In this document: piece after piece, positions 1-64,000 of the stretch
Layout of the letters: every line of letters begins with the position of its first letter
Position numbering within the stretch: position 1 is the first letter of the stretch
DNA from: Candidatus Binatia bacterium
GTDB lineage: Bacteria; Desulfobacterota; Binatia; HRBIN30; BPIQ01
Direction: 5' to 3'
DNA length: 64,000 bases
Assembly (NCBI GenBank): GCA_026004195.1
Contig: BPIQ01000002.1
Location: forward strand, 1-64,000
The notes under the pieces: model-generated
What the model saw: only the letters and a program-made list of their open reading frames with translations
What the model was told of the DNA's origin: nothing
Databases searched by the model: none
Translations under genes and position numbers: made by a program

Positions 1-393
1 GAGTACTTCCCGAACCTCGCGCAGGAATGGCTCCGGGTCGGCGAGGTGCTCGAGCACCTGGAAGTTGCAGACCACCTCGAACTTCTCGCCGAGGTCCCGG
101 AGTCGGGTGAGATCGCAGACGCGGTACTCGAGGTTCGCCCGCGAATAGCGCCGGCGGGCGGCCTCGATCGCTTCCCCGGAGCGGTCGACGCCGAGGGCGT
201 GGCGCGCCGTGCGCGCGAGAAGCTCCGTGCCGTAGCCGTCGCCGCAGCCGGCATCGAGAACGCTCTTCCCGCGCACGAGCTCCTGGGCATAGCGGTAGGC
301 CACCAGGTGGCGGGCCATGTCCGCCACGAAAAGCGGGTCGCCCGCCACGAGCCTCTCGCCCGTGAAAATGCCGCCGCCGCTTTCGTCAGCCAC
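1..393 (-). CDS. Class I SAM-dependent methyltransferase (3' end beyond window)
   Basis: The visible part encodes the first 131 residues of a Rossmann-fold methyltransferase. Residues about 46-55 read LDAGCGDGYG, the glycine-rich SAM-binding motif I, followed by an acidic residue at the end of the next strand (GVDRS) and a motif IV-like NFQVLEHL. The start is GTG at 393, which overlaps the stop of the upstream membrane glycosyltransferase by 8 bases, so the two are probably translated together. The position at the end of a glycan cluster suggests methylation of a sugar or lipid-linked intermediate, but the substrate cannot be read from the sequence. The C-terminus lies outside the window. Confidence 0.8.
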   Translation of the reverse strand, partial: MADESGGGIFTGERLVAGDPLFVADMARHLVAYRYAQELVRGKSVLDAGCGDGYGTELLARTARHALGVDRSGEAIEAARRRYSRANLEYRVCDLTRLRDLGEKFEVVCNFQVLEHLADPEPFLREVREVL

Positions 394-3300
394 TGCCGTT
401 CTCTCCCGGCGTGCCGGAAACTCCGACACGCCGCACCCGAGGCGCCCCCGGACCGCTCGCATCCTCTGCCGGACTGCCGGACCACCTTGCCGCAAGCGCC
501 TTGCTTGCCCCCTCGACGGCGCGCCGCGCGAAGGCCCGGACACGATCGTCGGGATCTTCGAGAAACGGCCGGACGCTTTCCGGAAAGCCGAGCTGCCCGA
601 GTCCCCAGACCGAGGCCATCCGAACTTCGGGGAAGGGGTCGAACGCCGCGTTCTCGAAGGCTTCGCGGAAGGCGGGGTCGCGGGTCGCCACAGCGATCCA
701 GAAGGCGAGCGAGCGAACCTGGGTGTCGGGATCCGCCATGCGGCGCTCGACCACCGGGCGGACCTCCTCGGGAGCACGAGAGTAGAGGTCGAGGAGAAGC
801 TCGGGGACGAGAAACCTGTCCTCGGCGAGAAGGCGCCCGAGCGGCCCCGCAATCTCGCCCCCGATCCCGTGCCGGGCGAGGCTCCGGGCGGCCTCCACCC
901 GCAGGGGCGAGAACATTCCCGAGTTCCCCAGAAGGCCCACGAGCGGCACGACGAGAAACTCCTCCTGCCGGTAGCCGGCGAGAAAGACGGCAAGCCACCG
1001 GACGGCGTAGTTCTCCCAGGGGTTTTCCATCCACACCGCAAGCCGTTCGGGCTGCATGCGCTCGGCGATCGCTTCGACCTCGTCCTGCGAGTCGGGAACG
1101 TACCAGTACTCTTCCATCCCGGTCCGCGAAAGGATGCCGAAGAAAATTCCCGCGACCGCCATCCGCTCGAGGGCATCGTTCGAACGGAACGAGTCGACGA
1201 GCGGGAACAGGGCCGTCACGTCACCCACCTCGACGACGACGCGCACGAAGAGCTCGCGGACCCGGGGCTCGAGCGGAAGCGCCGCGAGTGCCCGGGCGAG
1301 AACTTCCGCTCCCCCGCGGCTCCGGCTCTTCCGCACCATGCGGGCGAAAAGCCGCTGCGCTTCCGCGTCGAGGCCGCCGAGCACCTCGAGCGGTTCTTCG
1401 CCCGCGGCGATGCGCCCGAGGGCGTAGTCGAGCCTGCGCCGCGTGGCACCGCGGAGACGCCGGAGCTCGCGGCGCCAGGAGGCCGTGTCGGCAAGAAGAG
1501 TCTCGGGCGCCTGGACGACCGGGAGGTCTTCCGAGGAGCCCCGAGGCCGCAGGATGTCGAAGGTCCCGATGCGCCGCTCGAGCTCGTAGCGCTCGCGGAC
1601 GTAACGCCGCAACTGGAAGTAGTAGAGCGGAGCCCCGAGAAAGTACATCGGGTGGTCGTGCAGCGCGACGACGTAGCGCGGCGGCCGCGTCTCGAGATCG
1701 TCGATCACCTCGGCTTCCACGTCGTGGCCCGGCCAGCCGGGAAAGAAATAGCCGTGACGGGTCGGGTTCTGGCGGCCGGAAAGGAAGAGCAGCAGGTCGA
1801 GGGCCGGGAACGTGAAAACGTAGTCTTCGGGACCGGAGCGTTCCCGCAGGTAGCCGACCGTGCGCGAGAGGTCGCGAAAGAGCCGGCCCGCCGCGGGCTC
1901 GACGACGAGGGAAGCCCGCTCGCTCCCGAGCCGGACCACCGCTTCGCCGTCCCGCCCGAGATAGGCTCTCGCGAGGTATTCGATCCGGCCCAGGGCGGGG
2001 GCCACCCAGACGAAGACCAGGACGTAGAGCGGGGCGGCCACGAGCACCCGCACGAGCCGGCGCCCTCCCGGAGAGCCTGCGAGCGCATCCCCCCAGAGCG
2101 TCGCGAGCCGAAAGAGAAGCCAGGCCGCGACGACGAAAAGCCCCGGAGCCGCGGGCACGAGGTGCATGAAGTCCGTCCGCGGGTAGAGCCGCATGTGCAT
2201 GAGAAGGCCGGAGAGAAGCGCGACGAGAAGCTTTCCCTGCGAGGTGGCTTCCTCCTCCGCCCGCGGGCCGAGTTCGCGGAAGAGATAGGCGAGAAGGCCC
2301 GCCCAGGCGACGAGCAGAACGAGCCCGAAGGCGAGATGCCGCATGCGCATGACCACGGAAGCCTGAAAGCCTTCGACCATGGGAGGCGGCGAAAAAAACC
2401 AGACGGCAGCGCCCCCGGCTGCGGCAACGACGAGTGCGGCGGGCGCGAGCCACCGGGGCGGGGGAAAACGCCGCGCGAGAAAGCCCGCCGCGACGATAAG
2501 CGCGGCCCCCGCGAAAAGGGCCAACTCCCAGCGGCCGAGCGGCGGGTAGGCGAGGTAGTAGAAGCTCTCGAAGTTCGTGCCGACGAAAAAGATCGCGCGC
2601 AGAAAGGGAGCCGTGCCGAGCTCTCGCCAGAAGTAGAAAAGCCACGGGGCCGCAACGAGCGAGAACCCGAGGAGAAGCCAGAGCCCCTGCTTCCAGAGAC
2701 GCGAGCGGCGGAACGTCCCTCGTGCGGGCGGGCGGGCGCGCCACGTGGAAGAGGACGAGGACGGCGAGCGGCAGGACGAAAAGTGCGAAGTTCCGAAAGC
2801 CCCGGTCGGGGCCGCGCAGGAAAAAGATGGCAAGCGCGAGCACGAGAAGGAGGGGCCCCCAGAACCGCAGTAACCGCTCGCCGCGGGAAAGAAGCCGCTT
2901 CCAGGCCGGCGAGCCCGGGTCGGGGAGTGCGGGCTTTTGCAGCAGCGCGAGCACGAGCAGGAGCACCGAGAGGTCGAGAAGACCCGTGTTGGGCTTGAAG
3001 GAAAAAGCGAGGCCGCAAAAAAGCCCGGCCCAAAACCAGGCTCCGTTCCTTCCCCGCACCCACCACCGGAGGACGCACGCCACCGAGGCGAGCCAGAAGG
3101 CCGTCGAGTACCAGATCGGGTAGGGAATGTTGAAGGAGGCGAACTGCCCGTCGTAGAAGGGAACGAAGGCGACGTAGAGGAGCGAAGCCAGCGCCCCGAA
3201 AAGCGGCGGCACGCCGAGCGAGCGAGCGAGAAGGTAGAGGAGGAAGACGGCTCCGGTGTTCACGGCGGCGAGCGCGAGCCGGAGCACGAGCACGTCGACG

Positions 3301-3557
3301 CCGAAGAGCCGGAAAAGCGCCGCGTTCCAGAGAAAGACGCCCGGCGTGTACCCCGCGTGGAAGTCCACGTAGAGCCGCTCGCCCGCGTAGGTGCGGTAGA
3401 TCTGGTAGAGGATCGTCCCCTCGTCGTCGAGGTTGAGGCCGTAGGGCGCGAGCGCGAGAAAATAGCCGAGCGTGCCGAGGAGAAGCACGGCCCCGACGCT
3501 GCGGTCCCGCAAAAGAGGGCGCCTCGGCGGGCCTTGCGTGCCGCGCGGCGAGCTCAC
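386..3557 (-). CDS. GT-C-like membrane glycosyltransferase with C-terminal HEAT repeats (paralog A, frameshifted)
   Basis: Large polytopic membrane protein. After the first hydrophobic helix comes an acidic loop (NLDDEG) and then GYTPGVFLWN, the layout of GT-C enzymes that use polyprenyl-phosphate sugars. About ten more hydrophobic segments follow, and then roughly 300 residues of helical HEAT-like repeats to the C-terminus. GTG at 3557 is preferred: GGAGG sits just upstream and it overlaps the previous stop as GTGA; an ATG at 3578 is possible. The coding frame changes once, within the repeated GGGC units at about 2724-2740: 5' of this the frame reads FALFVLPLAVLVLFH, 3' of it WKQGLWLLLGFSLV. 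Removing one base restores a single protein of about 1,056 residues that aligns along its length with the neighbouring paralog. Sugar and acceptor are unknown. Confidence 0.75.
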
Positions 3558-6526
3558 GCCCCCTCCGGCCCGAGCCATCCCAGGCCGAGGCGTGCGAACT
3601 TCCTGACGACCTCCTCGGAATCCCCGGAAGCCAGCTCCTCGAGACGCCCCCGGAGCTCGCGCACACGCGCGAAACCGGCCGACCAGGCACAGGCGCAGCG
3701 GACCCGCGGGTCGGGGACTTTCGTTCCGGCCTCGAAGGCGGGGGCGAAGGCCGCGTCCGAGAGAGCGGCCATGACGAAGCAGAGGGTCTCCTTTCTCCGG
3801 ACGTTTCCGGCGGTGAAGCTCCTGGTCAACTTCTCTCTCGCTTCTTCGGGCTTTGCGCGCGCCCAGCGCAGGACGAGCGGCGGCACGAACATTTCGTCGC
3901 GCTCGAGGCTCTCCAGAAGACGTTCCACAACTCCGTCCGTAACGCCAAGCCGAAAAAGCGCGTCGGCGGCCATGGCCTGCACGACGACGTCGTTCGTCTC
4001 GAGAAGACGGCGGAGGTGTGGCTCGGCTTCCCGGACTCCCAACTGCCCCCCGAGCCAGGCCGCCACGAGCGAAAGCCTCGGGTCGAGATGGCCGAGCCAC
4101 TCCTCGGCCGCCTCCCGAGCCCGCTCGTCGCTCCGCATGGCCGCGAGCGCCTCTCCCCTCTCCCTCCAGGAAAACGTGTCGATGAAACTTCGGAGCACGA
4201 TGTTGAGGAGCGCACTCCGCAGCTCCTCTCGCACGCGACCTCGCACGACGTTCTCGGCTGCGGCGAGCCCGCCGACGCTCCGGGCGTCGCCGAGCTCCCC
4301 GGCGGCCCGCACGGCCAGAAGGCGTGCCCTCCGGGCGAGCGTCCCTTTCGCGAGGGCCTCGACCAGAGGCAGAACGCCGCGGGGGTCGCGGCTCTGCCGC
4401 AGGAGTGTCACGGCCTCTTCCTGAAGCGCCGGATCTTTTTCGGTCCAGCACGGAGCGAGAAGGCGGCCGTCTTCCGGGAGGATCCGGCGGGCGAGCCGCA
4501 CCGCCTCGGCGCAGCTTCGCTCGGTCTCGACTTCGACCGCCGGGGCCGGCCCGCGCAGGAGCTCGGTTCTCGGCTCGCGTCCTTTTCGCAGGAAGAGGTC
4601 GTAGCTACCGACGCTCCGGAAAAACCGGTACTCGCGCTCGACGTAGGTGCGCAGGAGGAAGTAGTAGAGCGGGGCGTGCCCCATGTAGAGCTGCTGGTCG
4701 TGGTTGAGGGCCACGAGCGGCGTCCCGGCGGCCTCGAGCGAGCTTACGATCTCGGCCTCGAGGATGTGGTCGGGCCAGCCCGGATGGAAGGAACCGTAGC
4801 GGCCGGGGACGTGGCGTCCGGAGAGGAAGTTCACGAGGTGGAGGTTCGGAAAGCCGAGAAGCGTCTCGCCTTCGTCCGACTCCGACTCGACGAGCCGTAC
4901 GAGCCCGGCCAGGTTTTCGAGCCGTCGTTTTCGGCCCGCCTCGAGAAGGACGGACGCCCGCCGGAGCCCGAGCGCCGCGAGCTCCTCGGGCCGTGCGGTA
5001 CGGAAGCGCAGGGCCGTCGAGACCCCGGGCCAGGCGAAAAAAGCGACGACCGCAGCCAGGGGGAGCGCGGCCAGAGAAAGCGCCCAGCGGCGGGGACCGA
5101 ACCACCGGTAGGCGAGGCGCGAAGCAAAAAGAGTCCCGAGAAGGACGGTGACGGGAGCGGAAAGCACCCAGTGGAAAAAGTCGCTGCGAGGCCAGATGGA
5201 CAGGTAGAAGACCGGGGCTCCGACGGCGAGGCTCGCCGAGGCGAGCCAGCGAAGCTCCCTCTCGCGCTCGGGTGAACGCGCCTCGCCGCTCTCGGCCGAA
5301 AGCCTCGCTCCCCGCTGCCGCAACGTGCGCGCACACCAGAGGACACCGGCCCAGTGGACCAGGAGCGCGGCGCCGAAGGCGAGGTACTCGAGGCGCTTGG
5401 TGACGGCGCGGTGGAGGCCTTCGGGCATGGGCGCCCGGGCGAGAAAAACGCCTCCGGCCGTCGCGGCCAGCACGAGACCGACGAGGAGGAGGAACACTCG
5501 ATCGCGCGGAAACTCGCGAACGTACCGGCCGAGAAAGACCGCTCCGGCAGCCACGAGGGCCATTCCCACGTCCCAGACGCCGAGCTCGCGGATGGGCAGA
5601 TAGAAGAAAAGCGCGTGACCCGAGCCCACGAAGAGCACGTCGCGCAAAAATCCCGACGGGCCGAGCATGCGAAAGACCGGAACGGCCCACGCGAGCGTGA
5701 CGAGAAAAAACCCCGCCCCGAGAGCGAGAGCGCCACGGACAAACGGGGGATCGAGCCGCGAGAGGGGGCGGGCCCGAAAGACGGCGCGCAGGAGGGCAAG
5801 CGCGAAGACGGGCCAGAGAAGAAGCCGCGCGTCGCGGTTCGTAAGCCGGAATCCGAAGACGGCGGCAATGCCGGCGACCGAGCCGAAAAGAAGAAGCCAC
5901 CATGCGGCGCGAGCAAGGAGCCTTCCCCGGCACGGGGCGGCGTAAAGGAGAGCGAGCGCGTAGGCCGCGAGAGAAAAGGCGCCGGTGTTGGGCTTGAGCG
6001 CCGTGCCGAGGCCGGCAAAAAGGCCGCCGAGGAGCGCCCACCCGGCGCGCCCCGTGCCAAAAAAGCGCAGCATGGCGAGAAGCCCGGCTGCGAACGTGAA
6101 GACGGTGTACCAGGCGGGGTACGGCACGTTGAAGGCCGCGAACTCGCCGCGGTAGACGGGCATGAGCGCCACGTAGGCAAGCGGCCCGAGGAAAACGAAG
6201 GGCCCGGGCAGGACGTGACGGCCGAGGCGAGCAAGAGAGAAAACCGCCGCCGAGTGGACGAACGCGAGCGCCCAGCGCAGCACGACCAGGTCCACGCCGA
6301 AAAGACGAAAAAGCGCGGCGTGCGCCGCGAAAAACCCGGGCGTGTAGCCCGTCCCGAAGTCGCGGTACGGCACCTGCCCCGTGAAAGCGCGGTAGACGAG
6401 ATAGACGACGTCCCCGTCCTCCCCGAGGTGGAACCCGTAGGGAACGAGGCTCCCGAGGTAGACAAAGACGAGAAGGGCGAGAGAGAAATCCGCCCAGAAA
6501 GCCCGGTCAACGGCCGGCGCCTTCAC
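3554..6526 (-). CDS. GT-C-like membrane glycosyltransferase with C-terminal HEAT repeats (paralog B)
   Basis: Intact 990-residue paralog of the downstream gene. The N-terminal half has a TM helix, an acidic LGEDGD loop, a tyrosine-rich stretch and GYTPGFFAAHAALFRLFG, then about ten further hydrophobic segments, as in GT39/PMT-like enzymes. The last third is soluble and made of helical HEAT-type repeats (for example RRASVLLEAGR, SLVAAWLGGQLG, ADALFRLGV). GTG at 6526 was chosen because the hydrophobic domain begins soon after it and it overlaps the upstream glycosyltransferase by 20 bases, consistent with translational coupling. The fusion suggests a membrane sugar transferase with its own scaffolding arm, which is inference. 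No exact family name is certain. Confidence 0.78.
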   Translation of the reverse strand: MKAPAVDRAFWADFSLALLVFVYLGSLVPYGFHLGEDGDVVYLVYRAFTGQVPYRDFGTGYTPGFFAAHAALFRLFGVDLVVLRWALAFVHSAAVFSLARLGRHVLPGPFVFLGPLAYVALMPVYRGEFAAFNVPYPAWYTVFTFAAGLLAMLRFFGTGRAGWALLGGLFAGLGTALKPNTGAFSLAAYALALLYAAPCRGRLLARAAWWLLLFGSVAGIAAVFGFRLTNRDARLLLWPVFALALLRAVFRARPLSRLDPPFVRGALALGAGFFLVTLAWAVPVFRMLGPSGFLRDVLFVGSGHALFFYLPIRELGVWDVGMALVAAGAVFLGRYVREFPRDRVFLLLVGLVLAATAGGVFLARAPMPEGLHRAVTKRLEYLAFGAALLVHWAGVLWCARTLRQRGARLSAESGEARSPERERELRWLASASLAVGAPVFYLSIWPRSDFFHWVLSAPVTVLLGTLFASRLAYRWFGPRRWALSLAALPLAAVVAFFAWPGVSTALRFRTARPEELAALGLRRASVLLEAGRKRRLENLAGLVRLVESESDEGETLLGFPNLHLVNFLSGRHVPGRYGSFHPGWPDHILEAEIVSSLEAAGTPLVALNHDQQLYMGHAPLYYFLLRTYVEREYRFFRSVGSYDLFLRKGREPRTELLRGPAPAVEVETERSCAEAVRLARRILPEDGRLLAPCWTEKDPALQEEAVTLLRQSRDPRGVLPLVEALAKGTLARRARLLAVRAAGELGDARSVGGLAAAENVVRGRVREELRSALLNIVLRSFIDTFSWRERGEALAAMRSDERAREAAEEWLGHLDPRLSLVAAWLGGQLGVREAEPHLRRLLETNDVVVQAMAADALFRLGVTDGVVERLLESLERDEMFVPPLVLRWARAKPEEAREKLTRSFTAGNVRRKETLCFVMAALSDAAFAPAFEAGTKVPDPRVRCACAWSAGFARVRELRGRLEELASGDSEEVVRKFARLGLGWLGPEGA

Positions 6527-7694
6527 GCCTCGCCTCGCCCCGCCCCGGAACCGGCTCGCCCCCGAACCAGGAAAAACGCGGGAGCTCCGGGTCTCCCCGT
6601 GCCACGGACTCGATGCACTCGGCCGTGGCCTCCGCCACCGCATCCCAGGAAAAAGTCTCGGCCCAGAGGCGGGCATTCCTTCCGAGCCGCCTCCGCTCCG
6701 CCTCGTCGCGCAAAAGCCCGACCAGTGCCACCGCTACCCCTTCCACGTCGCCGTGCCTCACGAGAACTCCCGTTTGCCCGTTTACCACGGAATCCCGCAA
6801 ACCGGGAACGTCGCTCGCCACCGTCGGGATGCCGCAGGCCGCCGCCTCGAGCACCGTGAGACCCCAGCCCTCTTTCTCGGACGTGTTCACGGCCACGTGT
6901 GCCTCGGCCATCCGGCGGAGCTTTTCCTCCTCGGAGACGGGACCGGTGAGCGTGACGGCTCCCCGGAGGCCCAGTCGCTCGACCTCCCGGCGCGCGGCTT
7001 CGAGTCCCGTGCCGCCGCCCACGACGACGAGCCGGCTTTCGGGCAGGGCTTCGCGGACCCGGCGGAAGGCGCGGAGTGCCAGGTCGAGCCGCTTGTAGGG
7101 TTCCACGCGCCCGAGGACGAGGACCGTCGGCGGAGGCGGAGGAGGCTCGGCAGGCGGCCGGTAGTGGGAGCAGTCGACGCCGTTGGGAACGACGACGATG
7201 CGCTCGGCGGGGATGCCGCGCCGTACCAGGTCTTCGCGTGTGCTGGGGGACACTGCCAGGAAGGTCGAGTTCCGGTAGAAGACCGGAATGAGCCATTCCG
7301 ATGCGACGACCACGGCTGCGACGGGAGCCGGCACCTGCTGGAAGGCGGTCGTGCCGAAGAGGTGGTGCGTGACGGCGAGCATGGGGCGCCGGGCGAGAAG
7401 GGGCGTGAGGAACGGGAGCTTGCACAGGTGCTCGATGATCACGGTTTCGGGACCGAGGAAGCGGCGCATCCGGAAGGGGAACCGGAGGTAGTACGTGAAG
7501 CGGTTTCCGAAGCGCACGACGCGCACGCCGCGGATTTCCGTCTCGGCGGCCGCGCCCGGAAAGCGCGTGCAGAGGAGCGTCGCACGGTAGCCGAGGCGCA
7601 CGAGGCGGCTCGTCACCTCGAAGAGGTTCACCTCGGCTCCACCCGCGTTCGGGTGCTCGAGGTCGCGCTCGTTCAGCAGGAGAAGGTCGCGCAT
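6507..7694 (-). CDS. Glycosyltransferase family 4 (GT-B fold)
   Basis: A 395-residue retaining GT4 enzyme that transfers a sugar from a nucleotide donor, probably to a lipid-linked glycan at the cytoplasmic face. It begins MRDLLLLNERD with the GGAEVNLFE acceptor-site glycine loop. The C-terminal Rossmann half has VLVLGRVEPYKRLDLAL, VVVGGGTG and the E-x7-E region EKEGWGLTVLEAAACG. ATG at 7694 is 14 bases after the preceding stop. The gene overlaps the next one by 20 bases and belongs to the glycan operon downstream of gmd. Mannosylation is plausible because GDP-mannose enzymes lie beside it, but donor specificity is not shown. Confidence 0.88.
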   Translation of the reverse strand: MRDLLLLNERDLEHPNAGGAEVNLFEVTSRLVRLGYRATLLCTRFPGAAAETEIRGVRVVRFGNRFTYYLRFPFRMRRFLGPETVIIEHLCKLPFLTPLLARRPMLAVTHHLFGTTAFQQVPAPVAAVVVASEWLIPVFYRNSTFLAVSPSTREDLVRRGIPAERIVVVPNGVDCSHYRPPAEPPPPPPTVLVLGRVEPYKRLDLALRAFRRVREALPESRLVVVGGGTGLEAARREVERLGLRGAVTLTGPVSEEEKLRRMAEAHVAVNTSEKEGWGLTVLEAAACGIPTVASDVPGLRDSVVNGQTGVLVRHGDVEGVAVALVGLLRDEAERRRLGRNARLWAETFSWDAVAEATAECIESVARGDPELPRFSWFGGEPVPGRGEARREGAGR

Positions 7695-7708
7695 CCCCGC
7701 GGGCTCGG

Positions 7709-8437
7709 CTAGAGGCGTCCCAGGGCGGCCTGCAAGCGGAGCCACCACACGATCCAGAGCGCCTCGAGCGCGATCCTCTTGTTCATCTTGGAATCGCCCA
7801 GCGTTCGGTCGGCGAAGATGATGGGGATCTCGCGGATCCGGTAGCCGCGCTTCCAGGCGCGGTAGGTCGTCTCGATCTGGAACGCGTAGCCGTTCGAGCG
7901 CACCCGCTCGAGCCCGATCCCCTCGAGCGCCTCGCGCCGCCAGCACTTGAAGCCCCCGGTGACGTCGTGCGTCGGAAGCCCCGTCACCTTGCGCGCGTAC
8001 CAGTTGCCGAAATAGCTCAGGAGAAGCCGTTCGATGGGCCAGTTGATGACCGTGATGCCCTTGAGGTAGCGGGAGCCGAGGACCATGTCGCAGTCCTCGA
8101 TGCAGCCGAGAAACTCGCTCACGACGTGCACGGGGTGGGAGAAGTCGGCGTCCATCTGCACGACGTAGCGCGCTCCCTGCTCGAGCGCCCGGGCGAAGCC
8201 GGCCTTGTACGCGGGACCGATCCCCTCGGGCCGCCCTCGCCTGAGCACGTCGACGCGGGAATCCTGGCGTGCGAAACGCTCGGCGACCTCGGCCGTGCCG
8301 TCGGGCGAGTTGTCGTCGACGACGAGGACGGAGACGCGCTCGTCCTGGGCGAGAAGCGCCGGGACGAGCTTTTCCACGTTTTCCCGCTCGTTGTACGTCG
8401 GGACGACGACGACGCAGGGTGTCGAGAGGCGATTCAC
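7709..8437 (-). CDS. Dolichyl/polyprenyl-phosphate mannose synthase-like GT2
   Basis: A 242-residue family 2 glycosyltransferase that would load a sugar from GDP-mannose (or a similar donor) onto polyprenyl phosphate at the inner membrane. It shows the GT-A signature VVVPTYNERENVEKLV, the DDNSPDGT donor loop, DADFSHP with the catalytic DxD-type acidic residues, and FADRTLGDSKM near the end, all typical of DPM1-type enzymes. It lacks a large C-terminal membrane domain, so it is the short catalytic form. The start is GTG at 8437. A lipid-linked sugar made here is the expected donor for the two GT-C proteins downstream. Confidence 0.9.
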   Translation of the reverse strand: MNRLSTPCVVVVPTYNERENVEKLVPALLAQDERVSVLVVDDNSPDGTAEVAERFARQDSRVDVLRRGRPEGIGPAYKAGFARALEQGARYVVQMDADFSHPVHVVSEFLGCIEDCDMVLGSRYLKGITVINWPIERLLLSYFGNWYARKVTGLPTHDVTGGFKCWRREALEGIGLERVRSNGYAFQIETTYRAWKRGYRIREIPIIFADRTLGDSKMNKRIALEALWIVWWLRLQAALGRL

Positions 8438-8542
8438 GCGAAGGACTCGGCTTCTCGGCAGGTCGCAGGCGATGGGAGGGGTGCGCGCGGCGCGCGGCAG
8501 AACATCGTAGTCCCTACCGCTAGCGCGGCTCGGGGGAATTTT

Positions 8543-9670
<1,128 letters not shown>

Positions 9671-9762
9671 TTACATACCACCGTCCGGCGGCTCGGCCAA
9701 ACCCCGGAGAATGCGCCGGCGAGCCGAACCGGGAGCGACGTGGGCGTCACGGCCACCCGGAG

Positions 9763-10177
9763 GGACGCGCTCCGTCGCGTCCGGGAGGGGCGGGGGACGG
9801 ATCGACGTTCACGGCAAGCGCGAACACGGACCCTAGAGAGCGGGCCCCTCCGACGATCACGGCCACCCCGGAGGGACGCGCTCCGTCGCGTCCGCAATGA
9901 ACGACGTCGGTGTATCCGACCATGGCCACGACAGAGCGTGGCCCTCCGATTGTCCCGGGGGAGATACGAACGTTCCGCCGCGCCAACGACGGACGCGTCA
10001 ATGGGCGAATCACGCCCGAGAGACGCGCCCGCGCGCGAGAGCGTGGTGTTCCGAATGCCACGACAGAGGTGGCCCTCCGATATGTCCCGGGGGGATACGA
10101 ACGTGTCCGCCGCGTTTCCAACGACGCGACGCGTCCAATGGGCGAACACGCCCGGAGGGACGCGCTCCGTCGCGTCC
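9763..10177 (+). repeat. REP-like palindrome cluster 1
   Basis: The 9662-10237 gap has no credible gene. It holds perfect copies of the 20-base type A hairpin at 9763-9782, 9874-9893 and 10158-10177, a type C hairpin at 9828-9847 (one changed stem base) and a type B hairpin at 9924-9943, with a shortened type B at 10057-10073. All read with their CGGAG/GGAG head on the 5' side of the plus strand, opposite to the other clusters. The stretches 9933-10020 and 10066-10160 are diverged copies of each other. Confidence 0.85.
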
Positions 10178-10237
10178 AGGGGGATGGGGATCGACGCGGC
10201 CGCCCCGTCCCGGGGGGGTGGGAGCGGTCGCTTCCTG

Positions 10238-10606
10238 TCAAGGCAAGACGGACGTCAGCGGGCGACTGCAGTAGTCTTCCTGCATGGAGTCGACGAGCGC
10301 ATCCATCCAGGCCGAGGGCAGGCGCCGGTAGTGAAAAGGCGAGACGAGAAGACCCGCGGGGAGGACCACGACGCTCGCCGCGAGCATCTTGAGGCCGTGT
10401 CCGAGGCGGCAAGCCGCAAGCCGCACGGGCCTTCCCCGCACGGCTCCCCAGAGAATCGCGGGCGGCGAGGCCACGGTGAAGACCGCCCCCACCACGAGCG
10501 TCGCGGGCCCGCGCTCGGCGAGCCGGCGCGACCAGTCCTGCGCCCAGGACGTCGCCGCCACGACGAGCGAAGCGAGCAGGATCCCGAGCACCACCCGGCG
10601 CCGCAC
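10238..10606 (-). CDS. Small hypothetical membrane protein
   Basis: A product of about 122 residues, not recognised. It begins with a basic stretch and a hydrophobic helix (VLGILLASLVVAA) ending near a Trp-Ala-Gln signal-like site, followed by two more hydrophobic segments (ATLVVGAVFTVASPPAILWG and MLAASVVVLPAGLLV). GTG at 10606 was chosen because a run of six G lies 8 bases upstream; GTG at 10612 is also possible. It follows the Fe-S aldo/keto reductase gene by about 20 bases and may be co-transcribed with it. The REP cluster begins just beyond its stop. Confidence 0.6.
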   Translation of the reverse strand: MRRRVVLGILLASLVVAATSWAQDWSRRLAERGPATLVVGAVFTVASPPAILWGAVRGRPVRLAACRLGHGLKMLAASVVVLPAGLLVSPFHYRRLPSAWMDALVDSMQEDYCSRPLTSVLP

Positions 10607-10628
10607 CGCCACGACCCCCCGCAGCCGC

Positions 10629-11876
10629 TCACACGAGCCGAAGCTCTTCCGCAGCCCGCAGCACCTTCGCGCGGATGGGCAGGCCGAACTCGCACTTCGC
10701 CTCGCAGGGAGCGGAGCACCCCGCGCAGCGGTCCGCACGCCGGGCCGGGTCGAGCTGCGCGTAGAGCCGCATGGCCTCCTTCTCGTGGCCGTAGTTCTCG
10801 AAGTACATGGCGTACCGGAGGATGTCGTCGATCGGCACGTCGTAGGGACACGCGTCCAGGCACGCCCCGCAGCCCGGCCGGCAATACTCGCGGGCCACGA
10901 GCCGGTCGTACTTTTCGAGAAGCGCCGTCTCCGACGGAGCGAGGTCTCCGCCCGAGGCGTAGAGGTACTCGTCGACCTGCTCCCGACGGCTCATCGAGAC
11001 GACCAGACCGCTCACGTGGGGGTTCGAGAGCACCCACTTGAAAGCGGCCTGCGCGAAAGACTCGCGCTCGGTGGGCGTGAACTCCGCGAGCTTCGTGTGG
11101 TAGGCACCCTTGAGCGTTTTCATGGCGACGACGCCGACACCCCGCTCGTGGGCTTCCCGGAAGATGTCGCCGAGCTCGGGCCAGTTGCGGAAGTTGTAGG
11201 CGACCATGATGACGTCGAAGCGGCCGCTGCGCACGGCGTGCCGCATGACGGTCTCGAGGTCCGGCGTGTGGCTCGAGACGCCGAGAAAGCGCACCTTCCC
11301 CTGCTCTTTCAGGCGGTCGAAGGCTTCGTGGATGTTCGGGGCCATGAGCCGGTCGATGCTGTTGACGGCGTGGATGTGGACCAGGTCGAGGTAGTCCGTG
11401 CCGAGCCTCCGCAGGCTCGCCTCCACGGCGGCGATCACCTTCGGCACGGGAGTGTCGTTCGGGAGGTGGCCGTCGGGCGTGCAGAACTTGGAGACCAAAA
11501 AGAGCTTCTCGCGCGGGAAGCCCCGGATTCCTTCGCCCAGAGCTCGCTCGGAGCCTGCCCGCGAATAGTCCGGCGAGGTGTCGAAGTAATTGATGCCTTT
11601 CTCCGCCCCGTAGCGGGCCACGGACGCGTCGCCGAGCCCCGAGCAGCCGAAGGAAATGTCGGACATGGCAAAGCCCGTCCGGCCGAGCGGGCGGTACTTT
11701 CGTACGCGGCTCTGCGTCCACTCGGGGCGGACCTCCTCGGCCTTGGGAGGATCCTTCAGGAGGAACATCTGCGTGCGGTACTTGCACCCCGCAAGGAGCC
11801 CCGCACCGCCGGCGACCCCGAGGGGAAGCGCCCTCAGGAGATCCCGCCGGGTGAAACCCTTCTTTTCGCGCGCCAT
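10629..11876 (-). CDS. Exported aldo/keto reductase with C-terminal Fe-S cluster motifs
   Basis: A 415-residue NAD(P)H-dependent oxidoreductase of the aldo/keto reductase superfamily. The N-terminus has a twin-arginine signal (FTRRDLL) followed by a hydrophobic stretch ending in the lipobox LLAGC, which suggests Tat export as a lipoprotein. The TIM-barrel part shows GINYFDTSPDYSRAGSE (catalytic Asp/Tyr), VSKFC (Lys) and LVHIHAV (His). The last 80 residues hold two cysteine sets, CRPGCGACLDACP and CAGCSAPCEAKC, typical of the ferredoxin-like subgroup. ATG at 11876 has GGAGG six bases upstream. The substrate is unknown. Confidence 0.85.
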   Translation of the reverse strand: MAREKKGFTRRDLLRALPLGVAGGAGLLAGCKYRTQMFLLKDPPKAEEVRPEWTQSRVRKYRPLGRTGFAMSDISFGCSGLGDASVARYGAEKGINYFDTSPDYSRAGSERALGEGIRGFPREKLFLVSKFCTPDGHLPNDTPVPKVIAAVEASLRRLGTDYLDLVHIHAVNSIDRLMAPNIHEAFDRLKEQGKVRFLGVSSHTPDLETVMRHAVRSGRFDVIMVAYNFRNWPELGDIFREAHERGVGVVAMKTLKGAYHTKLAEFTPTERESFAQAAFKWVLSNPHVSGLVVSMSRREQVDEYLYASGGDLAPSETALLEKYDRLVAREYCRPGCGACLDACPYDVPIDDILRYAMYFENYGHEKEAMRLYAQLDPARRADRCAGCSAPCEAKCEFGLPIRAKVLRAAEELRLV

Positions 11877-11902
11877 GGAGCCCTCCGTATTCGTGCGCCT
11901 AC

Positions 11903-11931
11903 CTCTAACAGAGTCCGGCAAATCCTTGCAA
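11903..11931 (-). promoter_or_regulatory. Putative sigma70-type promoter of the Fe-S aldo/keto reductase gene
   Basis: On the minus strand TTGCAA (11931-11926) and TTAGAG (11908-11903) are separated by 17 bases. The predicted start of transcription is about 20 bases before the ATG, and the leader contains the GGAGG ribosome site. The match is moderate. Confidence 0.4.
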
Positions 11932-12198
11932 CGAAGTGCCGGGGGGCGGCCCCGGGTCTGGCAACTCGATGCGCCGGCCGGTTCGTGGATTTGGGAGAGA
12001 CCCGGCCCTCTCGGGTCCGCTATTCCGGATGCGATCGAGCGTGTTCCCTCCGTTGTGACCGAATTCGCGATCGTAGCGCACGGGTCCGTGAAAAACTTTT
12101 TTTTGGCCAGTCGAATTGCGCGCGAAAAGCGCCCACAGAACCGGTCGTGCCGACCGCTCGCTAGCCCCCTGCGATCCGAGGCGAGAAGGCCTTGGGGC
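11932..12198. other. Intergenic stretch without recognised feature
   Basis: No open frame with protein-like composition, RNA gene or repeat is evident. An A/T tract (12091-12107) stands out from the GC-rich surroundings but has no hairpin before it. Confidence 0.5.
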
Positions 12199-12429
12199 TC
12201 ACCTGGCGAAGGCGAGCACCGGCACGGACCGCTCCGAAGCGAGAACCCGCCGGTGAGTTCTGAGGCGTTCCAGTTCGTGCAGCGTGTCCGCGGTCAAATA
12301 ACTTTCGCCACAGTTCGGGCACGTTACCACCGGCACGTTTTCGATCACCAGAAGACTCGGGCCCTTCCCGTAGCTACGGCTCAGCCTTCGCACTCTGGCC
12401 GCGGGCTTGCCACACACGTCGGACAACAA
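12199..12429 (-). pseudogene. YgiT-type zinc-finger antitoxin, probably degraded
   Basis: The reading frame encodes LLVIENVPVVTCPNCGES, the hallmark core of YgiT/MqsA-like N-terminal zinc-finger proteins, and continues to a natural-looking C-terminus. The family normally has two CxxC pairs. The second (CPNC) is intact, but in the first only the second Cys remains (SDVC), and the only upstream start is TTG at 12429. It lies directly downstream of remnants of a DUF4258-like partner, the usual toxin of such pairs. I read it as the damaged antitoxin half of an inactive module; an active protein from the TTG cannot be excluded. Confidence 0.55.
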
Positions 12430-12436
12430 AGGTTCT

Positions 12437-12709
12437 TTACGCCGACCCTAGGCCGCAAGCCCCGTAGACAGTGAGAATAACCAGGCGTCCGGCCGGGCTC
12501 AACTTGCCGCACGACCGACACTGCGGTCCGCGGCGCGCGGGCGTTGTCTACGAGACCCCGCACTCTACGGTGAGCGGGCAGTCACGCGTGCGCCGATCGC
12601 TGCTTCCGCCGCGTACCGACGAGCCTACGCGAGAGGATACACGTCTCCGCGGCTCGAGATCGGTGAGACCGTCGTCTTCGAGCATTTCCTCCTCGGCGTG
12701 ACGCGTCAT
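12437..12709 (-). pseudogene. DUF4258-family (RelE-fold-like) toxin remnant
   Basis: Pieces of a DUF4258 protein appear in different frames in the right order. The start region reads MTRHAEEEMLEDDGLT, the conserved N-terminal His motif of the family. The end reads GRLVILTVYGA (around 12450-12490), its conserved C-terminal strand, before a TAA at 12437-12439. The middle contains stops and frame changes in every frame. The order toxin then YgiT zinc finger is the standard one for this family, which supports a decayed toxin-antitoxin locus. Confidence 0.5.
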
Positions 12710-12989
12710 CCCGTCCGTCCCGCCATCCGGACGATCGCTCGCAAGCGGAATCCGGAGTCCGTACGGACGAACAGGGCAAGCCGGACCCATCCTCTCGGGC
12801 CTCGAGCGTGATCCGTCTGAAGCTGCATGGATCGCCAACCTCAAGCATCGAGTCCAGCGGCTGCCCGAGTACTCCACGGCCGTCGCAAAGCGAAATGACC
12901 TTCGCGCAGGCTTTTCCCCGCACGAGCATACTCCGCGCGATGGGCGGACTAGCCCACGGACGACCTTTCGGGCGCGGCCGGACGGCCCA
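12710..12989. other. Non-coding or eroded stretch
   Basis: Several open frames cross this segment on both strands but none has recognisable motifs or a ribosome site. It may be further eroded sequence between the toxin remnant and the amine oxidase gene. Confidence 0.4.
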
Positions 12990-14888
12990 TCAACGGTGGC
13001 AGCGGCCGAGTTTTTCCTGCGGCGGGACATCGAGGGCCGGATTGCGGTCGAAAAAGCCGTAGGGCTGCAGCAGAAAGCCCGTGTACTCGACGGGCATGAC
13101 AGGCCAGTCCTCGGGCCTCGGGATGTGAGTCACTCCGAAGGTGTACCAGAGGACGACGTCGCGGTTCTCGAGCGGGCGGTTGCGGGCCTGGTAGGCGGGA
13201 AGGCCCGCGCCGCCGGGGTGCTGGTTGGGGCTGTCTCCGGCCGCGGCCAGCTCCTCGGGGTCGTACGCCGTGACCCAGAGGTTGTGCCGGGCGAAAGCCG
13301 CCCTGCGCGCCACGCTCGAGTCCTCGCGCGCGAAAAGCCGCGGGGCGACGAGCGGGAAGAGACGGTACGCGACCGGGCTTCCCAGCCGGTTGCGGACGTT
13401 GGGGTTGACGATCTTCCAGAAGCGTCCCCTCGAGGGGTCCACGTCGCGCCGCGCCTGCGCTTCGCTCGCAAGGAGCGTCTCGCGCGCCGAGAAGGCGTTC
13501 CCGTGCGGGTTTCTCTCGTCGGGCAGCCGCTCGACGTCCACCTCGTAGACCGAGTTCTCCTCGCCGTCGACGTCGAAATCGAGCCGGAAGTTGAAGAGGT
13601 GCTGGTGGTTCGGGGCGGCAAGACGCGGGGCGACGAGCGGCGCGCACTCGGGGACCACGCCTTCGGGCACGGCCGAGGTCTGCACGATCCCGGTGAGCTT
13701 CACCTGGAGCTCCAGCGTGCCGTCCAGGTAGAAGTACCAGAAAAACCCGTACTCGTAGTTCCCCACGGTGTGGATCGAGCTCACGACGAGCCGCCGCGAG
13801 CGCCGCACCTCGGTCGTGCCCGAGTGCAGGTCCACGTGCTTCCAGAGAATGCCGAAGTCCTCTTCGTGCATGCAGATGGCGTTCGGGATCGTGAAGGGCG
13901 TGCCGTCGAAGTTCGCGAAGGTGGCGTCGAAGTAGTGGATCACGCCGAGGCAGTCGCAACCGAGGCGGAGCGAATTGGTCAGGTGCCCGATCCCCATCTC
14001 GCCCGCGTCGAAGACGCTCTTCCAGTAGTGCATGGGGCTCGTGTCCCCGTAGGGCACGACCATCTCGGCGAGCGCGGCGCGGTGGAGGATCTTCCGCTCG
14101 CGGCCGCCGTCGTCGTACGTCACGGTGTGGAGGACGAGACCCTGCGTCGGGTGGAGCGAGACCCGAAACCGCCACTTCTGCCACCGGACTTCCCTGCCCT
14201 CCACGCGGAAGCTCGGCCCCGCGGGCTGGGTGATCTCGAGCGGAGCCAGGTCTTCTCGAAGCTTTCCCACGTCTTCGGGCCGGTAGTTTCCCGGCTCGGG
14301 CGGAAGCGGGACGACGCCGTGGTCTTCGACGCGGATCACCCGTTTTCGGGTGAGGTCGACGTAGGCGATCACCCCCTCGACGGGCCGGGCGTAGCCGTTG
14401 TCCTCGCGGAAGGTGCGCACGTAGGAGAGGGCCCGGAGGATTCGCGTGCCGGGCTCCGCCCCTTCGGGCGGGAACCCGCCTGTGACCCAGGGGTCGATCT
14501 GCACGAGCTCGAAGTTCTCGATGCCGCGCTTGCGGAGAGCCGCCCGCCACTCCGGGTTCTCGCGGACCAGGGCGATGGCCTCGAGAAAGTCGAGGAACGA
14601 GAGGTGCACCTGCCCCTCGGTGACCCTGCGGAAGGAGACGAGCGCTTGCGAGGAAAGGTCCGCGACGGCAATCCAACCGCCCGCCTCGGGGTCGTAGGCG
14701 ACAGCTCGCGCTCTTCGCGGGATGCTTTCTCCCCGCTCGTGGGAAGCCAGTTCTTTTTTCGTGGGCTCGTCGAGGACGATCGAGCAAAAACGCGTCCTCT
14801 CGCCGACTTTTCCTGCTTCTTTCAGGATCTCGACGGCGCGCGAGATCTCTTCGGCCGAAAGCGGTTCGAGCGGGTGCGGAACGGTCAT
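12990..14888 (-). CDS. Copper-containing primary amine oxidase
   Basis: Oxidises primary amines to aldehydes with release of ammonia and hydrogen peroxide, using copper and a tyrosine-derived topaquinone. The cofactor site T-x-x-N-Y-(D/E) is present as TVGNYE, the catalytic base Asp lies in FDAGEMG, and copper-ligand histidines are visible in HQHLF and GVTHIPRPEDWPVMP. The product of about 632 residues has the normal family size and no signal peptide, so it is likely cytoplasmic as in soil bacteria using tyramine or phenethylamine. ATG at 14888 has GAGGAG about nine bases upstream. It stands alone between two long gaps. Confidence 0.93.
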   Translation of the reverse strand: MTVPHPLEPLSAEEISRAVEILKEAGKVGERTRFCSIVLDEPTKKELASHERGESIPRRARAVAYDPEAGGWIAVADLSSQALVSFRRVTEGQVHLSFLDFLEAIALVRENPEWRAALRKRGIENFELVQIDPWVTGGFPPEGAEPGTRILRALSYVRTFREDNGYARPVEGVIAYVDLTRKRVIRVEDHGVVPLPPEPGNYRPEDVGKLREDLAPLEITQPAGPSFRVEGREVRWQKWRFRVSLHPTQGLVLHTVTYDDGGRERKILHRAALAEMVVPYGDTSPMHYWKSVFDAGEMGIGHLTNSLRLGCDCLGVIHYFDATFANFDGTPFTIPNAICMHEEDFGILWKHVDLHSGTTEVRRSRRLVVSSIHTVGNYEYGFFWYFYLDGTLELQVKLTGIVQTSAVPEGVVPECAPLVAPRLAAPNHQHLFNFRLDFDVDGEENSVYEVDVERLPDERNPHGNAFSARETLLASEAQARRDVDPSRGRFWKIVNPNVRNRLGSPVAYRLFPLVAPRLFAREDSSVARRAAFARHNLWVTAYDPEELAAAGDSPNQHPGGAGLPAYQARNRPLENRDVVLWYTFGVTHIPRPEDWPVMPVEYTGFLLQPYGFFDRNPALDVPPQEKLGRCHR

Positions 14889-15191
14889 AAGGCGTTCTCC
14901 TCGAGTCACAAGGTCCTGCCACCGAGCTTCACGAGCGGGCGACACCGCGGCACGGCGTCGGCGAAGCGCCGTCGTTCCGGTACGTGCGGTCGTCGGCGCT
15001 CCGACGCGCGGGGTCCTCGATGCGTGTTTCCCGAGGCAGGAACACGCGTCTCCTTACCGCGGCAGAGCCGAGAGAGGTGCAGGCCGGTCGGAACCTGGGC
15101 TGGGCGTGCACCGTGGCCGGGAAGAACTCGGCAGGTTCCCGATAGGGTGTGCTCCCTTTTTTTTGCCGGTTTCGAGCCGACACGGACCTTC
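14889..15191. other. Intergenic region upstream of amine oxidase
   Basis: About 300 bases without a gene. It holds a GC-rich inverted repeat (around 14952-14975) and an eight-T run (15157-15166), but no convincing promoter or terminator. Confidence 0.4.
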
Positions 15192-15638
15192 TCACGACCC
15201 CTCCGGAAGGTCGACGTTGTCGTAGCGCTGCCATTCGAGCACGACGACCCGGTCGCAGATGAGCCAGCGCCCCTCGCGCCGCTCGAGCCGGTCGATGTAA
15301 CGGACGCCGACGACCATCTGCCGGTAGCTGCCTTCTTCCACGAGCTGGTGGTACGCGATCGCGTACGTCTCGCTGCGCGCCCGGTCGCCCTGGATGTCGA
15401 CGAGCTGGTTCCCGATGAAGTGCATCGTGCTCTCGTAGCGCATCATGCGCTCGCGCAGCGCCTCGAGCGCCGCCCCGATCGGGCCCTCGCCGAGGGCCCC
15501 CTTGTACGTCGCGTCCGGCGCGAAGCACGAGGCCACGAGATCGATGTCCCTCCGGTCCACGCCGTGCGCGTAACGCTGGAGAAGGTCCTGGATAGCGGCG
15601 CGGTCGGCCAGCGCCCGTACGGTTTCTTCGAAGTTCAC
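15192..15638 (-). CDS. SnoaL-like (NTF2-fold) protein
   Basis: A 148-residue alpha/beta-barrel protein. The N-terminus (ALADRAAIQDLLQRYAHGVD, then DIDLVASCFAPDATY) is the standard SnoaL-like start with a conserved Asp/Tyr pocket, and the middle contains HFIGNQLVDIQGDRA. Members act as small isomerases, dehydratases or hydrolases in aromatic, steroid or polyketide metabolism; the substrate is unknown here. GTG at 15638 has GGAGG six bases upstream. The next gene upstream, beyond a REP cluster, is an SDR, a frequent partner. It is unrelated in detail to the second SnoaL protein at 57.1 kb. Confidence 0.8.
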   Translation of the reverse strand: MNFEETVRALADRAAIQDLLQRYAHGVDRRDIDLVASCFAPDATYKGALGEGPIGAALEALRERMMRYESTMHFIGNQLVDIQGDRARSETYAIAYHQLVEEGSYRQMVVGVRYIDRLERREGRWLICDRVVVLEWQRYDNVDLPEGS

Positions 15639-15671
15639 CCTACCCTCCGTTCCCTTCGTGCCCCCGCCCCC

Positions 15672-15834
15672 GGACGCGACGGAGCGCGTCCCTCCGGGTG
15701 CGTCGTTTCGCCCAACGAATCGGAGGGCCACGCTCTGTCGTGGCCGTCGTCGTGCATGGCGGGAACGTCGGTCCCCGGGCACGAACGGCCGCGTGGATTC
15801 CCCTCCCCGCCCCCGGACGCGACGGAGCGCGTCC
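15672..15834 (-). repeat. REP-like palindrome cluster 2
   Basis: Type A hairpins at 15672-15691 and 15815-15834 with a type B hairpin at 15726-15745 between them. The whole block is almost identical to 18426-18589 and 20008-20171, with the same 54-base A-to-B and about 144-base A-to-A distances. The CGGAG heads lie on the minus strand. Confidence 0.88.
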
Positions 15835-15858
15835 CTCGGGATGCGTCGGAGCGCGTCA

Positions 15859-16605
15859 TCACAGATAGCCTCCTCCGCTCGGACTCAGCACCTGCCCGGT
15901 GCAAAACCCGGCCTCGTCCGAAAGAAAAAAAAGGCAAGCCGCGGCGACTTCCTCGGGGGTCCCCATCCGGGGGATGGGATTCCGCTCGACGCTCTTCTCC
16001 AGGATTTCCCGCGGCACGCCGGACTTCGCAAGAAGCGGCGTGTCGACGATTCCCGGCGCCACCACGTTCACCGTCACGCCGCGCGGGGCGAACTCCTGCG
16101 CGAGGGACTTCGCGAGTCCCACGAGCCCCGCCTTGGCCGCCGCGTAGTGGGCGAGCCCCACGCCTCCCCGGAGCCCCCCGACCGAGCCGACGAACACGAT
16201 CCGGCCGAAGCCGGCTCCGACCATATCCGGGAGGCAGGCCCGCGCGACGTGGAACGCCCCCTTCAGGTGCACGGCGAGCATGCGGTCCCAGTCTTCCTCG
16301 CGCATCTCGAGAAACGGCGCGAAGCCGGCGATGCCGGCGCTGTGCACGAGAAACGAGACCGCGCCGAGGGCTTCCCGCGTGCGTTCGGCGGCTCGCTCCA
16401 CCTCGCCGCGCCGGCTCACGTCGACGCGCAGGGGAAGGACTTCGCACCCCTTACCCCGGAGCTCCGCGGAGAGCCCGCGCGCCGCGTCTTCTTGCACATC
16501 CCAAACGGAAACGCGCACCCCGGCGTCGGCGAGCCGGCGCACCACCGCCGCCCCGATTCCGGACGCGCCGCCGGTCACCACGGCAGTTTTCCCTTCGAAC
16601 GACAC
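15859..16605 (-). CDS. Short-chain dehydrogenase/reductase (FabG-like)
   Basis: A classical SDR of 248 residues acting on an alcohol/ketone with NAD(P)H. It has the nucleotide motif TGGASGIG, an NxAG-equivalent HSAGIAG, catalytic Ser in FVGSVGG and Y-x3-K as YAAAK, followed by the PG motif VNVVAPGIVDTPLL. GTG at 16605 gives the usual N-terminus (VSFEGKTAVVTGGASGIG) but has no clear ribosome site; a TTG at 16644 would add 13 residues. The substrate is not predictable. Confidence 0.87.
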   Translation of the reverse strand: MSFEGKTAVVTGGASGIGAAVVRRLADAGVRVSVWDVQEDAARGLSAELRGKGCEVLPLRVDVSRRGEVERAAERTREALGAVSFLVHSAGIAGFAPFLEMREEDWDRMLAVHLKGAFHVARACLPDMVGAGFGRIVFVGSVGGLRGGVGLAHYAAAKAGLVGLAKSLAQEFAPRGVTVNVVAPGIVDTPLLAKSGVPREILEKSVERNPIPRMGTPEEVAAACLFFLSDEAGFCTGQVLSPSGGGYL

Positions 16606-16793
16606 GAGGGATTCGACTTTTTCTCGAAAACCCCCGCATTGCAATCCGCACGCAGGCGGGCGGACACCCGGAGCGAGACCGGGTCGGACCGCGAAACAGG
16701 AGGAAAGAGATTCCCGGCCCCGGAAAACCCGGAACCCGCCCCGCCCGGCCCGGATGCTTGCGCCGCCCCGTTCTTTCTGGCTATTCAGGCTAT

Positions 16794-17093
16794 GTGAAAC
16801 AAGCCAAGATATCCGACCTGAAAAATCAGCTCAGCCGCTATCTGGACCTCGTGCGCAAGGGCGAGACGGTGCGAGTTTTCGACCGTAACCGGCCCGTGGC
16901 CGACATCGTCCCGATCGAGCGAGGAAGGAAAAGTGCGCACGGCGAAGACGACCCGCTTCTCGACGTGATGGAGCGAAAGGGGCTCGTCCGGCGGGGAACC
17001 GGGCGGATCGCCCCCGAGATCCTCCGGAACAATCCTCGCGGCGAGCCGTGCGGGGTTCTCGAGGCCCTTCTCGAGGAGCGAAGGCGGCGGTGA
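16794..17093 (+). CDS. Phd/YefM-type antitoxin
   Basis: A 99-residue antitoxin of a type II toxin-antitoxin pair. The N-terminus (VKQAKISDLKNQLSRYLDLV) followed by RKGETVRVFDRNRPVADIVP is the Phd/YefM DNA-binding fold. The C-terminal part is acidic and basic and would wrap the toxin. GTG at 16794 matches the usual start position of the family. Its stop overlaps the toxin start as GTGA, so the two are coupled, and the pair is expected to repress its own promoter. Confidence 0.88.
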   Translation: MKQAKISDLKNQLSRYLDLVRKGETVRVFDRNRPVADIVPIERGRKSAHGEDDPLLDVMERKGLVRRGTGRIAPEILRNNPRGEPCGVLEALLEERRRR

Positions 17094-17524
17094 AGTTCTG
17101 GGACTCGTCGGCCATCGTACCTCTGGTCGTCGCGGAAGCGTCGAGCTCGCGATGTCGTGCGTGGCTCCGTGCCGACCCCGCGCTCCTCGTCTGGGCCCTG
17201 GCCCCCACGGAAGTCGTCTCGGCACTGTGTCGAAAACGACGCGAGGGCAGGCTCGACGACCGGACGTTCCGCGCCGCCAAGGAGCGCCTCGCCAGACTCG
17301 AACGGGCATGGAACGAAGTGGCGTACTACGACGGCGTACGCGCCCGCGCGCGACGGCTCCTCGAGGTGCACCCTCTCGGCGCCGCGGACGCCCTCCACCT
17401 CGCCGCGGCTCTCGTCGCGGTCGAGGAGCGGACCGACATCCTGGATTTCGTCACGTTCGACGAACGGCTCGCGGAAGCGGCGGAAAAGGAAGGCTTTCGC
17501 GTGTTGCCGGGGAGCCCACCCTGA
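17090..17524 (+). CDS. VapC-like PIN-domain toxin
   Basis: A 144-residue PIN-domain ribonuclease, expected to cleave RNA when freed from its antitoxin. Conserved acidic residues are visible: Asp in VKFWDSSAIVP, Glu in PTEVVSALCR, Asp in LGAADALHLAAA and Asp in FVTFDERLAEAA. The length is normal and the frame intact, so the module looks functional, unlike the decayed pair at 12.2-12.7 kb. The start GTG at 17090 overlaps the antitoxin stop by four bases. Confidence 0.9.
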   Translation: MKFWDSSAIVPLVVAEASSSRCRAWLRADPALLVWALAPTEVVSALCRKRREGRLDDRTFRAAKERLARLERAWNEVAYYDGVRARARRLLEVHPLGAADALHLAAALVAVEERTDILDFVTFDERLAEAAEKEGFRVLPGSPP

Positions 17525-17637
17525 GCTTTCCCGGGGGCGCCGGCTCCCCGGGATCGACGCGTGAAAGACCGCGGTACGCCCGCCCCGGGCACTTTCCCAG
17601 GGCCGAGGAGGAGCGCCGGCAGGGGTAGTCAGGCGCG

Positions 17638-17666
17638 TTGTGGGCCCTTCGTCCCGGGAGTAGAAT
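17638..17666 (+). promoter_or_regulatory. Putative promoter of small secreted-protein gene
   Basis: TTGTGG (17638-17643) and TAGAAT (17661-17666) are separated by 17 bases. The expected transcription start is only a few bases before the ATG at 17681. Confidence 0.4.
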
Positions 17667-17680
17667 CGCGCCTGCCTCCA

Positions 17681-18010
17681 ATGGTGCCTCGGGTCGTCGT
17701 CGCTATCGTGTTCCTCCTCGCCTGGGAAACCGGATCGGTCTCCTTTTCCCACGCCCTGCCCCGGCCCGAGGGTGCGGTGACGGCGACGGTCGTACTGCCG
17801 GAGGCGTGGGGCCCGCCGAGTTTCGACTCGACCGTCGAGAAAAAACCCGAAGCCCGGCCCGGCCCGCTCCTGCCTCTTCGGACGAGCCCCGAAGCTCCGC
17901 CGGCGATGCAGGAGACCGGGAAGAGAACCGACCGGCTCGTCCGCCGGACCTCGTACCGGCCGCGCCGCCGGCTCGCGAAGCCGCGGCCGGGCGACGACGT
18001 TCCCGACTGA
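17681..18010 (+). CDS. Small hypothetical protein with signal-like N-terminus
   Basis: A product of about 109 residues, not recognised. The N-terminus MVPRVVVAIVFLLAWETGSV resembles a signal peptide. The rest is rich in Pro, Glu, Arg and Lys and probably disordered, ending in a basic tail. A promoter-like TTGTGG/TAGAAT pair lies directly upstream, which favours a real gene, but there is no strong ribosome site. The protein has no partner nearby. Confidence 0.4.
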   Translation: MVPRVVVAIVFLLAWETGSVSFSHALPRPEGAVTATVVLPEAWGPPSFDSTVEKKPEARPGPLLPLRTSPEAPPAMQETGKRTDRLVRRTSYRPRRRLAKPRPGDDVPD

Positions 18011-18140
18011 GAAAGCCGAAGCCGCCCTTCTTTCGAGCGGGAGTGGCGGCCGGGCGTACCTCACGCCACTCGTGCGCCGTCCGCGCGGCCGCCGCTTTCC
18101 GAGCGCAGTCGTTTCCCTTCTTTCCTTCGGGAGCGTAGAC

Positions 18141-18368
18141 ATGACCATCGAGAAAGAGAAAGCACCCGGCGAAGCCGGTTCCGTATCGCGCTCGCGCGAA
18201 CAAGAGCGAGCCACGAGAGCGACGAGGGTGGCGTCCGGTCACCGGACGCCTGCGGCGTCGGACGCGGAAGAAAAACCGTCCGGCGCGGTCGTTCTCGCAC
18301 GGATCGTACTCTATTTGATCTTCCTGCCGGCCATCGCACTCTACATCATCGGCCTGCTTTTCCGGTGA
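18141..18368 (+). CDS. Small hypothetical single-TM protein
   Basis: 75 residues, not recognised. The first 45 are charged and low-complexity (MTIEKEKAPGEAGSVSR). The last 26 form one hydrophobic helix (VVLARIVLYLIFLPAIALYI) ending in Arg, so it is probably a tail-anchored membrane protein. GGGAGCG lies about eight bases before the ATG. The REP cluster begins about 60 bases after its stop. Confidence 0.45.
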   Translation: MTIEKEKAPGEAGSVSRSREQERATRATRVASGHRTPAASDAEEKPSGAVVLARIVLYLIFLPAIALYIIGLLFR

Positions 18369-18425
18369 GGAACGCACCGGGGAGGCACGCCCGCGACGTC
18401 CAACCAGGCCGCCCGCCGCCCCCCC

Positions 18426-18908
18426 GGACGCGACGGAGCGCGTCCCTCCGGGTGCGTCGTTTCGCCCAACGAATCGGAGGGCCACGCTCTGTCGTGGCCG
18501 TCGTCGTGCATTGCGGGAACGTCGGTCCCCGGGCACGAACGGCCGCGTGGATTCCCCTCCCCGCCTCCCGGACGCGACGGAGCGCGTCCCTCCGGGTGCG
18601 GCCGCGGTCGTCGATCATTCGCATATCGGTCGTCCAATGCCGGCGCCCGTGTTCATCCCCGCCGCCCCCCCGGACGCGACGGAGCGCGTCCCTCCGCGTG
18701 GCCGTGGTCGTCGGAGGGACCCGCTTTCTAGGGTCCGTGTTCGCGCTTGCTGTGAACGTCGATCCGCCACCGCCCCCCCGGACGCGACGGAGCGCGTCCC
18801 TCCGCGTGGCCGTGGTCGCTCGGAGGGACCCGCTTTCTAGGGTCCGTGTTCGCGCTTGCCGCGAACGTCGATCCGCCCACCGCCCCCCGGACGCGACGGA
18901 GCGCGTCC
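18426..18908 (-). repeat. REP-like palindrome cluster 3
   Basis: Largest cluster: perfect type A hairpins at 18426, 18570, 18672, 18780 and 18889 (20 bases each), type B at 18480-18499 and type C at 18717-18736 and 18826-18845. Spacing is regular: A to B 54 bases, B to next A 90, A to C 45 or 46. The unit A-C-A is present twice in tandem. All CGGAG heads are on the minus strand. Confidence 0.9.
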
Positions 18909-18930
18909 CTCCGCCCCGGGTCCGTGCCGA

Positions 18931-19080
18931 TCAGCGGCCGGAATGTCCTCGTTTCAGGAGCAGGGCCGGCGACCTCTTGAGGTCCTGCATAACGGGATCC
19001 ACGACAATTCCCACGGACTGCAGGGAAACGACTCCGAGGAGAGGCTGGGTACGTTCGCAGCGATCCGCACACCGGCACGC
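18931..19080 (-). pseudogene. Remnant of a retropepsin-like (clan AA) aspartic protease
   Basis: One minus-strand frame reads PLLGVVSLQSVGIVVDP and continues SPALLL to a TGA at 18931, which matches the C-terminal part of small bacterial clan AA aspartic proteases (usually LLG-x-x-x-LE-x-LGL-x-VDP). No active-site DTGA motif can be found upstream in any frame, so only the 3' end remains. It lies between REP clusters 3 and 4. Confidence 0.35.
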
Positions 19081-19430
19081 GACGGAGTGGGTCACTCGAA
19101 ATCACCACTGAGCCTGTCTCTCCGGCTTTCACGAGCTGCGTTCCGAAAACGCCCGCACTTCCTGGATACCGCAACCGGAAAGGGCGGGCGAACCGTGCAC
19201 GGCACGGCGGAAGAAGCTAGCCTCGGCGAGTCCACGCCGAGCTGCGTGATCCCGGCGGGACGGGTCGGCTCGGTCTCGCTCGACGCCACACGAACGTCAA
19301 AGAACCTGGACGTTCACCGAAAGACCCCGAACCCGCAGAACCCGGCAACCGACGTCGAGAAGGAGAGCGACGCCCCGGGGAATCCGGGGCAGATGCGGAG
19401 CCAAGCCGTCTCGGGCGAGCGAGTCGCGAG
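19081..19430. other. Gap without recognised gene
   Basis: About 350 bases between the protease remnant and the coiled-coil gene. No coding frame, RNA gene or REP hairpin was recognised; it may include eroded 5' sequence of the protease. Confidence 0.4.
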
Positions 19431-19928
19431 CTACGCCCCGAAAACCAGGGCCACCAGGATGCTCGCCCACATGGCCGCGTTGACGCCAATGGACCAGCGG
19501 AAATTGCGGTCGATCTTTTCCTCCAGACTTCCGACTCGCCCGTCGAGCTGGACGAAGCGTCCGTCCACCTGGGCAAACCTTTCGTCCATCTGCAGAAACC
19601 GGAGGTCCATCTGAGTGAACCGCTCGTCGACCTGAGCGAAACGAGCGTCGATTTGAACGAAGCGTTCGTCGATCTGAACGAAACGAGCGTCGATTTGAGC
19701 AAAGCGCTCGTCGATCTGGAGAAACCGTTGGCCTATCTCGGCGAAGCGCTGGTCGACCCTCGCCTCGAATGCGGTGATCCGATGGCCCAGCTCGTCGAAG
19801 CGCCGTGCCAGGCTCCCTTCGAGCGCCTCGAACCTTCTCTCTATACCGTCGAAGCGCCCGTCGAACCCTTCGATTCTGCCCTCCAAGCGAGCGACCCTTT
19901 CCTCCAGCACGAGAGACGTGTTCGCCAT
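19431..19928 (-). CDS. Heptad-repeat coiled-coil protein with C-terminal TM helix
   Basis: 165 residues. After a short start (MANTSLVLEERVARLEGRIE) comes a long helix with a 7-residue period, units such as ERFAQID, ARFVQID and ERFTQMD repeated at least nine times. A C-terminal hydrophobic helix (AAMWASILVALVFGA) would anchor it in the membrane. It resembles DUF1640/CCDC90-type coiled-coil proteins, whose role in bacteria is unknown. ATG at 19928 has a perfect AAAGGAGG site six bases upstream, so expression is likely. REP clusters lie on both sides at a distance. Confidence 0.75.
   Translation of the reverse strand: MANTSLVLEERVARLEGRIEGFDGRFDGIERRFEALEGSLARRFDELGHRITAFEARVDQRFAEIGQRFLQIDERFAQIDARFVQIDERFVQIDARFAQVDERFTQMDLRFLQMDERFAQVDGRFVQLDGRVGSLEEKIDRNFRWSIGVNAAMWASILVALVFGA
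19543..19752. repeat. 21-base tandem repeat coding the coiled-coil heptads
   Basis: About nine to ten diverged 21-base units inside the coiled-coil gene; each encodes one heptad with Arg-Phe and Ile/Val/Met-Asp at fixed positions. Confidence 0.8.
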
Positions 19929-20007
19929 CCCTGGCCTCCTTTCGTGGCTCGAAATGCCACGGAAACCAGATAGCACAACCCGGCGTTCGGAACCATGCCT
20001 CCCCCCC

Positions 20008-20418
20008 GGACGCGACGGAGCGCGTCCCTCCGGGTGCGTCGTTTCGCCCAACGAATCGGAGGGCCACGCTCTGTCGTGGCCGTCGTCGTGCATTGCGGGA
20101 ACGTCGGTCCCCGGGCACGAACGGCCGCGTGGATTCCCCTCCCCGCCTCCCGGACGCGACGGAGCGCGTCCATCCGCGTGGCCGTGGTCGTCGGAGGGAC
20201 CCGCTCTCTAGGGTCCGTGTTCGCGCTTGCCGTGAACGTCGATCCGCCGCCGCCCCCCGGACGCGACGGAGCGCGTCCCTCCGGGTGCGTCGTTTCGACC
20301 GCGAACGGACCGGCGGTCATTGCCAACGTCTGATCGGGCACGTCGCGTCCCGGGAACGCGAACGCCGCGGGTCCATCCCCGCCCCCCCGGACGCGACGGA
20401 GCGCGTCCCTCCGCGGGT
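20008..20418 (-). repeat. REP-like palindrome cluster 4
   Basis: Type A hairpins at 20008, 20152, 20259 and 20399, type B at 20062-20081, type C at 20197-20216. The first 164 bases are a near copy of clusters 2 and 3. It fills the gap between the coiled-coil start and the glyA stop, and the last palindrome lies 45 bases from the glyA stop, where it could stabilise the 3' end of that mRNA. Confidence 0.88.
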
Positions 20419-20463
20419 CGCGTCCGCGCATCGCACGCCGCGCGTCGCGTCCCTCGGTTCCTT

Positions 20464-21954
20464 TCAGAGTTCGATCTGCGGGTAGAGGGGAAAGCGCCCG
20501 AGAAGGTCGCGCGCTCGCTCGGCGGCGCGCGCACGGACCTTCTCGTCGCAGACGTAGCGAGCCTTCGACGCCTTGCCTCCCACGCTCTCGGGCCGGGTCG
20601 CCGAGAGCACGTCGCAGAGAATCGAGGCGATTTCCCGCATTTCCTCCCTGCCCATGCCGAGGGTCGTCACGGCCGGCGTTCCGAGACGGAGGCCGCTCGT
20701 GTACCAGGAGCCGTTCGGGTCCTGGGGGATGACGTTGCGGTTGAGCGTGAGGCCCGCCTCCCGGAGCGCCGCCTCGGCCTGCCGGCCCGTGAGCCCGAAG
20801 GGACGGACGTCGAGGAGCACGATGTGGTTGTCCGTACCTCCGGTCATCACACGGACGCCCCTCTCGAGAAGCGCTTCGGCCAGCGTGGCGGCGTTCTCGA
20901 CGACGCGGCGTGCGTAGTCGCGGAATTCCGGCCGCGAAGCCTCTTCGAGGGCGACGGCCTTGGCGGCGATGACGTGCTGGAGCGGGCCCCCGAGCACGAG
21001 CGGGCAGCCGCGGTCGACGACTTCCGCGAGCTCCTTCTTGCAGAGAACGATGCCGCCACGCGGGCCGCGGAGCGTCTTGTGCGTGGTCGTGGTGACGATG
21101 TGGGCGTGGGCCACGGGGTCGAAGTCTCCGGTGAACACCTTGCCCGCGACCAGGCCCGCGAAGTGCGCCATGTCGACCATCAGCGTGGCACCCACCTCGT
21201 CGGCGATCTCGCGGAAGAGGCGGAAGTTGATCTTCCGCGGATAGGAGCTGTAGCCCGCGACGAGAAGAAGCGGCTTCTCCTCTCGCGCGCGGCGCCGGAC
21301 GTGGTCGTAGTCGAGAAAGCCCGTCTCCGGGTCGACGCCGTACGAACAGTAACGGAAGAGCTTCCCCGAAATGTTGGGACGAAATCCGTGGGTCAGGTGT
21401 CCCCCGGCATCGAGCGCCATGCCCATCATCTTCTGGTCGGCGAGCTCGTGCCTGAGCTTTTCCCAGTCCTCCTCCGAAAGATCGGTGACCGCTTTCGCGC
21501 CGAGCCGCTCGAGGGCGGGAGTTTCCACCCGGTGGGTCAAGACCGCCCAGAAGGCGACCAGGTTCGCGTCGATGCCGCTGTGCGGCTGGACGTAGGCGTG
21601 GTCGGCACCGAAGAGGGCGCAGGCGAGACGGACGGCATGGCTCTCGATGCGGTCGACGTTCTCGCACCCGGCGTAGAAGCGATGGCCCGGAGCGCCCTCG
21701 CTGTACTTGTCGCTGAGCCAGCTCCCCATGGCGAGCAGCACGGCGGGCGAGGCGAAGTTCTCGCTCGCGATGAGCTTCAGGTGGGTACGCTGGTCGCGAA
21801 GCTCCTGGAGTGTTCCCTCGACGACTTCGGGCGAGACACGACCCACCACGTCGAGCGCCGCCGCGAATGCGACCGTCTCCAGCGAGATGCCGGAAGCGGA
21901 AAAGTCCGGCACGTGCTTCCGGAGGTACGTTTCGAGAAAGGATTTCGACGCCAC
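20464..21954 (-). CDS. glyA: Serine hydroxymethyltransferase, long form
   Basis: PLP enzyme that interconverts serine plus tetrahydrofolate with glycine plus methylene-tetrahydrofolate. It has [46 protein letters not shown] and the cofactor lysine in [14 protein letters not shown]. At about 496 residues it exceeds the usual 415-430, with extra sequence at the N-terminus and between residues about 150 and 190, like the long SHMT of Chlamydiae. GTG at 21954 has GGGAGG seven bases upstream; an ATG at 21987 is possible. A good promoter lies about 135 bases upstream. Confidence 0.94.
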
Positions 21955-22089
21955 GGCACGCCTCCCTTTCGGTTTCGGACCTGGCAAGGACCCGGCAGGT
22001 CCGTCCGGTGCCCAGGCGTGCGGCTCGAAACTTCCCGTCGCTCCCCGGTGGTGAACTCCACCTTACGACCCAACGCCAGTCGCGACGGT
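21955..22089 (-). promoter_or_regulatory. Long 5' leader of glyA with a stem-loop
   Basis: The predicted glyA mRNA leader is about 135 bases. It contains a perfect 7-base stem (GGACCTG / CAGGTCC, around 21985-22010) with a 12-base loop just before the ribosome site. It does not match the glycine or tetrahydrofolate riboswitch patterns I know; a regulatory role is only a possibility. Confidence 0.3.
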
Positions 22090-22095
22090 GGTCCG

Positions 22096-22124
22096 ATCGT
22101 ACGAAGGCCGGCCCGCGAAGTCAA
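22096..22124 (-). promoter_or_regulatory. Sigma70-type promoter of glyA
   Basis: TTGACT (22124-22119) and TACGAT (22101-22096) on the minus strand with an exact 17-base spacer, the best promoter match seen in the window. Confidence 0.6.
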
Positions 22125-22151
22125 CGGCGGGGGGACAGCGTGGCGAAACGC

Positions 22152-23249
22152 CTACGACGAACCGCCGAACGCCCGATCCAGGAGTTTCCTCCTGTACCCG
22201 AGGTCACGCACGGCCCGGTAGTACGCGGGGGAATGGTGCCGGCGGTAGGGGGATTTCTTCCCTCGCTCGAGTTCCCTCCGCGCTGCGCGAAGCCACCCGT
22301 CTAGCAGCGAGAGCGGCTTCCTCGCTTCCTTCGGGGCACGGACCCTTACGAGACAAGGCACGGCGCTTGTCGGTTCCTTTGCGTGGGCGTCGAAAGAGAA
22401 CGCACGCGCCACCCGGTGTCGAAGCTTCCTGTATGAATCGCGGCCCAGAATGAGGAGAATCGCACCGTCCTTCTCACCTGCGAGTACGTAGCGGCGGTTC
22501 ACGCTGATCGGGAGGAGCACGGTCGGGCTTTTTTTCTTCCGGAGTGACATCGTGAGCCTCGGATCATCGTTTCGGATTTTCAGCTGCTCGAGCAACACCC
22601 CGGCCAGGTCGAGATAGCTTTGCGCCCGCGACCGATTGCCCCACGAGCGAAGCCGCTCCACGAGGAGGTCTTCTTCGTCGGGCGCGGGCCCCAGGGGCAG
22701 GAGCCTCGCGGGCCGCATCCGGATTCGCCCGTCGAGCCTTCGCGATACGACCTCCGCCGTTACCGGCTCTTGCAAGAGCGCTCTTGCGGCCCTGCGTAGC
22801 TCCCTGTCGACCTTGCGTGCCTTGCCCCAGTGCGCGTCGAACCACCGCACCAGTTCGTGAGTCCTTTCCTCGTCCTCCAGCAAAACACCTACCTCGAGCC
22901 GACGCTGGATTCCCTGCTCGGTCAAATTCGCCGAACCGATCACTGCCTTTCCCGAGCCGATGACGACCTTCGCGTGCAGGTCGACAAGATGACGAACCCT
23001 TTCCTCGTTTTGCTCGAGAAAATGGAGGATCCTTCTACGCTCCTTGCGCCCCTGGGACCGCAGCCACGCCTCGAGGTCGGTGAGAAGCTGCCACGATGCG
23101 CATACGTTCAAGATTCTCTGCAGGTAGCCCAGGTCCAGATACGGGCAAGCGATACGGATTCGCTGCTCTCGTGCGACCCGCAGGATGGCGTCGTCGAACT
23201 TCGAAACGCCGCCGGGCTCCCGGTAATCCCTGTACAAGAGCGTGATCAT
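22152..23249 (-). CDS. PLD-superfamily nuclease-like protein
   Basis: 365 residues. The N-terminal third is a phospholipase-D-like domain with one HKD-type motif, LHAKVVIGSGKAVIGSANLT (H-x-K and G-S-x-N). One motif per chain implies a dimer, as in Nuc or the BfiI restriction enzyme. The remaining 200 residues (for example VLLPISVNRRYVLAGEKDGA and ILLILGRDSYRKLRHRV) are basic and not recognised; they could bind nucleic acid. No signal peptide is present, so an intracellular nuclease is likelier than a lipase. It stands alone with no visible methylase or helicase partner. Confidence 0.75.
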   Translation of the reverse strand: MITLLYRDYREPGGVSKFDDAILRVAREQRIRIACPYLDLGYLQRILNVCASWQLLTDLEAWLRSQGRKERRRILHFLEQNEERVRHLVDLHAKVVIGSGKAVIGSANLTEQGIQRRLEVGVLLEDEERTHELVRWFDAHWGKARKVDRELRRAARALLQEPVTAEVVSRRLDGRIRMRPARLLPLGPAPDEEDLLVERLRSWGNRSRAQSYLDLAGVLLEQLKIRNDDPRLTMSLRKKKSPTVLLPISVNRRYVLAGEKDGAILLILGRDSYRKLRHRVARAFSFDAHAKEPTSAVPCLVRVRAPKEARKPLSLLDGWLRAARRELERGKKSPYRRHHSPAYYRAVRDLGYRRKLLDRAFGGSS

Positions 23250-23366
23250 GCTTGCTGCCCCTTTTTCTTTTTGTTACCACTCGCTCCTACGCCGACGTGC
23301 TGGTACCCCGCAGGCCTTGGCCGGTACGCTTTGCCCTCCTGGTTGGCGCGTCACTCGAGCGCGCGA

Positions 23367-24449
23367 CTACCGCCCGCACTGGCCGCGTTGCCGGAGGAGG
23401 TGGTCGGCCAGGACGAGGCACGCCATGGCTTCGACCATCGGCACCGCACGGGGAAGCACGCAGGGGTCGTGCCGGCCGCGTGCCTCGAGGACGACCTCCC
23501 GGCCTTCGCGGTCGACGGTGCGCTGGGGCTGCGCGATCGTGGCGGTCGGTTTGAAAGCCACGCGGAAGACGATGTCCTCGCCGTTGCTGATCCCTCCCTG
23601 GACGCCACCCGAACGGTTGCTCGCGGTGCGGACCCGGCCCCCCTCGACCACGAAGGGATCGTTGTGCTCGATGCCCGTCATGCGCGTCGCGGCGAAGCCG
23701 CTTCCGATCTCGAAGCCTTTCGACGCGGGCAAGGAAAGGACACCCTTGGCGAGGTCGGCCTCGAGCTTGTCGAAGACGGGCTCGCCGAGACCGGGCGGTA
23801 CGTTTCGGCAAACGCACTCGACGACACCGCCCAGGGAATCCCCCTGCCGGCGCGCTTCCTCGATGCGGGCAATCATGCGCTCGGCGGCGCGCGCGTCGGG
23901 GCAGCGTACGATGTTGGCTTCCACGTCGTCGTACCGGACGCGCGACGGATCGACCTCGGCCACGATCTCGTGGACCTGCTTCACGTAAGCGAGGACCTCG
24001 ATCCCCGCCGCCACGGAAAGGAGCTTGCGCGCGACCGCGCCCGCAGCGACGCGCCCCACGGTCTCGCGGGCGGAAGCTCGGCCTCCACCCTGCCAGTTCC
24101 GGATCCCGTACTTGGCCTCGTACGTGAAATCGGCGTGAGAGGGACGGTAGGTGTCCTTGAAGGGCTCGTACGCCTCGGGCCTCGCGTCCTGGTTGCGCAC
24201 GAGAATGGCAATGGGAGAGCCCAGCGTCTTGCCCTCGAACACACCCGAGAGGATCTCCGCGCGGTCCGGCTCGTCGCGCGGCGTGGTGACTTTGCTTTGA
24301 CCGGGCCTCCTCCGGTCGAGATCTCGCTGGATCTCGTCCAGGGAGATCGGAATCAGCGGCGGGCAACCGTCGATGACGACCCCGACGGCGCCGCCGTGGG
24401 ACTCGCCGAACGTCGTGACCCGGAAGAGATGCCCGAACGTCGAACCCAC
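23367..24449 (-). CDS. aroC: Chorismate synthase
   Basis: Last step of the shikimate pathway: EPSP to chorismate, with reduced FMN. The family signatures are intact: [18 protein letters not shown] near the start, a [14 protein letters not shown] region, [20 protein letters not shown], and [14 protein letters not shown] with AFKPTATI near the end. The 360-residue length is standard. GTG at 24449 gives the canonical [10 protein letters not shown]-terminus, although no strong ribosome site is seen. It is not clustered with other aro genes. Confidence 0.96.
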
Positions 24450-24644
24450 GGACCCAAGTTTACACCTTGGAGCAAGCTTTGCTACCGGACGCGGGCCGTG
24501 TTCTCTCGGGTGCCGTTCGTGTTCGTGCCTCGGGTGGCCCGTGTTCTCTCGGGACGAGGGAGCCCCCGCCGGGCGGCGCGCGCGGCCCGCAGGGCCCGAG
24601 CCCCAGCCGGGCGGCGAGTGTTGACCGGTCGGGACGGGTCGCCT

Positions 24645-24932
24645 ATGGCCGTCACCATGACGCGGACGCACGGCTTTCACGAAGACAAGGCCGAATTCCG
24701 CGAGAGCTTCCGGGAAGTACGTGGCGGGCACACGGTCGTCATCGCCTGCCGCCGGGAGCAGGTCGCAACGCGGCCCGTCGGAAGCTCGAGGGAAAGCACC
24801 GAGTCCGGAGCCGATCCCTCTCGCCTGGCCCGCGCGCTCTTCGTCACACTTCGCCCCGGGGAGACGGCCTTTCTCGCACCGGACGGAGTTCGGGAGGAGG
24901 GCGCGCGGGGGCCGGGGTTCCGGACGCCTTGA
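24645..24932 (+). CDS. Small hypothetical protein, doubtful
   Basis: A 95-residue open frame ([20 protein letters not shown]) ending 26 bases before the GT39 start. It has no recognised domain. It could be a leader gene of the GT39 operon, or chance in high-GC sequence. The upstream gap 24450-24644 holds the aroC 5' region and nothing else recognisable. Confidence 0.3.
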
Positions 24933-24957
24933 AGGCTGCCTTGCCCGGGAGACCCTC

Positions 24958-27357
24958 GTGTCCGGAACCCGCCGTGCCACGGTCCTCCTCGGCTGTCTCG
25001 TTCTCCTCGCCGCACAGGCACGCATCCGCCTCGACCCCGAAGACCTGCGCGCGACGCTGCTCTTCGTCGCGGCCGCTTCGTTTCTCGGATGGATCCTCGC
25101 GCCGCGGACCGAAGAGATCCCGCCCGAGCCCGCCCCTCTTCGGTGGGGTAGAGGGTCCGTGGCGCTGCTCGTGCTCGCACTCGGCACGCTGTGCCTCGGA
25201 ACTTTTCTTCTCTCCCGGGACTGGAATCGCTGGTGTTTCACGGGTTGGGGGCTTTTTCTCGCCTCGTGCACCCTCGCCTCCGCGGGCCTTCGGGCGGCGG
25301 AGCCGACCGCCCCGGCACCGAAACTTTCACGAGCGGAAGGCTTCGCGCTCCTCGCCATCTTCCTTCTCGGGCTTTTCCTCCGCTTCCACCGCTACGCCGA
25401 GTTTCCCGACCCGTGGACCACGCACGCAATCGAGGAGCAGCAAACGGGATACGGCGGCTACCGGATGCTCTTCCACGGCGCGCGGCCCTGGGAGTTCTTT
25501 CTCGACCAGGGCCTCGCGGCGCTGGGGCTCTGGGTCACGGGCGAGCGGAATTTTCTCGCCATCCGCATTCCCTTCACGATCGCGAGCGCGCTCACGGTCG
25601 TGCCCGTGTTTTTCCTCCTCCGGAGTCTTTTCCGTCCGGGACTCGCTCTCGCGGGAGCCTTTCTCTACGCCGTCTCGAGCTGGAATCTCCTCTACGCGCG
25701 CTGCGCCCACAACATTTTCTTTCCGAACCTGCTCGTCGTGGGGGCACTCGCGCTGCTCGTCCACTTCGGCCGGACCAGACGCCTCGCGGGCCTTCCCTGG
25801 GCGGGCCTCTTCTCGGGCTACACGCTCTACGGTTACGCCGGATACCGGGGCACGTCGCTTTTCGTCCTGCTTTTCCTCTCGGGCGTACTCCTCGCCGATC
25901 TGCGCAGGTGGCGCCGGACGAGTTTTCTTCCGCTCCGGGGAGCGAGAAGCCGCGCCCGTCTCGGCCGGAGCTTCCTCGGCCTTCTCCTCGTCCTCCTCCC
26001 GCTCGCCGCGAGCGCGGTGCCTCTCTCTTTCCGGCTCGGCGGTTCGTACGGCTACTACTTCGAGGCCGCACGCCGCTCGCTCGCGAACCGGAGCTACTAC
26101 ACCTCGGACCCCGCCGAGTTTCTCCGGCAAAGAGCCGAGAGGATCCGCCAGGTGGCGCGAATTTTCTCCCACCACGGCGACGAATCCCTCACCTTCAACG
26201 CGCCCGGCGAACCCATGCTCGATCCGCTCCTCGCCTGTCTTTTCACGGCGGGGTTCTTCCTGGCGGTGTTCTCCCCGCGCGTGCGCTACCACGCGTTTTT
26301 CGTTTTCGTGTTCCTGGTCCTCCTCGCCGGCGGTACGGTCTTCGTCCAGAACCTCGACGTGCGGCGGCTGCAGGGCGTCACGGTCTTCGTCGTCTTTTTC
26401 GCCGTCACGTTTCTCGCGGAGCTCGGGCGGGTCGTCGGGGGTCTCGGGCCGCGGGTGCGCCGAGCCATCCTCGCCGCACTCGGCTTTCTCGCCGCCGCGT
26501 TCGCGCTCGGCTGGAACTTCGACGTCTACTTCCGGAAGTTCGCGCAAGACCCGAGGGTACGCGAGGCGTTCAAGAACCAGTACACGACGCTCATCCGCTG
26601 GGGCCGGAGCCACGGAGCGGGACGGGAGGTCTTCCTGCTCTCGCTCGTCGACCGGTTTTTCGACCCGACGTACTACTACCGCTCGCACTACTCCTGGCTC
26701 GTCGACGACGTCCTGCGGGGGCACGACGCGAGAGACGTCCACGACCTCTTCCGGCCGCGGGTCTCGGACCCCGGAGCACGGCCCACGGTGATCGTCCAGC
26801 GCCCCTACGAAGAAGAAGCCGTGGCCGAGCTCTTGCGCGCACTCTACCCGGGAACGCGGTGCGAACCCGTCCTCGAACCCGACAACCCTTACGTCGCCTT
26901 CACCGTCTGCGAGCTCGCGACGACGACTCCTTCGGGCGCCCTCGTGAGCACGCTCCGCGGCCGCTACTGGACGGGGACCTACCCTGCCGGCGAGCCCTTT
27001 CTCGAGCGCACGGAACCGTTCCTCGGATACGCCGTCGTGCCGCACCGCTGCGGGGAAGCGACGTGTTTTGCGGCCTGGGAAGGGGAGTTCGAGGTCGCGG
27101 AACGCGAAGTCGTCGGGCTCCGCCTCGAGACGCGGAACGTGCTCAGGCTCGAGGCGACGCTCGACGGTACACCGCTAGGACACGAAGACCGCCGGGTGCT
27201 CGACCCGGGACGTCACGTCGTCACCGTCCGCGCGCTCCTGCGAGCGGAGCGCGGCTCTGGCGTGAGGCTCCTGCGCACGGCCGGCGGGGAGAGCCGCGTC
27301 TTGCCCTTCTACCGGATCCTTCCGCCCGCGGGTGAGACCGGAGAGGAAAACTCGTAG
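24958..27357 (+). CDS. GT39/ArnT-like membrane glycosyltransferase
   Basis: A 799-residue polytopic protein of the PMT/ArnT type, moving sugar from a polyprenyl-phosphate carrier at the outer face of the inner membrane. Two to four helices precede the GT-C core, which begins [20 protein letters not shown] followed by the acidic [12 protein letters not shown] loop. Many hydrophobic helices continue to about residue 530, then a soluble C-terminal domain of about 270 residues with a beta-rich ending ([20 protein letters not shown]). GTG at 24958 has GGGAG seven bases upstream. Its last 49 bases overlap the 3' end of the convergent gene. Confidence 0.82.
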
Positions 27358-29045
27358 AGCCCCCAGCCGGTTCCGTGCCGGGTCTCCACGCGTGCGACCC
27401 CGAAGTCGATCCGCAGGTATCCGGGATCCACGGAACGGAGGATCGAAACCCGGGCGCGCGGTACCGCCCGGAGTCGCTCGTCTTCCCAGGCGATCGAAAT
27501 CGCCTCGGGATCGCCCGCTACCTGCTCTACGGACGGGTTCGCCCCCGTCTCGAACCGTAGCAGCGGGCGGGGGTGGAGAATTCCACCGCCCCCGGGCCCG
27601 ACGAGCGCTCGCGGAGCTTCTCCTTCTCTCGACCTCGCGAGAAGACGCAGATCCCCCACCCAAGCCGCCAGCACCGACTGCCGCAAGGCCGAGGCTCTCC
27701 TGCGCCCCGCGAGCCCCTCGGTCGAAAGAGCCACCACCCTCGAACCGCGTACCACCTCTCCTTCGAGCCGTCCGAATCGGAGCCGGCCGCGCGCCAGGAG
27801 CGCCCGAAAACGAACTCGCAGAGAAAGTTCCTCGAGGACCGACGAGGCGAGCGCAGCCTCGAGATCCGCGTACCTGCGTCCGTCCTCGAGACACAGGACG
27901 GGGCCGGAGAACACCAGCCGAAAGTCGTCCCCCGTGCCGGAAAACTCGATCGGGAAAGCGGCCGTGGAGAAGAAGCCCGCCCTTTCCCCCGTGAAAAGAG
28001 CCACCTCGCTTCCTCCGAAAAGGCAGAGAAGCCGTGCCCCGTACCGGCCGTCCGGACCGTTTCCCGCCCCGGCCCAGAGCGCCAGGTCCGCCGCGGGGTC
28101 GTACGCCTCGAGGGAAAAGACACGGTCGTCCTCGCTCGCGCCGTGGGGCTCCTCGGGGCGATGGCCGGATTCGAGCTTCGCGAAACCGTGCCCGGCCTCT
28201 GCCTCCGCGGGGCCATCCGCCGCGCCGACGCCCGTGAGAGAGCCCCGGCCTTCGACCGCGAAGAGACGACTCCGGGGTGCGAGATCCGCGAGACGACCCC
28301 GAACTTCGACACCCTCGTCCGTCGCACCGGCTTCCTTCCGAAAACTTCGGCGAACTGCCCCGAGGAAACGCTCCCGCCACGGCCCGGGCCAACGGAGCGG
28401 TGCGGAAAGCTCGAGCTGGAGTGCATCCACCCTGCCTTCGGTGCCGAGTTCGGCGAGCCGACGGGCACTCGGATGACGGAGACCCAACCCTCTCCGCCCG
28501 AAGAGCTGGACCAGGTTTTCGGCACTGGCCGCCGGGTAGCGCGCACCGACGGTCACGGCCACGCCCTCCTTGCCACAGGTCTCGCGGAGCCGCGCGATCC
28601 ACGCGAGCGCGTCCTCCCCGACCGTGACGGACGCTCCCCGAGAGGCCCGGAGACCCGTCGGCGTCTCCCTCGCACCGACGCCCACGTCGCACTGCAGATG
28701 GCCCACGTGCCACCCGTGGACGAAAAAAACCCGTACCGTCGGGTGTCGCTCGAGAATCCACTCGACCTCCTCCCGGAGGAGATCGAGGAAAACCGGCGCG
28801 GACCGCACCGCTTCGGAGGACCGGTTGAGGTCGACACGGTTCCGGTCGAGCCCCACGTTCGCAAGCAGGCTTCCGCCCGAGTCGAGGGCGAGCCGTTCGG
28901 CCACCTCGGCGGTATAGAGATCGTTCACGCGAAGCCGTGGGGGCGGCGCCGCAGGATCCATGGGAGGACGTCGGCCGCCGTGTGGCGCCACGAAAAGAAG
29001 AGGCGCGCGCCCGCGAATGCGACGACACCAATCGGGTAGGTCCAC
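27309..29045 (-). CDS. N-formylglutamate amidohydrolase-like protein with extra C-terminal domain
   Basis: The first 250 residues resemble N-formylglutamate amidohydrolases and related zinc hydrolases: LLFVAPHGG (metal His), VGLDRNRVDLNR (the DLNR motif) and FFVHGWHVGHLQCDVGVGA. The family is usually about 260-300 residues; this product has about 300 more (LALWAGAGNGPDGRYGARLL, FFSTAAFPIEFSG), not recognised. GTG at 29045 is tentative, lacking a ribosome site. With histidine-degradation genes absent and glycosyltransferases around it, a role in formylglutamate breakdown is doubtful; it may act on another amide. It overlaps the GT39 gene tail to tail. Confidence 0.6.
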   Translation of the reverse strand: MDLPDWCRRIRGRAPLLFVAPHGGRRPPMDPAAPPPRLRVNDLYTAEVAERLALDSGGSLLANVGLDRNRVDLNRSSEAVRSAPVFLDLLREEVEWILERHPTVRVFFVHGWHVGHLQCDVGVGARETPTGLRASRGASVTVGEDALAWIARLRETCGKEGVAVTVGARYPAASAENLVQLFGRRGLGLRHPSARRLAELGTEGRVDALQLELSAPLRWPGPWRERFLGAVRRSFRKEAGATDEGVEVRGRLADLAPRSRLFAVEGRGSLTGVGAADGPAEAEAGHGFAKLESGHRPEEPHGASEDDRVFSLEAYDPAADLALWAGAGNGPDGRYGARLLCLFGGSEVALFTGERAGFFSTAAFPIEFSGTGDDFRLVFSGPVLCLEDGRRYADLEAALASSVLEELSLRVRFRALLARGRLRFGRLEGEVVRGSRVVALSTEGLAGRRRASALRQSVLAAWVGDLRLLARSREGEAPRALVGPGGGGILHPRPLLRFETGANPSVEQVAGDPEAISIAWEDERLRAVPRARVSILRSVDPGYLRIDFGVARVETRHGTGWGLYEFSSPVSPAGGRIR

Positions 29046-29214
29046 TGGCAACGTGCGGTCGACGATAGCACGAAGGGGACCTTTCCGCGCGAGGGACCGG
29101 CCCGAGGACTCCGACCGGGGTTCCCGCGAAGCGGTGCCTCGCCGCGGCCCACGCTTCGCGTGGGTCGGGCCGGTCCGGGAAGCTCGCGACGGGCCAGGCT
29201 TCGGGTGGCTTCTC

Positions 29215-30759
29215 CTAGCGCGGTGGCCGACTCCCGCCGAGCGAAGCAATCTCCTGCGCGAGAGCCTCCTCGCCGAGCCGTCGCGCGTGCTCGAGGACGC
29301 GCGCTTTCCAGAAGACGCCGAACGCCCAGGAATCGAAGCGTGGGCTCCCGAGGACGTTCCGGGCGAGAGCCAGAACCCGTTCGCGGCCCTGCTCCTTCCG
29401 GCCGGCAGCGAGATCGATCAGTGCCTCGAGCGTCCCCACGTAGTGGTCGGCGAAAGCCGGTGCTCCGTACTCCAGAGAACTGCCCCGCATCGAGGCGAGA
29501 AACTCCTCTCGAGCCCCGCGCGAGCGGTCTCGCGCCTTTCGTGCTTCTTCGGTCCTGCCGAGAGCGAGCAGGGCTTCGCCCTCGAGGGCGGCTCCGAGCA
29601 TCCGCGCAGCCGGAGAATCGCGACCGGAAAGGTTTTTTGCGGCCTCGAGAGCTTCGGCGGCACGGCCCCGCGAAAGGAGGTATTCGGGCCAGTTGGCCGC
29701 ATAGACGCCGGCGAACCGGCCCTGCATTCGCAGCTCGAACGCCTCGCGCAACGCCGCTTCGGCTTCCTTTTCGCGGCCGAGCCGAAAGCGCAGGGCACCG
29801 AGAAGATGCAGGTTGTGGCCGAAGTGCCAGTCTTCGGAAGGAGGCACGCCTTCCCGCGCGGCCCAGGCCCGGTGGAGGCGGTCCGCCTTCTCGAACTGAA
29901 GCAACGCTTCCTCCCAGCGTCCCAGGCCCGGCAGGACGTGCCCGTACATGTGCTGGGCGTGCGGCACTTCCGGTGCGGCCCGCGCGTAACGCCGCCCGTA
30001 CTCGGCGGCAAGCTCCGGCCGCCCGATGTTCTCGTAAGAGTGCGTGAGGTAGTGAAGAGCGCCCAGGTGAGCTGGGTCGCGGCGCAGGGCAGTTTCGTAG
30101 AACGCAATGGCCGCCACGCCGCCGAACTGGCCGCGTCCCCAGGGACTCGGCTCTTCGGCGTTCCCGCGCAGCACCCAGGCGTGCGGATCTTCGGGGTCGA
30201 AGGCCACGAGCGCTTCCACTTCCCGCTTGTAGGCGAGATGAAGCTCCGCTCGTTCCTCCGGAGCCGCCCGCTGCGCTTCCCAGGCGGCCTCGAGCGCCCG
30301 CACCCAGAGCCGCGAGCGTTCGTCCCGGGCCAGGCGCTTTGCCCGATCGAGGTGCTCCGCGGCTTCCTCGGGTGCATCGAGGGCGGCGTACGCGCGAAAA
30401 AGGCCCAGGTGCGCGAGCCCGAGCTCGGGGTCGTGCCGTAGAGCCTCGTGGAAAGAGCGAGCCGCGTCGATCCAGGCGTAGGAAGCGAGAAGTGCCTGGC
30501 CCTGCAGGAAGTAAGCCCGAGCAGCTCCCGAGGAGCTCGGAACCTCTTCGCGCCAGGTACCGATCCCGGAAAGAAGAGGGACGGGTTTTCGAGCGAGCTC
30601 GAGCGAGGCGGGAGAAACGAAGGTGCAGAAGGCGTGCTCCTGCGCGCGCACGGGCGGCGAGAGGAAAGCTACCCGACCGGCAAGGCAAACGAGAAAAATC
30701 CCGAGCCTCCGGGCCGACACGAATCGGAGGACTTCCTTCGCGAAAAGCGAACCCCTCAC
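29215..30759 (-). CDS. Exported TPR-repeat protein
   Basis: 514 residues. An N-terminal signal sequence (LGIFLVCLAGRVAFLSPPVR then Ala) is followed by multiple tetratricopeptide repeats (ARSFHEALRHDPELGLAHLG, FYETALRRDPAHLGALHYL, ALLQFEKADRLHRAWAAREG). It probably scaffolds proteins in the periplasm. GTG at 30759 overlaps the stop of the GT39-TPR gene as GTGA, so both are made from one message. The pair suggests joint function in a glycosylation system, which is inference. Confidence 0.78.
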   Translation of the reverse strand: MRGSLFAKEVLRFVSARRLGIFLVCLAGRVAFLSPPVRAQEHAFCTFVSPASLELARKPVPLLSGIGTWREEVPSSSGAARAYFLQGQALLASYAWIDAARSFHEALRHDPELGLAHLGLFRAYAALDAPEEAAEHLDRAKRLARDERSRLWVRALEAAWEAQRAAPEERAELHLAYKREVEALVAFDPEDPHAWVLRGNAEEPSPWGRGQFGGVAAIAFYETALRRDPAHLGALHYLTHSYENIGRPELAAEYGRRYARAAPEVPHAQHMYGHVLPGLGRWEEALLQFEKADRLHRAWAAREGVPPSEDWHFGHNLHLLGALRFRLGREKEAEAALREAFELRMQGRFAGVYAANWPEYLLSRGRAAEALEAAKNLSGRDSPAARMLGAALEGEALLALGRTEEARKARDRSRGAREEFLASMRGSSLEYGAPAFADHYVGTLEALIDLAAGRKEQGRERVLALARNVLGSPRFDSWAFGVFWKARVLEHARRLGEEALAQEIASLGGSRPPR

Positions 30760-32384
30760 GGCTCCCCCAGAAGCCCGAGAAGCCGCCGCCGTCTTTCCCC
30801 GGTGGGCTCCGCCACGTAGGCCAGAAGCTCCCCGCGGGGAAGGCCGTTGCGGTGGAAAAACAGGACGGCCATGGCGGCAAGTTGCCGGTCGCCGGGATTC
30901 GAAGCAATGCCGTCGAGAAAAGCCCGCAGCGCGTCTCGGGGCCGTCCCGTCTCCTCGAACGCCAGCGCCAAGTGCACCCAGGCGATGCCGTCGGTCGGGT
31001 CGAGCCGCACCGCTTCCTCGAGGTGCCCGATGGCACGATCGGGGTGCCCGGTTTTTCTCTCGAGGATGCCCGTGTTGGCCACGATCTCGGGAATCCTGTA
31101 GTCCCAGACGCCGAAGAAGTTCCCCCACGAGAGAACGGCACCGGCAGAAAAACCCGCGAGTGTCCCGAGAAGGGAGCCGCGGGGGAGAGTGCGCAATCGT
31201 GGAAGTGCCGAGAGAAAGCCGCCGGCGAGCACGAGAAGGGGCAGGGCCAGCGGCAGGCGAAACCGGGCGTTCGTGAAAAAAACGAGGCAGGTCCCGAGGC
31301 CCAGAAAGGCGGGCGCCGAAAGAGCCCAGGCGAAACGGCCGAAGGGCAGGACGAAAAGCGCGGCCGCGGCCAGCGGCACGAGATAACCCATGTGGAAGGG
31401 GAAGAGGTAGCCGGCGAACAGCGGGCTTTTCTCCCGCCTCCACTCGATGTCGGCGTTGTTGGGAAGCTCCCTGGCCGTCCACGTCCAGAGAAACTTCTTG
31501 CCGGCAAGCAGCAGAGCCCTTCCCGGCGCTTCTTTCCAGAAGGACAGCGCGAGGCGGCGGAAACGGCGGTCGGCGTCCGCGGCCGTACGGGACTCCTCAC
31601 GGATCGCTTCGGCAACTTCTCCTTTCCGTCCCGACACGAAGGGGCTCACGCCGTCGGAGTAGGGGTTGTTCCCGAGCCAGAGGTTCACGCCGCCGCTCGT
31701 CGTGAGCCAGACCACTTCGCCGCCGCGGAAGGCGTTCCAGGCCGGAAAGAAAAGGAGAGCCGCAAGACACGGCAGCCCCACCGCCTTCACCGCGCTCGCA
31801 CCCCCGCGCCGCAACGCATCGAGAAAGACCGGCGGATAGGCCAGGACCGCGTTCGAGCGGACGAAAAGAGCCGCCGCCCAGGCCGCACCCGAGACCAACC
31901 AGAGGCCGGGCTTCGACCCTTCGTCCCGTCCCGGGGCCAGAACCGAGGCAGCGAAACCGCCCGCGACCGTCGCGAGAAAGAGCGTGGCGGGCAGGAGCTC
32001 CGCGCAATAGTAGACGAAGGGCCCGTAGAGCGCCGCGAGGACTCCCGTCGCCACCGCCGCCCCCGGGCCGAAAAGCCGCCGCGCGGCGGCGGCGAGAAAC
32101 ACGACGACCAGGGCCCCGAGAAAGCACTGCACCCAGGCGACGGCACGGGGCTCGGGGCCGAAAAGGGCGTAGACGGAGGCGACGAAGTAGGGATACCCCG
32201 GCGCCTGTTCGTAAGGCGGGAGCGGCCCGCGGCCCGAGAGGATCGCTTTCGCCCAGAGGTCGTAGCGCGCCGCGTTGGTCTGGAGGTGCGAGAAAAAAGG
32301 CGTCTCCGGAAGCGACGCGACATAGAAGAGCCGCACGGCGAGCGCAAAAACGAAAAGCAGCGCGAGCGTCCCTCTCGAACCCAT
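30756..32384 (-). CDS. GT39-like membrane glycosyltransferase with C-terminal TPR
   Basis: 542 residues. After the first helix (TLALLFVFALAVRLFYVASL) come acidic and aromatic residues and QAPGYPYFVASVYALFG, the PGYP pattern of GT39/PMT enzymes, then about nine further helices. The C-terminal 120 residues hold at least two TPR units (HPDRAIGHLEEAVRLDPTDG, RPRDALRAFLDGIASNPGD) facing the outside. ATG at 32384 has AAGGG upstream and diverges from the FKBP gene across 66 bases. Domain order parallels known PMT-TPR proteins such as eukaryotic TMTC, but specificity is unknown. Confidence 0.8.
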   Translation of the reverse strand: MGSRGTLALLFVFALAVRLFYVASLPETPFFSHLQTNAARYDLWAKAILSGRGPLPPYEQAPGYPYFVASVYALFGPEPRAVAWVQCFLGALVVVFLAAAARRLFGPGAAVATGVLAALYGPFVYYCAELLPATLFLATVAGGFAASVLAPGRDEGSKPGLWLVSGAAWAAALFVRSNAVLAYPPVFLDALRRGGASAVKAVGLPCLAALLFFPAWNAFRGGEVVWLTTSGGVNLWLGNNPYSDGVSPFVSGRKGEVAEAIREESRTAADADRRFRRLALSFWKEAPGRALLLAGKKFLWTWTARELPNNADIEWRREKSPLFAGYLFPFHMGYLVPLAAAALFVLPFGRFAWALSAPAFLGLGTCLVFFTNARFRLPLALPLLVLAGGFLSALPRLRTLPRGSLLGTLAGFSAGAVLSWGNFFGVWDYRIPEIVANTGILERKTGHPDRAIGHLEEAVRLDPTDGIAWVHLALAFEETGRPRDALRAFLDGIASNPGDRQLAAMAVLFFHRNGLPRGELLAYVAEPTGERRRRLLGLLGEP

Positions 32385-32450
32385 TCCTTTCCCTTGAACG
32401 GCGAAGACAATCCACGTAAGGGCACGAAAAAGCAAAGGGGGAGTCTCGTC

Positions 32451-33122
32451 ATGCGGACCGTGCTCGTGGTGCTGCTCTTGCTTTTCTCGTGGGCCAACAT
32501 GGCGCCTGCGGGCGAGCTCGCGCTCGAAACCGAGGAGCAAAAGACGATTTACGCCCTGGGACTCGCCGTGGCGCAGAGCCTCGCCCGCTACGACCTTTCT
32601 CCGGAAGAGCTCGAAATCGTCGAGAAGGCGATCGAAGACTCGCTTCTCCGGGGCAAAACCGAACTCGACCTGCGCAGCTACAGGCTCGACATCCAGAAGC
32701 TCGCCCACTCGCGCCAGGCGCGGGTGGCCGAGAGAGAAAAGGCGGCCGGAGCCGAGTTTCTCGCAAAAGCCGCCGCCGAAAAGGGCGCGAAGAAACTGCC
32801 CTCGGGCCTCGTCTACCGGGAAATCCGGCCGGGGACGGGAAAAAGCCCGGGCCCCACGGACAAGGTGAAGGTCCACTACCACGGGACCTTGCGCGACGGC
32901 ACCGTGTTCGACAGCTCGGTCGAGCGCGGCGAGCCGGCCGTGTTCGCGTTGAACCGCGTCATCCCGTGCTGGACCGAGGGGCTCCAGCTCATGAAGGTCG
33001 GAGGAAAAAGTCGGCTCGTCTGCCCTCCCGAGATCGCCTACGGCGACCGCGGCTCGCCGCCCAGGATCCCGCCCGGCGCCACGCTTTCCTTCGAGGTGGA
33101 ACTCCTCGACATCGTGGAGTGA
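32451..33122 (+). CDS. FKBP-type peptidyl-prolyl isomerase (exported)
   Basis: Folding catalyst for proline bonds. It has a signal peptide (MRTVLVVLLLLFSWANMAPA), an N-terminal helical dimerisation domain of the FkpA/Mip type (IYALGLAVAQSLARYDLSPE), then the FKBP domain with VKVHYHGTLRDGTVFDSS, EGLQLMKVGGKSRLVCPPE, AYGDRGSPPRIPPGATLSF. It is 223 residues, typical of periplasmic forms. GGGGGAG lies seven bases before the ATG. The acyl-CoA synthetase start follows after four bases. Confidence 0.92.
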   Translation: MRTVLVVLLLLFSWANMAPAGELALETEEQKTIYALGLAVAQSLARYDLSPEELEIVEKAIEDSLLRGKTELDLRSYRLDIQKLAHSRQARVAEREKAAGAEFLAKAAAEKGAKKLPSGLVYREIRPGTGKSPGPTDKVKVHYHGTLRDGTVFDSSVERGEPAVFALNRVIPCWTEGLQLMKVGGKSRLVCPPEIAYGDRGSPPRIPPGATLSFEVELLDIVE

Positions 33123-33126
33123 GTCC

Positions 33127-35017
33127 GTGGCACGGATCGACTCGCTCCTGCGCGAACGCGAGGTCTTCCCTCCGCCGCCGCACATCGTCGAGCGCTCCCT
33201 GGTGCCGGACTACGAAACGCACTACGCTCGAAGCCTCGAGGACGTCGAAGGGTACTGGGAGGAGGTAGCCCGCGGGTTCGAATGGTTCCGCCCCTGGGAG
33301 CGCGTCCTCGAGGTCGATTACCCGAACGCGCGCTGGTTCACGGGGGCACGCTGCAACATCGTCTGGAACTGCCTCGACCGCCACCTCCGCACGGAGCGAC
33401 GGAACAAGATCGCTCTTCTCTGGCTCGGAGAAAACGGGGAAGAGCGCGTCTTTTCCTTCGCGCGCGTCCACCGGGAGGTCTCGCGTCTCGCGAGCGCGCT
33501 CCGGAATCTCGGGGTGCGGAAAGGAGACCGCGTCGTCCTCTACATGCCGCTCGTCCCCGAAGGCATCTTCGCCATGCTCGCCTGCGCGCGCATCGGGGCC
33601 GTGCACAGCGTGGTCTACGCGGGTCTCGGCGCCGCGGCTCTCCGCGACCGCATCCGGGACGCCGGCGCCCGGACGGTCGTCTTCACCGACGTCGGCTACC
33701 GCCGCGGCAGGCAGGTACCGCTCGCCTCGATCGCTCGCGAGGCCCTCGAGGAGTGCCCGGACGTGGAGCACGCGGTCGTCCACCGGCGGGACGAAAAAAC
33801 GGAGCTTCGCGCCGGGCGGGAGAGGGATCTCGGAGAGCTTCTCGCGAGCGCCTCCGCCGAGTGCCCGGTCGAAGAAATGGACAGCGAAGACTGGCTTTTC
33901 CTCCTCTACACGTCGGGCTCCACGGGAAGACCCAAAGGGTGCGCCTACGTCCACGGAGGCTACATGGTGGGCGCGACGCATCTCTGGCGACTCCTCCTCG
34001 ACGTCCACGACGAGGACCTCTACTGGTGCATGTCGGACATCGGTTGGATCGTCGGCCACTCCACGATGGTCTACGGTCCCTGGTGCAACGGGACGACGAT
34101 CCTCGTGCGCGAGGGCACGCCGGACTTCCCGCATCCGGGGATCGTCTGGGAGATCGTGGAGCGGTACGGCGTGAGCAAGATGTTCCTCGCCCCCACGGCG
34201 CTCCGGATGTTCTTGCGGGCGGGCGAAGAGTGGCCGCGAAAATACGACCTCCGAAGCCTCGAGGTCGTGGCCTGCGCGGGCGAGCCCCTGAACCCGGAAG
34301 CCTTTCGGTGGGCGCACCGACACATCCTCCGGGGGCGGGGCGTTCTCGTGGACAACTGGTGGCAGACCGAGACCGCAGCGCCCGTGCTCGGAACCCTGCC
34401 CTCCTACCCCGCCAAGCCCGGCCGCGTGGGCAAACCCTTTCCGGGCTACCGCGTCGAGGTTCTCGACGCTCAGGGAAAGCCCGTGGGTCCCCACGAGGGA
34501 GGTCTTCTCTGCATCCGCGGCTTCGCCCCGCAAATGTTCCGGACGGTCTGGGGAGACCACGGCCGGTACGAGGAGTCCTTCCGGCGCTTTCCCGGCGTGT
34601 ACGTGGCGAGCGACGTCGCGACCGTGGACGAGGACGGCTACGTGGCCGTCCTCGGTCGAGCGGACGACGTGCTCAACGTGGCCGGACACAGGATCGGCAC
34701 CGCCGAGGTGGAATCCGCGCTGGTGAGCCACCCCGCCGTGGGCGAAGCGGCCGTGGTGGGAAAACCCGACCCGGTGAAAGGAGAAGCCATCAAGGCCTTC
34801 GTCCTGCTGCGCGCGGGAACCCCGCCGCAGCCCGTCTCTGGAGGCGGAGCTGCGCGAGCACGTCCGCAAGCTCCTCGGCCCCATCGCCTCTCCGGCCGAG
34901 ATCGAGTTCGTCCCGAGCCTCCCCAAGACGCGCTCCGGAAAGATCCTCCGGCGCGTCTTGCGCGCCCGCGAGCTCGGCACGGACCCGGGCGACCTCACCA
35001 CGATCGAGGAAGGCTGA
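33127..35017 (+). CDS. Acetyl-CoA synthetase-like acyl-CoA ligase (frameshifted near 3' end)
   Basis: AMP-forming ligase that activates acetate or another short acid to its CoA thioester. An ACS N-terminal domain is followed by the P-loop [26 protein letters not shown] and [20 protein letters not shown]. The frame changes once at the CCC of 34831-34833, after [12 protein letters not shown]. The continuation ([20 protein letters not shown], then the catalytic lysine motif [11 protein letters not shown]) is in the next frame and ends at 35017. Removing one C restores about 630 residues, normal for the family. GTG at 33127 follows the FKBP stop by four bases. As given, the protein would lack its catalytic Lys. 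Confidence 0.85.
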
Positions 35018-35119
35018 CCCATCTCGAGCGCGGAGCCCCGGGGAGACTCCCGGGTACGAGAGAGGCGCCACACCGACGTGCCGCGTCGCCCAGGACGCAG
35101 GCGCGCGGGACGCGCGCGG

Positions 35120-35959
35120 TCAACGGGAGAGATAGCTGCGGCTGAAAATGTTGTCCGGCAGGTCCACGTCGTAGGTGACGTCGGTCGTGACCAGCGTGGA
35201 CTTCGTTCCGGACTTCAGGTTTTCCATCGTCTGCTCGACCGGCGTCCAGAAGCCCTCGATTTTCTCGAGCTTGGTGACGCGCCAGACCTTCAGCGGCTTC
35301 CCCTCCAGGTCGAAAAACTCCGTCCGCAGGACGACGAGGTCCGCGGGATCGATCGCCATCACGACCTTGCCGTAGAGCTGTCCTTCGAGGCTTTTCGGCA
35401 GGGCCTCGACGAGACGGAGCTTGCGGCCGTCCAGGGTTTCCTCACCCACGTAGCGGTAGTCGTACTCCGCCAGGTCGGGGGCCACCAGGTCGGACACGTA
35501 GAAGTCCGAGCCGAGGAAGGGCTGCTTGCGCGTTTCGTCGGCGATGCGAATGGCCCGCCGGAGGGCGGGAACGTAGATGAACTGCTCGTCGCGGCCTTCG
35601 GTCCTCTCGAAAAAGAGAAAGCGGGTGTCCTTCACGTCGTGCGGTGCGGTTACCTCCATGTAGTTCGCGAAGACCTCGCCCTGCTTTTTGTGCCGGAGTT
35701 CGAGCTGACGCTCCCAGCCACGGGTAGAGGAAAGCGTCATGCGCGCCTCGAACGGCCGGTCCGGCGTGTTCTCGACGACGCGGCGGACGAGCTCGCGGGG
35801 CCCGACCTCGCCGGTGCCGTCACCCGCCACGGGGCCGGCAGCCAGCGAGAAGGGGGCCAGAAAGAACAGAAGGCCCACAACGCATACGGCGGAAAGCCCC
35901 GGACGCGACGGAGCGCGTCCCTCCGGGGGAACGTGGCCCTCGACGATACGAACCGCCAT
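35120..35959 (-). CDS. LolA-like outer-membrane lipoprotein-sorting protein
   Basis: Soluble periplasmic beta-sheet protein of the LolA-like group that travels with RND/MMPL exporters; the exporter gene lies directly upstream. Visible motifs are YVPALRRAIRIADETRKQPF, FLGSDFYVSDLVAPDLAEYD and LVVLRTEFFDLEGKPLKVWR. A hydrophobic signal (LLFFLAPFSLAAGPVAG) starts near codon 28. The start is uncertain: ATG at 35959 would place a REP hairpin (35901-35920) in the coding region, while GTG at 35878 gives a short signal without positive residues. Neither has a ribosome site. It may carry lipids or a hydrophobic cargo from the exporter to the outer membrane. Confidence 0.72.
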   Translation of the reverse strand: MAVRIVEGHVPPEGRAPSRPGLSAVCVVGLLFFLAPFSLAAGPVAGDGTGEVGPRELVRRVVENTPDRPFEARMTLSSTRGWERQLELRHKKQGEVFANYMEVTAPHDVKDTRFLFFERTEGRDEQFIYVPALRRAIRIADETRKQPFLGSDFYVSDLVAPDLAEYDYRYVGEETLDGRKLRLVEALPKSLEGQLYGKVVMAIDPADLVVLRTEFFDLEGKPLKVWRVTKLEKIEGFWTPVEQTMENLKSGTKSTLVTTDVTYDVDLPDNIFSRSYLSR

Positions 35960-36076
35960 CTCGGACGCGAGCGGCCGCGTCGATCCCCTCCCCCCCGGAC
36001 GCGACGGAGCGCGTCCCTCCGGGTCGTTCGCGCCACTCCGTGCCCGGGATCCGGAGGGCCACGCTCTGTCGTGGCC
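35901..36076 (-). repeat. REP-like palindrome cluster 5
   Basis: Type A hairpins at 35901-35920 and 35997-36016, a variant with a NotI-like centre at 35963-35982, and type B at 36057-36076. It fills most of the 35960-36225 gap between the LolA-like gene and the exporter gene and may run into the LolA-like reading frame. Orientation is as in clusters 2-4. Confidence 0.85.
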
Positions 36077-36225
36077 GTGTCCCTTCGAGGCACCGCCCGT
36101 CATAGCACATGCGACCGCCGTTCGGTTTGCGACCTCTTCTCGTCTTTCCATCGATCCCCCTTTTTCGTTCCCCTTCTTGTCGTGCTTCGTCACTCCTGCT
36201 TGCCGACGAGCCGCTCCGTTCTCTT

Positions 36226-38944
36226 TCACGACGCCGCTCGCGCAGGCCGCGCAGCGGCGAGCTGATCCGTCGTCGTCTCGAGCCGGTCGCTCAGGATGCG
36301 CGTGAGGTTCAAGAAAACGCGGGCGGCAATGCGCGGGTAGCGGCGCGGGAGGCGGCGCAAAAAGGCCCGGTCCAGGATCAGGTATTCGGCCTCCTCGACG
36401 ACGATCACATCGGCCGTCCGCGGCTGGTGCCGTACGAGCCCCATCTCGCCCACGACGTCGCCCCGGCCGAGCGAGCGCAGGACGGGACCTTCCGCGTCCC
36501 TGCGAACCTCGGCCCGCCCGCCCAGTAGCACGTAGAGCTCGTCCCGCAGCTCCCCGCGCCGCGTGATCGCCGTGCCCGCCGGAGCGTTCGCAAGCCGCGC
36601 CATGAGTACGACGATCTTGGCCTGGAAAGGCCGGAGGCCGTGGAAAAGCGGGATTTGCTTGTGCGGCTCGGGCCCGAGCTTCAAAAAGAGCACTTCCCAG
36701 AGCGTCACGATCTTCGTCGTCATCAGGACGGCCGGCGTGAGCACGAGGTCCGAGAGGAGTGCGATGCCCATCGTCGTGGCCGAAAGGAGCCCGAAGTCCT
36801 GGACGGGCCGGAAGTTCGAAAGGCAGACGACGAGAAAGCCTGCCGCGAGCGCGACGCTCGTGAAGACGATCGGGCTTCCCACCGTGCGTGCCGCTTCCGC
36901 GACGGCCTTCGCCTGATCGGCGGTTTTGCGGAGGCCGGCGTTGAAGGCCGTGAGGTAGTGGATCGTGTCGTCCACGGCGATCCCGATGGCGAGGGCGGCA
37001 ATGAGCGCGGTGGAGATGTTGAGGTCGAACCCCCACCAGCCCATGAGCCCGAAGAGAAGCAGGATCGGCACGACGTTCGGTACGAGCGAGAGAAGGCCGA
37101 CGCGAAGGGAAAGGAAGAGCACCGACATCAGGACGAAAAGGACGAAGACCACCTGCCAGAGGCCGGTGACCTGTCCCCGAACGAGTGCGTCCGCCGAGCG
37201 GGCGAGCAGCACGATCGTGCCGGTCGGCCGCACCGTCACCCCGCGGGGGAAATGCTCGCGCGCGAAGGCGGTGATGTTGTCGACCAGCGCGTCGATGTCC
37301 CCGGAGCTCGAAAGCCGCGTCCGGACCACCACGTTGGCGCGCGAGAGGTCCCGGTTGGCCACGCCCTCGATTTCGGCAGGATCCACGAGAAGGAGGAGCT
37401 GCTCGATTTCCTCCTGCGAGGCCGGCAGCGGCGGGGCTTCGGGATCGAGAGCCCTACGGACGAGGTAGAGGTAGTCGACGAGGGAAAGCGTGGTGTCGAC
37501 ACCGGGGAGCGTTTCCACGTAGCGCTGGAGTTCGTGTATCGCGCGCAGGACCCGGAGCCGCGTGACGGCTCGCGGTTCGTCCCCCGTCACGACGACGGAA
37601 AGGGGCTGCGTCCCGGCGAGCTTTTCCGAGATCTCGCGGTTCTCCACCCGCACGTGGTCCCGCGGGGAGAAAAAGCCCAGGTAGTCGGTCTCGACGCCCA
37701 GGTTCCGGACACCCCAGACCGCGAGCCCGCAAGCCACGGCTCCGCCGAACAGCACCAGGTTCCGCCTGCGGACGGCGAAGTCTCCGACCGAAGCGACAAG
37801 GGACGAAACTCGTTCGCGCCGATGTTCCCGAATGCGCTGCTGGACGCGGGAGGACGGCAAGGAACGCCGGCACGACCGTGAACGACGCGAAGAGAACGGC
37901 CGAGATCCCGAAGACCGAAAAAGCGCCGAATTCGCGGATGGCCGGGATCGGGGTCAAGAGAAAGCTCGCGAACCCCACGACGGTGGTCAGCGCCGCGACG
38001 AAAACGGGAAGCCGGACTTCCTCGAGCATGGCCGAGGCCGCCTCGCTCCCGGAGCCCGCGCCTTCGGCCGCACGGTAGTACTGCGCCATCATGTGGATCG
38101 CGTAGGCGACGCCGATCGCCATGAGCAGCGGAGGCAAGACCAGTGTCCCCATCGTGATCCTGGCTCCGAGGGCCGACATGAACCCCGTCGTCCAGACGAC
38201 TCCGACCAGAACCGCAGCGAGCGGGACGAACACCCCCCGAAGCGTCCGGAATTCGAGCAGCAGCACGACCATCGCGAGCAGCACGGCGAGGGGAAGGAAT
38301 CTCGCCGTGTCTTCCATCATGTAGCGGGCCGCGTGCACCTTGATCGTCGGGATTCCCGTGAGCGCGAAGCGCTCGGGACCTTCGTAGTTGCGGAGCACGG
38401 CCCGAACCCGGCCGTCGAGACCGCTCGCGATGAGCTCGTCGTCGCTCATCCGCTCGAAGCTCAGCGTGATCGCCGCGGCGCGGGCGTCCGGGGACACCAC
38501 GTTCCGGACGTAGATCGGCGTGGAGAGCACCCTCTCGCGAAAGGCTCGCGCCTCGGCATCGGTGCGGGGCAGAGAGCGAAGGAGCCGGCCCGTTCGCAAC
38601 CCCTCGTCGGTGAGCTCCACGCCCTCCACGGTCGTGAGCCCCACGGCCTCGCGGATCCCCTCCAGGCTCGCGAGCTCGCGGGTCACGGCGTCGATTTTCT
38701 CGAGCGTGGAAGGACGGAAGACGTCCTCCGCGAAAACGCCGACGACCCCGATCTCCTCGCTCCCGAACTCCTCGCGGACCTGTTCGTAGAAAAGGCGTTC
38801 GGGATCGCCCGACGGAAGGAGCTTTTCGATCGAGCTGTCGACCTCGAGCGACGCGGCAAAAAAACCGAAACCCGCCGTGAGGAGTGCCGCTAGCGCGAGC
38901 GTCGCGTAGGGGCGGCGAACGGGAAGGCCCAGAAGGCCTTTCAT
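36226..38944 (-). CDS. RND/MMPL-family exporter with C-terminal cyclic-nucleotide-binding domain (frameshifted)
   Basis: Proton-driven exporter of the MMPL/hopanoid-transporter type. Each half has one helix, a periplasmic loop and five helices; LPPLLMAIGVAYAIHMMAQY and ALAIGIAVDDTIHYLTAFNA are the conserved helix-4 motifs. After the last helix comes a cNMP-binding-like domain of about 120 residues (RRGELRDELYVLLGGRAEV, SLGRGDVVGEMGLVRHQPRT). The frame changes once at 37848-37850 (CCC on the coding strand), after VVPAFLAVLP; removing one C joins the halves into about 905 residues. A true split into two half-transporters is unlikely because the first frame would then run on through 130 nonsensical residues. 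Confidence 0.82.
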
Positions 38945-39072
38945 CGAAACCGAGCCCGCGCCGTGAAGGGGACGGGCGGCTTCCCGCGCCCGGGATTCAT
39001 GCCCTTACGTATCCCGTCCGGGGAAGCCGAGCAAGGAAACGTGGGAAGCCCCGAAAATGCGTCCTGGCGCTT

Positions 39073-40260
39073 TCAGTGGATTGCCTCGAAAAGCCCCGCG
39101 GCCCCCATCCCGCCCCCGATACACATCGTCACGATCCCGTAGCGACCCTTGCGCCGCCGGAGTTCGGGCAAGATGTGGCCCACGAGGCGCGAGCCCGTCA
39201 TGCCGTAGGGGTGGCCGATCGAGATCGCGCCGCCGTTGGGGTTGAGCTTCTCCGGGTCGAGTCCGAGCCGGTCCCGGCAGTAGACGACCTGGGAAGCGAA
39301 GGCCTCGTTGAGCTCGATCACGTCGATGTCGTCGAGCGAAAGGCCGTGGCGCCGGAGCAGCTTCGGGACGGCGAAGACGGGACCGATCCCCATCTCGTCG
39401 GGCTCGCACCCGGCGATCGCGAACCCGCGGAAAATCCCGAGAGGCCGGATTCCGAGCTTTTGCGCCTTCTCGGCCGACATGACGAGCGTCACCGACGCCC
39501 CGTCGGAGAACTGCGAGGCGTTGCCCGCTGTCACCGTGCCGTTTTCTTTGAAAGCGGGCTTGAGCTTCGCGAGCCCCTCGAGGGTGGTGTCCGGCCGGTT
39601 GCACTCGTCCATCCGGAAGAAATACTCCTCCTTTCTGGTCTCGCCCGTGGCCTTGTCGGTCACGGCGCGCACCACCTGGATGGGGGCCAGCTCCTCGTCG
39701 AACTTGCCGGCCTTCTGCGCCGCCGCCGTGCGTTGCTGGGAAAGCAAAGCGTAGCGGTCCTGCTCCTCGCGGCTGATCTTGTATCGCTCGGCCACGACCT
39801 CGGCCGTGAGCCCCATCGGCATGTAGATTTCTTTTTTGTGCTCGAGGAGCCACGGGTTGAAGAGATCCTTCTTGTTGAAGTCGTTGTGCGTCATCGTGAT
39901 GGACTCGACACCTCCGGCCAGGATCGCGTCGACACCGTCGGCCATCACGTAGTGGGCAGCGAGGGCAATGGCCTGGAGGCCCGAGGAGCAGAAGCGGTTG
40001 AGCGTCATCCCGGGCACCGTGATCGGAAGGCCCGCGAGGACGACGACGTTCCGTCCCATGTTGAAGCCCTGCGGCCCCTCGGGGAAACCGCAGCCGATCA
40101 CCACGTCGTCGATCTCCTGGGGATCGAGAGCCGGCACTTTCCCGAGCACGTGGCGGATGCAGTGCGCCACCATGTCGTCGGGGCGCGTCAGGTTGAGCGA
40201 CCCCCGGAACGATTTCCCGAGCGGCGTCCGCGAACTGGCGACGATGACGGCTTCCCGCAT
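39073..40260 (-). CDS. Acetyl-CoA C-acyltransferase (thiolase)
   Basis: Degradative or biosynthetic thiolase of 395 residues that cleaves or forms 3-ketoacyl-CoA. The acyl-binding Cys is in LNRFCSSGLQAIA, the NEAF motif in IELNEAFASQ, the His in SIGHPYGMTGSR and the second Cys in TMCIGGGMGAA. ATG at 40260 has GGAGGG close upstream. A small 6-base hairpin (TCCGGT/ACCGGA) lies in its leader. With the acyl-CoA synthetase and later acyl-CoA dehydrogenase it points to fatty-acid or short-acid use. Confidence 0.95.
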   Translation of the reverse strand: MREAVIVASSRTPLGKSFRGSLNLTRPDDMVAHCIRHVLGKVPALDPQEIDDVVIGCGFPEGPQGFNMGRNVVVLAGLPITVPGMTLNRFCSSGLQAIALAAHYVMADGVDAILAGGVESITMTHNDFNKKDLFNPWLLEHKKEIYMPMGLTAEVVAERYKISREEQDRYALLSQQRTAAAQKAGKFDEELAPIQVVRAVTDKATGETRKEEYFFRMDECNRPDTTLEGLAKLKPAFKENGTVTAGNASQFSDGASVTLVMSAEKAQKLGIRPLGIFRGFAIAGCEPDEMGIGPVFAVPKLLRRHGLSLDDIDVIELNEAFASQVVYCRDRLGLDPEKLNPNGGAISIGHPYGMTGSRLVGHILPELRRRKGRYGIVTMCIGGGMGAAGLFEAIH

Positions 40261-40369
40261 GCTTCCCTCCCCTTCCGGTTTTTGACCGGAGGGCCGTACT
40301 CTGGCAATTCGCGACCGGATTGGCAACCGCTTGCCTCTTTGTCACTTGACGGGAAGCCTCTCGGGGCGT

Positions 40370-41707
40370 ATGCGGCGACGGGTCTTCCCGAGGAGAATCG
40401 CAATCGCCACCCGACACCCCGCGACCCGCTTCGTCCCGCCCGCCCTGGCGCTCCTTCTCTGCCTCCTGGCCGGCTCCGCCCGGGCGCAGGGGCTCGTGAT
40501 CTTCAGCGACGGTCCGGAGGCGCCGCGCCCCTGTTCTTTTCCGGAGCCGAACACCGCCGAATGCGACCTCTTTCCGGGAGAGGTGATCCAGGCGAACGTG
40601 ACCGCCTGCGAGTCCACGGGGGAATTCCCGCCGAGCTGCGTGCCCGAGAGCACCCTCGGGATTCTTCTCCGGGCAGAAGGCCTTCCGGCCGGAGCCAGCT
40701 TTCCCACCCGAGAGGGGACGGGTCAGGTGAGCTCGCCCTTCCTCTGGTCTCCTTCGGCAGGCCAGGTGGGGACGCACGAAATCCGGTTCGTCGCGACCGC
40801 GGAAGAAACCACCGTCTCGCTCCTGCTCCGCGCCCGTGTTCTCCTCCCGCCGACCGCGACGCCCAGTCGAACGCCGTCCCCGACCGCCACTGCGAGCCCG
40901 ACTCGGAGCGCGACCGCAACCCCCTCGGCGACCCCGAGCAGAACGTCCACGCCCTCGCCTCCTCCGACCCCGAGCCCATCCCCGTCCGCCTCGCCGACGC
41001 GCACGCCTTCTCCGCCACCCGCCTCGACCCCGACGCGAACCGCGACGCCTTCCCCGACCCCGTCCAGAACAGCCTCTCCCACCCTCGAGCCGACGTTCTC
41101 GCCGAGCGCCACACCGCCTCCCAGCCGCACACCGAGCAGCACGCCATCCGCCACACCCACGCGCACCCGGACGCCGAGCCCGAGCCCTACCCCGACCGCG
41201 TCCCCCTCCCCGAGCTCTCCCACGCCGACGCGTCCCCCCACCTTCACCCCCTCCCGAACGCCGACACGCAGCCTTGCCCCCACCTCGTCACCGACGCCCT
41301 CACCCGAAACGCCGAGCCCGACCGCCTCCGGCACGGCCGAGCCTTCGCCGGAGCCCACGCCATCCTCCACTCCGTCGGCCCCCCTCTCGACCCCTACGCC
41401 GAGCGCGACCCCGTCCCTTCCGCCCGCGTCGCTTACGCCCCCGGCCCCGCAGACACCGACTCCCACCGTACCGTTCACTCCTGCGCCCGCGGTTCCGGAG
41501 GACACGAACTGCGACGGGCGGACCTCGGCGGCCGATGTCGTGGCCACGCTCGTGCTCGTGTCGAGGGGCGAACCGAGCCGGTGCGGGACGGGAGACCTCG
41601 ACGGCGACGGCCAGCCCGACGCCGACGACCTCGCGCGACTTCTCTCGAGCCTCTTCGTACGAGCCTCCGAGCACGCTCTTTTTCGACGTCCCCACTCCGA
41701 GCGCTGA
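40370..41707 (+). CDS. Secreted Thr/Pro/Ser-rich protein with dockerin-like C-terminus
   Basis: 445 residues. A signal peptide ([19 protein letters not shown]) precedes a small domain with several cysteines ([18 protein letters not shown]). Residues about 160-375 are a long Thr/Pro/Ser tract ([11 protein letters not shown] and similar). The end has two calcium-loop-like units, [17 protein letters not shown] and [18 protein letters not shown], as in type I dockerins. Such stalk-and-dockerin layouts suit a surface or cell-wall protein, possibly glycosylated on the Thr/Ser tract. The 15 bases before ATG 40370 contain GGGG. Function unknown. Confidence 0.8.
40851..41490. repeat. Low-complexity Thr/Pro/Ser coding tract
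   Basis: Strongly biased C-rich sequence encoding degenerate TP/SP/AT units of the secreted protein; likely prone to replication slippage and assembly error. Confidence 0.8.
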
Positions 41708-41819
41708 ACGCTCGACACCCCAGAAGACCCGCAGCCCTAAGTTCTTGCCAGGGCGTCGGAATCGCCGCCCGTGGTACGGTGCGTGCTTGAGCCCAAGCTC
41801 CCCGAGAGAGCCAAAAACC

Positions 41820-43692
41820 GTGGGGGCCGCATTGCAAGCCGCTTGGAGGAGCAAGGCGCAAAGCAGGGAAGCGAGCAAGACGCAATCCTCGAGGGATTCT
41901 TCCCGCCACCCCGTTCCGCTTCTGCGCTACACGCTCGTGGCTGCGACGGCCGCCCTCGTCTTCGTGCGCCACGGTAGCGGCGTTCCTCCCGTGGTGGTGT
42001 CGCTGCTGCTCGTGGCCCTTGCCTCGAACGTCGCTCTCGGGCGCCTCCCTGCCAGGACGCTCGACAGTGCCCACTGGAGGGCGGCAATTCTGGTTGCGGA
42101 CACCGCCTGGGTCACCGCCGCACTCCTTTTCGCCGGGGCGTTCGGGTCCGACTTTTTCTACCTCTACTTTCTCGTGGTCCTGCTCACGACCGCGGGGCAC
42201 AGCCTCGCACTCGTACTTCTCGCGGCCATCGTGACTTCCGCAGCCTACCTCGCCATCGCACCCGCGACGCTCGGGTGGCCCTCCGCCGTCGTCCACCTCG
42301 TGTTTTTCTACGTGACGAGCCTCGTGTACGGGTACCACGTCGACCGCACCAGAAAAGAAAAAAGCAGGCTCGAGGAAGCGACCCGGGAGCGGCTCGAAGA
42401 GCTCGTGCGCCTGAAGGGAGAACTCCTCGAGAAAAAAGCCCGGGAAGCCGAGGAAGCGCGCAGAGCGAGGGCACGAGCCGAAGAGCGTCTTGCGCGAGGA
42501 AGCCGAAGTGCTCGCCTCGCTCGGCCGAATGGGTCAGGAACTTCTCGGAGGGCTCGACGACCCTCTGCTCTGCGATCTCCTCTGCCGGCGTGCCGCGGAA
42601 CTCACGGGGGCGGACAAGGCGCAGCTCTTTCTGCGCCGCGACGAAGACGGCGCCTTCGCGTACGCGGCCTCGCACGGACTCGACCCGACCGATCTCGAAA
42701 CGGCCAGGATGCTCGAGATACCGAGCGAACTCTTCGAGACCTCGGCCGAGAACGGCAAGGGATTTCCGCAGCTCCCCTCCCTACCCCCGGGAGACCACCG
42801 GACGGTCCGACTTTTTCGGGGAGGGCTCTGCATCGGCGCTCTCGTCCTCTCGCGCTCGCGCGGCACGTTCGACGAAAAACAGGAGCGCATTCTCTCGGGA
42901 ATCGGTCCCGTCGCGTCGCTCGCCTTCGAAGCGGCACGCCTCTTCCGCGCGCTCGAGGCGGCGAACAGCATGAAATCCGACTTCATCGCGCTCGTCTCGC
43001 ACGAGCTCCGGACCCCGCTCAACGTGATCCTGGGCTACGTTTCGCTCCTGCTCGAAGGCGACTTCGGACCCCTCGGTGCCGAGCAGAGAAACGTGCTCGC
43101 GAGAGTGGAGGAAAGCGCCCGGAAACTCTGCGCTCTCGTCGGGGAAACGCTGGAACTCAGGCGTCTTCTCACCGCCAGGGTGCCGGTCCACGTCGCCGAA
43201 ACCGATGTCGGCCGGGTACTCGACGAGGTGCTGGCCGAGTGCGAAGAGGCCGCGAGAAGGAAACCCCTCGTCGCACTTCGGCTGGAGCCCCCGCGGAGCC
43301 ACGGCACGATCCGAACCGACCCTGCCAAGCTGGCCAGCGTCCTCCGGCAGCTCGTGGAGAACGCGCTCAAGTTCACGGAGAGCGGCGAGGTGAGGGTCGG
43401 TTGGGTCGAAAAAAACGGCGGGATCGAGATCTTCGTGCGCGACACGGGCCCCGGGATTCCCGAAGAGAAGGTCTCCTGGATCTTCGAACCCTTCACCCAG
43501 CTCGAGCCCGTCTCGACGAGACAGCACGGCGGCGCGGGCCTGGGGCTCCACCTCGCGAAGCGGCTGGCGGAACTGCTCGGCGGGACGATTTCCGTGGAAA
43601 GCCGCCCCGGCGCAGGTTCCACGTTTCGCCTCTGGCTCCCCTTTCGACCTCCGACCGAACTCGAGCCCGAGCTTTTCGACACGGTCGTCTAG
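41820..43692 (+). CDS. Membrane sensor histidine kinase with GAF domain (frameshifted)
   Basis: Two-component sensor. A membrane domain with about five helices (VVVSLLLVALASNVALG to VHLVFFYVTSLVYGY) is followed by a coiled coil, a GAF domain (DDPLLCDLLCRRAAELTGAD) and the kinase core: phospho-acceptor His in SHELRTPLNVILGY, N-box QLVENALKF, DTGPGIPEEK and GGAGLGLHLAKRLAELLGG. The frame shifts once at 42490-42491, within the coiled coil; removing one T restores EERLREEAEVLASLG. GTG at 41820 is a tentative start. No response regulator is adjacent; the single-domain regulator at 56.7 kb is too distant to pair by context. Confidence 0.82.
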
Positions 43693-43825
43693 GTCGCGGG
43701 CTTCCGGTCCACGCGAGAGTCCACCGAGGGTCCCGACACTTTTTCCGGGGGTGACCGATCCCCGGAAGCCCGTGACCGAGGGAGGCCTGGCCTCGCGGAC
43801 GAAATTCCCCTATGGGAGGCGGGCG

Positions 43826-44824
43826 GTGTCGAGAACGTCCGGCACGATCCTTTTTCTCGCCTTTCTTCTGGCTTTCGACGCGAACCCCGTCGCCGGCGTC
43901 GAGTTCGGCGTCCAGCTCGCGCCGGAAAAGCTCGACTACGACTCGCTCCGCCGAGCCTTCCAGCTCGTCGAGCGACTCGGCTACGAATCCGTGTGGCTCA
44001 ACGACCACTTTCTCCCCCTGCAGGGGGACGAGGACGACCCCCACTTCGAGACCTGGACGCTTCTGCCGGCTCTCGGGAAAGCCACGCAAAAGATCCGGGT
44101 CGGGGTTCTCGTGAGCGGCAACACCTACCGGCATCCGGCCGTCCTGGCGAAGATGGCAGCGACCGTGGATCACATCCTGGGAGGCCGCCTCGAGTTCGGG
44201 ATCGGGGCGGGCTGGGCCGAGAGGGAGCATCGGGCTTACGGCATTCCCTTCTACACGGCGCGCGAGCGGGCCGAGCGGCTCGGCGAGGCGCTCGAGACGA
44301 TACTCCGTCTCTGGACGCGCGATCGCGCCGATTTCCGGGGCCGGTACTACCGGCTCGAGGACGCCCCCTTCGCCCCGAAGCCGCTCCAGCGCCCCCACCC
44401 TCCGATCGTCGTCGGGGGCCAGGGGAGGAAGTGGATCCTGCCGCTCGTGGCCCGCTACGCCGACGAGTGGAACGTCCCGGTGGGCATCGATCCCGAGGGA
44501 ATCCGCGCGCGAAAGGAGATTCTCCACGCCGAGTGCCAGCGGGTGGGCCGCACACCTTGCGTCGAGCGCATCTCGGTCATGCTCCCCCTCGTCCACATGT
44601 CGGGCCTCCCGCTCGCCGAGCCGCTCACGCGACTCTACGCCCGGACGTTCTACTCCGAAGGGGTGGCCCGCTCGCTCCTTGCCGGCTCGCCCGAGAGCAT
44701 CCGCGAGCGGATCCGAGCGTACGTGGACGCGGGTGTCACGCGGATCGTCGTGACGACGCGGCCTCGCTTCGCGCCCGAGCTTCTCGAACGCTTCGCCAGA
44801 GAAGTCGTACCCGCCTTCCGCTGA
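43826..44824 (+). CDS. LLM-class (F420-type) oxidoreductase with signal peptide
   Basis: Luciferase-like TIM-barrel enzyme of 332 residues. The barrel runs from GVEFGVQLAPEKLDYDSLRR through YESVWLNDHFLPL, KIRVGVLVSGNTYRHPAVLA and GGRLEFGIGAGWAEREHRAY to VARYADEWNVP, closest to F420-dependent members. Upstream of the barrel is a hydrophobic leader (GTILFLAFLLAFDANPVAG) that looks like a Sec signal peptide, unusual for a cofactor enzyme. GTG at 43826 was chosen because GGAGG is seven bases upstream; 43751 is the longest possible start. Substrate and true location are unknown. Confidence 0.82.
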   Translation: MSRTSGTILFLAFLLAFDANPVAGVEFGVQLAPEKLDYDSLRRAFQLVERLGYESVWLNDHFLPLQGDEDDPHFETWTLLPALGKATQKIRVGVLVSGNTYRHPAVLAKMAATVDHILGGRLEFGIGAGWAEREHRAYGIPFYTARERAERLGEALETILRLWTRDRADFRGRYYRLEDAPFAPKPLQRPHPPIVVGGQGRKWILPLVARYADEWNVPVGIDPEGIRARKEILHAECQRVGRTPCVERISVMLPLVHMSGLPLAEPLTRLYARTFYSEGVARSLLAGSPESIRERIRAYVDAGVTRIVVTTRPRFAPELLERFAREVVPAFR

Positions 44825-44882
44825 AGCTTGAAAATCTCCCCGAGCCGTGCGACCGAAGAGCGGCACGAAGGGGGGACCGACG

Positions 44883-46061
44883 ATGCGAAAGCTCGCGTGG
44901 ATCGGCACGGCGCTTCTTCTGGTGAGTTGCGGCAACGGCGGGAGAGACCGCCCGACGGTGACGGTTCGCGCCGGCGAATCCATCCAGGCCGCCGTCGATG
45001 CGGCGGCTCCCGGAACGACCATCGTCGTGGAGCCGGGAACCTACCGGGAAGGAGCGGGGAGCGAGCACGCCCTCGTGATCACCAAGCCCGACCTGCGGAT
45101 CGAAGGCCGCGGAGACGAGGATTCCCCGGTCGTCCTCGAAGCGTCACCCGGACAGGAGGTAGGAATTCTCGTCGGTCCCGCCGAAGTCGCGGCCGACCGG
45201 TCCGCGGTGCCGTGCGTCGCGGGAGACGATTTCGCCGGGCCCGAGACGTTCCTGCGGGATTTCGGCCTCGAGAACGTCGTGGTCCGGGGCTTTTCCGAGT
45301 ACGGCGTGTTCCTCAAGTGCGTCGACGGCTTCGAGCTCCGGCACGTCGACTCCGAGAGCAATCTCGAATACGGGCTTTTCCCCGAGTTCAGCCGCAACGG
45401 CGTGCTCTCGAACTGCCGGGCCACGGACACGCCGCTCGACGCGGCCATCTACGTGGGCAAGAGCGAGAACGTGCTGATTACGGGCAGCGAGGCGCGAGCG
45501 AGCACGATCGGGTTCGAGGTGGAAAACAGCCGAGGCGTCGAGTTGCGGCAGAACCGGGCCGAGGACAACACGGTGGGTTTCCTGCTCGACCTTCTGCCCG
45601 GCCCTCCCCTGAAAACGCAGGCGCGGATCGTCGTGGCGGACAGCTTCGCCATCGCCAACAACCGTCCCAACGCGGCTCCCCCCGAGGAGCTCGCCGGAGC
45701 GGTGCCCCCGGGGCTCGGGATTCTCGTGATCGCGGGGAACGACATCGAAATCACGAGAAACCGCGTCGAGGGAAACGGTTTTGCCGGGATTGCCGTGGTG
45801 AGCTTCGGAACCGTGTCGCTGGTCTCGGGAATCCCTCCGGATCCGATGGGAATCGACCCCGATCCCCGACGAGTCCGGGTGTTCGCCAACACGGTCGTCG
45901 GGAACGGCACCTCCCCACCCGACGACCCGCTCTTGCAAACCTTCGCGGCGGACCTCGTCTGGGACGGCGTCGGAACCGAGAACTGCTGGGAAGGAAACGG
46001 CGAGGACGTCACCTCCGTCGTCCTTTTCGGCGAAGAGCTTCCGGCCTGTTCGCAAGGCTGA
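44883..46061 (+). CDS. Lipoprotein with right-handed beta-helix
   Basis: 392 residues with lipobox LLLVSC after MRKLAWIGTA, so it is anchored to the membrane by lipid. The body has parallel beta-helix repeats: SIQAAVDAAAPGTTIVVEPG at the start, then units such as LENVVVRGFSEYGVFLKCVD, NVLITGSEARASTIGFEVEN and DIEITRNRVEGNGFAGIAVV. The fold is shared by pectate lyases, NosD and surface adhesins. Catalytic residues cannot be assigned. G-rich sequence precedes the ATG at 44883. Confidence 0.82.
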   Translation: MRKLAWIGTALLLVSCGNGGRDRPTVTVRAGESIQAAVDAAAPGTTIVVEPGTYREGAGSEHALVITKPDLRIEGRGDEDSPVVLEASPGQEVGILVGPAEVAADRSAVPCVAGDDFAGPETFLRDFGLENVVVRGFSEYGVFLKCVDGFELRHVDSESNLEYGLFPEFSRNGVLSNCRATDTPLDAAIYVGKSENVLITGSEARASTIGFEVENSRGVELRQNRAEDNTVGFLLDLLPGPPLKTQARIVVADSFAIANNRPNAAPPEELAGAVPPGLGILVIAGNDIEITRNRVEGNGFAGIAVVSFGTVSLVSGIPPDPMGIDPDPRRVRVFANTVVGNGTSPPDDPLLQTFAADLVWDGVGTENCWEGNGEDVTSVVLFGEELPACSQG

Positions 46062-46116
46062 GGAGGGCAACGCGTCCGGAGACGGAAAAGATCGCCCCCG
46101 GGGAAGAAGAGCGGAG

Positions 46117-46190
46117 TGGCGGCGGTCCGGATCGAACGGACGACCTAGGGATTATGAGACCCTCGCTCTAGCCAACTGAGCTACGCCGCC
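46117..46190 (-). tRNA. tRNA-Met (anticodon CAT)
   Basis: Full cloverleaf on the minus strand: acceptor GGCGGCG pairs with CGCCGCC, D-arm GCTC/GAGC, anticodon loop CTCATAA, T-arm with TTCGATC. Base 74 is the discriminator A; CCA is not encoded. The sequence pattern fits elongator methionine tRNA; a lysidine-modified Ile tRNA cannot be fully excluded. Confidence 0.92.
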
Positions 46191-46247
46191 GTGCTCCGGC
46201 TACGCTCCGGTCGATAGAGAAAGACCCGCTGCCCGTCAAGATCCCGT

Positions 46248-47453
46248 CTAGCGACCGCGCACCCCCGGCACGGCCACCGGAAGTCCCGTGGACGCGTCGA
46301 CGACGGCCGCCGAGACGACCTCCTTCGCGGCGCGATTGGCAAGAAACGTCGGGGTCGGGGGGCTTCCGTCCGCAAGAAGGCAGTTCGCGAGGGAAACTTT
46401 CTGGACGACGTTGCCCGTCGGCGGAACCGTGACCGTGGGACACACGACTTCCTGGTCCACGGCGGTCCACTGCGTCGTTTCGTCCGTGACGCGCAAGACG
46501 AGACGGAGCGCGAGCTGCTTTCCACCGAGCGGGGGAACTCCCGTGTCGCGGCGGGCCTGCGTCGAGCTACTCCTCAGCATCCAGAAGACGCTCGGGCGCC
46601 CGGTGGGAAAGACCCGGCTCCGGAGGACGAGCTTGCCGCGCGAGAACGGGGTTCCGTCGAGCTCGCCACCGGCGCAGGCGAGCGTACCGTCCGGAAGCGT
46701 CGTCGCGGCCGTGGGGTCGCACTCCTCGAACGCCTGCACGAGGGAGGTCCGGTAGAGGGACGCCGAAAGACGCGGATCGAACCGGAATCTCCGGCCCACG
46801 ACGAGTTCGGCGCTTTCGACTTCCAACCGGTCGTCGGTGCCGCCGAGTGCGAACCGGAGCTCCATCCGCGCCGAAAAGGTACTGCCTCCGGCCACGGAGA
46901 GAGGTCCGTGTCCTCCCGAGAAGGGAAAGGCCTGGAAGCCGGGATCGGGTGCGGAGACGAGGGGACCCGAGGGGGGCTCCACCGCTACGCCGCCGACGAA
47001 CGCCTGGAATTCCAGCGTGTTTCCGGGCGCGAGAGCCCCCGGCGCGTCGTGCACGTGCCGTCCCTCGATGCCGTCGAACGCTTCGAGCGACAGAGGGAAA
47101 GGACCGAACGTCTCCTCGACGCTCAACGTCGTCGTGCCCCCGGGCGCCCCCGGAGGCCGCCCCGCGCGAAGGAAATCCAGGCCCAAGGCCGCGAATGCCT
47201 CCAGGCTCGCACCGCTCGCACCCGAAGGCTCGAGAGCCACCCTACCCGCCACGGCATAGCCCGTGGGCAAGGAAAAACCCGCTCCGCCGGGAGCCTCGCT
47301 GTCGAACGACACGACGCCCGGCGCAGGGTCGAGGTCCCGCGGGCCGTTGTCGCCGACGACGACGCCGTCGATCGTGACGGAGAGACCCCAGGCGACCGAA
47401 GGCAGGGCGGCGAAAAAAAAGGCGCCGAAACGCCGGGCCCTTCGAGCGAACAC
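46248..47453 (-). CDS. Secreted hypothetical protein
   Basis: 401 residues, not recognised. It has a signal peptide (RRFGAFFFAALPSVAWG) followed by a beta-rich extracellular-type sequence (LSVTIDGVVVGDNGPRDLDP, TLEFQAFVGGVAVEPPSG) with a few paired cysteines (VQAFEECDP, LACAGGE). The GTG start at 47453 is preceded by GAGG. The style is like secreted proteins of unknown role in environmental lineages. It stands between tRNA-Met and the phosphatase gene, co-directional with both. Confidence 0.65.
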   Translation of the reverse strand: MFARRARRFGAFFFAALPSVAWGLSVTIDGVVVGDNGPRDLDPAPGVVSFDSEAPGGAGFSLPTGYAVAGRVALEPSGASGASLEAFAALGLDFLRAGRPPGAPGGTTTLSVEETFGPFPLSLEAFDGIEGRHVHDAPGALAPGNTLEFQAFVGGVAVEPPSGPLVSAPDPGFQAFPFSGGHGPLSVAGGSTFSARMELRFALGGTDDRLEVESAELVVGRRFRFDPRLSASLYRTSLVQAFEECDPTAATTLPDGTLACAGGELDGTPFSRGKLVLRSRVFPTGRPSVFWMLRSSSTQARRDTGVPPLGGKQLALRLVLRVTDETTQWTAVDQEVVCPTVTVPPTGNVVQKVSLANCLLADGSPPTPTFLANRAAKEVVSAAVVDASTGLPVAVPGVRGR

Positions 47454-47532
47454 GTCCTCTCGAGTCTACGGGTCGCCGAGACCGTGGGTCAAGCGGAATC
47501 TCGCCCCGAGGAGCGCACGAGGCCCGTTTCTT

Positions 47533-48264
47533 TCACGCCCCACCGCGGGGCGAGCTCGGTCGCAGCGCCCGCTCCCAACGGAACTCGAGCTCCCGCACCT
47601 CTTTGCTTCCCCGACGCACCTGAAAAAGCCGAGGCTCGCCGAGCTCGAGACACGAAAGCTTGTTCCCGTAGACGAGCCCCGTGTCCAGGCCGACCTTGTA
47701 GGGCAAGTCGACGAACACTTCGCGGTGCGGCGTGTGCCCGAAGAGCACCGTGAACCCGAAGTCGTGCGGATTCCAGAGAAACTCCTCGCGGATCCAGACC
47801 AGATCCTCGGGGTCCTGCTCCTCGAGGGAGCGGCCCGGCCGGAGTCCGGCATGCACGCAGAGAACATCACCCAGCCGCTCCCAGAGGACGAGCTTCTCGA
47901 AAAACCTGCGGTGTGTCTCGGGGAGCCGAGAGGCGAGCTCCGACCGCGCGCCCGCTCGGAGTCCGTAGCTTGCGAGAGTGGCCTCGCCGCCGTTGAAGAG
48001 AAACGCGTCCCCGTGCCGGCCGCCGAGCCCGAGGTAGTCGAGGAACATGTCTTCGTGGTTTCCCCGGAGAAACGTGCACGGAACGCCCCGGCTTTCGAGG
48101 TCGAGAAGGATCTCGACGACGTCTTTCGGAGAGGGGCCGCGATCGATGTAATCGCCGAGAAACACGAACCGGTCGTCCGGCCGGGGCCGGAGCGCCTCGA
48201 GCAAGGCGGCGAGCTCGTCGGGACATCCGTGGATGTCCCCTACGACGAAGACCCTTCCGCTCAC
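47533..48264 (-). CDS. Metallophosphatase (bis-tetraphosphatase/PPP type)
   Basis: 243 residues with the PPP-family metal motifs GDIHG, GDYIDRGP and RGNHE near the start, then CVHAGLRPG and FGHTPHREV. It hydrolyses phosphoesters: protein Ser/Thr phosphates or diadenosine polyphosphates (ApaH-like); sequence alone does not decide. GTG at 48264 overlaps the meaB stop as GTGA, so the pair is coupled. Confidence 0.9.
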   Translation of the reverse strand: MSGRVFVVGDIHGCPDELAALLEALRPRPDDRFVFLGDYIDRGPSPKDVVEILLDLESRGVPCTFLRGNHEDMFLDYLGLGGRHGDAFLFNGGEATLASYGLRAGARSELASRLPETHRRFFEKLVLWERLGDVLCVHAGLRPGRSLEEQDPEDLVWIREEFLWNPHDFGFTVLFGHTPHREVFVDLPYKVGLDTGLVYGNKLSCLELGEPRLFQVRRGSKEVRELEFRWERALRPSSPRGGA

Positions 48265-49283
48265 GGTCCCGAAACCCCTCCTTCCGGTGTCTTGCGGCCT
48301 TCGGGCCGCAGCAAATCGGCGGCGTCCTCCGCATCCAGGATTCGCAAGACGGCCTCGAAGGGCTCGACTTCTCCGCGATCGACCTGCCCGAGGAGCTCCG
48401 CGAACCGTCCGTTCTCGAGGGCTGCCTCGATTCGCCGGCCGATCTCTTCGGCGAGCATCTGCCGGAATTCTTCGCGCCGCACCCGGGCCGCCCGCTCCTC
48501 CCGGGAGCTCGAGCGCGCGAGGAAGTCGCGGTGTTCGAGGATCCTGGCGGCGAGCTCGTCGATCCCCTCTCCCTTCTCCGCGCTCGTGAGCAGCACGGGG
48601 ACCTGCCATCCCGAAGCCGGGCGCAGCTCGAGCATCCCCCGTAGCTCCTGCGCGAGCCTCTGCGCTCCCTCCCGGTCCGCCTTGTTGACGACGAAGATGT
48701 CGGCGATCTCGAGAAGCCCCGCCTTCATCGCCTGCACCGTGTCCCCCGCTTCCGGCACGAGGACCACGACCGTCGTGTCGGCCAGACGCGCGACGTCGAG
48801 CTCCGTCTGTCCCACGCCGACCGTCTCCGTGAGGACGAAATCCTTTCCGAAGGCGTCGAGCAGCCGAACGACGTGGCGCGTGGCCCGGGCGAGTCCACCG
48901 TGCGTCCCCCGAGTGCTCAAGCTCCGGATGAAAACCCCTTCGTCGAGAAAGTGTTTCTGCATCCGGATCCGGTCGCCGAGCACGGCGCCGCCGCTGAAAG
49001 GGCTCGAGGGATCCACGGCCACGACCCCGACCCGGTAGTTGCGCTCGCGAAGCCAGGCCGCGAGCCGGTCCACGAGGGTGGACTTGCCGGCGCCCGGAGG
49101 ACCGGTGACACCGATCGTGTAAGCGCGGCCGCAGTGCGGGTGGATGGCCGAGAGAATCCTCGGCGTGTCTGGGTGCCGGTTTTCGACACGCGTGATGAGC
49201 TTGGCGAGCGCCAGGCGATCCCCGCCGAGCATCCGGCTCACCAGTTCCGTGCTCTCCGGCTCCACGACTCGACGTTCCGCCAC
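48261..49283 (-). CDS. meaB: Methylmalonyl-CoA mutase-associated GTPase MeaB
   Basis: G3E-type GTPase that loads and protects the B12 cofactor of methylmalonyl-CoA mutase or relatives. Walker A GPPGAGKSTLVDRL, the family-specific DPSSPFSGGAVLGDRIRM, ETVGVGQTE (switch/Walker B) and the G4 NKAD are all intact; the C-terminal arm EERAARVRREEFRQMLAEEI dimerises. About 340 residues. GTG at 49283 has no ribosome site, but TAGAAT lies exactly seven bases before it, so the message may be leaderless. No mutase gene is in the window. Confidence 0.93.
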   Translation of the reverse strand: MAERRVVEPESTELVSRMLGGDRLALAKLITRVENRHPDTPRILSAIHPHCGRAYTIGVTGPPGAGKSTLVDRLAAWLRERNYRVGVVAVDPSSPFSGGAVLGDRIRMQKHFLDEGVFIRSLSTRGTHGGLARATRHVVRLLDAFGKDFVLTETVGVGQTELDVARLADTTVVVLVPEAGDTVQAMKAGLLEIADIFVVNKADREGAQRLAQELRGMLELRPASGWQVPVLLTSAEKGEGIDELAARILEHRDFLARSSSREERAARVRREEFRQMLAEEIGRRIEAALENGRFAELLGQVDRGEVEPFEAVLRILDAEDAADLLRPEGRKTPEGGVSGP

Positions 49284-49290
49284 GTCCGCG

Positions 49291-49296
49291 ATTCTA
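49291..49296 (-). promoter_or_regulatory. Possible leaderless -10 box of meaB
   Basis: TAGAAT on the minus strand ends seven bases before the GTG, which places transcription start at or near the start codon. No clear -35 box. Confidence 0.35.
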
Positions 49297-49367
49297 TCCG
49301 CCTCGAGCCCGCGAAGGAACACCGCCGTCTTGCCCGGTAGCAAGCAGCGTGGTACCCGAACGCCGCC

Positions 49368-49724
49368 ATGCCAAAAAGGCCCAACCCGCTCCCCTGGATC
49401 GGCCTGGCTCTCCTCGTCCTCGGTGCCGGCAACTGGGCCACGGCCGGCCTCAAGCTGGCGCGCTACCGGGCCGAACTCCAAGGGGCGGCCGTCCCCTCTC
49501 CGCTCGCGCCTCCCGCGGGATTCTCGTACCTCGACGAGACGAACAATCGGCGACTGCTCGCGTGGCTCGACCGGCGCGCCGCCGTGCGCTCGCGCCCGGC
49601 GGCCAAAGCCACTTTCTACCGGACCGTGGCGGCAGGCGGGCGGCTTCTCGTCCTCACGGGGTCCGTCCTGCTGCTTTCCGGCCTCGTGCGCGAGAGAAGC
49701 GCGCGGAGAACGGGAAGGCGCTGA
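49368..49724 (+). CDS. Small two-helix membrane protein
   Basis: 118 residues, not recognised. It has two hydrophobic helices (LPWIGLALLVLGAGNWATAG and LLVLTGSVLLLSGLV) with a soluble middle containing FSYLDETNNRRLLAWLDRRA and a basic C-terminus. Divergent from meaB by 84 bases and 27 bases before the next gene, with which it may form an operon. No strong ribosome site. Confidence 0.6.
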   Translation: MPKRPNPLPWIGLALLVLGAGNWATAGLKLARYRAELQGAAVPSPLAPPAGFSYLDETNNRRLLAWLDRRAAVRSRPAAKATFYRTVAAGGRLLVLTGSVLLLSGLVRERSARRTGRR

Positions 49725-49751
49725 ACGTTCGTTCCCTTCTCCCCCGCCCCG

Positions 49752-50576
49752 ATGCAGGAATTCGCCCGCTCGTTCCTTTTCCTTTTCGCCCAGCTCTCGG
49801 TCGGCGGGCTCCTCGCACTCGCGATCCCCCCCTTCCACGAGGTGGGACGCGGTTTCTACAAGTCCACGGCCGCCGTCTACGTGGGGGCGGGGGTGGCATA
49901 CCTCTGCGGGGAGTTCTCTCTCTGGCTGCGTGCCGGAAATCCTCCTGCGGGACGCACCCTCGCGCTGGCCGTGTGGTTCGCCTACTGCGTTCTCGCCGCG
50001 ACCTACCTGGCGAGCCTCTGGGGCGAACGCGTCCGGTTACGGGCTCGGGCATACGCCGGGGCCGTCCTCGCCGGGCTCGGTGCGCTCGCGATCGCGGCCG
50101 GGACTTACGCGCCGGCTCGGGCCCTTTCGGTCGAGTCCTTTTTCTACCCCCTGAGCTTCGCGTTTTCGGCGGCCGTCCTCGGAACCGTGAGCGGGGGGAT
50201 GATGCTCGGCCACTGGTATCTCATCGACCCGGGACTTTCTCTCGAGCCTCTCGAGCGCTTTTTGCGCCTCTTTCGGGCGTCGCTCCTCTGGCAGGCGCTG
50301 ACGACCGCCGCGGGTCTCGGTCTCCTTGCGGTCGCGGGAAGCGACGCCGCGACGGCTCGGTTGTCGTCCCTTTTCGCGGAGCACCGCCTCGTTTTCGTTT
50401 TCCGGCTCGCCCTCTCGCCGCTCGGGACTCTCGTTCTGGCCGAGATGATCCGGCGTACCCTCCTCGTCCCGCAGACGATGGCCGCGACGGGGCTTTTCTA
50501 CATCGCGACCCTTTTTGCGGTGGTCGGAGAGTTCCTCGGCCGCTTCCTCCTCTTCCGCACCTCTCTGCCCCTCTGA
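49752..50576 (+). CDS. Polytopic membrane protein of unknown function
   Basis: 274 residues with about eight helices (FLFLFAQLSVGGLLALAIPP at the start, LFYIATLFAVVGEFLGRFLL at the end). A conserved-looking central motif GGMMLGHWYLIDPGL could hold a functional His. I cannot name the family; quinone- or heme-linked membrane subunits show similar His patterns, so an electron-transfer role is possible but unproven. A strong terminator follows its stop. Confidence 0.72.
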   Translation: MQEFARSFLFLFAQLSVGGLLALAIPPFHEVGRGFYKSTAAVYVGAGVAYLCGEFSLWLRAGNPPAGRTLALAVWFAYCVLAATYLASLWGERVRLRARAYAGAVLAGLGALAIAAGTYAPARALSVESFFYPLSFAFSAAVLGTVSGGMMLGHWYLIDPGLSLEPLERFLRLFRASLLWQALTTAAGLGLLAVAGSDAATARLSSLFAEHRLVFVFRLALSPLGTLVLAEMIRRTLLVPQTMAATGLFYIATLFAVVGEFLGRFLLFRTSLPL

Positions 50577-50600
50577 ACGCGCGCTGCGGGAAAACGAAAA

Positions 50601-50640
50601 GGGCACCGAACCCCGGCAGCGGGGCCCGGTGCCCTTTTTT
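50601..50640 (+). terminator. Rho-independent terminator
   Basis: A GC-rich inverted repeat (GGGCACCG arm at 50601-50608, CGGTGCCC arm at 50627-50634, with an inner CCCC/GGGG stem) is followed by six T. It ends the plus-strand membrane-protein gene; on the minus strand it lies just after groL and may work there too, though the T-run is weaker. Confidence 0.85.
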
Positions 50641-50660
50641 CGTCCCGGAGCTACGGAGTC

Positions 50661-53555
<2,895 letters not shown>

Positions 53556-53559
<4 letters not shown>

Positions 53560-53975
53560 CTGCCCTCCTCCGCCGGTTCGAAAAGCGGGAGTGCGACCTC
53601 GTCGTTGAGGACCTCGAAAACCACGCGGACCGGCAGACCGATCCGGAGTCGCTCGGGGGGGCAGTTCACGATGTTCGTCGTAAGCCGCAGTCCCTCTTGC
53701 TCGGCGAGCTCCACGAGCCCGATGACGTACGGGACCTCCTGGCCCGGATACCAGGCCTTGTGGTTGACGGTGTAGCTGTAGAGAACGCCCCGGCCGCTCA
53801 CCGCGCGCCGTTCGAGCTCTCCCTGCCGGCACCTCGGGCAGATCGGCCGGGGAGGATGGACGAAGTAGGAGCACCGGGGACAGTGGAGAAATTCGAGCCG
53901 ACCGGCCCGGCAAGCCCGCCAGAAGGGAGCGGTCAGGGGCTCGAGCGCGGGAAGGGGGCGAAAAAAGCCGGCCAT
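53556..53975 (-). CDS. DUF35-type Zn-ribbon/OB-fold protein
   Basis: 139 residues. The rubredoxin-like Zn ribbon [18 protein letters not shown] is followed by an OB fold ([40 protein letters not shown]). Members form the partner subunit of SCP2-type thiolases or acyl-CoA aldolases and help bind CoA. It directly precedes and overlaps the thiolase gene, the expected arrangement. ATG at 53975 has GGAG five bases upstream. Confidence 0.9.
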
Positions 53976-54041
53976 CGGCTCCGCACTCTAAGAAACTCGT
54001 CCGCCGAAGCAAGGCCCCTTCATCCCTTCTCGAGACTCGGC

Positions 54042-54047
54042 TAGAGT
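54042..54047 (+). promoter_or_regulatory. Possible leaderless -10 box of DCC protein gene
   Basis: TAGAGT ends six bases before GTG 54054; no ribosome site is present between them. Confidence 0.3.
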
Positions 54048-54053
54048 GGCGAC

Positions 54054-54494
54054 GTGGAAAACCGTCCGGCAGTCCTCTACGACGGTCGTTGCGCCTTTTG
54101 CGTCGCGCAAGCCCGCCGGCTCGAACGGTGGGTCGGAGCCGGGGTCGACTGGTACTCTTTTCGGGATGCAGGGGTGCTCGAACGCTACCCCCGGATCTCC
54201 GCCGAGGAGTGCGAGCGGGCCATGCAGCTCGTCGAGCCCGACGGGCGGGTGTTCTCCGGGGCGGAAGCCGTCGCTCGGCTCCTCGCGCGCCGCCGACTCC
54301 TGCGACCTCTCGCACGGGTCTACTATCTCCCCTTCCTGCGACCCGTTTTCGATCGAGCCTACGCCTGGGTCGCGAGAAACCGCTTCCGTCTCGGTGGCCG
54401 CTGCGAGGGCGAATTCTGCCACCTTCACGACGGCGAACGTCGTCCTCAGCGCGGTCCGAGCGGGAGGCGGGCGAGCGCACCCACGGTCGAATAG
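54054..54494 (+). CDS. DCC-family (DUF393) thiol-disulfide protein
   Basis: 146 residues of the DCC family, thioredoxin-like proteins named after the DxxCxxC motif, here VLYDGRCAFCVAQARRLERW. The rest fits the family: FRDAGVLERYPRISAEECER, VEPDGRVFSGAEAVARLL and YYLPFLRPVFDRAYAWVARN. Molecular role is unknown; a redox function is assumed. The start GTG at 54054 may be leaderless. Its last 49 bases overlap the convergent CDP-alcohol transferase gene. Confidence 0.85.
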   Translation: MENRPAVLYDGRCAFCVAQARRLERWVGAGVDWYSFRDAGVLERYPRISAEECERAMQLVEPDGRVFSGAEAVARLLARRRLLRPLARVYYLPFLRPVFDRAYAWVARNRFRLGGRCEGEFCHLHDGERRPQRGPSGRRASAPTVE

Positions 54495-54976
54495 AGCGGA
54501 ACGACCGCGAAAACCCACCCGAGAACGCGGCTTCCGAGGAGATGGAGGCCGCATGCCTCCTCGACGGCCAAGACCCCGACGAGCACGTAGTTCGCCACCC
54601 CGCCCCAGTGCCCGAGCCGGCTCGGGACGAGCCGCGGAGTGTCGGGCGTGGCGAGCCACCGGGAGTGGAGGACGAAAAACACGAACGCCCCGAGGACGGA
54701 GCCCGGAACCCACCAGGGTGCGATGCCCGCATACCAGGCCGCCCCGAGGGCACAGGTGACGAAAAGAATGTCGGCCCCTGCGTCGAAAAAAGCACCGCGG
54801 GGCCGGACCTGCCCCCGGCGCCTGGCGAGCGGGCCGTCGAGGACGTCGGTGAGACAGGCGAGCCCGTAGAGCCCGAGAGCCGTCCAGCCCCACCGCGCAT
54901 CCTCGAGAGCCCGGAGAAAGGCCCATGCGTAGGCGGGCGCGAGAAGAGCGCGGAGGCCGGTGAGAAAATCCGCCAT
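54446..54976 (-). CDS. CDP-alcohol phosphatidyltransferase-like protein
   Basis: 176 residues, about five to six helices. The active-site motif D-G-x2-A-R-x8-G-x3-D-x3-D is fully present (DGPLARRRGQVRPRGAFFDA followed by GAD). These enzymes join CDP-diacylglycerol or CDP-alcohols to an alcohol in phospholipid synthesis; the substrate is not determined. ATG at 54976 has GGAGAG nine bases upstream; the upstream lipoprotein gene ends two bases before. Confidence 0.87.
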   Translation of the reverse strand: MADFLTGLRALLAPAYAWAFLRALEDARWGWTALGLYGLACLTDVLDGPLARRRGQVRPRGAFFDAGADILFVTCALGAAWYAGIAPWWVPGSVLGAFVFFVLHSRWLATPDTPRLVPSRLGHWGGVANYVLVGVLAVEEACGLHLLGSRVLGWVFAVVPLYSTVGALARLPLGPR

Positions 54977-54977
54977 C

Positions 54978-55463
54978 CTAGCGGTCTCTCTCCTTTTCGA
55001 GCGCCGCTCGCAGCGCGCTCGCCGCCCGGTCGATACGTTCGGCTTTCGCGCAAACGTCCTCCGAAGCGGAGCGCCATTCGGCCGCGTCGAAACGCGCCCG
55101 ATCCGCCTTCCGGACCGTCGCCTCGAAGATCTCGGCTACCTCCGCGAGATAGCGGTGCGAGGCTTTCCCGGATTCCGACCGGTGCTCTTCGAGAAAGGCA
55201 CGGGTCCGCTCCAGGGGATAGCGGAACTCCCCGAAAGCTTCCGGCCCGGGCGGAGGCGCGTCGCGGGCGAGGTGGCAGAGCTTTCGGGCGAACGAGGCGA
55301 GAAGCTCGGCGTGGACCTCCGCCGTTCTCTCGTAACCCCGCGTCCGGCATCCGGGCAAGATCGCCGCGACCCAAGCGACGGAGAGAAGCCCGAGGACGCG
55401 GCGATTGAGACGACCCCGTAAAGAGTGTAACAGGGCCGTGGGAAGGTCGGCGGAGATGGCCAT
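54978..55463 (-). CDS. Small helical lipoprotein
   Basis: About 161 residues, not recognised. A hydrophobic signal (VLGLLSVAWVAAILPGC) with lipobox ILPGC is followed by mainly helical sequence (YLAEVAEIFEATVRKADRAR, CAKAERIDRAASALRAALEK). ATG at 55463 overlaps the start of the divergent plus-strand gene by 8 bases, which is unusual; initiation closer to the signal peptide at a non-standard codon is possible. It ends directly before the CDP-alcohol transferase gene. Confidence 0.6.
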   Translation of the reverse strand: MAISADLPTALLHSLRGRLNRRVLGLLSVAWVAAILPGCRTRGYERTAEVHAELLASFARKLCHLARDAPPPGPEAFGEFRYPLERTRAFLEEHRSESGKASHRYLAEVAEIFEATVRKADRARFDAAEWRSASEDVCAKAERIDRAASALRAALEKERDR

Positions 55464-55860
55464 CGAGTTCACCCCGCTCTACAGGCTGCGAGCACGCGGA
55501 ACGCTCGAGACGCTCGGGCGCATGCCCGAAGGGGAACGCTTCAAGGTCGAGTTCCGGGGCGAGACGGAGCGCGACTCGCAGGTCTCCGGCAAGGTCCGCG
55601 GCACGGACTGGATCCTGGTCGACCCCCTAGGTGCGGGCCAGGTCGAGTCGATCCAGACGTTCGTCTCGGAGGAAGGAGACCGCTTCGTGGTGCAAGTCCA
55701 GGGGTCCTCGCAGAGTACGGAAGGGGAAGATTTTCGCATCAAGGCCGCCGGCGTGATCCGCGCGAGAAGTCCCCGCTTCGCGCACCTGGACGGCCACCTT
55801 GCCGTCGTCGAGGAAATCGTCCATCGGGACGAGGTCGAACTCACCGTCTACCACGCCTGA
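55456..55860 (+). CDS. DUF3237-like protein
   Basis: 134 residues. The beginning MAIEFTPLYRLRARGTLETL and the core SGKVRGTDWILVDPLGAGQV, then FVVQVQGSSQSTEGEDFRIK, resemble DUF3237 beta-barrel proteins of unknown function, often found near aromatic or steroid metabolism genes. AAGG lies about eight bases before the ATG. It is convergent with the next SDR gene, with two bases between stops. Confidence 0.6.
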   Translation: MAIEFTPLYRLRARGTLETLGRMPEGERFKVEFRGETERDSQVSGKVRGTDWILVDPLGAGQVESIQTFVSEEGDRFVVQVQGSSQSTEGEDFRIKAAGVIRARSPRFAHLDGHLAVVEEIVHRDEVELTVYHA

Positions 55861-55862
55861 CC

Positions 55863-56642
55863 TTACCAGGCCGTCCAGCCACCGTCGACTCGCACGACGC
55901 TGCCCGTCACGTACGAAGAGTAGGGCGAAACGAGAAACAGAAGGGCCGTCCAGAGTTCCCGCGGCTCGCCGAGTCTCCTCATGGGCGTCATGCGGAGGAT
56001 TCTTTCCGTCTTCTCCGGGCTCTCGAGGATGGAAGCGTTCATTTCCGAGGGAAACCACGCCGGCGCGATGGCGTTCACCGTGATCCCGTGACGCGCCCAC
56101 TCCACGGCGAGCTGGCGAGTCAAGTTTTCCACGGCCGCCTTCGTCGCGACGTAGCCCACGTTGCGGAAAATCCCGCAGGCAACCGAGCCGAACACGGAGG
56201 TGACGTTCACGATCCTGCCGCCGCGCCCGAGCTCGATCATCCGCCTGCCGACGATCTGGCAGCAGTCGAAAACGGCGTCCAGGTTGGTCTCCACGGCCTC
56301 TCTCCAGGCTTCGCGGGAGTGCGTCTCGGCGGGACCGTACGGAGCCACGCCGGCGTTGTTCACGAGGATCTCGACGGGCCCGAGCTCGGACGACGCCCGC
56401 TCGACCGCCCGCTCGATTTCCTCCCGTCGCCGCACGTCGGCCGGAAGGGCCAGGGCGCGAACGCCGGAGGACGAAGAGAGCTCGGCTGCGACCCGCTCGA
56501 GCCGCTCGCGCCGCCGGGCGAGCAGCGCCAGGTCCGCCCCCGCGAGTGCCAGAGCGCGGGCGAACTCGACCCCGAGCCCCGAGGAGGCGCCGGTGACGAG
56601 CGCCACCTTGCCATGCAGGCGGAAGAGGTCCGCGAGCTCCAT
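55863..56642 (-). CDS. Short-chain dehydrogenase/reductase
   Basis: 259 residues, classical SDR. TGASSGLG cofactor motif, NNAGVAPYG, catalytic Ser in NVTSVFGS and Y-x3-K as YVATK, then NAIAPAWFPSEMN. The last strand GSVVRVDGGWTAW is standard. It lies 7 bases after the response regulator stop, so the two are probably co-transcribed. Substrate unknown; gluconate-5-dehydrogenase- and FabG-like enzymes are the nearest in style. Confidence 0.88.
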   Translation of the reverse strand: MELADLFRLHGKVALVTGASSGLGVEFARALALAGADLALLARRRERLERVAAELSSSSGVRALALPADVRRREEIERAVERASSELGPVEILVNNAGVAPYGPAETHSREAWREAVETNLDAVFDCCQIVGRRMIELGRGGRIVNVTSVFGSVACGIFRNVGYVATKAAVENLTRQLAVEWARHGITVNAIAPAWFPSEMNASILESPEKTERILRMTPMRRLGEPRELWTALLFLVSPYSSYVTGSVVRVDGGWTAW

Positions 56643-56649
56643 GGCTCGT

Positions 56650-57045
56650 TCAAGGGCGCGGCTTCGGCCCCGAAAGTTGCGCCTCGACGGCTTCGAGAAG
56701 CTGCTTGGTCGTGAAGGGCTTCGAGAGAAATGCGTCGCACCCGACTCGCCCCGCCGCCTGCGCGATCTCGTCCCAGACGTGCGCCGTGACGGCCAGGATG
56801 GGCAGGTGGGCCGTGCGTTCGTTTTCCCGGAGGCTTTTGATGAGCGCGACACCGCTCATCTTCGGCATCGCGAGATCGGTGACGACGAGGTCCGGGAGCT
56901 CCCGGTCCACCTTCCGGAGCGCGTCGTCGCCCCCGTAGGCGAGGACGACCTCGTATCCCGCCCGTTCGAGCGTCTGCCTCACGATCTGCACGATGTCCGG
57001 GTCGTCTTCGACGACCAGAATCCTGCGCTTCATCGTCGAGTCCAT
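56650..57045 (-). CDS. Single-domain response regulator
   Basis: 131 residues, a lone CheY-like receiver. The acidic pocket is VVEDDPD, the phospho-acceptor Asp in LVVTDLAMPKMSG, Thr in LAVTAHV and Lys in FLSKPFT. No output domain, so it signals by protein contact. ATG at 57045 or 57033; neither has a ribosome site. No sensor kinase is adjacent. Confidence 0.9.
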   Translation of the reverse strand: MDSTMKRRILVVEDDPDIVQIVRQTLERAGYEVVLAYGGDDALRKVDRELPDLVVTDLAMPKMSGVALIKSLRENERTAHLPILAVTAHVWDEIAQAAGRVGCDAFLSKPFTTKQLLEAVEAQLSGPKPRP

Positions 57046-57138
57046 GCTACTGGAACGGGCCCTCCGCAGGCAATCGCCCGCCCTTTTTCGAGCACCGGAT
57101 CTTTGCTACGGAGGCCGGTCGAAAGGAGGTGGACACCG

Positions 57139-57546
57139 ATGGCTTCGCTCCTCGAGGAAAAAGACGCGATCCGCGAGCTCCTCGCGCTCTACTGCCACAC
57201 GATCGATGCCGGCGAGTACGACCGCTGGGTCGAACTCTTCACCGAAGACGGTGTTTTCGACCTCGGCAACTTCGGGCGCTTCCAGGGACGCGAAAGCCTG
57301 CGGAGCTTCGCGAACCACATTCCGACGGAAGACGGAAAGCCGACGCTGCGGCACTGCGTGCTGAATTCCATGATCGACGTGGAAGGCGACCGAGCCCGGG
57401 CACGGAGCTACGTCGTCGTCTTCCAGGGAAAGCCGGCGCTCGCGGTCTCCGTGGTGGGTCGCTACGAAGACGAACTCCGGAAAGTCGGGGGCTCGTGGCG
57501 CTTCGCGGTGCGCAAGGTTTCCCTGGAATTTCTCGCGCAGGGCTGA
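57139..57546 (+). CDS. SnoaL-like (NTF2-fold) protein
   Basis: 135 residues. LLEEKDAIRELLALYCHTID followed by DRWVELFTEDGVFDLGNFG is the typical start of SnoaL-like proteins; LRHCVLNSMIDVEGDRARA follows in the middle. The perfect AAAGGAGGT ribosome site nine bases before the ATG marks a well-expressed gene. It is followed after 10 bases by the phosphatase-superfamily gene. Reaction unknown. Confidence 0.82.
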   Translation: MASLLEEKDAIRELLALYCHTIDAGEYDRWVELFTEDGVFDLGNFGRFQGRESLRSFANHIPTEDGKPTLRHCVLNSMIDVEGDRARARSYVVVFQGKPALAVSVVGRYEDELRKVGGSWRFAVRKVSLEFLAQG

Positions 57547-57556
57547 CGGGAGTCCC

Positions 57557-59365
57557 GTGACCGACCGCCCGCCCGAGCGCGCGGACCGGCAGGGACTCCA
57601 CGGTGCCCGCGCCCGGTCGGCTGCACGCGCCATCCTCGCGCTTTTCCGCGACCCGAAGGTGGCTTCGCGGGTCCATTTCGTGGCGGCGTGCAGGGACGGG
57701 ATCTACGAAGCCTGGGGCCGCCGGGGGCTCGTGCGGTTCCGACGGGCCGTGGACGAGGGCGGCCGTCTCGTCTTCCCCGTCGTCGAGCGAATCGGCGAGG
57801 ACCCGCTCGCCGATCAGGACCACCGGGCACTCGCGACGCTCGCCGAGGAAACCCGCGCGCCGGGAAACCTACCGGCCGCTTCGCCCTTCGCCTACGAACG
57901 GATCGCACAGCTCTTCGACAGCCCCTTCGCCCCGGACCTGGTCGTCTCGACGGTGCCCGCGGGGTACGGGACCCAGCCAGGGCAGCACGGCTCGCTCGAC
58001 GTCGTGCACTCGCGTGCACCGCTCGTCTTTTCCGGACCGGGAGTGAGGCCGGGCTGGTACGACCTCGCGGTGCGCGAAGTGGACATCGCCCCGACCGTCT
58101 GCCGGGTTTTCGGGTTTCCGGAGATCGTGGGCACGGACGCGACCGGACGCGAGTCGGCGGGGCTCTACCTCGCGCGGCAGGACGGACGCGTACTCGAGGA
58201 AATCCTGGACGAATCGGGGCGTCCCGAGAGGGCGTACGTCCTCGTCCTCGACGGACTCGCTCACACCGAGTTCTGGCACCTCGTTGGCTGCCGTCATCCC
58301 GCCGTGCGCAACCTCGCCAGGATCGTCCTGCGGGGGGCACGGTTCCGCTACGGCTCGGTCGCCACCTTCCCCTCGATCACGTGGCCGAGTCATGCGACGC
58401 TCGTCACCGGAGCCTGGAGCGGGCACCACGACATCGTGAACCCGGCGTTTTACCTGAGGGAAGAAGGGAGAAGCGTGTTCCCCCAGGACGAAGGGGTGGA
58501 GACGGAACGGTACCTGGGCCCGCAGGTAGAGACGCTCTACGAAGCTTTTCACCGCGTGCTCGGTCGCGGGGCGATCACGGCGTCGATCCACGACCCGCAG
58601 GGTCGGGGGGCGGACCACGCGGTGCTCGAGCGGCGGCGGATCGGCTCTCGGGAGGAACTCAAAGCCCGGACGGAGGAGGCCTTGCGGACCGTCCGGCCGC
58701 GGTGGCGCCGCGACGGGTTCGACGTCGTGCAGCGCGAAGCCGTGCTCGACGCCCGCGGGCTCGCGCAGGCGATGGTGCTGTTCTCGGACCCCTCCCACCC
58801 TCCCCCGACCCTGGTCGTGCACGAGTTCGCCCTCACCGACGGAGCGGGCCACCACTACGGGCCCCACTCCGAAGGCCTGCGGGAGGCGCTCGAGGAGACC
58901 GACGAGCGGATCGGCCGAATCCTGGACCTGCTCGAGCAACGGCGCCTGCTCGAAGGAACGCTTTTCGTCCTGACGAGCGACCACGGCATGGCGACCCAAG
59001 AGATCGACCCGACCGGGCATCCCGCCACGCACGTGCTGCGAGCGGGAATCCGGGCCGTCTGCCACGAGCCCATGCTCTGGCTCCGAGACCTGGACGTCAC
59101 CCTCGAGACCCGGGCGAAACGGTTGCGCGTGAGGGTGCGCGACGCCGACCGGCCCGAAAGGCCCGTGCCGGGGGCGACCGTACGCGGGCGGATTCGGGGC
59201 GGCCCCGAGTTCGCCGGGGTCACCGGAGGGGACGGACTCGCCGAGCTCCGCCTCCCGCTTCCCGCCCCGCCCGAGGCGGTCGAGGTCGAGGTCGAACACC
59301 CCGAGTACAACCCCTACCGCTCGGAGCCGGAAGCCCCTCCGGAGGAAATCCTCTACGGACGCTAG
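57557..59365 (+). CDS. Alkaline-phosphatase-superfamily phosphodiesterase with extra N-terminal half-domain
   Basis: 602 residues. The middle and C-terminal part is a type I phosphodiesterase/nucleotide pyrophosphatase domain: nucleophile region SVATFPSITWPSHATLVTG, metal sites in LTDGAGHHYGPHSEGL and TSDHGMATQEID. Residues 1-190 look like the C-terminal half of a second such domain (YGTQPGQHGSLDV, VREVDIAPTVCRVFGFP) lacking its own nucleophile half. The last 70 residues form a beta-sandwich-like tail (VPGATVRGRIRGGPEFAG). Start GTG at 57557 with GGGAG just before. No signal peptide is seen. Likely cleaves a phosphodiester or phosphonate; substrate unknown. Confidence 0.82.
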   Translation: MTDRPPERADRQGLHGARARSAARAILALFRDPKVASRVHFVAACRDGIYEAWGRRGLVRFRRAVDEGGRLVFPVVERIGEDPLADQDHRALATLAEETRAPGNLPAASPFAYERIAQLFDSPFAPDLVVSTVPAGYGTQPGQHGSLDVVHSRAPLVFSGPGVRPGWYDLAVREVDIAPTVCRVFGFPEIVGTDATGRESAGLYLARQDGRVLEEILDESGRPERAYVLVLDGLAHTEFWHLVGCRHPAVRNLARIVLRGARFRYGSVATFPSITWPSHATLVTGAWSGHHDIVNPAFYLREEGRSVFPQDEGVETERYLGPQVETLYEAFHRVLGRGAITASIHDPQGRGADHAVLERRRIGSREELKARTEEALRTVRPRWRRDGFDVVQREAVLDARGLAQAMVLFSDPSHPPPTLVVHEFALTDGAGHHYGPHSEGLREALEETDERIGRILDLLEQRRLLEGTLFVLTSDHGMATQEIDPTGHPATHVLRAGIRAVCHEPMLWLRDLDVTLETRAKRLRVRVRDADRPERPVPGATVRGRIRGGPEFAGVTGGDGLAELRLPLPAPPEAVEVEVEHPEYNPYRSEPEAPPEEILYGR

Positions 59366-59919
59366 CGCGACGCGTGGCCGGGCCGGCCGCGCCCGAGGTG
59401 GTAGCGCTCGAACTCCGGGAGAAAAGCAAGCGATTCGAGACTCTTCATCCGGTCGAGAAACACCTTCCCGTCCAGGTGGTCGCATTCGTGCTGGACGACC
59501 CGGGCGTGGAAACCTTCGACGACCTCGTCGATTTTCCCGCCGTTCCGGTCCCAGGCCCGCACCCGGACCCTGACCGCCCTGGGGACCTTCCCCCTGAGGC
59601 CCGGCACGCTCAGGCATCCCTCCCAGTCCTCTTCGGTCCTCTCCGTGAGAGGAACGATCGTCGGGTTCACGAGAACGCGCAGTGGAACGGGATCGGCGTC
59701 CGGGTAGCGCCGGTTCTCCTCGACCTCGTACACGACGATACGTCGCGACACGTGGACCTGCGGAGCTGCGAGGCCCGCCCCGTCGTACTCGCGCATCGTC
59801 TCGATCATGTCGTCGACGAGCCTCTGGATCTCCGGCGAGCGGATCGCCTCGGGCGGCACGGGTTCGGCAACCTGCCGGAGGATCGGATGGCCGAGATGGG
59901 CGACTTTGAGGATTGCCAT
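59362..59919 (-). CDS. def: Peptide deformylase
   Basis: Removes the formyl group from new proteins' first Met. The three motifs are intact: GAGLAAPQV, EGCLSVPG and QHECDHLDG, with Cys and two His as metal ligands. 185 residues, normal length. The C-terminal tail (LPEFERYHLGRGRPGHASR) is rather basic. ATG at 59919. Its stop and the stop of the convergent gene share the palindrome CTAG. Confidence 0.95.
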   Translation of the reverse strand: MAILKVAHLGHPILRQVAEPVPPEAIRSPEIQRLVDDMIETMREYDGAGLAAPQVHVSRRIVVYEVEENRRYPDADPVPLRVLVNPTIVPLTERTEEDWEGCLSVPGLRGKVPRAVRVRVRAWDRNGGKIDEVVEGFHARVVQHECDHLDGKVFLDRMKSLESLAFLPEFERYHLGRGRPGHASR

Positions 59920-60057
59920 GAAGGACCTGATACCCGTTCGGGGCTCGGAGTGCCATGTGAGAAAGCAGAAAGCAAGCCGGAGAGCCCTACCCGCCTGCCC
60001 GAATTCGGGCAAATTTTCCTTGAAAAAGCTCTCGAAACGTGGTTTTTGGGTTGGCGT

Positions 60058-60324
60058 ATGTCGAGCGACCTCGCCGACCTGATCGACCACCTCGAGCGAA
60101 CGGCGGGGCTCGAGAGACCCGTGGCCGAGCATGTCCTGCGCGAAGTCCTGGCTTATTTCGGCGAGACGCTCAGGGAGTACGTGCTACGCCGCCATGCCGA
60201 GCTCCGCAGAGAACACCTCCGCAACGAAGAAATCTTCGTCCGGATTCGAGCCGACCTCGAATCGCGCCGCTTCCGGGCCGAGCCACCGAGCGTGCGACAG
60301 CTTCGTCGTATGGTTTACGGCTGA
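60058..60324 (+). CDS. Small conserved-type hypothetical protein
   Basis: 88 residues, helical and charged (LADLIDHLERTAGLERPVAE, LRNEEIFVRIRADLESRRF, VRQLRRMVYG). I do not know a function. The ending RQLRRMVYG and spacing look like a conserved small family seen beside metabolic genes. It lies 27 bases before glmS and is likely co-transcribed with it. Confidence 0.65.
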   Translation: MSSDLADLIDHLERTAGLERPVAEHVLREVLAYFGETLREYVLRRHAELRREHLRNEEIFVRIRADLESRRFRAEPPSVRQLRRMVYG

Positions 60325-60351
60325 GCACCCGCTCGAGGGGAGAGAGCGCCG

Positions 60352-62175
60352 ATGTGTGGAATCGTGGGTTACGTGGGCAAGCAAGACGCGCTGCCGATCC
60401 TGATCGCGGGACTCTACCGCCTCGAGTATCGGGGCTACGACTCGGCCGGCGTGGCGCTCGTCGCACGCGGAGGACTCAAGGTACACAAGCGAGCCGGGAA
60501 GATCCGGCAGCTCGAGGCGTCGCTGCCCAAGCGGCTCAAGGGCCACATCGGCATCGCTCACACCCGTTGGGCGACCCACGGCGCCCCGAGCGACGCGAAC
60601 TCCCATCCCCACCTCGATTGCAAGCAGAAAATCGCCGTCGTCCACAACGGCATCATCGAGAACGCCGCGGAACTGCGCGCTCAGCTCGAACGGCAGGGAC
60701 ACGTCTTCCGTTCGGAGACGGACACCGAGGTGCTCGCGCACCTGATCGAGTCGGCGAACGGCCGGGATCTCACCGAAGCCGTGAGGCTCGCCCTCGGTGC
60801 CGTACGGGGCACCTACGGCATCGCCGTCCTCGACGAGCGTTTCCCCGACCGGCTCGTCGTCGCCCGCAACGGTAGCCCCGTCGTCATCGGCCTCGGAGAC
60901 AGGGAAATGTTCGTGGCCTCGGACGTCGCCGCTCTCGTGCGCCACACGCAGCACGTCGTCTTCCTCGACGACCGCGAGATCGCCACCGTCGAGGCCGGGG
61001 GATTCCGGACCTCGACCCTCGACGACGAGCCGCGGGAAAAAAGCCCCGCGCGGGTGCAGTGGGGTTACGAAGCCTACGACCGCGGGAGCTACCCCCACTA
61101 CATGCTCAAGGAAATCATGGAGCAGCCCGAAGCCTGCGAGAGGACGCTCAAGGGCCGGCTCGACCACCAGTTCGGGACGGCACGGTTCGGCGGGATCCAC
61201 CTCTCCGCCCGCGACCTTCTCGAGATCCGCCGCGTGAAAATCCTCGGGTGCGGCTCCGCGTACTACGCCGGCATGGCCGGAGCCCACATGATCGAGACCC
61301 TCACGCGCATCCCGGCCGACGCCGAGCCCGCCTCCGAGTTCCGCTACCGGAACCCGGTGATCGAAAAAGAAGCCCTCTACATCGCCGTGAGCCAGTCGGG
61401 CGAGACCGCCGACACGCTGGCCGCGGTCCGGGAAATCCGCCGCAAGGGAGGCCACGTGATGGGGATCGTCAACGTGGTCGGGAGCAGCATCGCGCGGGAG
61501 TGCGGCGGGGGAATCTACATCCATGCGGGCCCGGAAATCGCCGTGGCCTCCACGAAAGCTTTCACCTGCACGCTCGTCGCCTTCGCGCTCTTCGCCCTCC
61601 ACCTCGGCCGTATCCGCGACCTCTCGCCCGGGGAGGGCAAGAGGCTGATCGACGCCCTGCAGAGGCTCCCGGGCCAGATCGCCGAGGTGCTGCGAGGTGC
61701 CGAGCGGATCCGCCGGACGGCCCTCAAGTACGCGCGAGCCGCGAACGCGTTTTTCATCGGCCGCGCCCAGGGGTACCCGGTCGCCCTCGAAGGCGCCCAG
61801 AAACTCAAGGAAATCTCCTACATCCACGCCGAAGCCTACCCGGCGTCCGAGCTCAAGCACGGGCCACTCGCCCTGATCTGCCCCGAAACCCCCACCTTCG
61901 TCGTCCTCCCCCACGACGACCTCTACGAGAAGACGCTTTCCTCCCTCCAGGAGGTGCGGGCGCGCAAGGGCCCGGTCGTGGCCGTCACGAACCCGGGAGA
62001 CGAGCGGCTCGCCTCGCTCGTCGACGACGTCCTTGTCGTTCCGCCCACCGAGCCCGTCCTGAGCCCGATCCTCCTGACGATCCCGCTCCAACTCGTCGCT
62101 TACTACGTCGCCGTCGAGCTCGGGCGCGACGTCGACCAACCCCGGAACCTGGCCAAGAGCGTCACGGTCGAGTAA
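60352..62175 (+). CDS. glmS: Glutamine-fructose-6-phosphate aminotransferase
   Basis: Makes glucosamine-6-phosphate for cell-wall and glycan synthesis. The N-terminal CGIVGYVGKQDALPILIAGL carries the glutaminase Cys, followed by LEYRGYDSAG, IAHTRWATHG and the two SIS domains with SQSGETADTLAA and ASTKAFTCTL; the end is LAKSVTVE with the family's terminal Glu. 607 residues, full length. GAGGGGAGAG lies close before the ATG. No ribozyme-like leader is visible. Confidence 0.97.
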   Translation: MCGIVGYVGKQDALPILIAGLYRLEYRGYDSAGVALVARGGLKVHKRAGKIRQLEASLPKRLKGHIGIAHTRWATHGAPSDANSHPHLDCKQKIAVVHNGIIENAAELRAQLERQGHVFRSETDTEVLAHLIESANGRDLTEAVRLALGAVRGTYGIAVLDERFPDRLVVARNGSPVVIGLGDREMFVASDVAALVRHTQHVVFLDDREIATVEAGGFRTSTLDDEPREKSPARVQWGYEAYDRGSYPHYMLKEIMEQPEACERTLKGRLDHQFGTARFGGIHLSARDLLEIRRVKILGCGSAYYAGMAGAHMIETLTRIPADAEPASEFRYRNPVIEKEALYIAVSQSGETADTLAAVREIRRKGGHVMGIVNVVGSSIARECGGGIYIHAGPEIAVASTKAFTCTLVAFALFALHLGRIRDLSPGEGKRLIDALQRLPGQIAEVLRGAERIRRTALKYARAANAFFIGRAQGYPVALEGAQKLKEISYIHAEAYPASELKHGPLALICPETPTFVVLPHDDLYEKTLSSLQEVRARKGPVVAVTNPGDERLASLVDDVLVVPPTEPVLSPILLTIPLQLVAYYVAVELGRDVDQPRNLAKSVTVE

Positions 62176-62185
62176 AGAAAGCCGT

Positions 62186-62653
62186 GTGGCCGCCGAGAAA
62201 CACGAGAGCCGAGGGCGCCCCCACCTGACGCACGTGGCCCTCTTCGTCCGGGACGTGGACGCGACGGTCGCCTTCTACTCGGAATTCGCCGGCCTCGAGG
62301 TCGTGCACGACCGGACCGACGGCGACGTGCGCGTCGTGTGGCTCGCCGAGGAGCCCCACGACCCCACGTTCGTCATCGTGGCCATCGGCGTTCCGCCGGG
62401 CGAAACCCGAGCTTCGCCGCCCCGCTTCGCCCACTTCGGCTACGACGTCCCCTCTCCGGACGCCGTCGACGCGATCGCCCGGAAGGCCCGCGAAGCGGGC
62501 GTTCTCGTGCAAGACCCCACCGACGGAGGCCCGATCGTGGGGTACTACTGCATGCTCCGGGACCCCGACGGGAATCTGGTGGAGTTCGCCCACGGACAGC
62601 CCATTCGTCCTTCCGACGCTTCCGTCCGGCGGCCGGAGTCGGGCTCGACATGA
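62186..62653 (+). CDS. VOC-family (glyoxalase-like) protein
   Basis: 155 residues with paired beta-alpha-beta3 units: LTHVALFVRDVDATVAFYSE at the start, FAHFGYDVPSPDAVDAIARK in the middle and LRDPDGNLVEFAHGQPIRPS at the end, with His and Glu metal ligands. It could be a methylmalonyl-CoA epimerase-like, glyoxalase or dioxygenase-type enzyme. GTG at 62186 follows glmS by 10 bases and its stop overlaps the acyl-CoA dehydrogenase start as ATGA. Confidence 0.85.
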   Translation: MAAEKHESRGRPHLTHVALFVRDVDATVAFYSEFAGLEVVHDRTDGDVRVVWLAEEPHDPTFVIVAIGVPPGETRASPPRFAHFGYDVPSPDAVDAIARKAREAGVLVQDPTDGGPIVGYYCMLRDPDGNLVEFAHGQPIRPSDASVRRPESGST

Positions 62654-63849
62654 GAGAACCGGCGGGAGCTCGTCCCTTCGACCTTTACGCTCCGACCGAA
62701 GAGCACCGGATGCTCGCTCGCACCCTCGAGGAGTTCGTTCGGAACGAGGTGGAGCCGCAGGCGGACGAATCGAACCGGGCCGAGCGCTTCAACCTCGGGC
62801 TCTTCCGCCGCGCGGCCGAGCTCGGGCTTCTCGGCCTGACCGTTCCCGCCGAAGACGGCGGCGCCGGCCTCGACGCGGTGGCGGCCGTGATGGTACACGA
62901 GGCGCTTTCCACCTCGGACCCGGGCTTCGCGCTCGCCTACCTCGCGCATTCCGTTCTCTTCGTGAACAACTTCTACCGGAACGCGAACCCCGAGCAGCGC
63001 CGGGCCATCCTGCCGCACGTTCTCTCGGGAGAGTGGGTGGGCGGGATGTGCATGACGGAGCCCGAGGCCGGAACGGACGTCCTCGCCATGCGAACGACGG
63101 CGCGGCGCGAGGGCGACCACTACGTGCTCGACGGGCGGAAGATCTTCGTGACGAACGGGGCGATCGACGACACGACCCCCGGGGACGTCTTTCTCGTCTA
63201 CGCCCGGACCGGAGAGCGGGCCATCAGCACGTTCGTCGTCCGGAAGGATTTCCCCGGGTTCCGGCTCGGGCAGCGGCTCAAGAACAAGCTCGGCATGCGC
63301 TCCTCCACGACCGCGGAACTCGTCTTCGACGGCTGCCGCGTGCCGAGAGACCACCTCCTCGGCGAAGAAGGGCAGAGCCTCCTCCACATGATGCGCAACC
63401 TCGAGATCGAGCGGGTCACGCTCGCCGCCATGTCGCTCGGCATCGCGCGGCGCTGCCTCGAAGTCATGGTGCGACACGCGAACGAGCGAAAGACGTTCGG
63501 CGTACCGATCCGCGAGCATGGCCAGATCCAGCGCTACATCGCCGAGTCCTACGCGCGCTTCCGGGCCGCCCGGGCCTACGTGTACGCCACGGCGAGCCGG
63601 ATGGATCTCGATCGGGCCGGGGGGCGACCGGATGCCGACGGCTGCAAGCTCTTCGCGGCCACGGTCGGCAAGGAAATCGCCGACCACGCGATCCAGGTGC
63701 TCGGCGGCTACGGTTACATGGGGGAGTACGTCGTCGAGCGGCTCTGGCGGGACGCGAAACTCCTCGAGATCGGGGGCGGCACGCTCGAGGCGCACCAGAA
63801 AAACATCACGAAAGACCTCTGCCGCGACCCGAGCTGGCTCGACCGCTGA
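62650..63849 (+). CDS. Acyl-CoA dehydrogenase
   Basis: FAD enzyme that introduces a 2,3-double bond in acyl-CoA and passes electrons to ETF. 399 residues. Conserved blocks: LGLTVPAEDGGAGLDAVAAV, MCMTEPEAGTDVLAMRTTA, KLGMRSSTTAELVFDGCRVP, QVLGGYGYMGEYVVERLWRD and LLEIGGGTLEAHQKNITKDL. The normal catalytic Glu position falls near GGYGYMGEY/ERLWRD in isovaleryl- and short-chain types; substrate class is not certain. ATG at 62650 overlaps the VOC gene stop. Confidence 0.94.
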   Translation: MREPAGARPFDLYAPTEEHRMLARTLEEFVRNEVEPQADESNRAERFNLGLFRRAAELGLLGLTVPAEDGGAGLDAVAAVMVHEALSTSDPGFALAYLAHSVLFVNNFYRNANPEQRRAILPHVLSGEWVGGMCMTEPEAGTDVLAMRTTARREGDHYVLDGRKIFVTNGAIDDTTPGDVFLVYARTGERAISTFVVRKDFPGFRLGQRLKNKLGMRSSTTAELVFDGCRVPRDHLLGEEGQSLLHMMRNLEIERVTLAAMSLGIARRCLEVMVRHANERKTFGVPIREHGQIQRYIAESYARFRAARAYVYATASRMDLDRAGGRPDADGCKLFAATVGKEIADHAIQVLGGYGYMGEYVVERLWRDAKLLEIGGGTLEAHQKNITKDLCRDPSWLDR

Positions 63850-63850
63850 G

Positions 63851-64000
63851 TCAGCGGGGCTCCACGTAGAGGTCTTTCATCTCGCGCTCGACGGGATCGG
63901 TGGGGTCGAACTCCTTTCGGCTCCGCAGGCGGCGGAAAATCCCCCGGCGACGCCGGATGTCTTCGAGCTCGCGTTCTTTGCGCTCCTGGGCGTAGAACTC
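63851..64000 (-). CDS. Hypothetical protein, C-terminal 49 residues only
   Basis: The frame is open from the window edge to TGA at 63851-63853. The visible end is highly charged (RRRRGIFRRLRSRKEFDPTD, then PVEREMKDLYVEPR). Not recognised; convergent with the acyl-CoA dehydrogenase gene. Confidence 0.5.
   Translation of the reverse strand, partial: EFYAQERKERELEDIRRRRGIFRRLRSRKEFDPTDPVEREMKDLYVEPR

Follow-up and report, generated by a model that had tools for sequence, protein, structure and literature searches.

GT-C Glycosyltransferases Fused to a HEAT Solenoid: A Conserved Family in the Bacterial Class Binatia

Introduction

Two adjacent genes at one end of a contig of a Candidatus Binatia bacterium seem to join a sugar-transferring membrane domain to a long stretch of helical repeats, which raises the question of what kind of enzyme they encode, how widespread such a fusion is in related genomes, and what a repeat solenoid might contribute to a glycosyltransferase. 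In an initial annotation made from the DNA letters, both genes were described as PMT/GT39-like proteins with C-terminal HEAT repeats, placed in an operon-like run with other sugar-related genes. Here we analyze the domain composition, predicted structure, catalytic loop, distribution, and gene neighborhood of this pair. The window consists of the whole stretch of 64,000 nucleotides opening with the first base of contig 2, in a genome of 3.63 Mb comprising six contigs.

Results and Discussion

Domain Architecture of the Gene Pair

The genes are all carried by the minus strand and are arranged, toward the contig start, in the order gmd, GT2, GT4, gene 2, gene 1, and methyltransferase (Table 1). 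The GTG start codon of gene 1 overlaps the TGA stop codon of gene 2.

Table 1. Features of the gene pair and of its neighbors in the window.
Feature	Positions	Strand	Remarks
Methyltransferase (SAM), conserved neighbor	1..393	-	Truncated by contig start; Pfam of relative L029
Gene 1: GT-C membrane domain, alpha/beta domain, HEAT solenoid	386..3557	-	Frameshifted; DEG-type catalytic loop
Gene 1, C-terminal part: rest of membrane helices, alpha/beta domain, HEAT solenoid	389..2719	-	HEAT_2, 49.2 bits
GCCC tandem run	2724..2737	-	In the short interval of the gene 1 frame change
Gene 1, N-terminal part	2745..3557	-	PMT_2, 36.1 bits; GTG start
Gene 2: GT-C, alpha/beta, HEAT	3554..6526	-	990 aa, intact; GTG start; GED replaces DEG in the catalytic loop
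Gene 2, HEAT solenoid (residues 672-984)	3575..4513	-	Model secondary structure; matches with alphaRep, PP2A, and an Integrator-PP2A chain
GT4 glycosyltransferase, conserved neighbor	6507..7694	-	Start picked by eye
GT2, polyprenyl-phosphate-hexose (DPM) synthase-like, conserved neighbor	7709..8437	-	
gmd, GDP-mannose 4,6-dehydratase, adjoining the operon here	8543..9661	-	TIGR01472, 454.4 bits (cut-off 415)

As the initial annotation proposed, the two genes have the same layout: Pfam matches and AlphaFold2 models delineate a GT-C membrane part, a small alpha/beta domain, and a HEAT solenoid. The HEAT_2 profile (PF13646, cut-off 27.7 bits) was matched above its cut-off by both gene 2 (48.7 bits) and the C-terminal part of gene 1, and the repeat stretch, previously put at about 300 residues, amounts to about 310 in the gene 2 model. 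The PMT_2 profile (PF13231, cut-off 26.1 bits) was matched above its cut-off by the N-terminal part of gene 1 and reached 41.0 bits in the L051 orthologue of this gene; the gene 2 protein of the window gave no PMT_2 match at E<=1, and its L051 orthologue scored 41.9 bits. Among 26 family members, HEAT_2 was matched by 25 and PMT_2 by 20 (E<=1); the six members missed by PMT_2, gene 2 included, count against the explanation favored below. The 20 Pfam families matched by these 26 members at E<=1 comprise neither the classical PMT model, which characterizes GT39 PMT proper, nor MIR, nor any TPR family. 

The NCBIfam search did not yield any fused family: gene 2 had three matches, all under the cut-off, and the 26 members matched mainly HEAT models (NblB-like in 11 of them), along with TIGR03663 (Agl23) in three (best E 1.6e-7). 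That no standard family corresponds to this fusion, as had been supposed, is consistent with the fact that none of the Pfam and NCBIfam families matched covers the GT-C/HEAT combination. Neither the fusion, nor its spread in the class, nor its operon was found in the literature searched, most subscription papers being outside that search. Frames of 1417-1430 aa in L039, L060, L064, and L069 would be about 430 residues longer at the N-terminus; this candidate extension was dropped because the region gave no Pfam match at E<=0.01 and overlaps the GT4 gene, which is read in a different frame.

Gene 1, which was initially taken to be intact, contains a break that had been missed: in the assembly, the N-terminal part with PMT_2 and the C-terminal part with HEAT occupy different frames, which meet near a GCCC tandem run, the only copy of this run in the window (0.03 expected). 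A conserved programmed frameshift was ruled out, since each of the five orthologues in L029-L033 is encoded by one uninterrupted frame (1033-1092 aa); that in L034 is truncated by a contig end. The frame change could mean that gene 1 is decaying into a pseudogene, leaving gene 2 as the sole functional copy in this strain. We regard this as possible but somewhat doubtful, as both halves retain the motifs of the family and still score above the Pfam cut-offs, the break falls at the tandem run, and the five orthologues are intact. A recent slip, a switchable slip, or an assembly error explains the break equally well.

Predicted Structure and Orientation in the Membrane

In the AlphaFold2 model obtained for gene 2 (mean pLDDT 88.9, pTM 0.91, based on an alignment of 27 sequences), membrane helices up to residue 510 are followed by an alpha/beta domain at residues 512-647 and then by nine to ten helical pairs, so that the C-terminal part is predicted to be a HEAT-type solenoid, as previously suggested. 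The best GT-C matches of this model, with Z scores ranging from 20.6 to 18.9, were with Pmt4 (residues 5-531, Z 20.6, rmsd 5.1, 374 aligned), a chain of the Pmt1-Pmt2 complex (residues 3-516, Z 20.3, rmsd 4.6, 372 aligned), AglB (residues 11-662, Z 19.5, rmsd 4.7, 428 aligned), ArnT (residues 11-656, Z 19.0, rmsd 5.0, 430 aligned), and STT3. The multi-spanning membrane fold on which membership of the GT-C superfamily is based extends over residues 5-662, and by its modeled fold gene 2 belongs with the GT-C enzymes, its catalytic loop being unusual, bearing in mind that a fold alone proves no function. Normalized by query length, the GT-C matches have low Foldseek TM-scores (0.26-0.33, in the case of a multi-domain chain), which counts against the favored explanation.

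The protein O-mannosyltransferases PMT/POMT (GT39) provide the best structural match with the membrane part, and the neighboring GT2 suggests that polyprenyl-phosphate-mannose may be the donor here too; unlike PMT/POMT, the Binatia proteins have no classical PMT or MIR match and carry the alpha/beta and HEAT parts C-terminally. ArnT and other bacterial PMT_2 enzymes share with them the profile found in most family members and, in the case of ArnT, an alignment reaching beyond the membrane part. ArnT modifies lipid A, and to our knowledge it has no HEAT solenoid. The oligosaccharyltransferases AglB, PglB, and STT3 have the GT-C fold in common with gene 2 (Z 14.9-19.5), but they transfer whole oligosaccharides, and we know of no HEAT solenoid in these enzymes either.

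The C-terminal region of gene 2 matched alphaRep (residues 829-990, Z 16.6, rmsd 4.0, 158 aligned), a designed HEAT protein (from residue 832, Z 16.1, rmsd 4.0, 155 aligned), an Integrator-PP2A chain (residues 686-990, Z 14.4, rmsd 6.6, 288 aligned), and PP2A complexes. The model of the gene 1 C-terminal part (777 aa, pLDDT 82.6, pTM 0.82) is less certain and shows the same alpha/beta and HEAT parts, with the HEAT helices at residues 408-746; it matched HEAT and armadillo proteins, mostly over residues 441-747, with Z scores of 11.8-15.2. These values lie in a grey zone which repeats and helical models easily reach, and this counts against the favored explanation. The high pTM of the gene 2 model suggests that the solenoid may be held at a fixed place relative to the enzyme.

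As regards the orientation, beyond residue 512 of gene 2 the 19-residue hydropathy peaks at 1.46, at residue 915, inside the HEAT helices. The C-terminal domain of ArnT is periplasmic. Since the alignment with ArnT runs into this domain, and since the basic residues of gene 2, read by eye, gather in the loops expected inside, including the loop preceding the final helix, the HEAT part is probably periplasmic and would lie on the same side as the catalytic loop.

Catalytic Loop

The acidic pair in the first outer loop is kept in all 38 fusion rows of the alignment. The loop reads xDEG in all the rows outside the gene 2 clade and GED or GEE within this clade. Gene 1 has the Asp at the catalytic position, and so do all 30 fusion rows that fall outside the clade of gene 2. 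In gene 2 and the seven other members of its clade, Glu takes the place of this Asp; by count, it occurs in the six orthologues scored (6/6) as well as in two other members of the clade. Six more positions showing at least 90% conservation elsewhere are altered in the gene 2 clade (43, 308, 313, 443, 451, and 577 in gene 2 numbering). The coherence of these changes across the clade suggests a new specificity rather than decay. According to one study (PMC7801869), all the sugar transferases recovered in the TMTC homology search keep the Asp at the catalytic position, and replacing the catalytic-loop Asp in a yeast Pmt abolishes function; the replacement of Asp by Glu across the gene 2 clade thus amounts to a natural experiment on a residue which that study reports to be essential in other GT-C enzymes.

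Distribution and Evolution of the Family

The fusion is not peculiar to the genome under study. In a survey of the class, 44 of the 148 Binatia genomes gave a match at E<=1e-60, and 34 of the 148, spread over 10 family groups, carry a full-length copy, defined in the match table of this survey as a match running from model position <=30 to >=985. The genomes with no full-length fusion include complete ones: the fusion is therefore common in the class, but not universal. A scan of 395 genomes of the phylum, in which two candidates per genome were scored, gave a list in which all the full-length matches lie within Binatia, the other matches listed covering the HEAT or the GT part alone. Eight stretches, picked mainly for their long open frames, were then inspected: in the seven from outside the class, the fusion was not found, and the proteins were HEAT-only with zero to one hydrophobic segment, while that from inside the class (L078) has the GT part and no HEAT. 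The only survey reaching beyond the phylum was a scan with two family motifs, taking one genome per species, which found 26 loci.

In the tree of 55 GT domains, a long HEAT part is present in 38 rows, a short C-terminus in seven, and none in eight, with two state changes in all; two rows cut by contig ends are unlabeled. The tree is based on a short search and is rooted by choice on the HEAT-less rows, and it includes three rows of odd letter make-up; two L043 rows were left out, having too few GT columns. The alignment, tree, and synteny counts omit nine loci, eight of which are on the same contigs as others, the ninth (L059) being nearly identical to L041; nine fragments failing to span model positions 60 to 620 were also omitted. 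The distribution of the long, short, and absent forms on the tree fits a single fusion event, without proving it, and the direction of the change depends on the HEAT-less outgroup chosen. Genes 1 and 2 belong to separate, well-supported clades (seven rows with SH-aLRT 100 and eight rows with SH-aLRT 98, respectively), which indicates, on the basis of the tree, that they are old paralogues rather than the products of a recent duplication. The two genes stand next to each other in seven genomes belonging to the window's order, that of the window included (G000, G001, G003, G004, G006, G012, and G013), and is cut by a contig end in G006.

The HEAT part evolves fastest, its mean pairwise identity being 25%, as compared with 36% for GT-C and 40% for the alpha/beta domain; this is what would be expected of a variable recognition module. 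The family alignment of the HEAT part did not show any strongly conserved patch, which counts against the favored explanation, and the few conserved residues presumably correspond to HEAT framework positions. The solenoid might therefore be purely structural, stabilizing either the alpha/beta domain or a dimer formed by the products of the two genes, without recognizing anything, and the existence of relatives in which the HEAT part is short or absent is in line with this idea; we consider it unlikely, however, given that 38 of the 53 labeled rows retain a long HEAT part, with two state changes in all on the tree.

Conserved Operon and Candidate Acceptor

The usual gene run consists of a polyprenyl-phosphate-hexose-synthase-like GT2, a GT4, the GT-C-HEAT gene (once or twice), and a methyltransferase. 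Among the 36 long-HEAT proteins outside the window, counted after removing duplicate loci and including five loci with a tandem pair, the GT4 is located upstream in 29 (24 operons), the DPM-like GT2 upstream in 28 (23 operons), and the methyltransferase downstream in 29 (24 operons). In two of the cases without a methyltransferase (L034 and L047), its place falls at a contig end. The identities of these three neighbors to the window genes span 60-74, 46-64, and 46-75%. The GT2 is the best-conserved operon member (60-74%), and its closest solved relative is a dolichol monophosphate mannose synthase (5mlz, E 1.4e-27). Two observations count against the favored explanation: five of the 36 proteins (L035_11439, L036_12946, L037, L038, and L053) lack all three neighbors, each of them sharing its locus with another family member located beside the operon genes, and L045 and L052 lack the GT4. 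A cluster containing a flippase (of the MOP type, tested for L040 only) is present in 23 of the 37 distinct loci, and 14 of the 37 have a member of a cluster that includes a protein of the sulfatase family (tested for L029).

The operon-like run described in the initial annotation is thus conserved in the relatives as far as the polyprenyl-phosphate-mannose-synthase-like gene, the GT4, and the methyltransferase are concerned, but this is not true of gmd, which was labeled in none of the 46 relatives' loci (many of which are short) and was dropped as a fixed part of the operon. A deoxysugar may still be involved in the order to which the window belongs, since in L031, L033, and L034 the position occupied by gmd in the window, directly upstream of the GT2, is taken by an RmlD-type reductase gene (Pfam-tested for L031 only) that shares the strand of the GT2.

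From these data we infer the topology, donor, acceptor, and role of the solenoid as follows. Genes 1 and 2 would encode paralogous integral-membrane GT-C glycosyltransferases of a Binatia family, facing the periplasm with their catalytic loops as well as with the alpha/beta domain and the HEAT solenoid. The GT2 would put a hexose, probably mannose, on polyprenyl phosphate, from which the GT-C enzymes would pass it on to an acceptor located on that side of the membrane. This acceptor would most likely be a lipid-linked or surface glycan built jointly with the operon's GT4 and methyltransferase, and the solenoid may serve as an arm docking the acceptor or a partner protein. Taken as a whole, this explanation, in which periplasm-facing enzymes use a polyprenyl-phosphate-linked hexose, is the one we favor with moderate confidence. 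Since the pair is accompanied by a GT4 and a methyltransferase, and in many cases by a flippase, a glycan acceptor is more likely than a protein acceptor.

Comparison with Known Solenoid-Bearing Transferases

GT-C enzymes bearing an alpha-solenoid arm are already known from human TMTC1-4 (CAZy GT105) and TMEM260 (GT117), which likewise have an N-terminal GT-C domain with acidic residues in the first outer loop, and at the C-terminus an alpha-solenoid that lies on the outer (luminal) side (PMC7801869, PMC11292533), the side of the Binatia arm being deduced. Their solenoid is composed of TPR, whereas that of the Binatia proteins is composed of HEAT repeats, and their acceptors are proteins (cadherins and plexins), with no operon of GT4 and methyltransferase genes. 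The luminal TPR part has been proposed to recruit the substrate domain (PMC11292533).

The Binatia enzymes might accordingly be protein O-glycosyltransferases, in which the HEAT solenoid would bring in folded proteins, secreted or on the surface, to be given a hexose, as has been proposed for the TPR arms of TMTC1-4 and TMEM260. The order of the parts is the same, Pmt4 and the Pmt1-Pmt2 complex are among the top folds, and the solenoid is the fastest-evolving domain, as well as being comparable to arms proposed as substrate recruiters (PMC11292533). The GT-C fold cannot separate protein from glycan acceptors, however, and the GT4 and methyltransferase in the operon, often with a flippase nearby, point to a multi-sugar glycan; moreover, no acceptor protein turned up among the neighbors identified here. 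We therefore hold a protein acceptor to be rather unlikely, and prefer the glycan as the candidate. In a bolder version, which we rate as improbable, the family would be the bacterial counterpart of TMTC and TMEM260, consisting of GT-C protein glycosyltransferases choosing their substrates by means of a periplasmic HEAT part, and the divergent paralogue pair would include, in the Glu-bearing gene 2 clade, a specialized or non-classical partner.

The authors of PMC11292533 left the role of the arms in TMTC and TMEM260 open. The Binatia family joins a GT-C transferase to another type of alpha-solenoid, in bacteria, and in one operon across many members of the class, thus providing a compact, testable system for studying the role of solenoid arms.

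Genes accompanying the operon in related genomes

A second cassette, in which a HEAT-less member of the GT-C family adjoins another GT4 enzyme, shares loci with the main operon, and its GT4 matches that of the window at 28-35%. One of the records carrying this cassette, L069, is titled as a Klebsiella pneumoniae MAG; the position of the match is the same as in G032, a genome of the class survey, and despite its title the record seems to belong to the class of the window. A protein combining a GT2 domain and a methyltransferase domain adjoins the operon in the relative's locus L057, and further long GT2 proteins follow the methyltransferase at several loci. Upstream of the GT2 gene in locus L029, a sulfatase-family protein was identified (146.6 bits), the single-linkage cluster of which has members in 14 of the 37 distinct loci.

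The gmd tail and an apparent dispersed repeat

The model match of the gmd protein stops at residue 318 of 372, and the sequence beyond it is a charged tail closing the protein, in which an 11-residue sequence is present twice.

The 24-mer GGAGGGACGCGCTCCGTCGCGTCC, which has inverted arms of 7 bases, occurs in the window in 16 copies at ≤3 mismatches, versus 0 expected. Genome-wide, 311 exact copies were found (0 in the backward-read control), and the copies are often arrayed on the same strand with a spacing of about 100-150 bases. This sequence looks like a dispersed repeat of very high abundance.

Locations of the features described
Feature	Record	Positions
Second cassette	L039, L040, L041, L046, L057, L069, L070, L072	
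Sulfatase-family protein	L029	16094-18376
GT2-methyltransferase protein	L057	12756-14288
gmd charged tail with two 11-residue copies	window	8546-8707
GGAGGGACGCGCTCCGTCGCGTCC 24-mer	window	9759-10177, 15672-15838, 18426-18912, 20008-20412, 35901-36020
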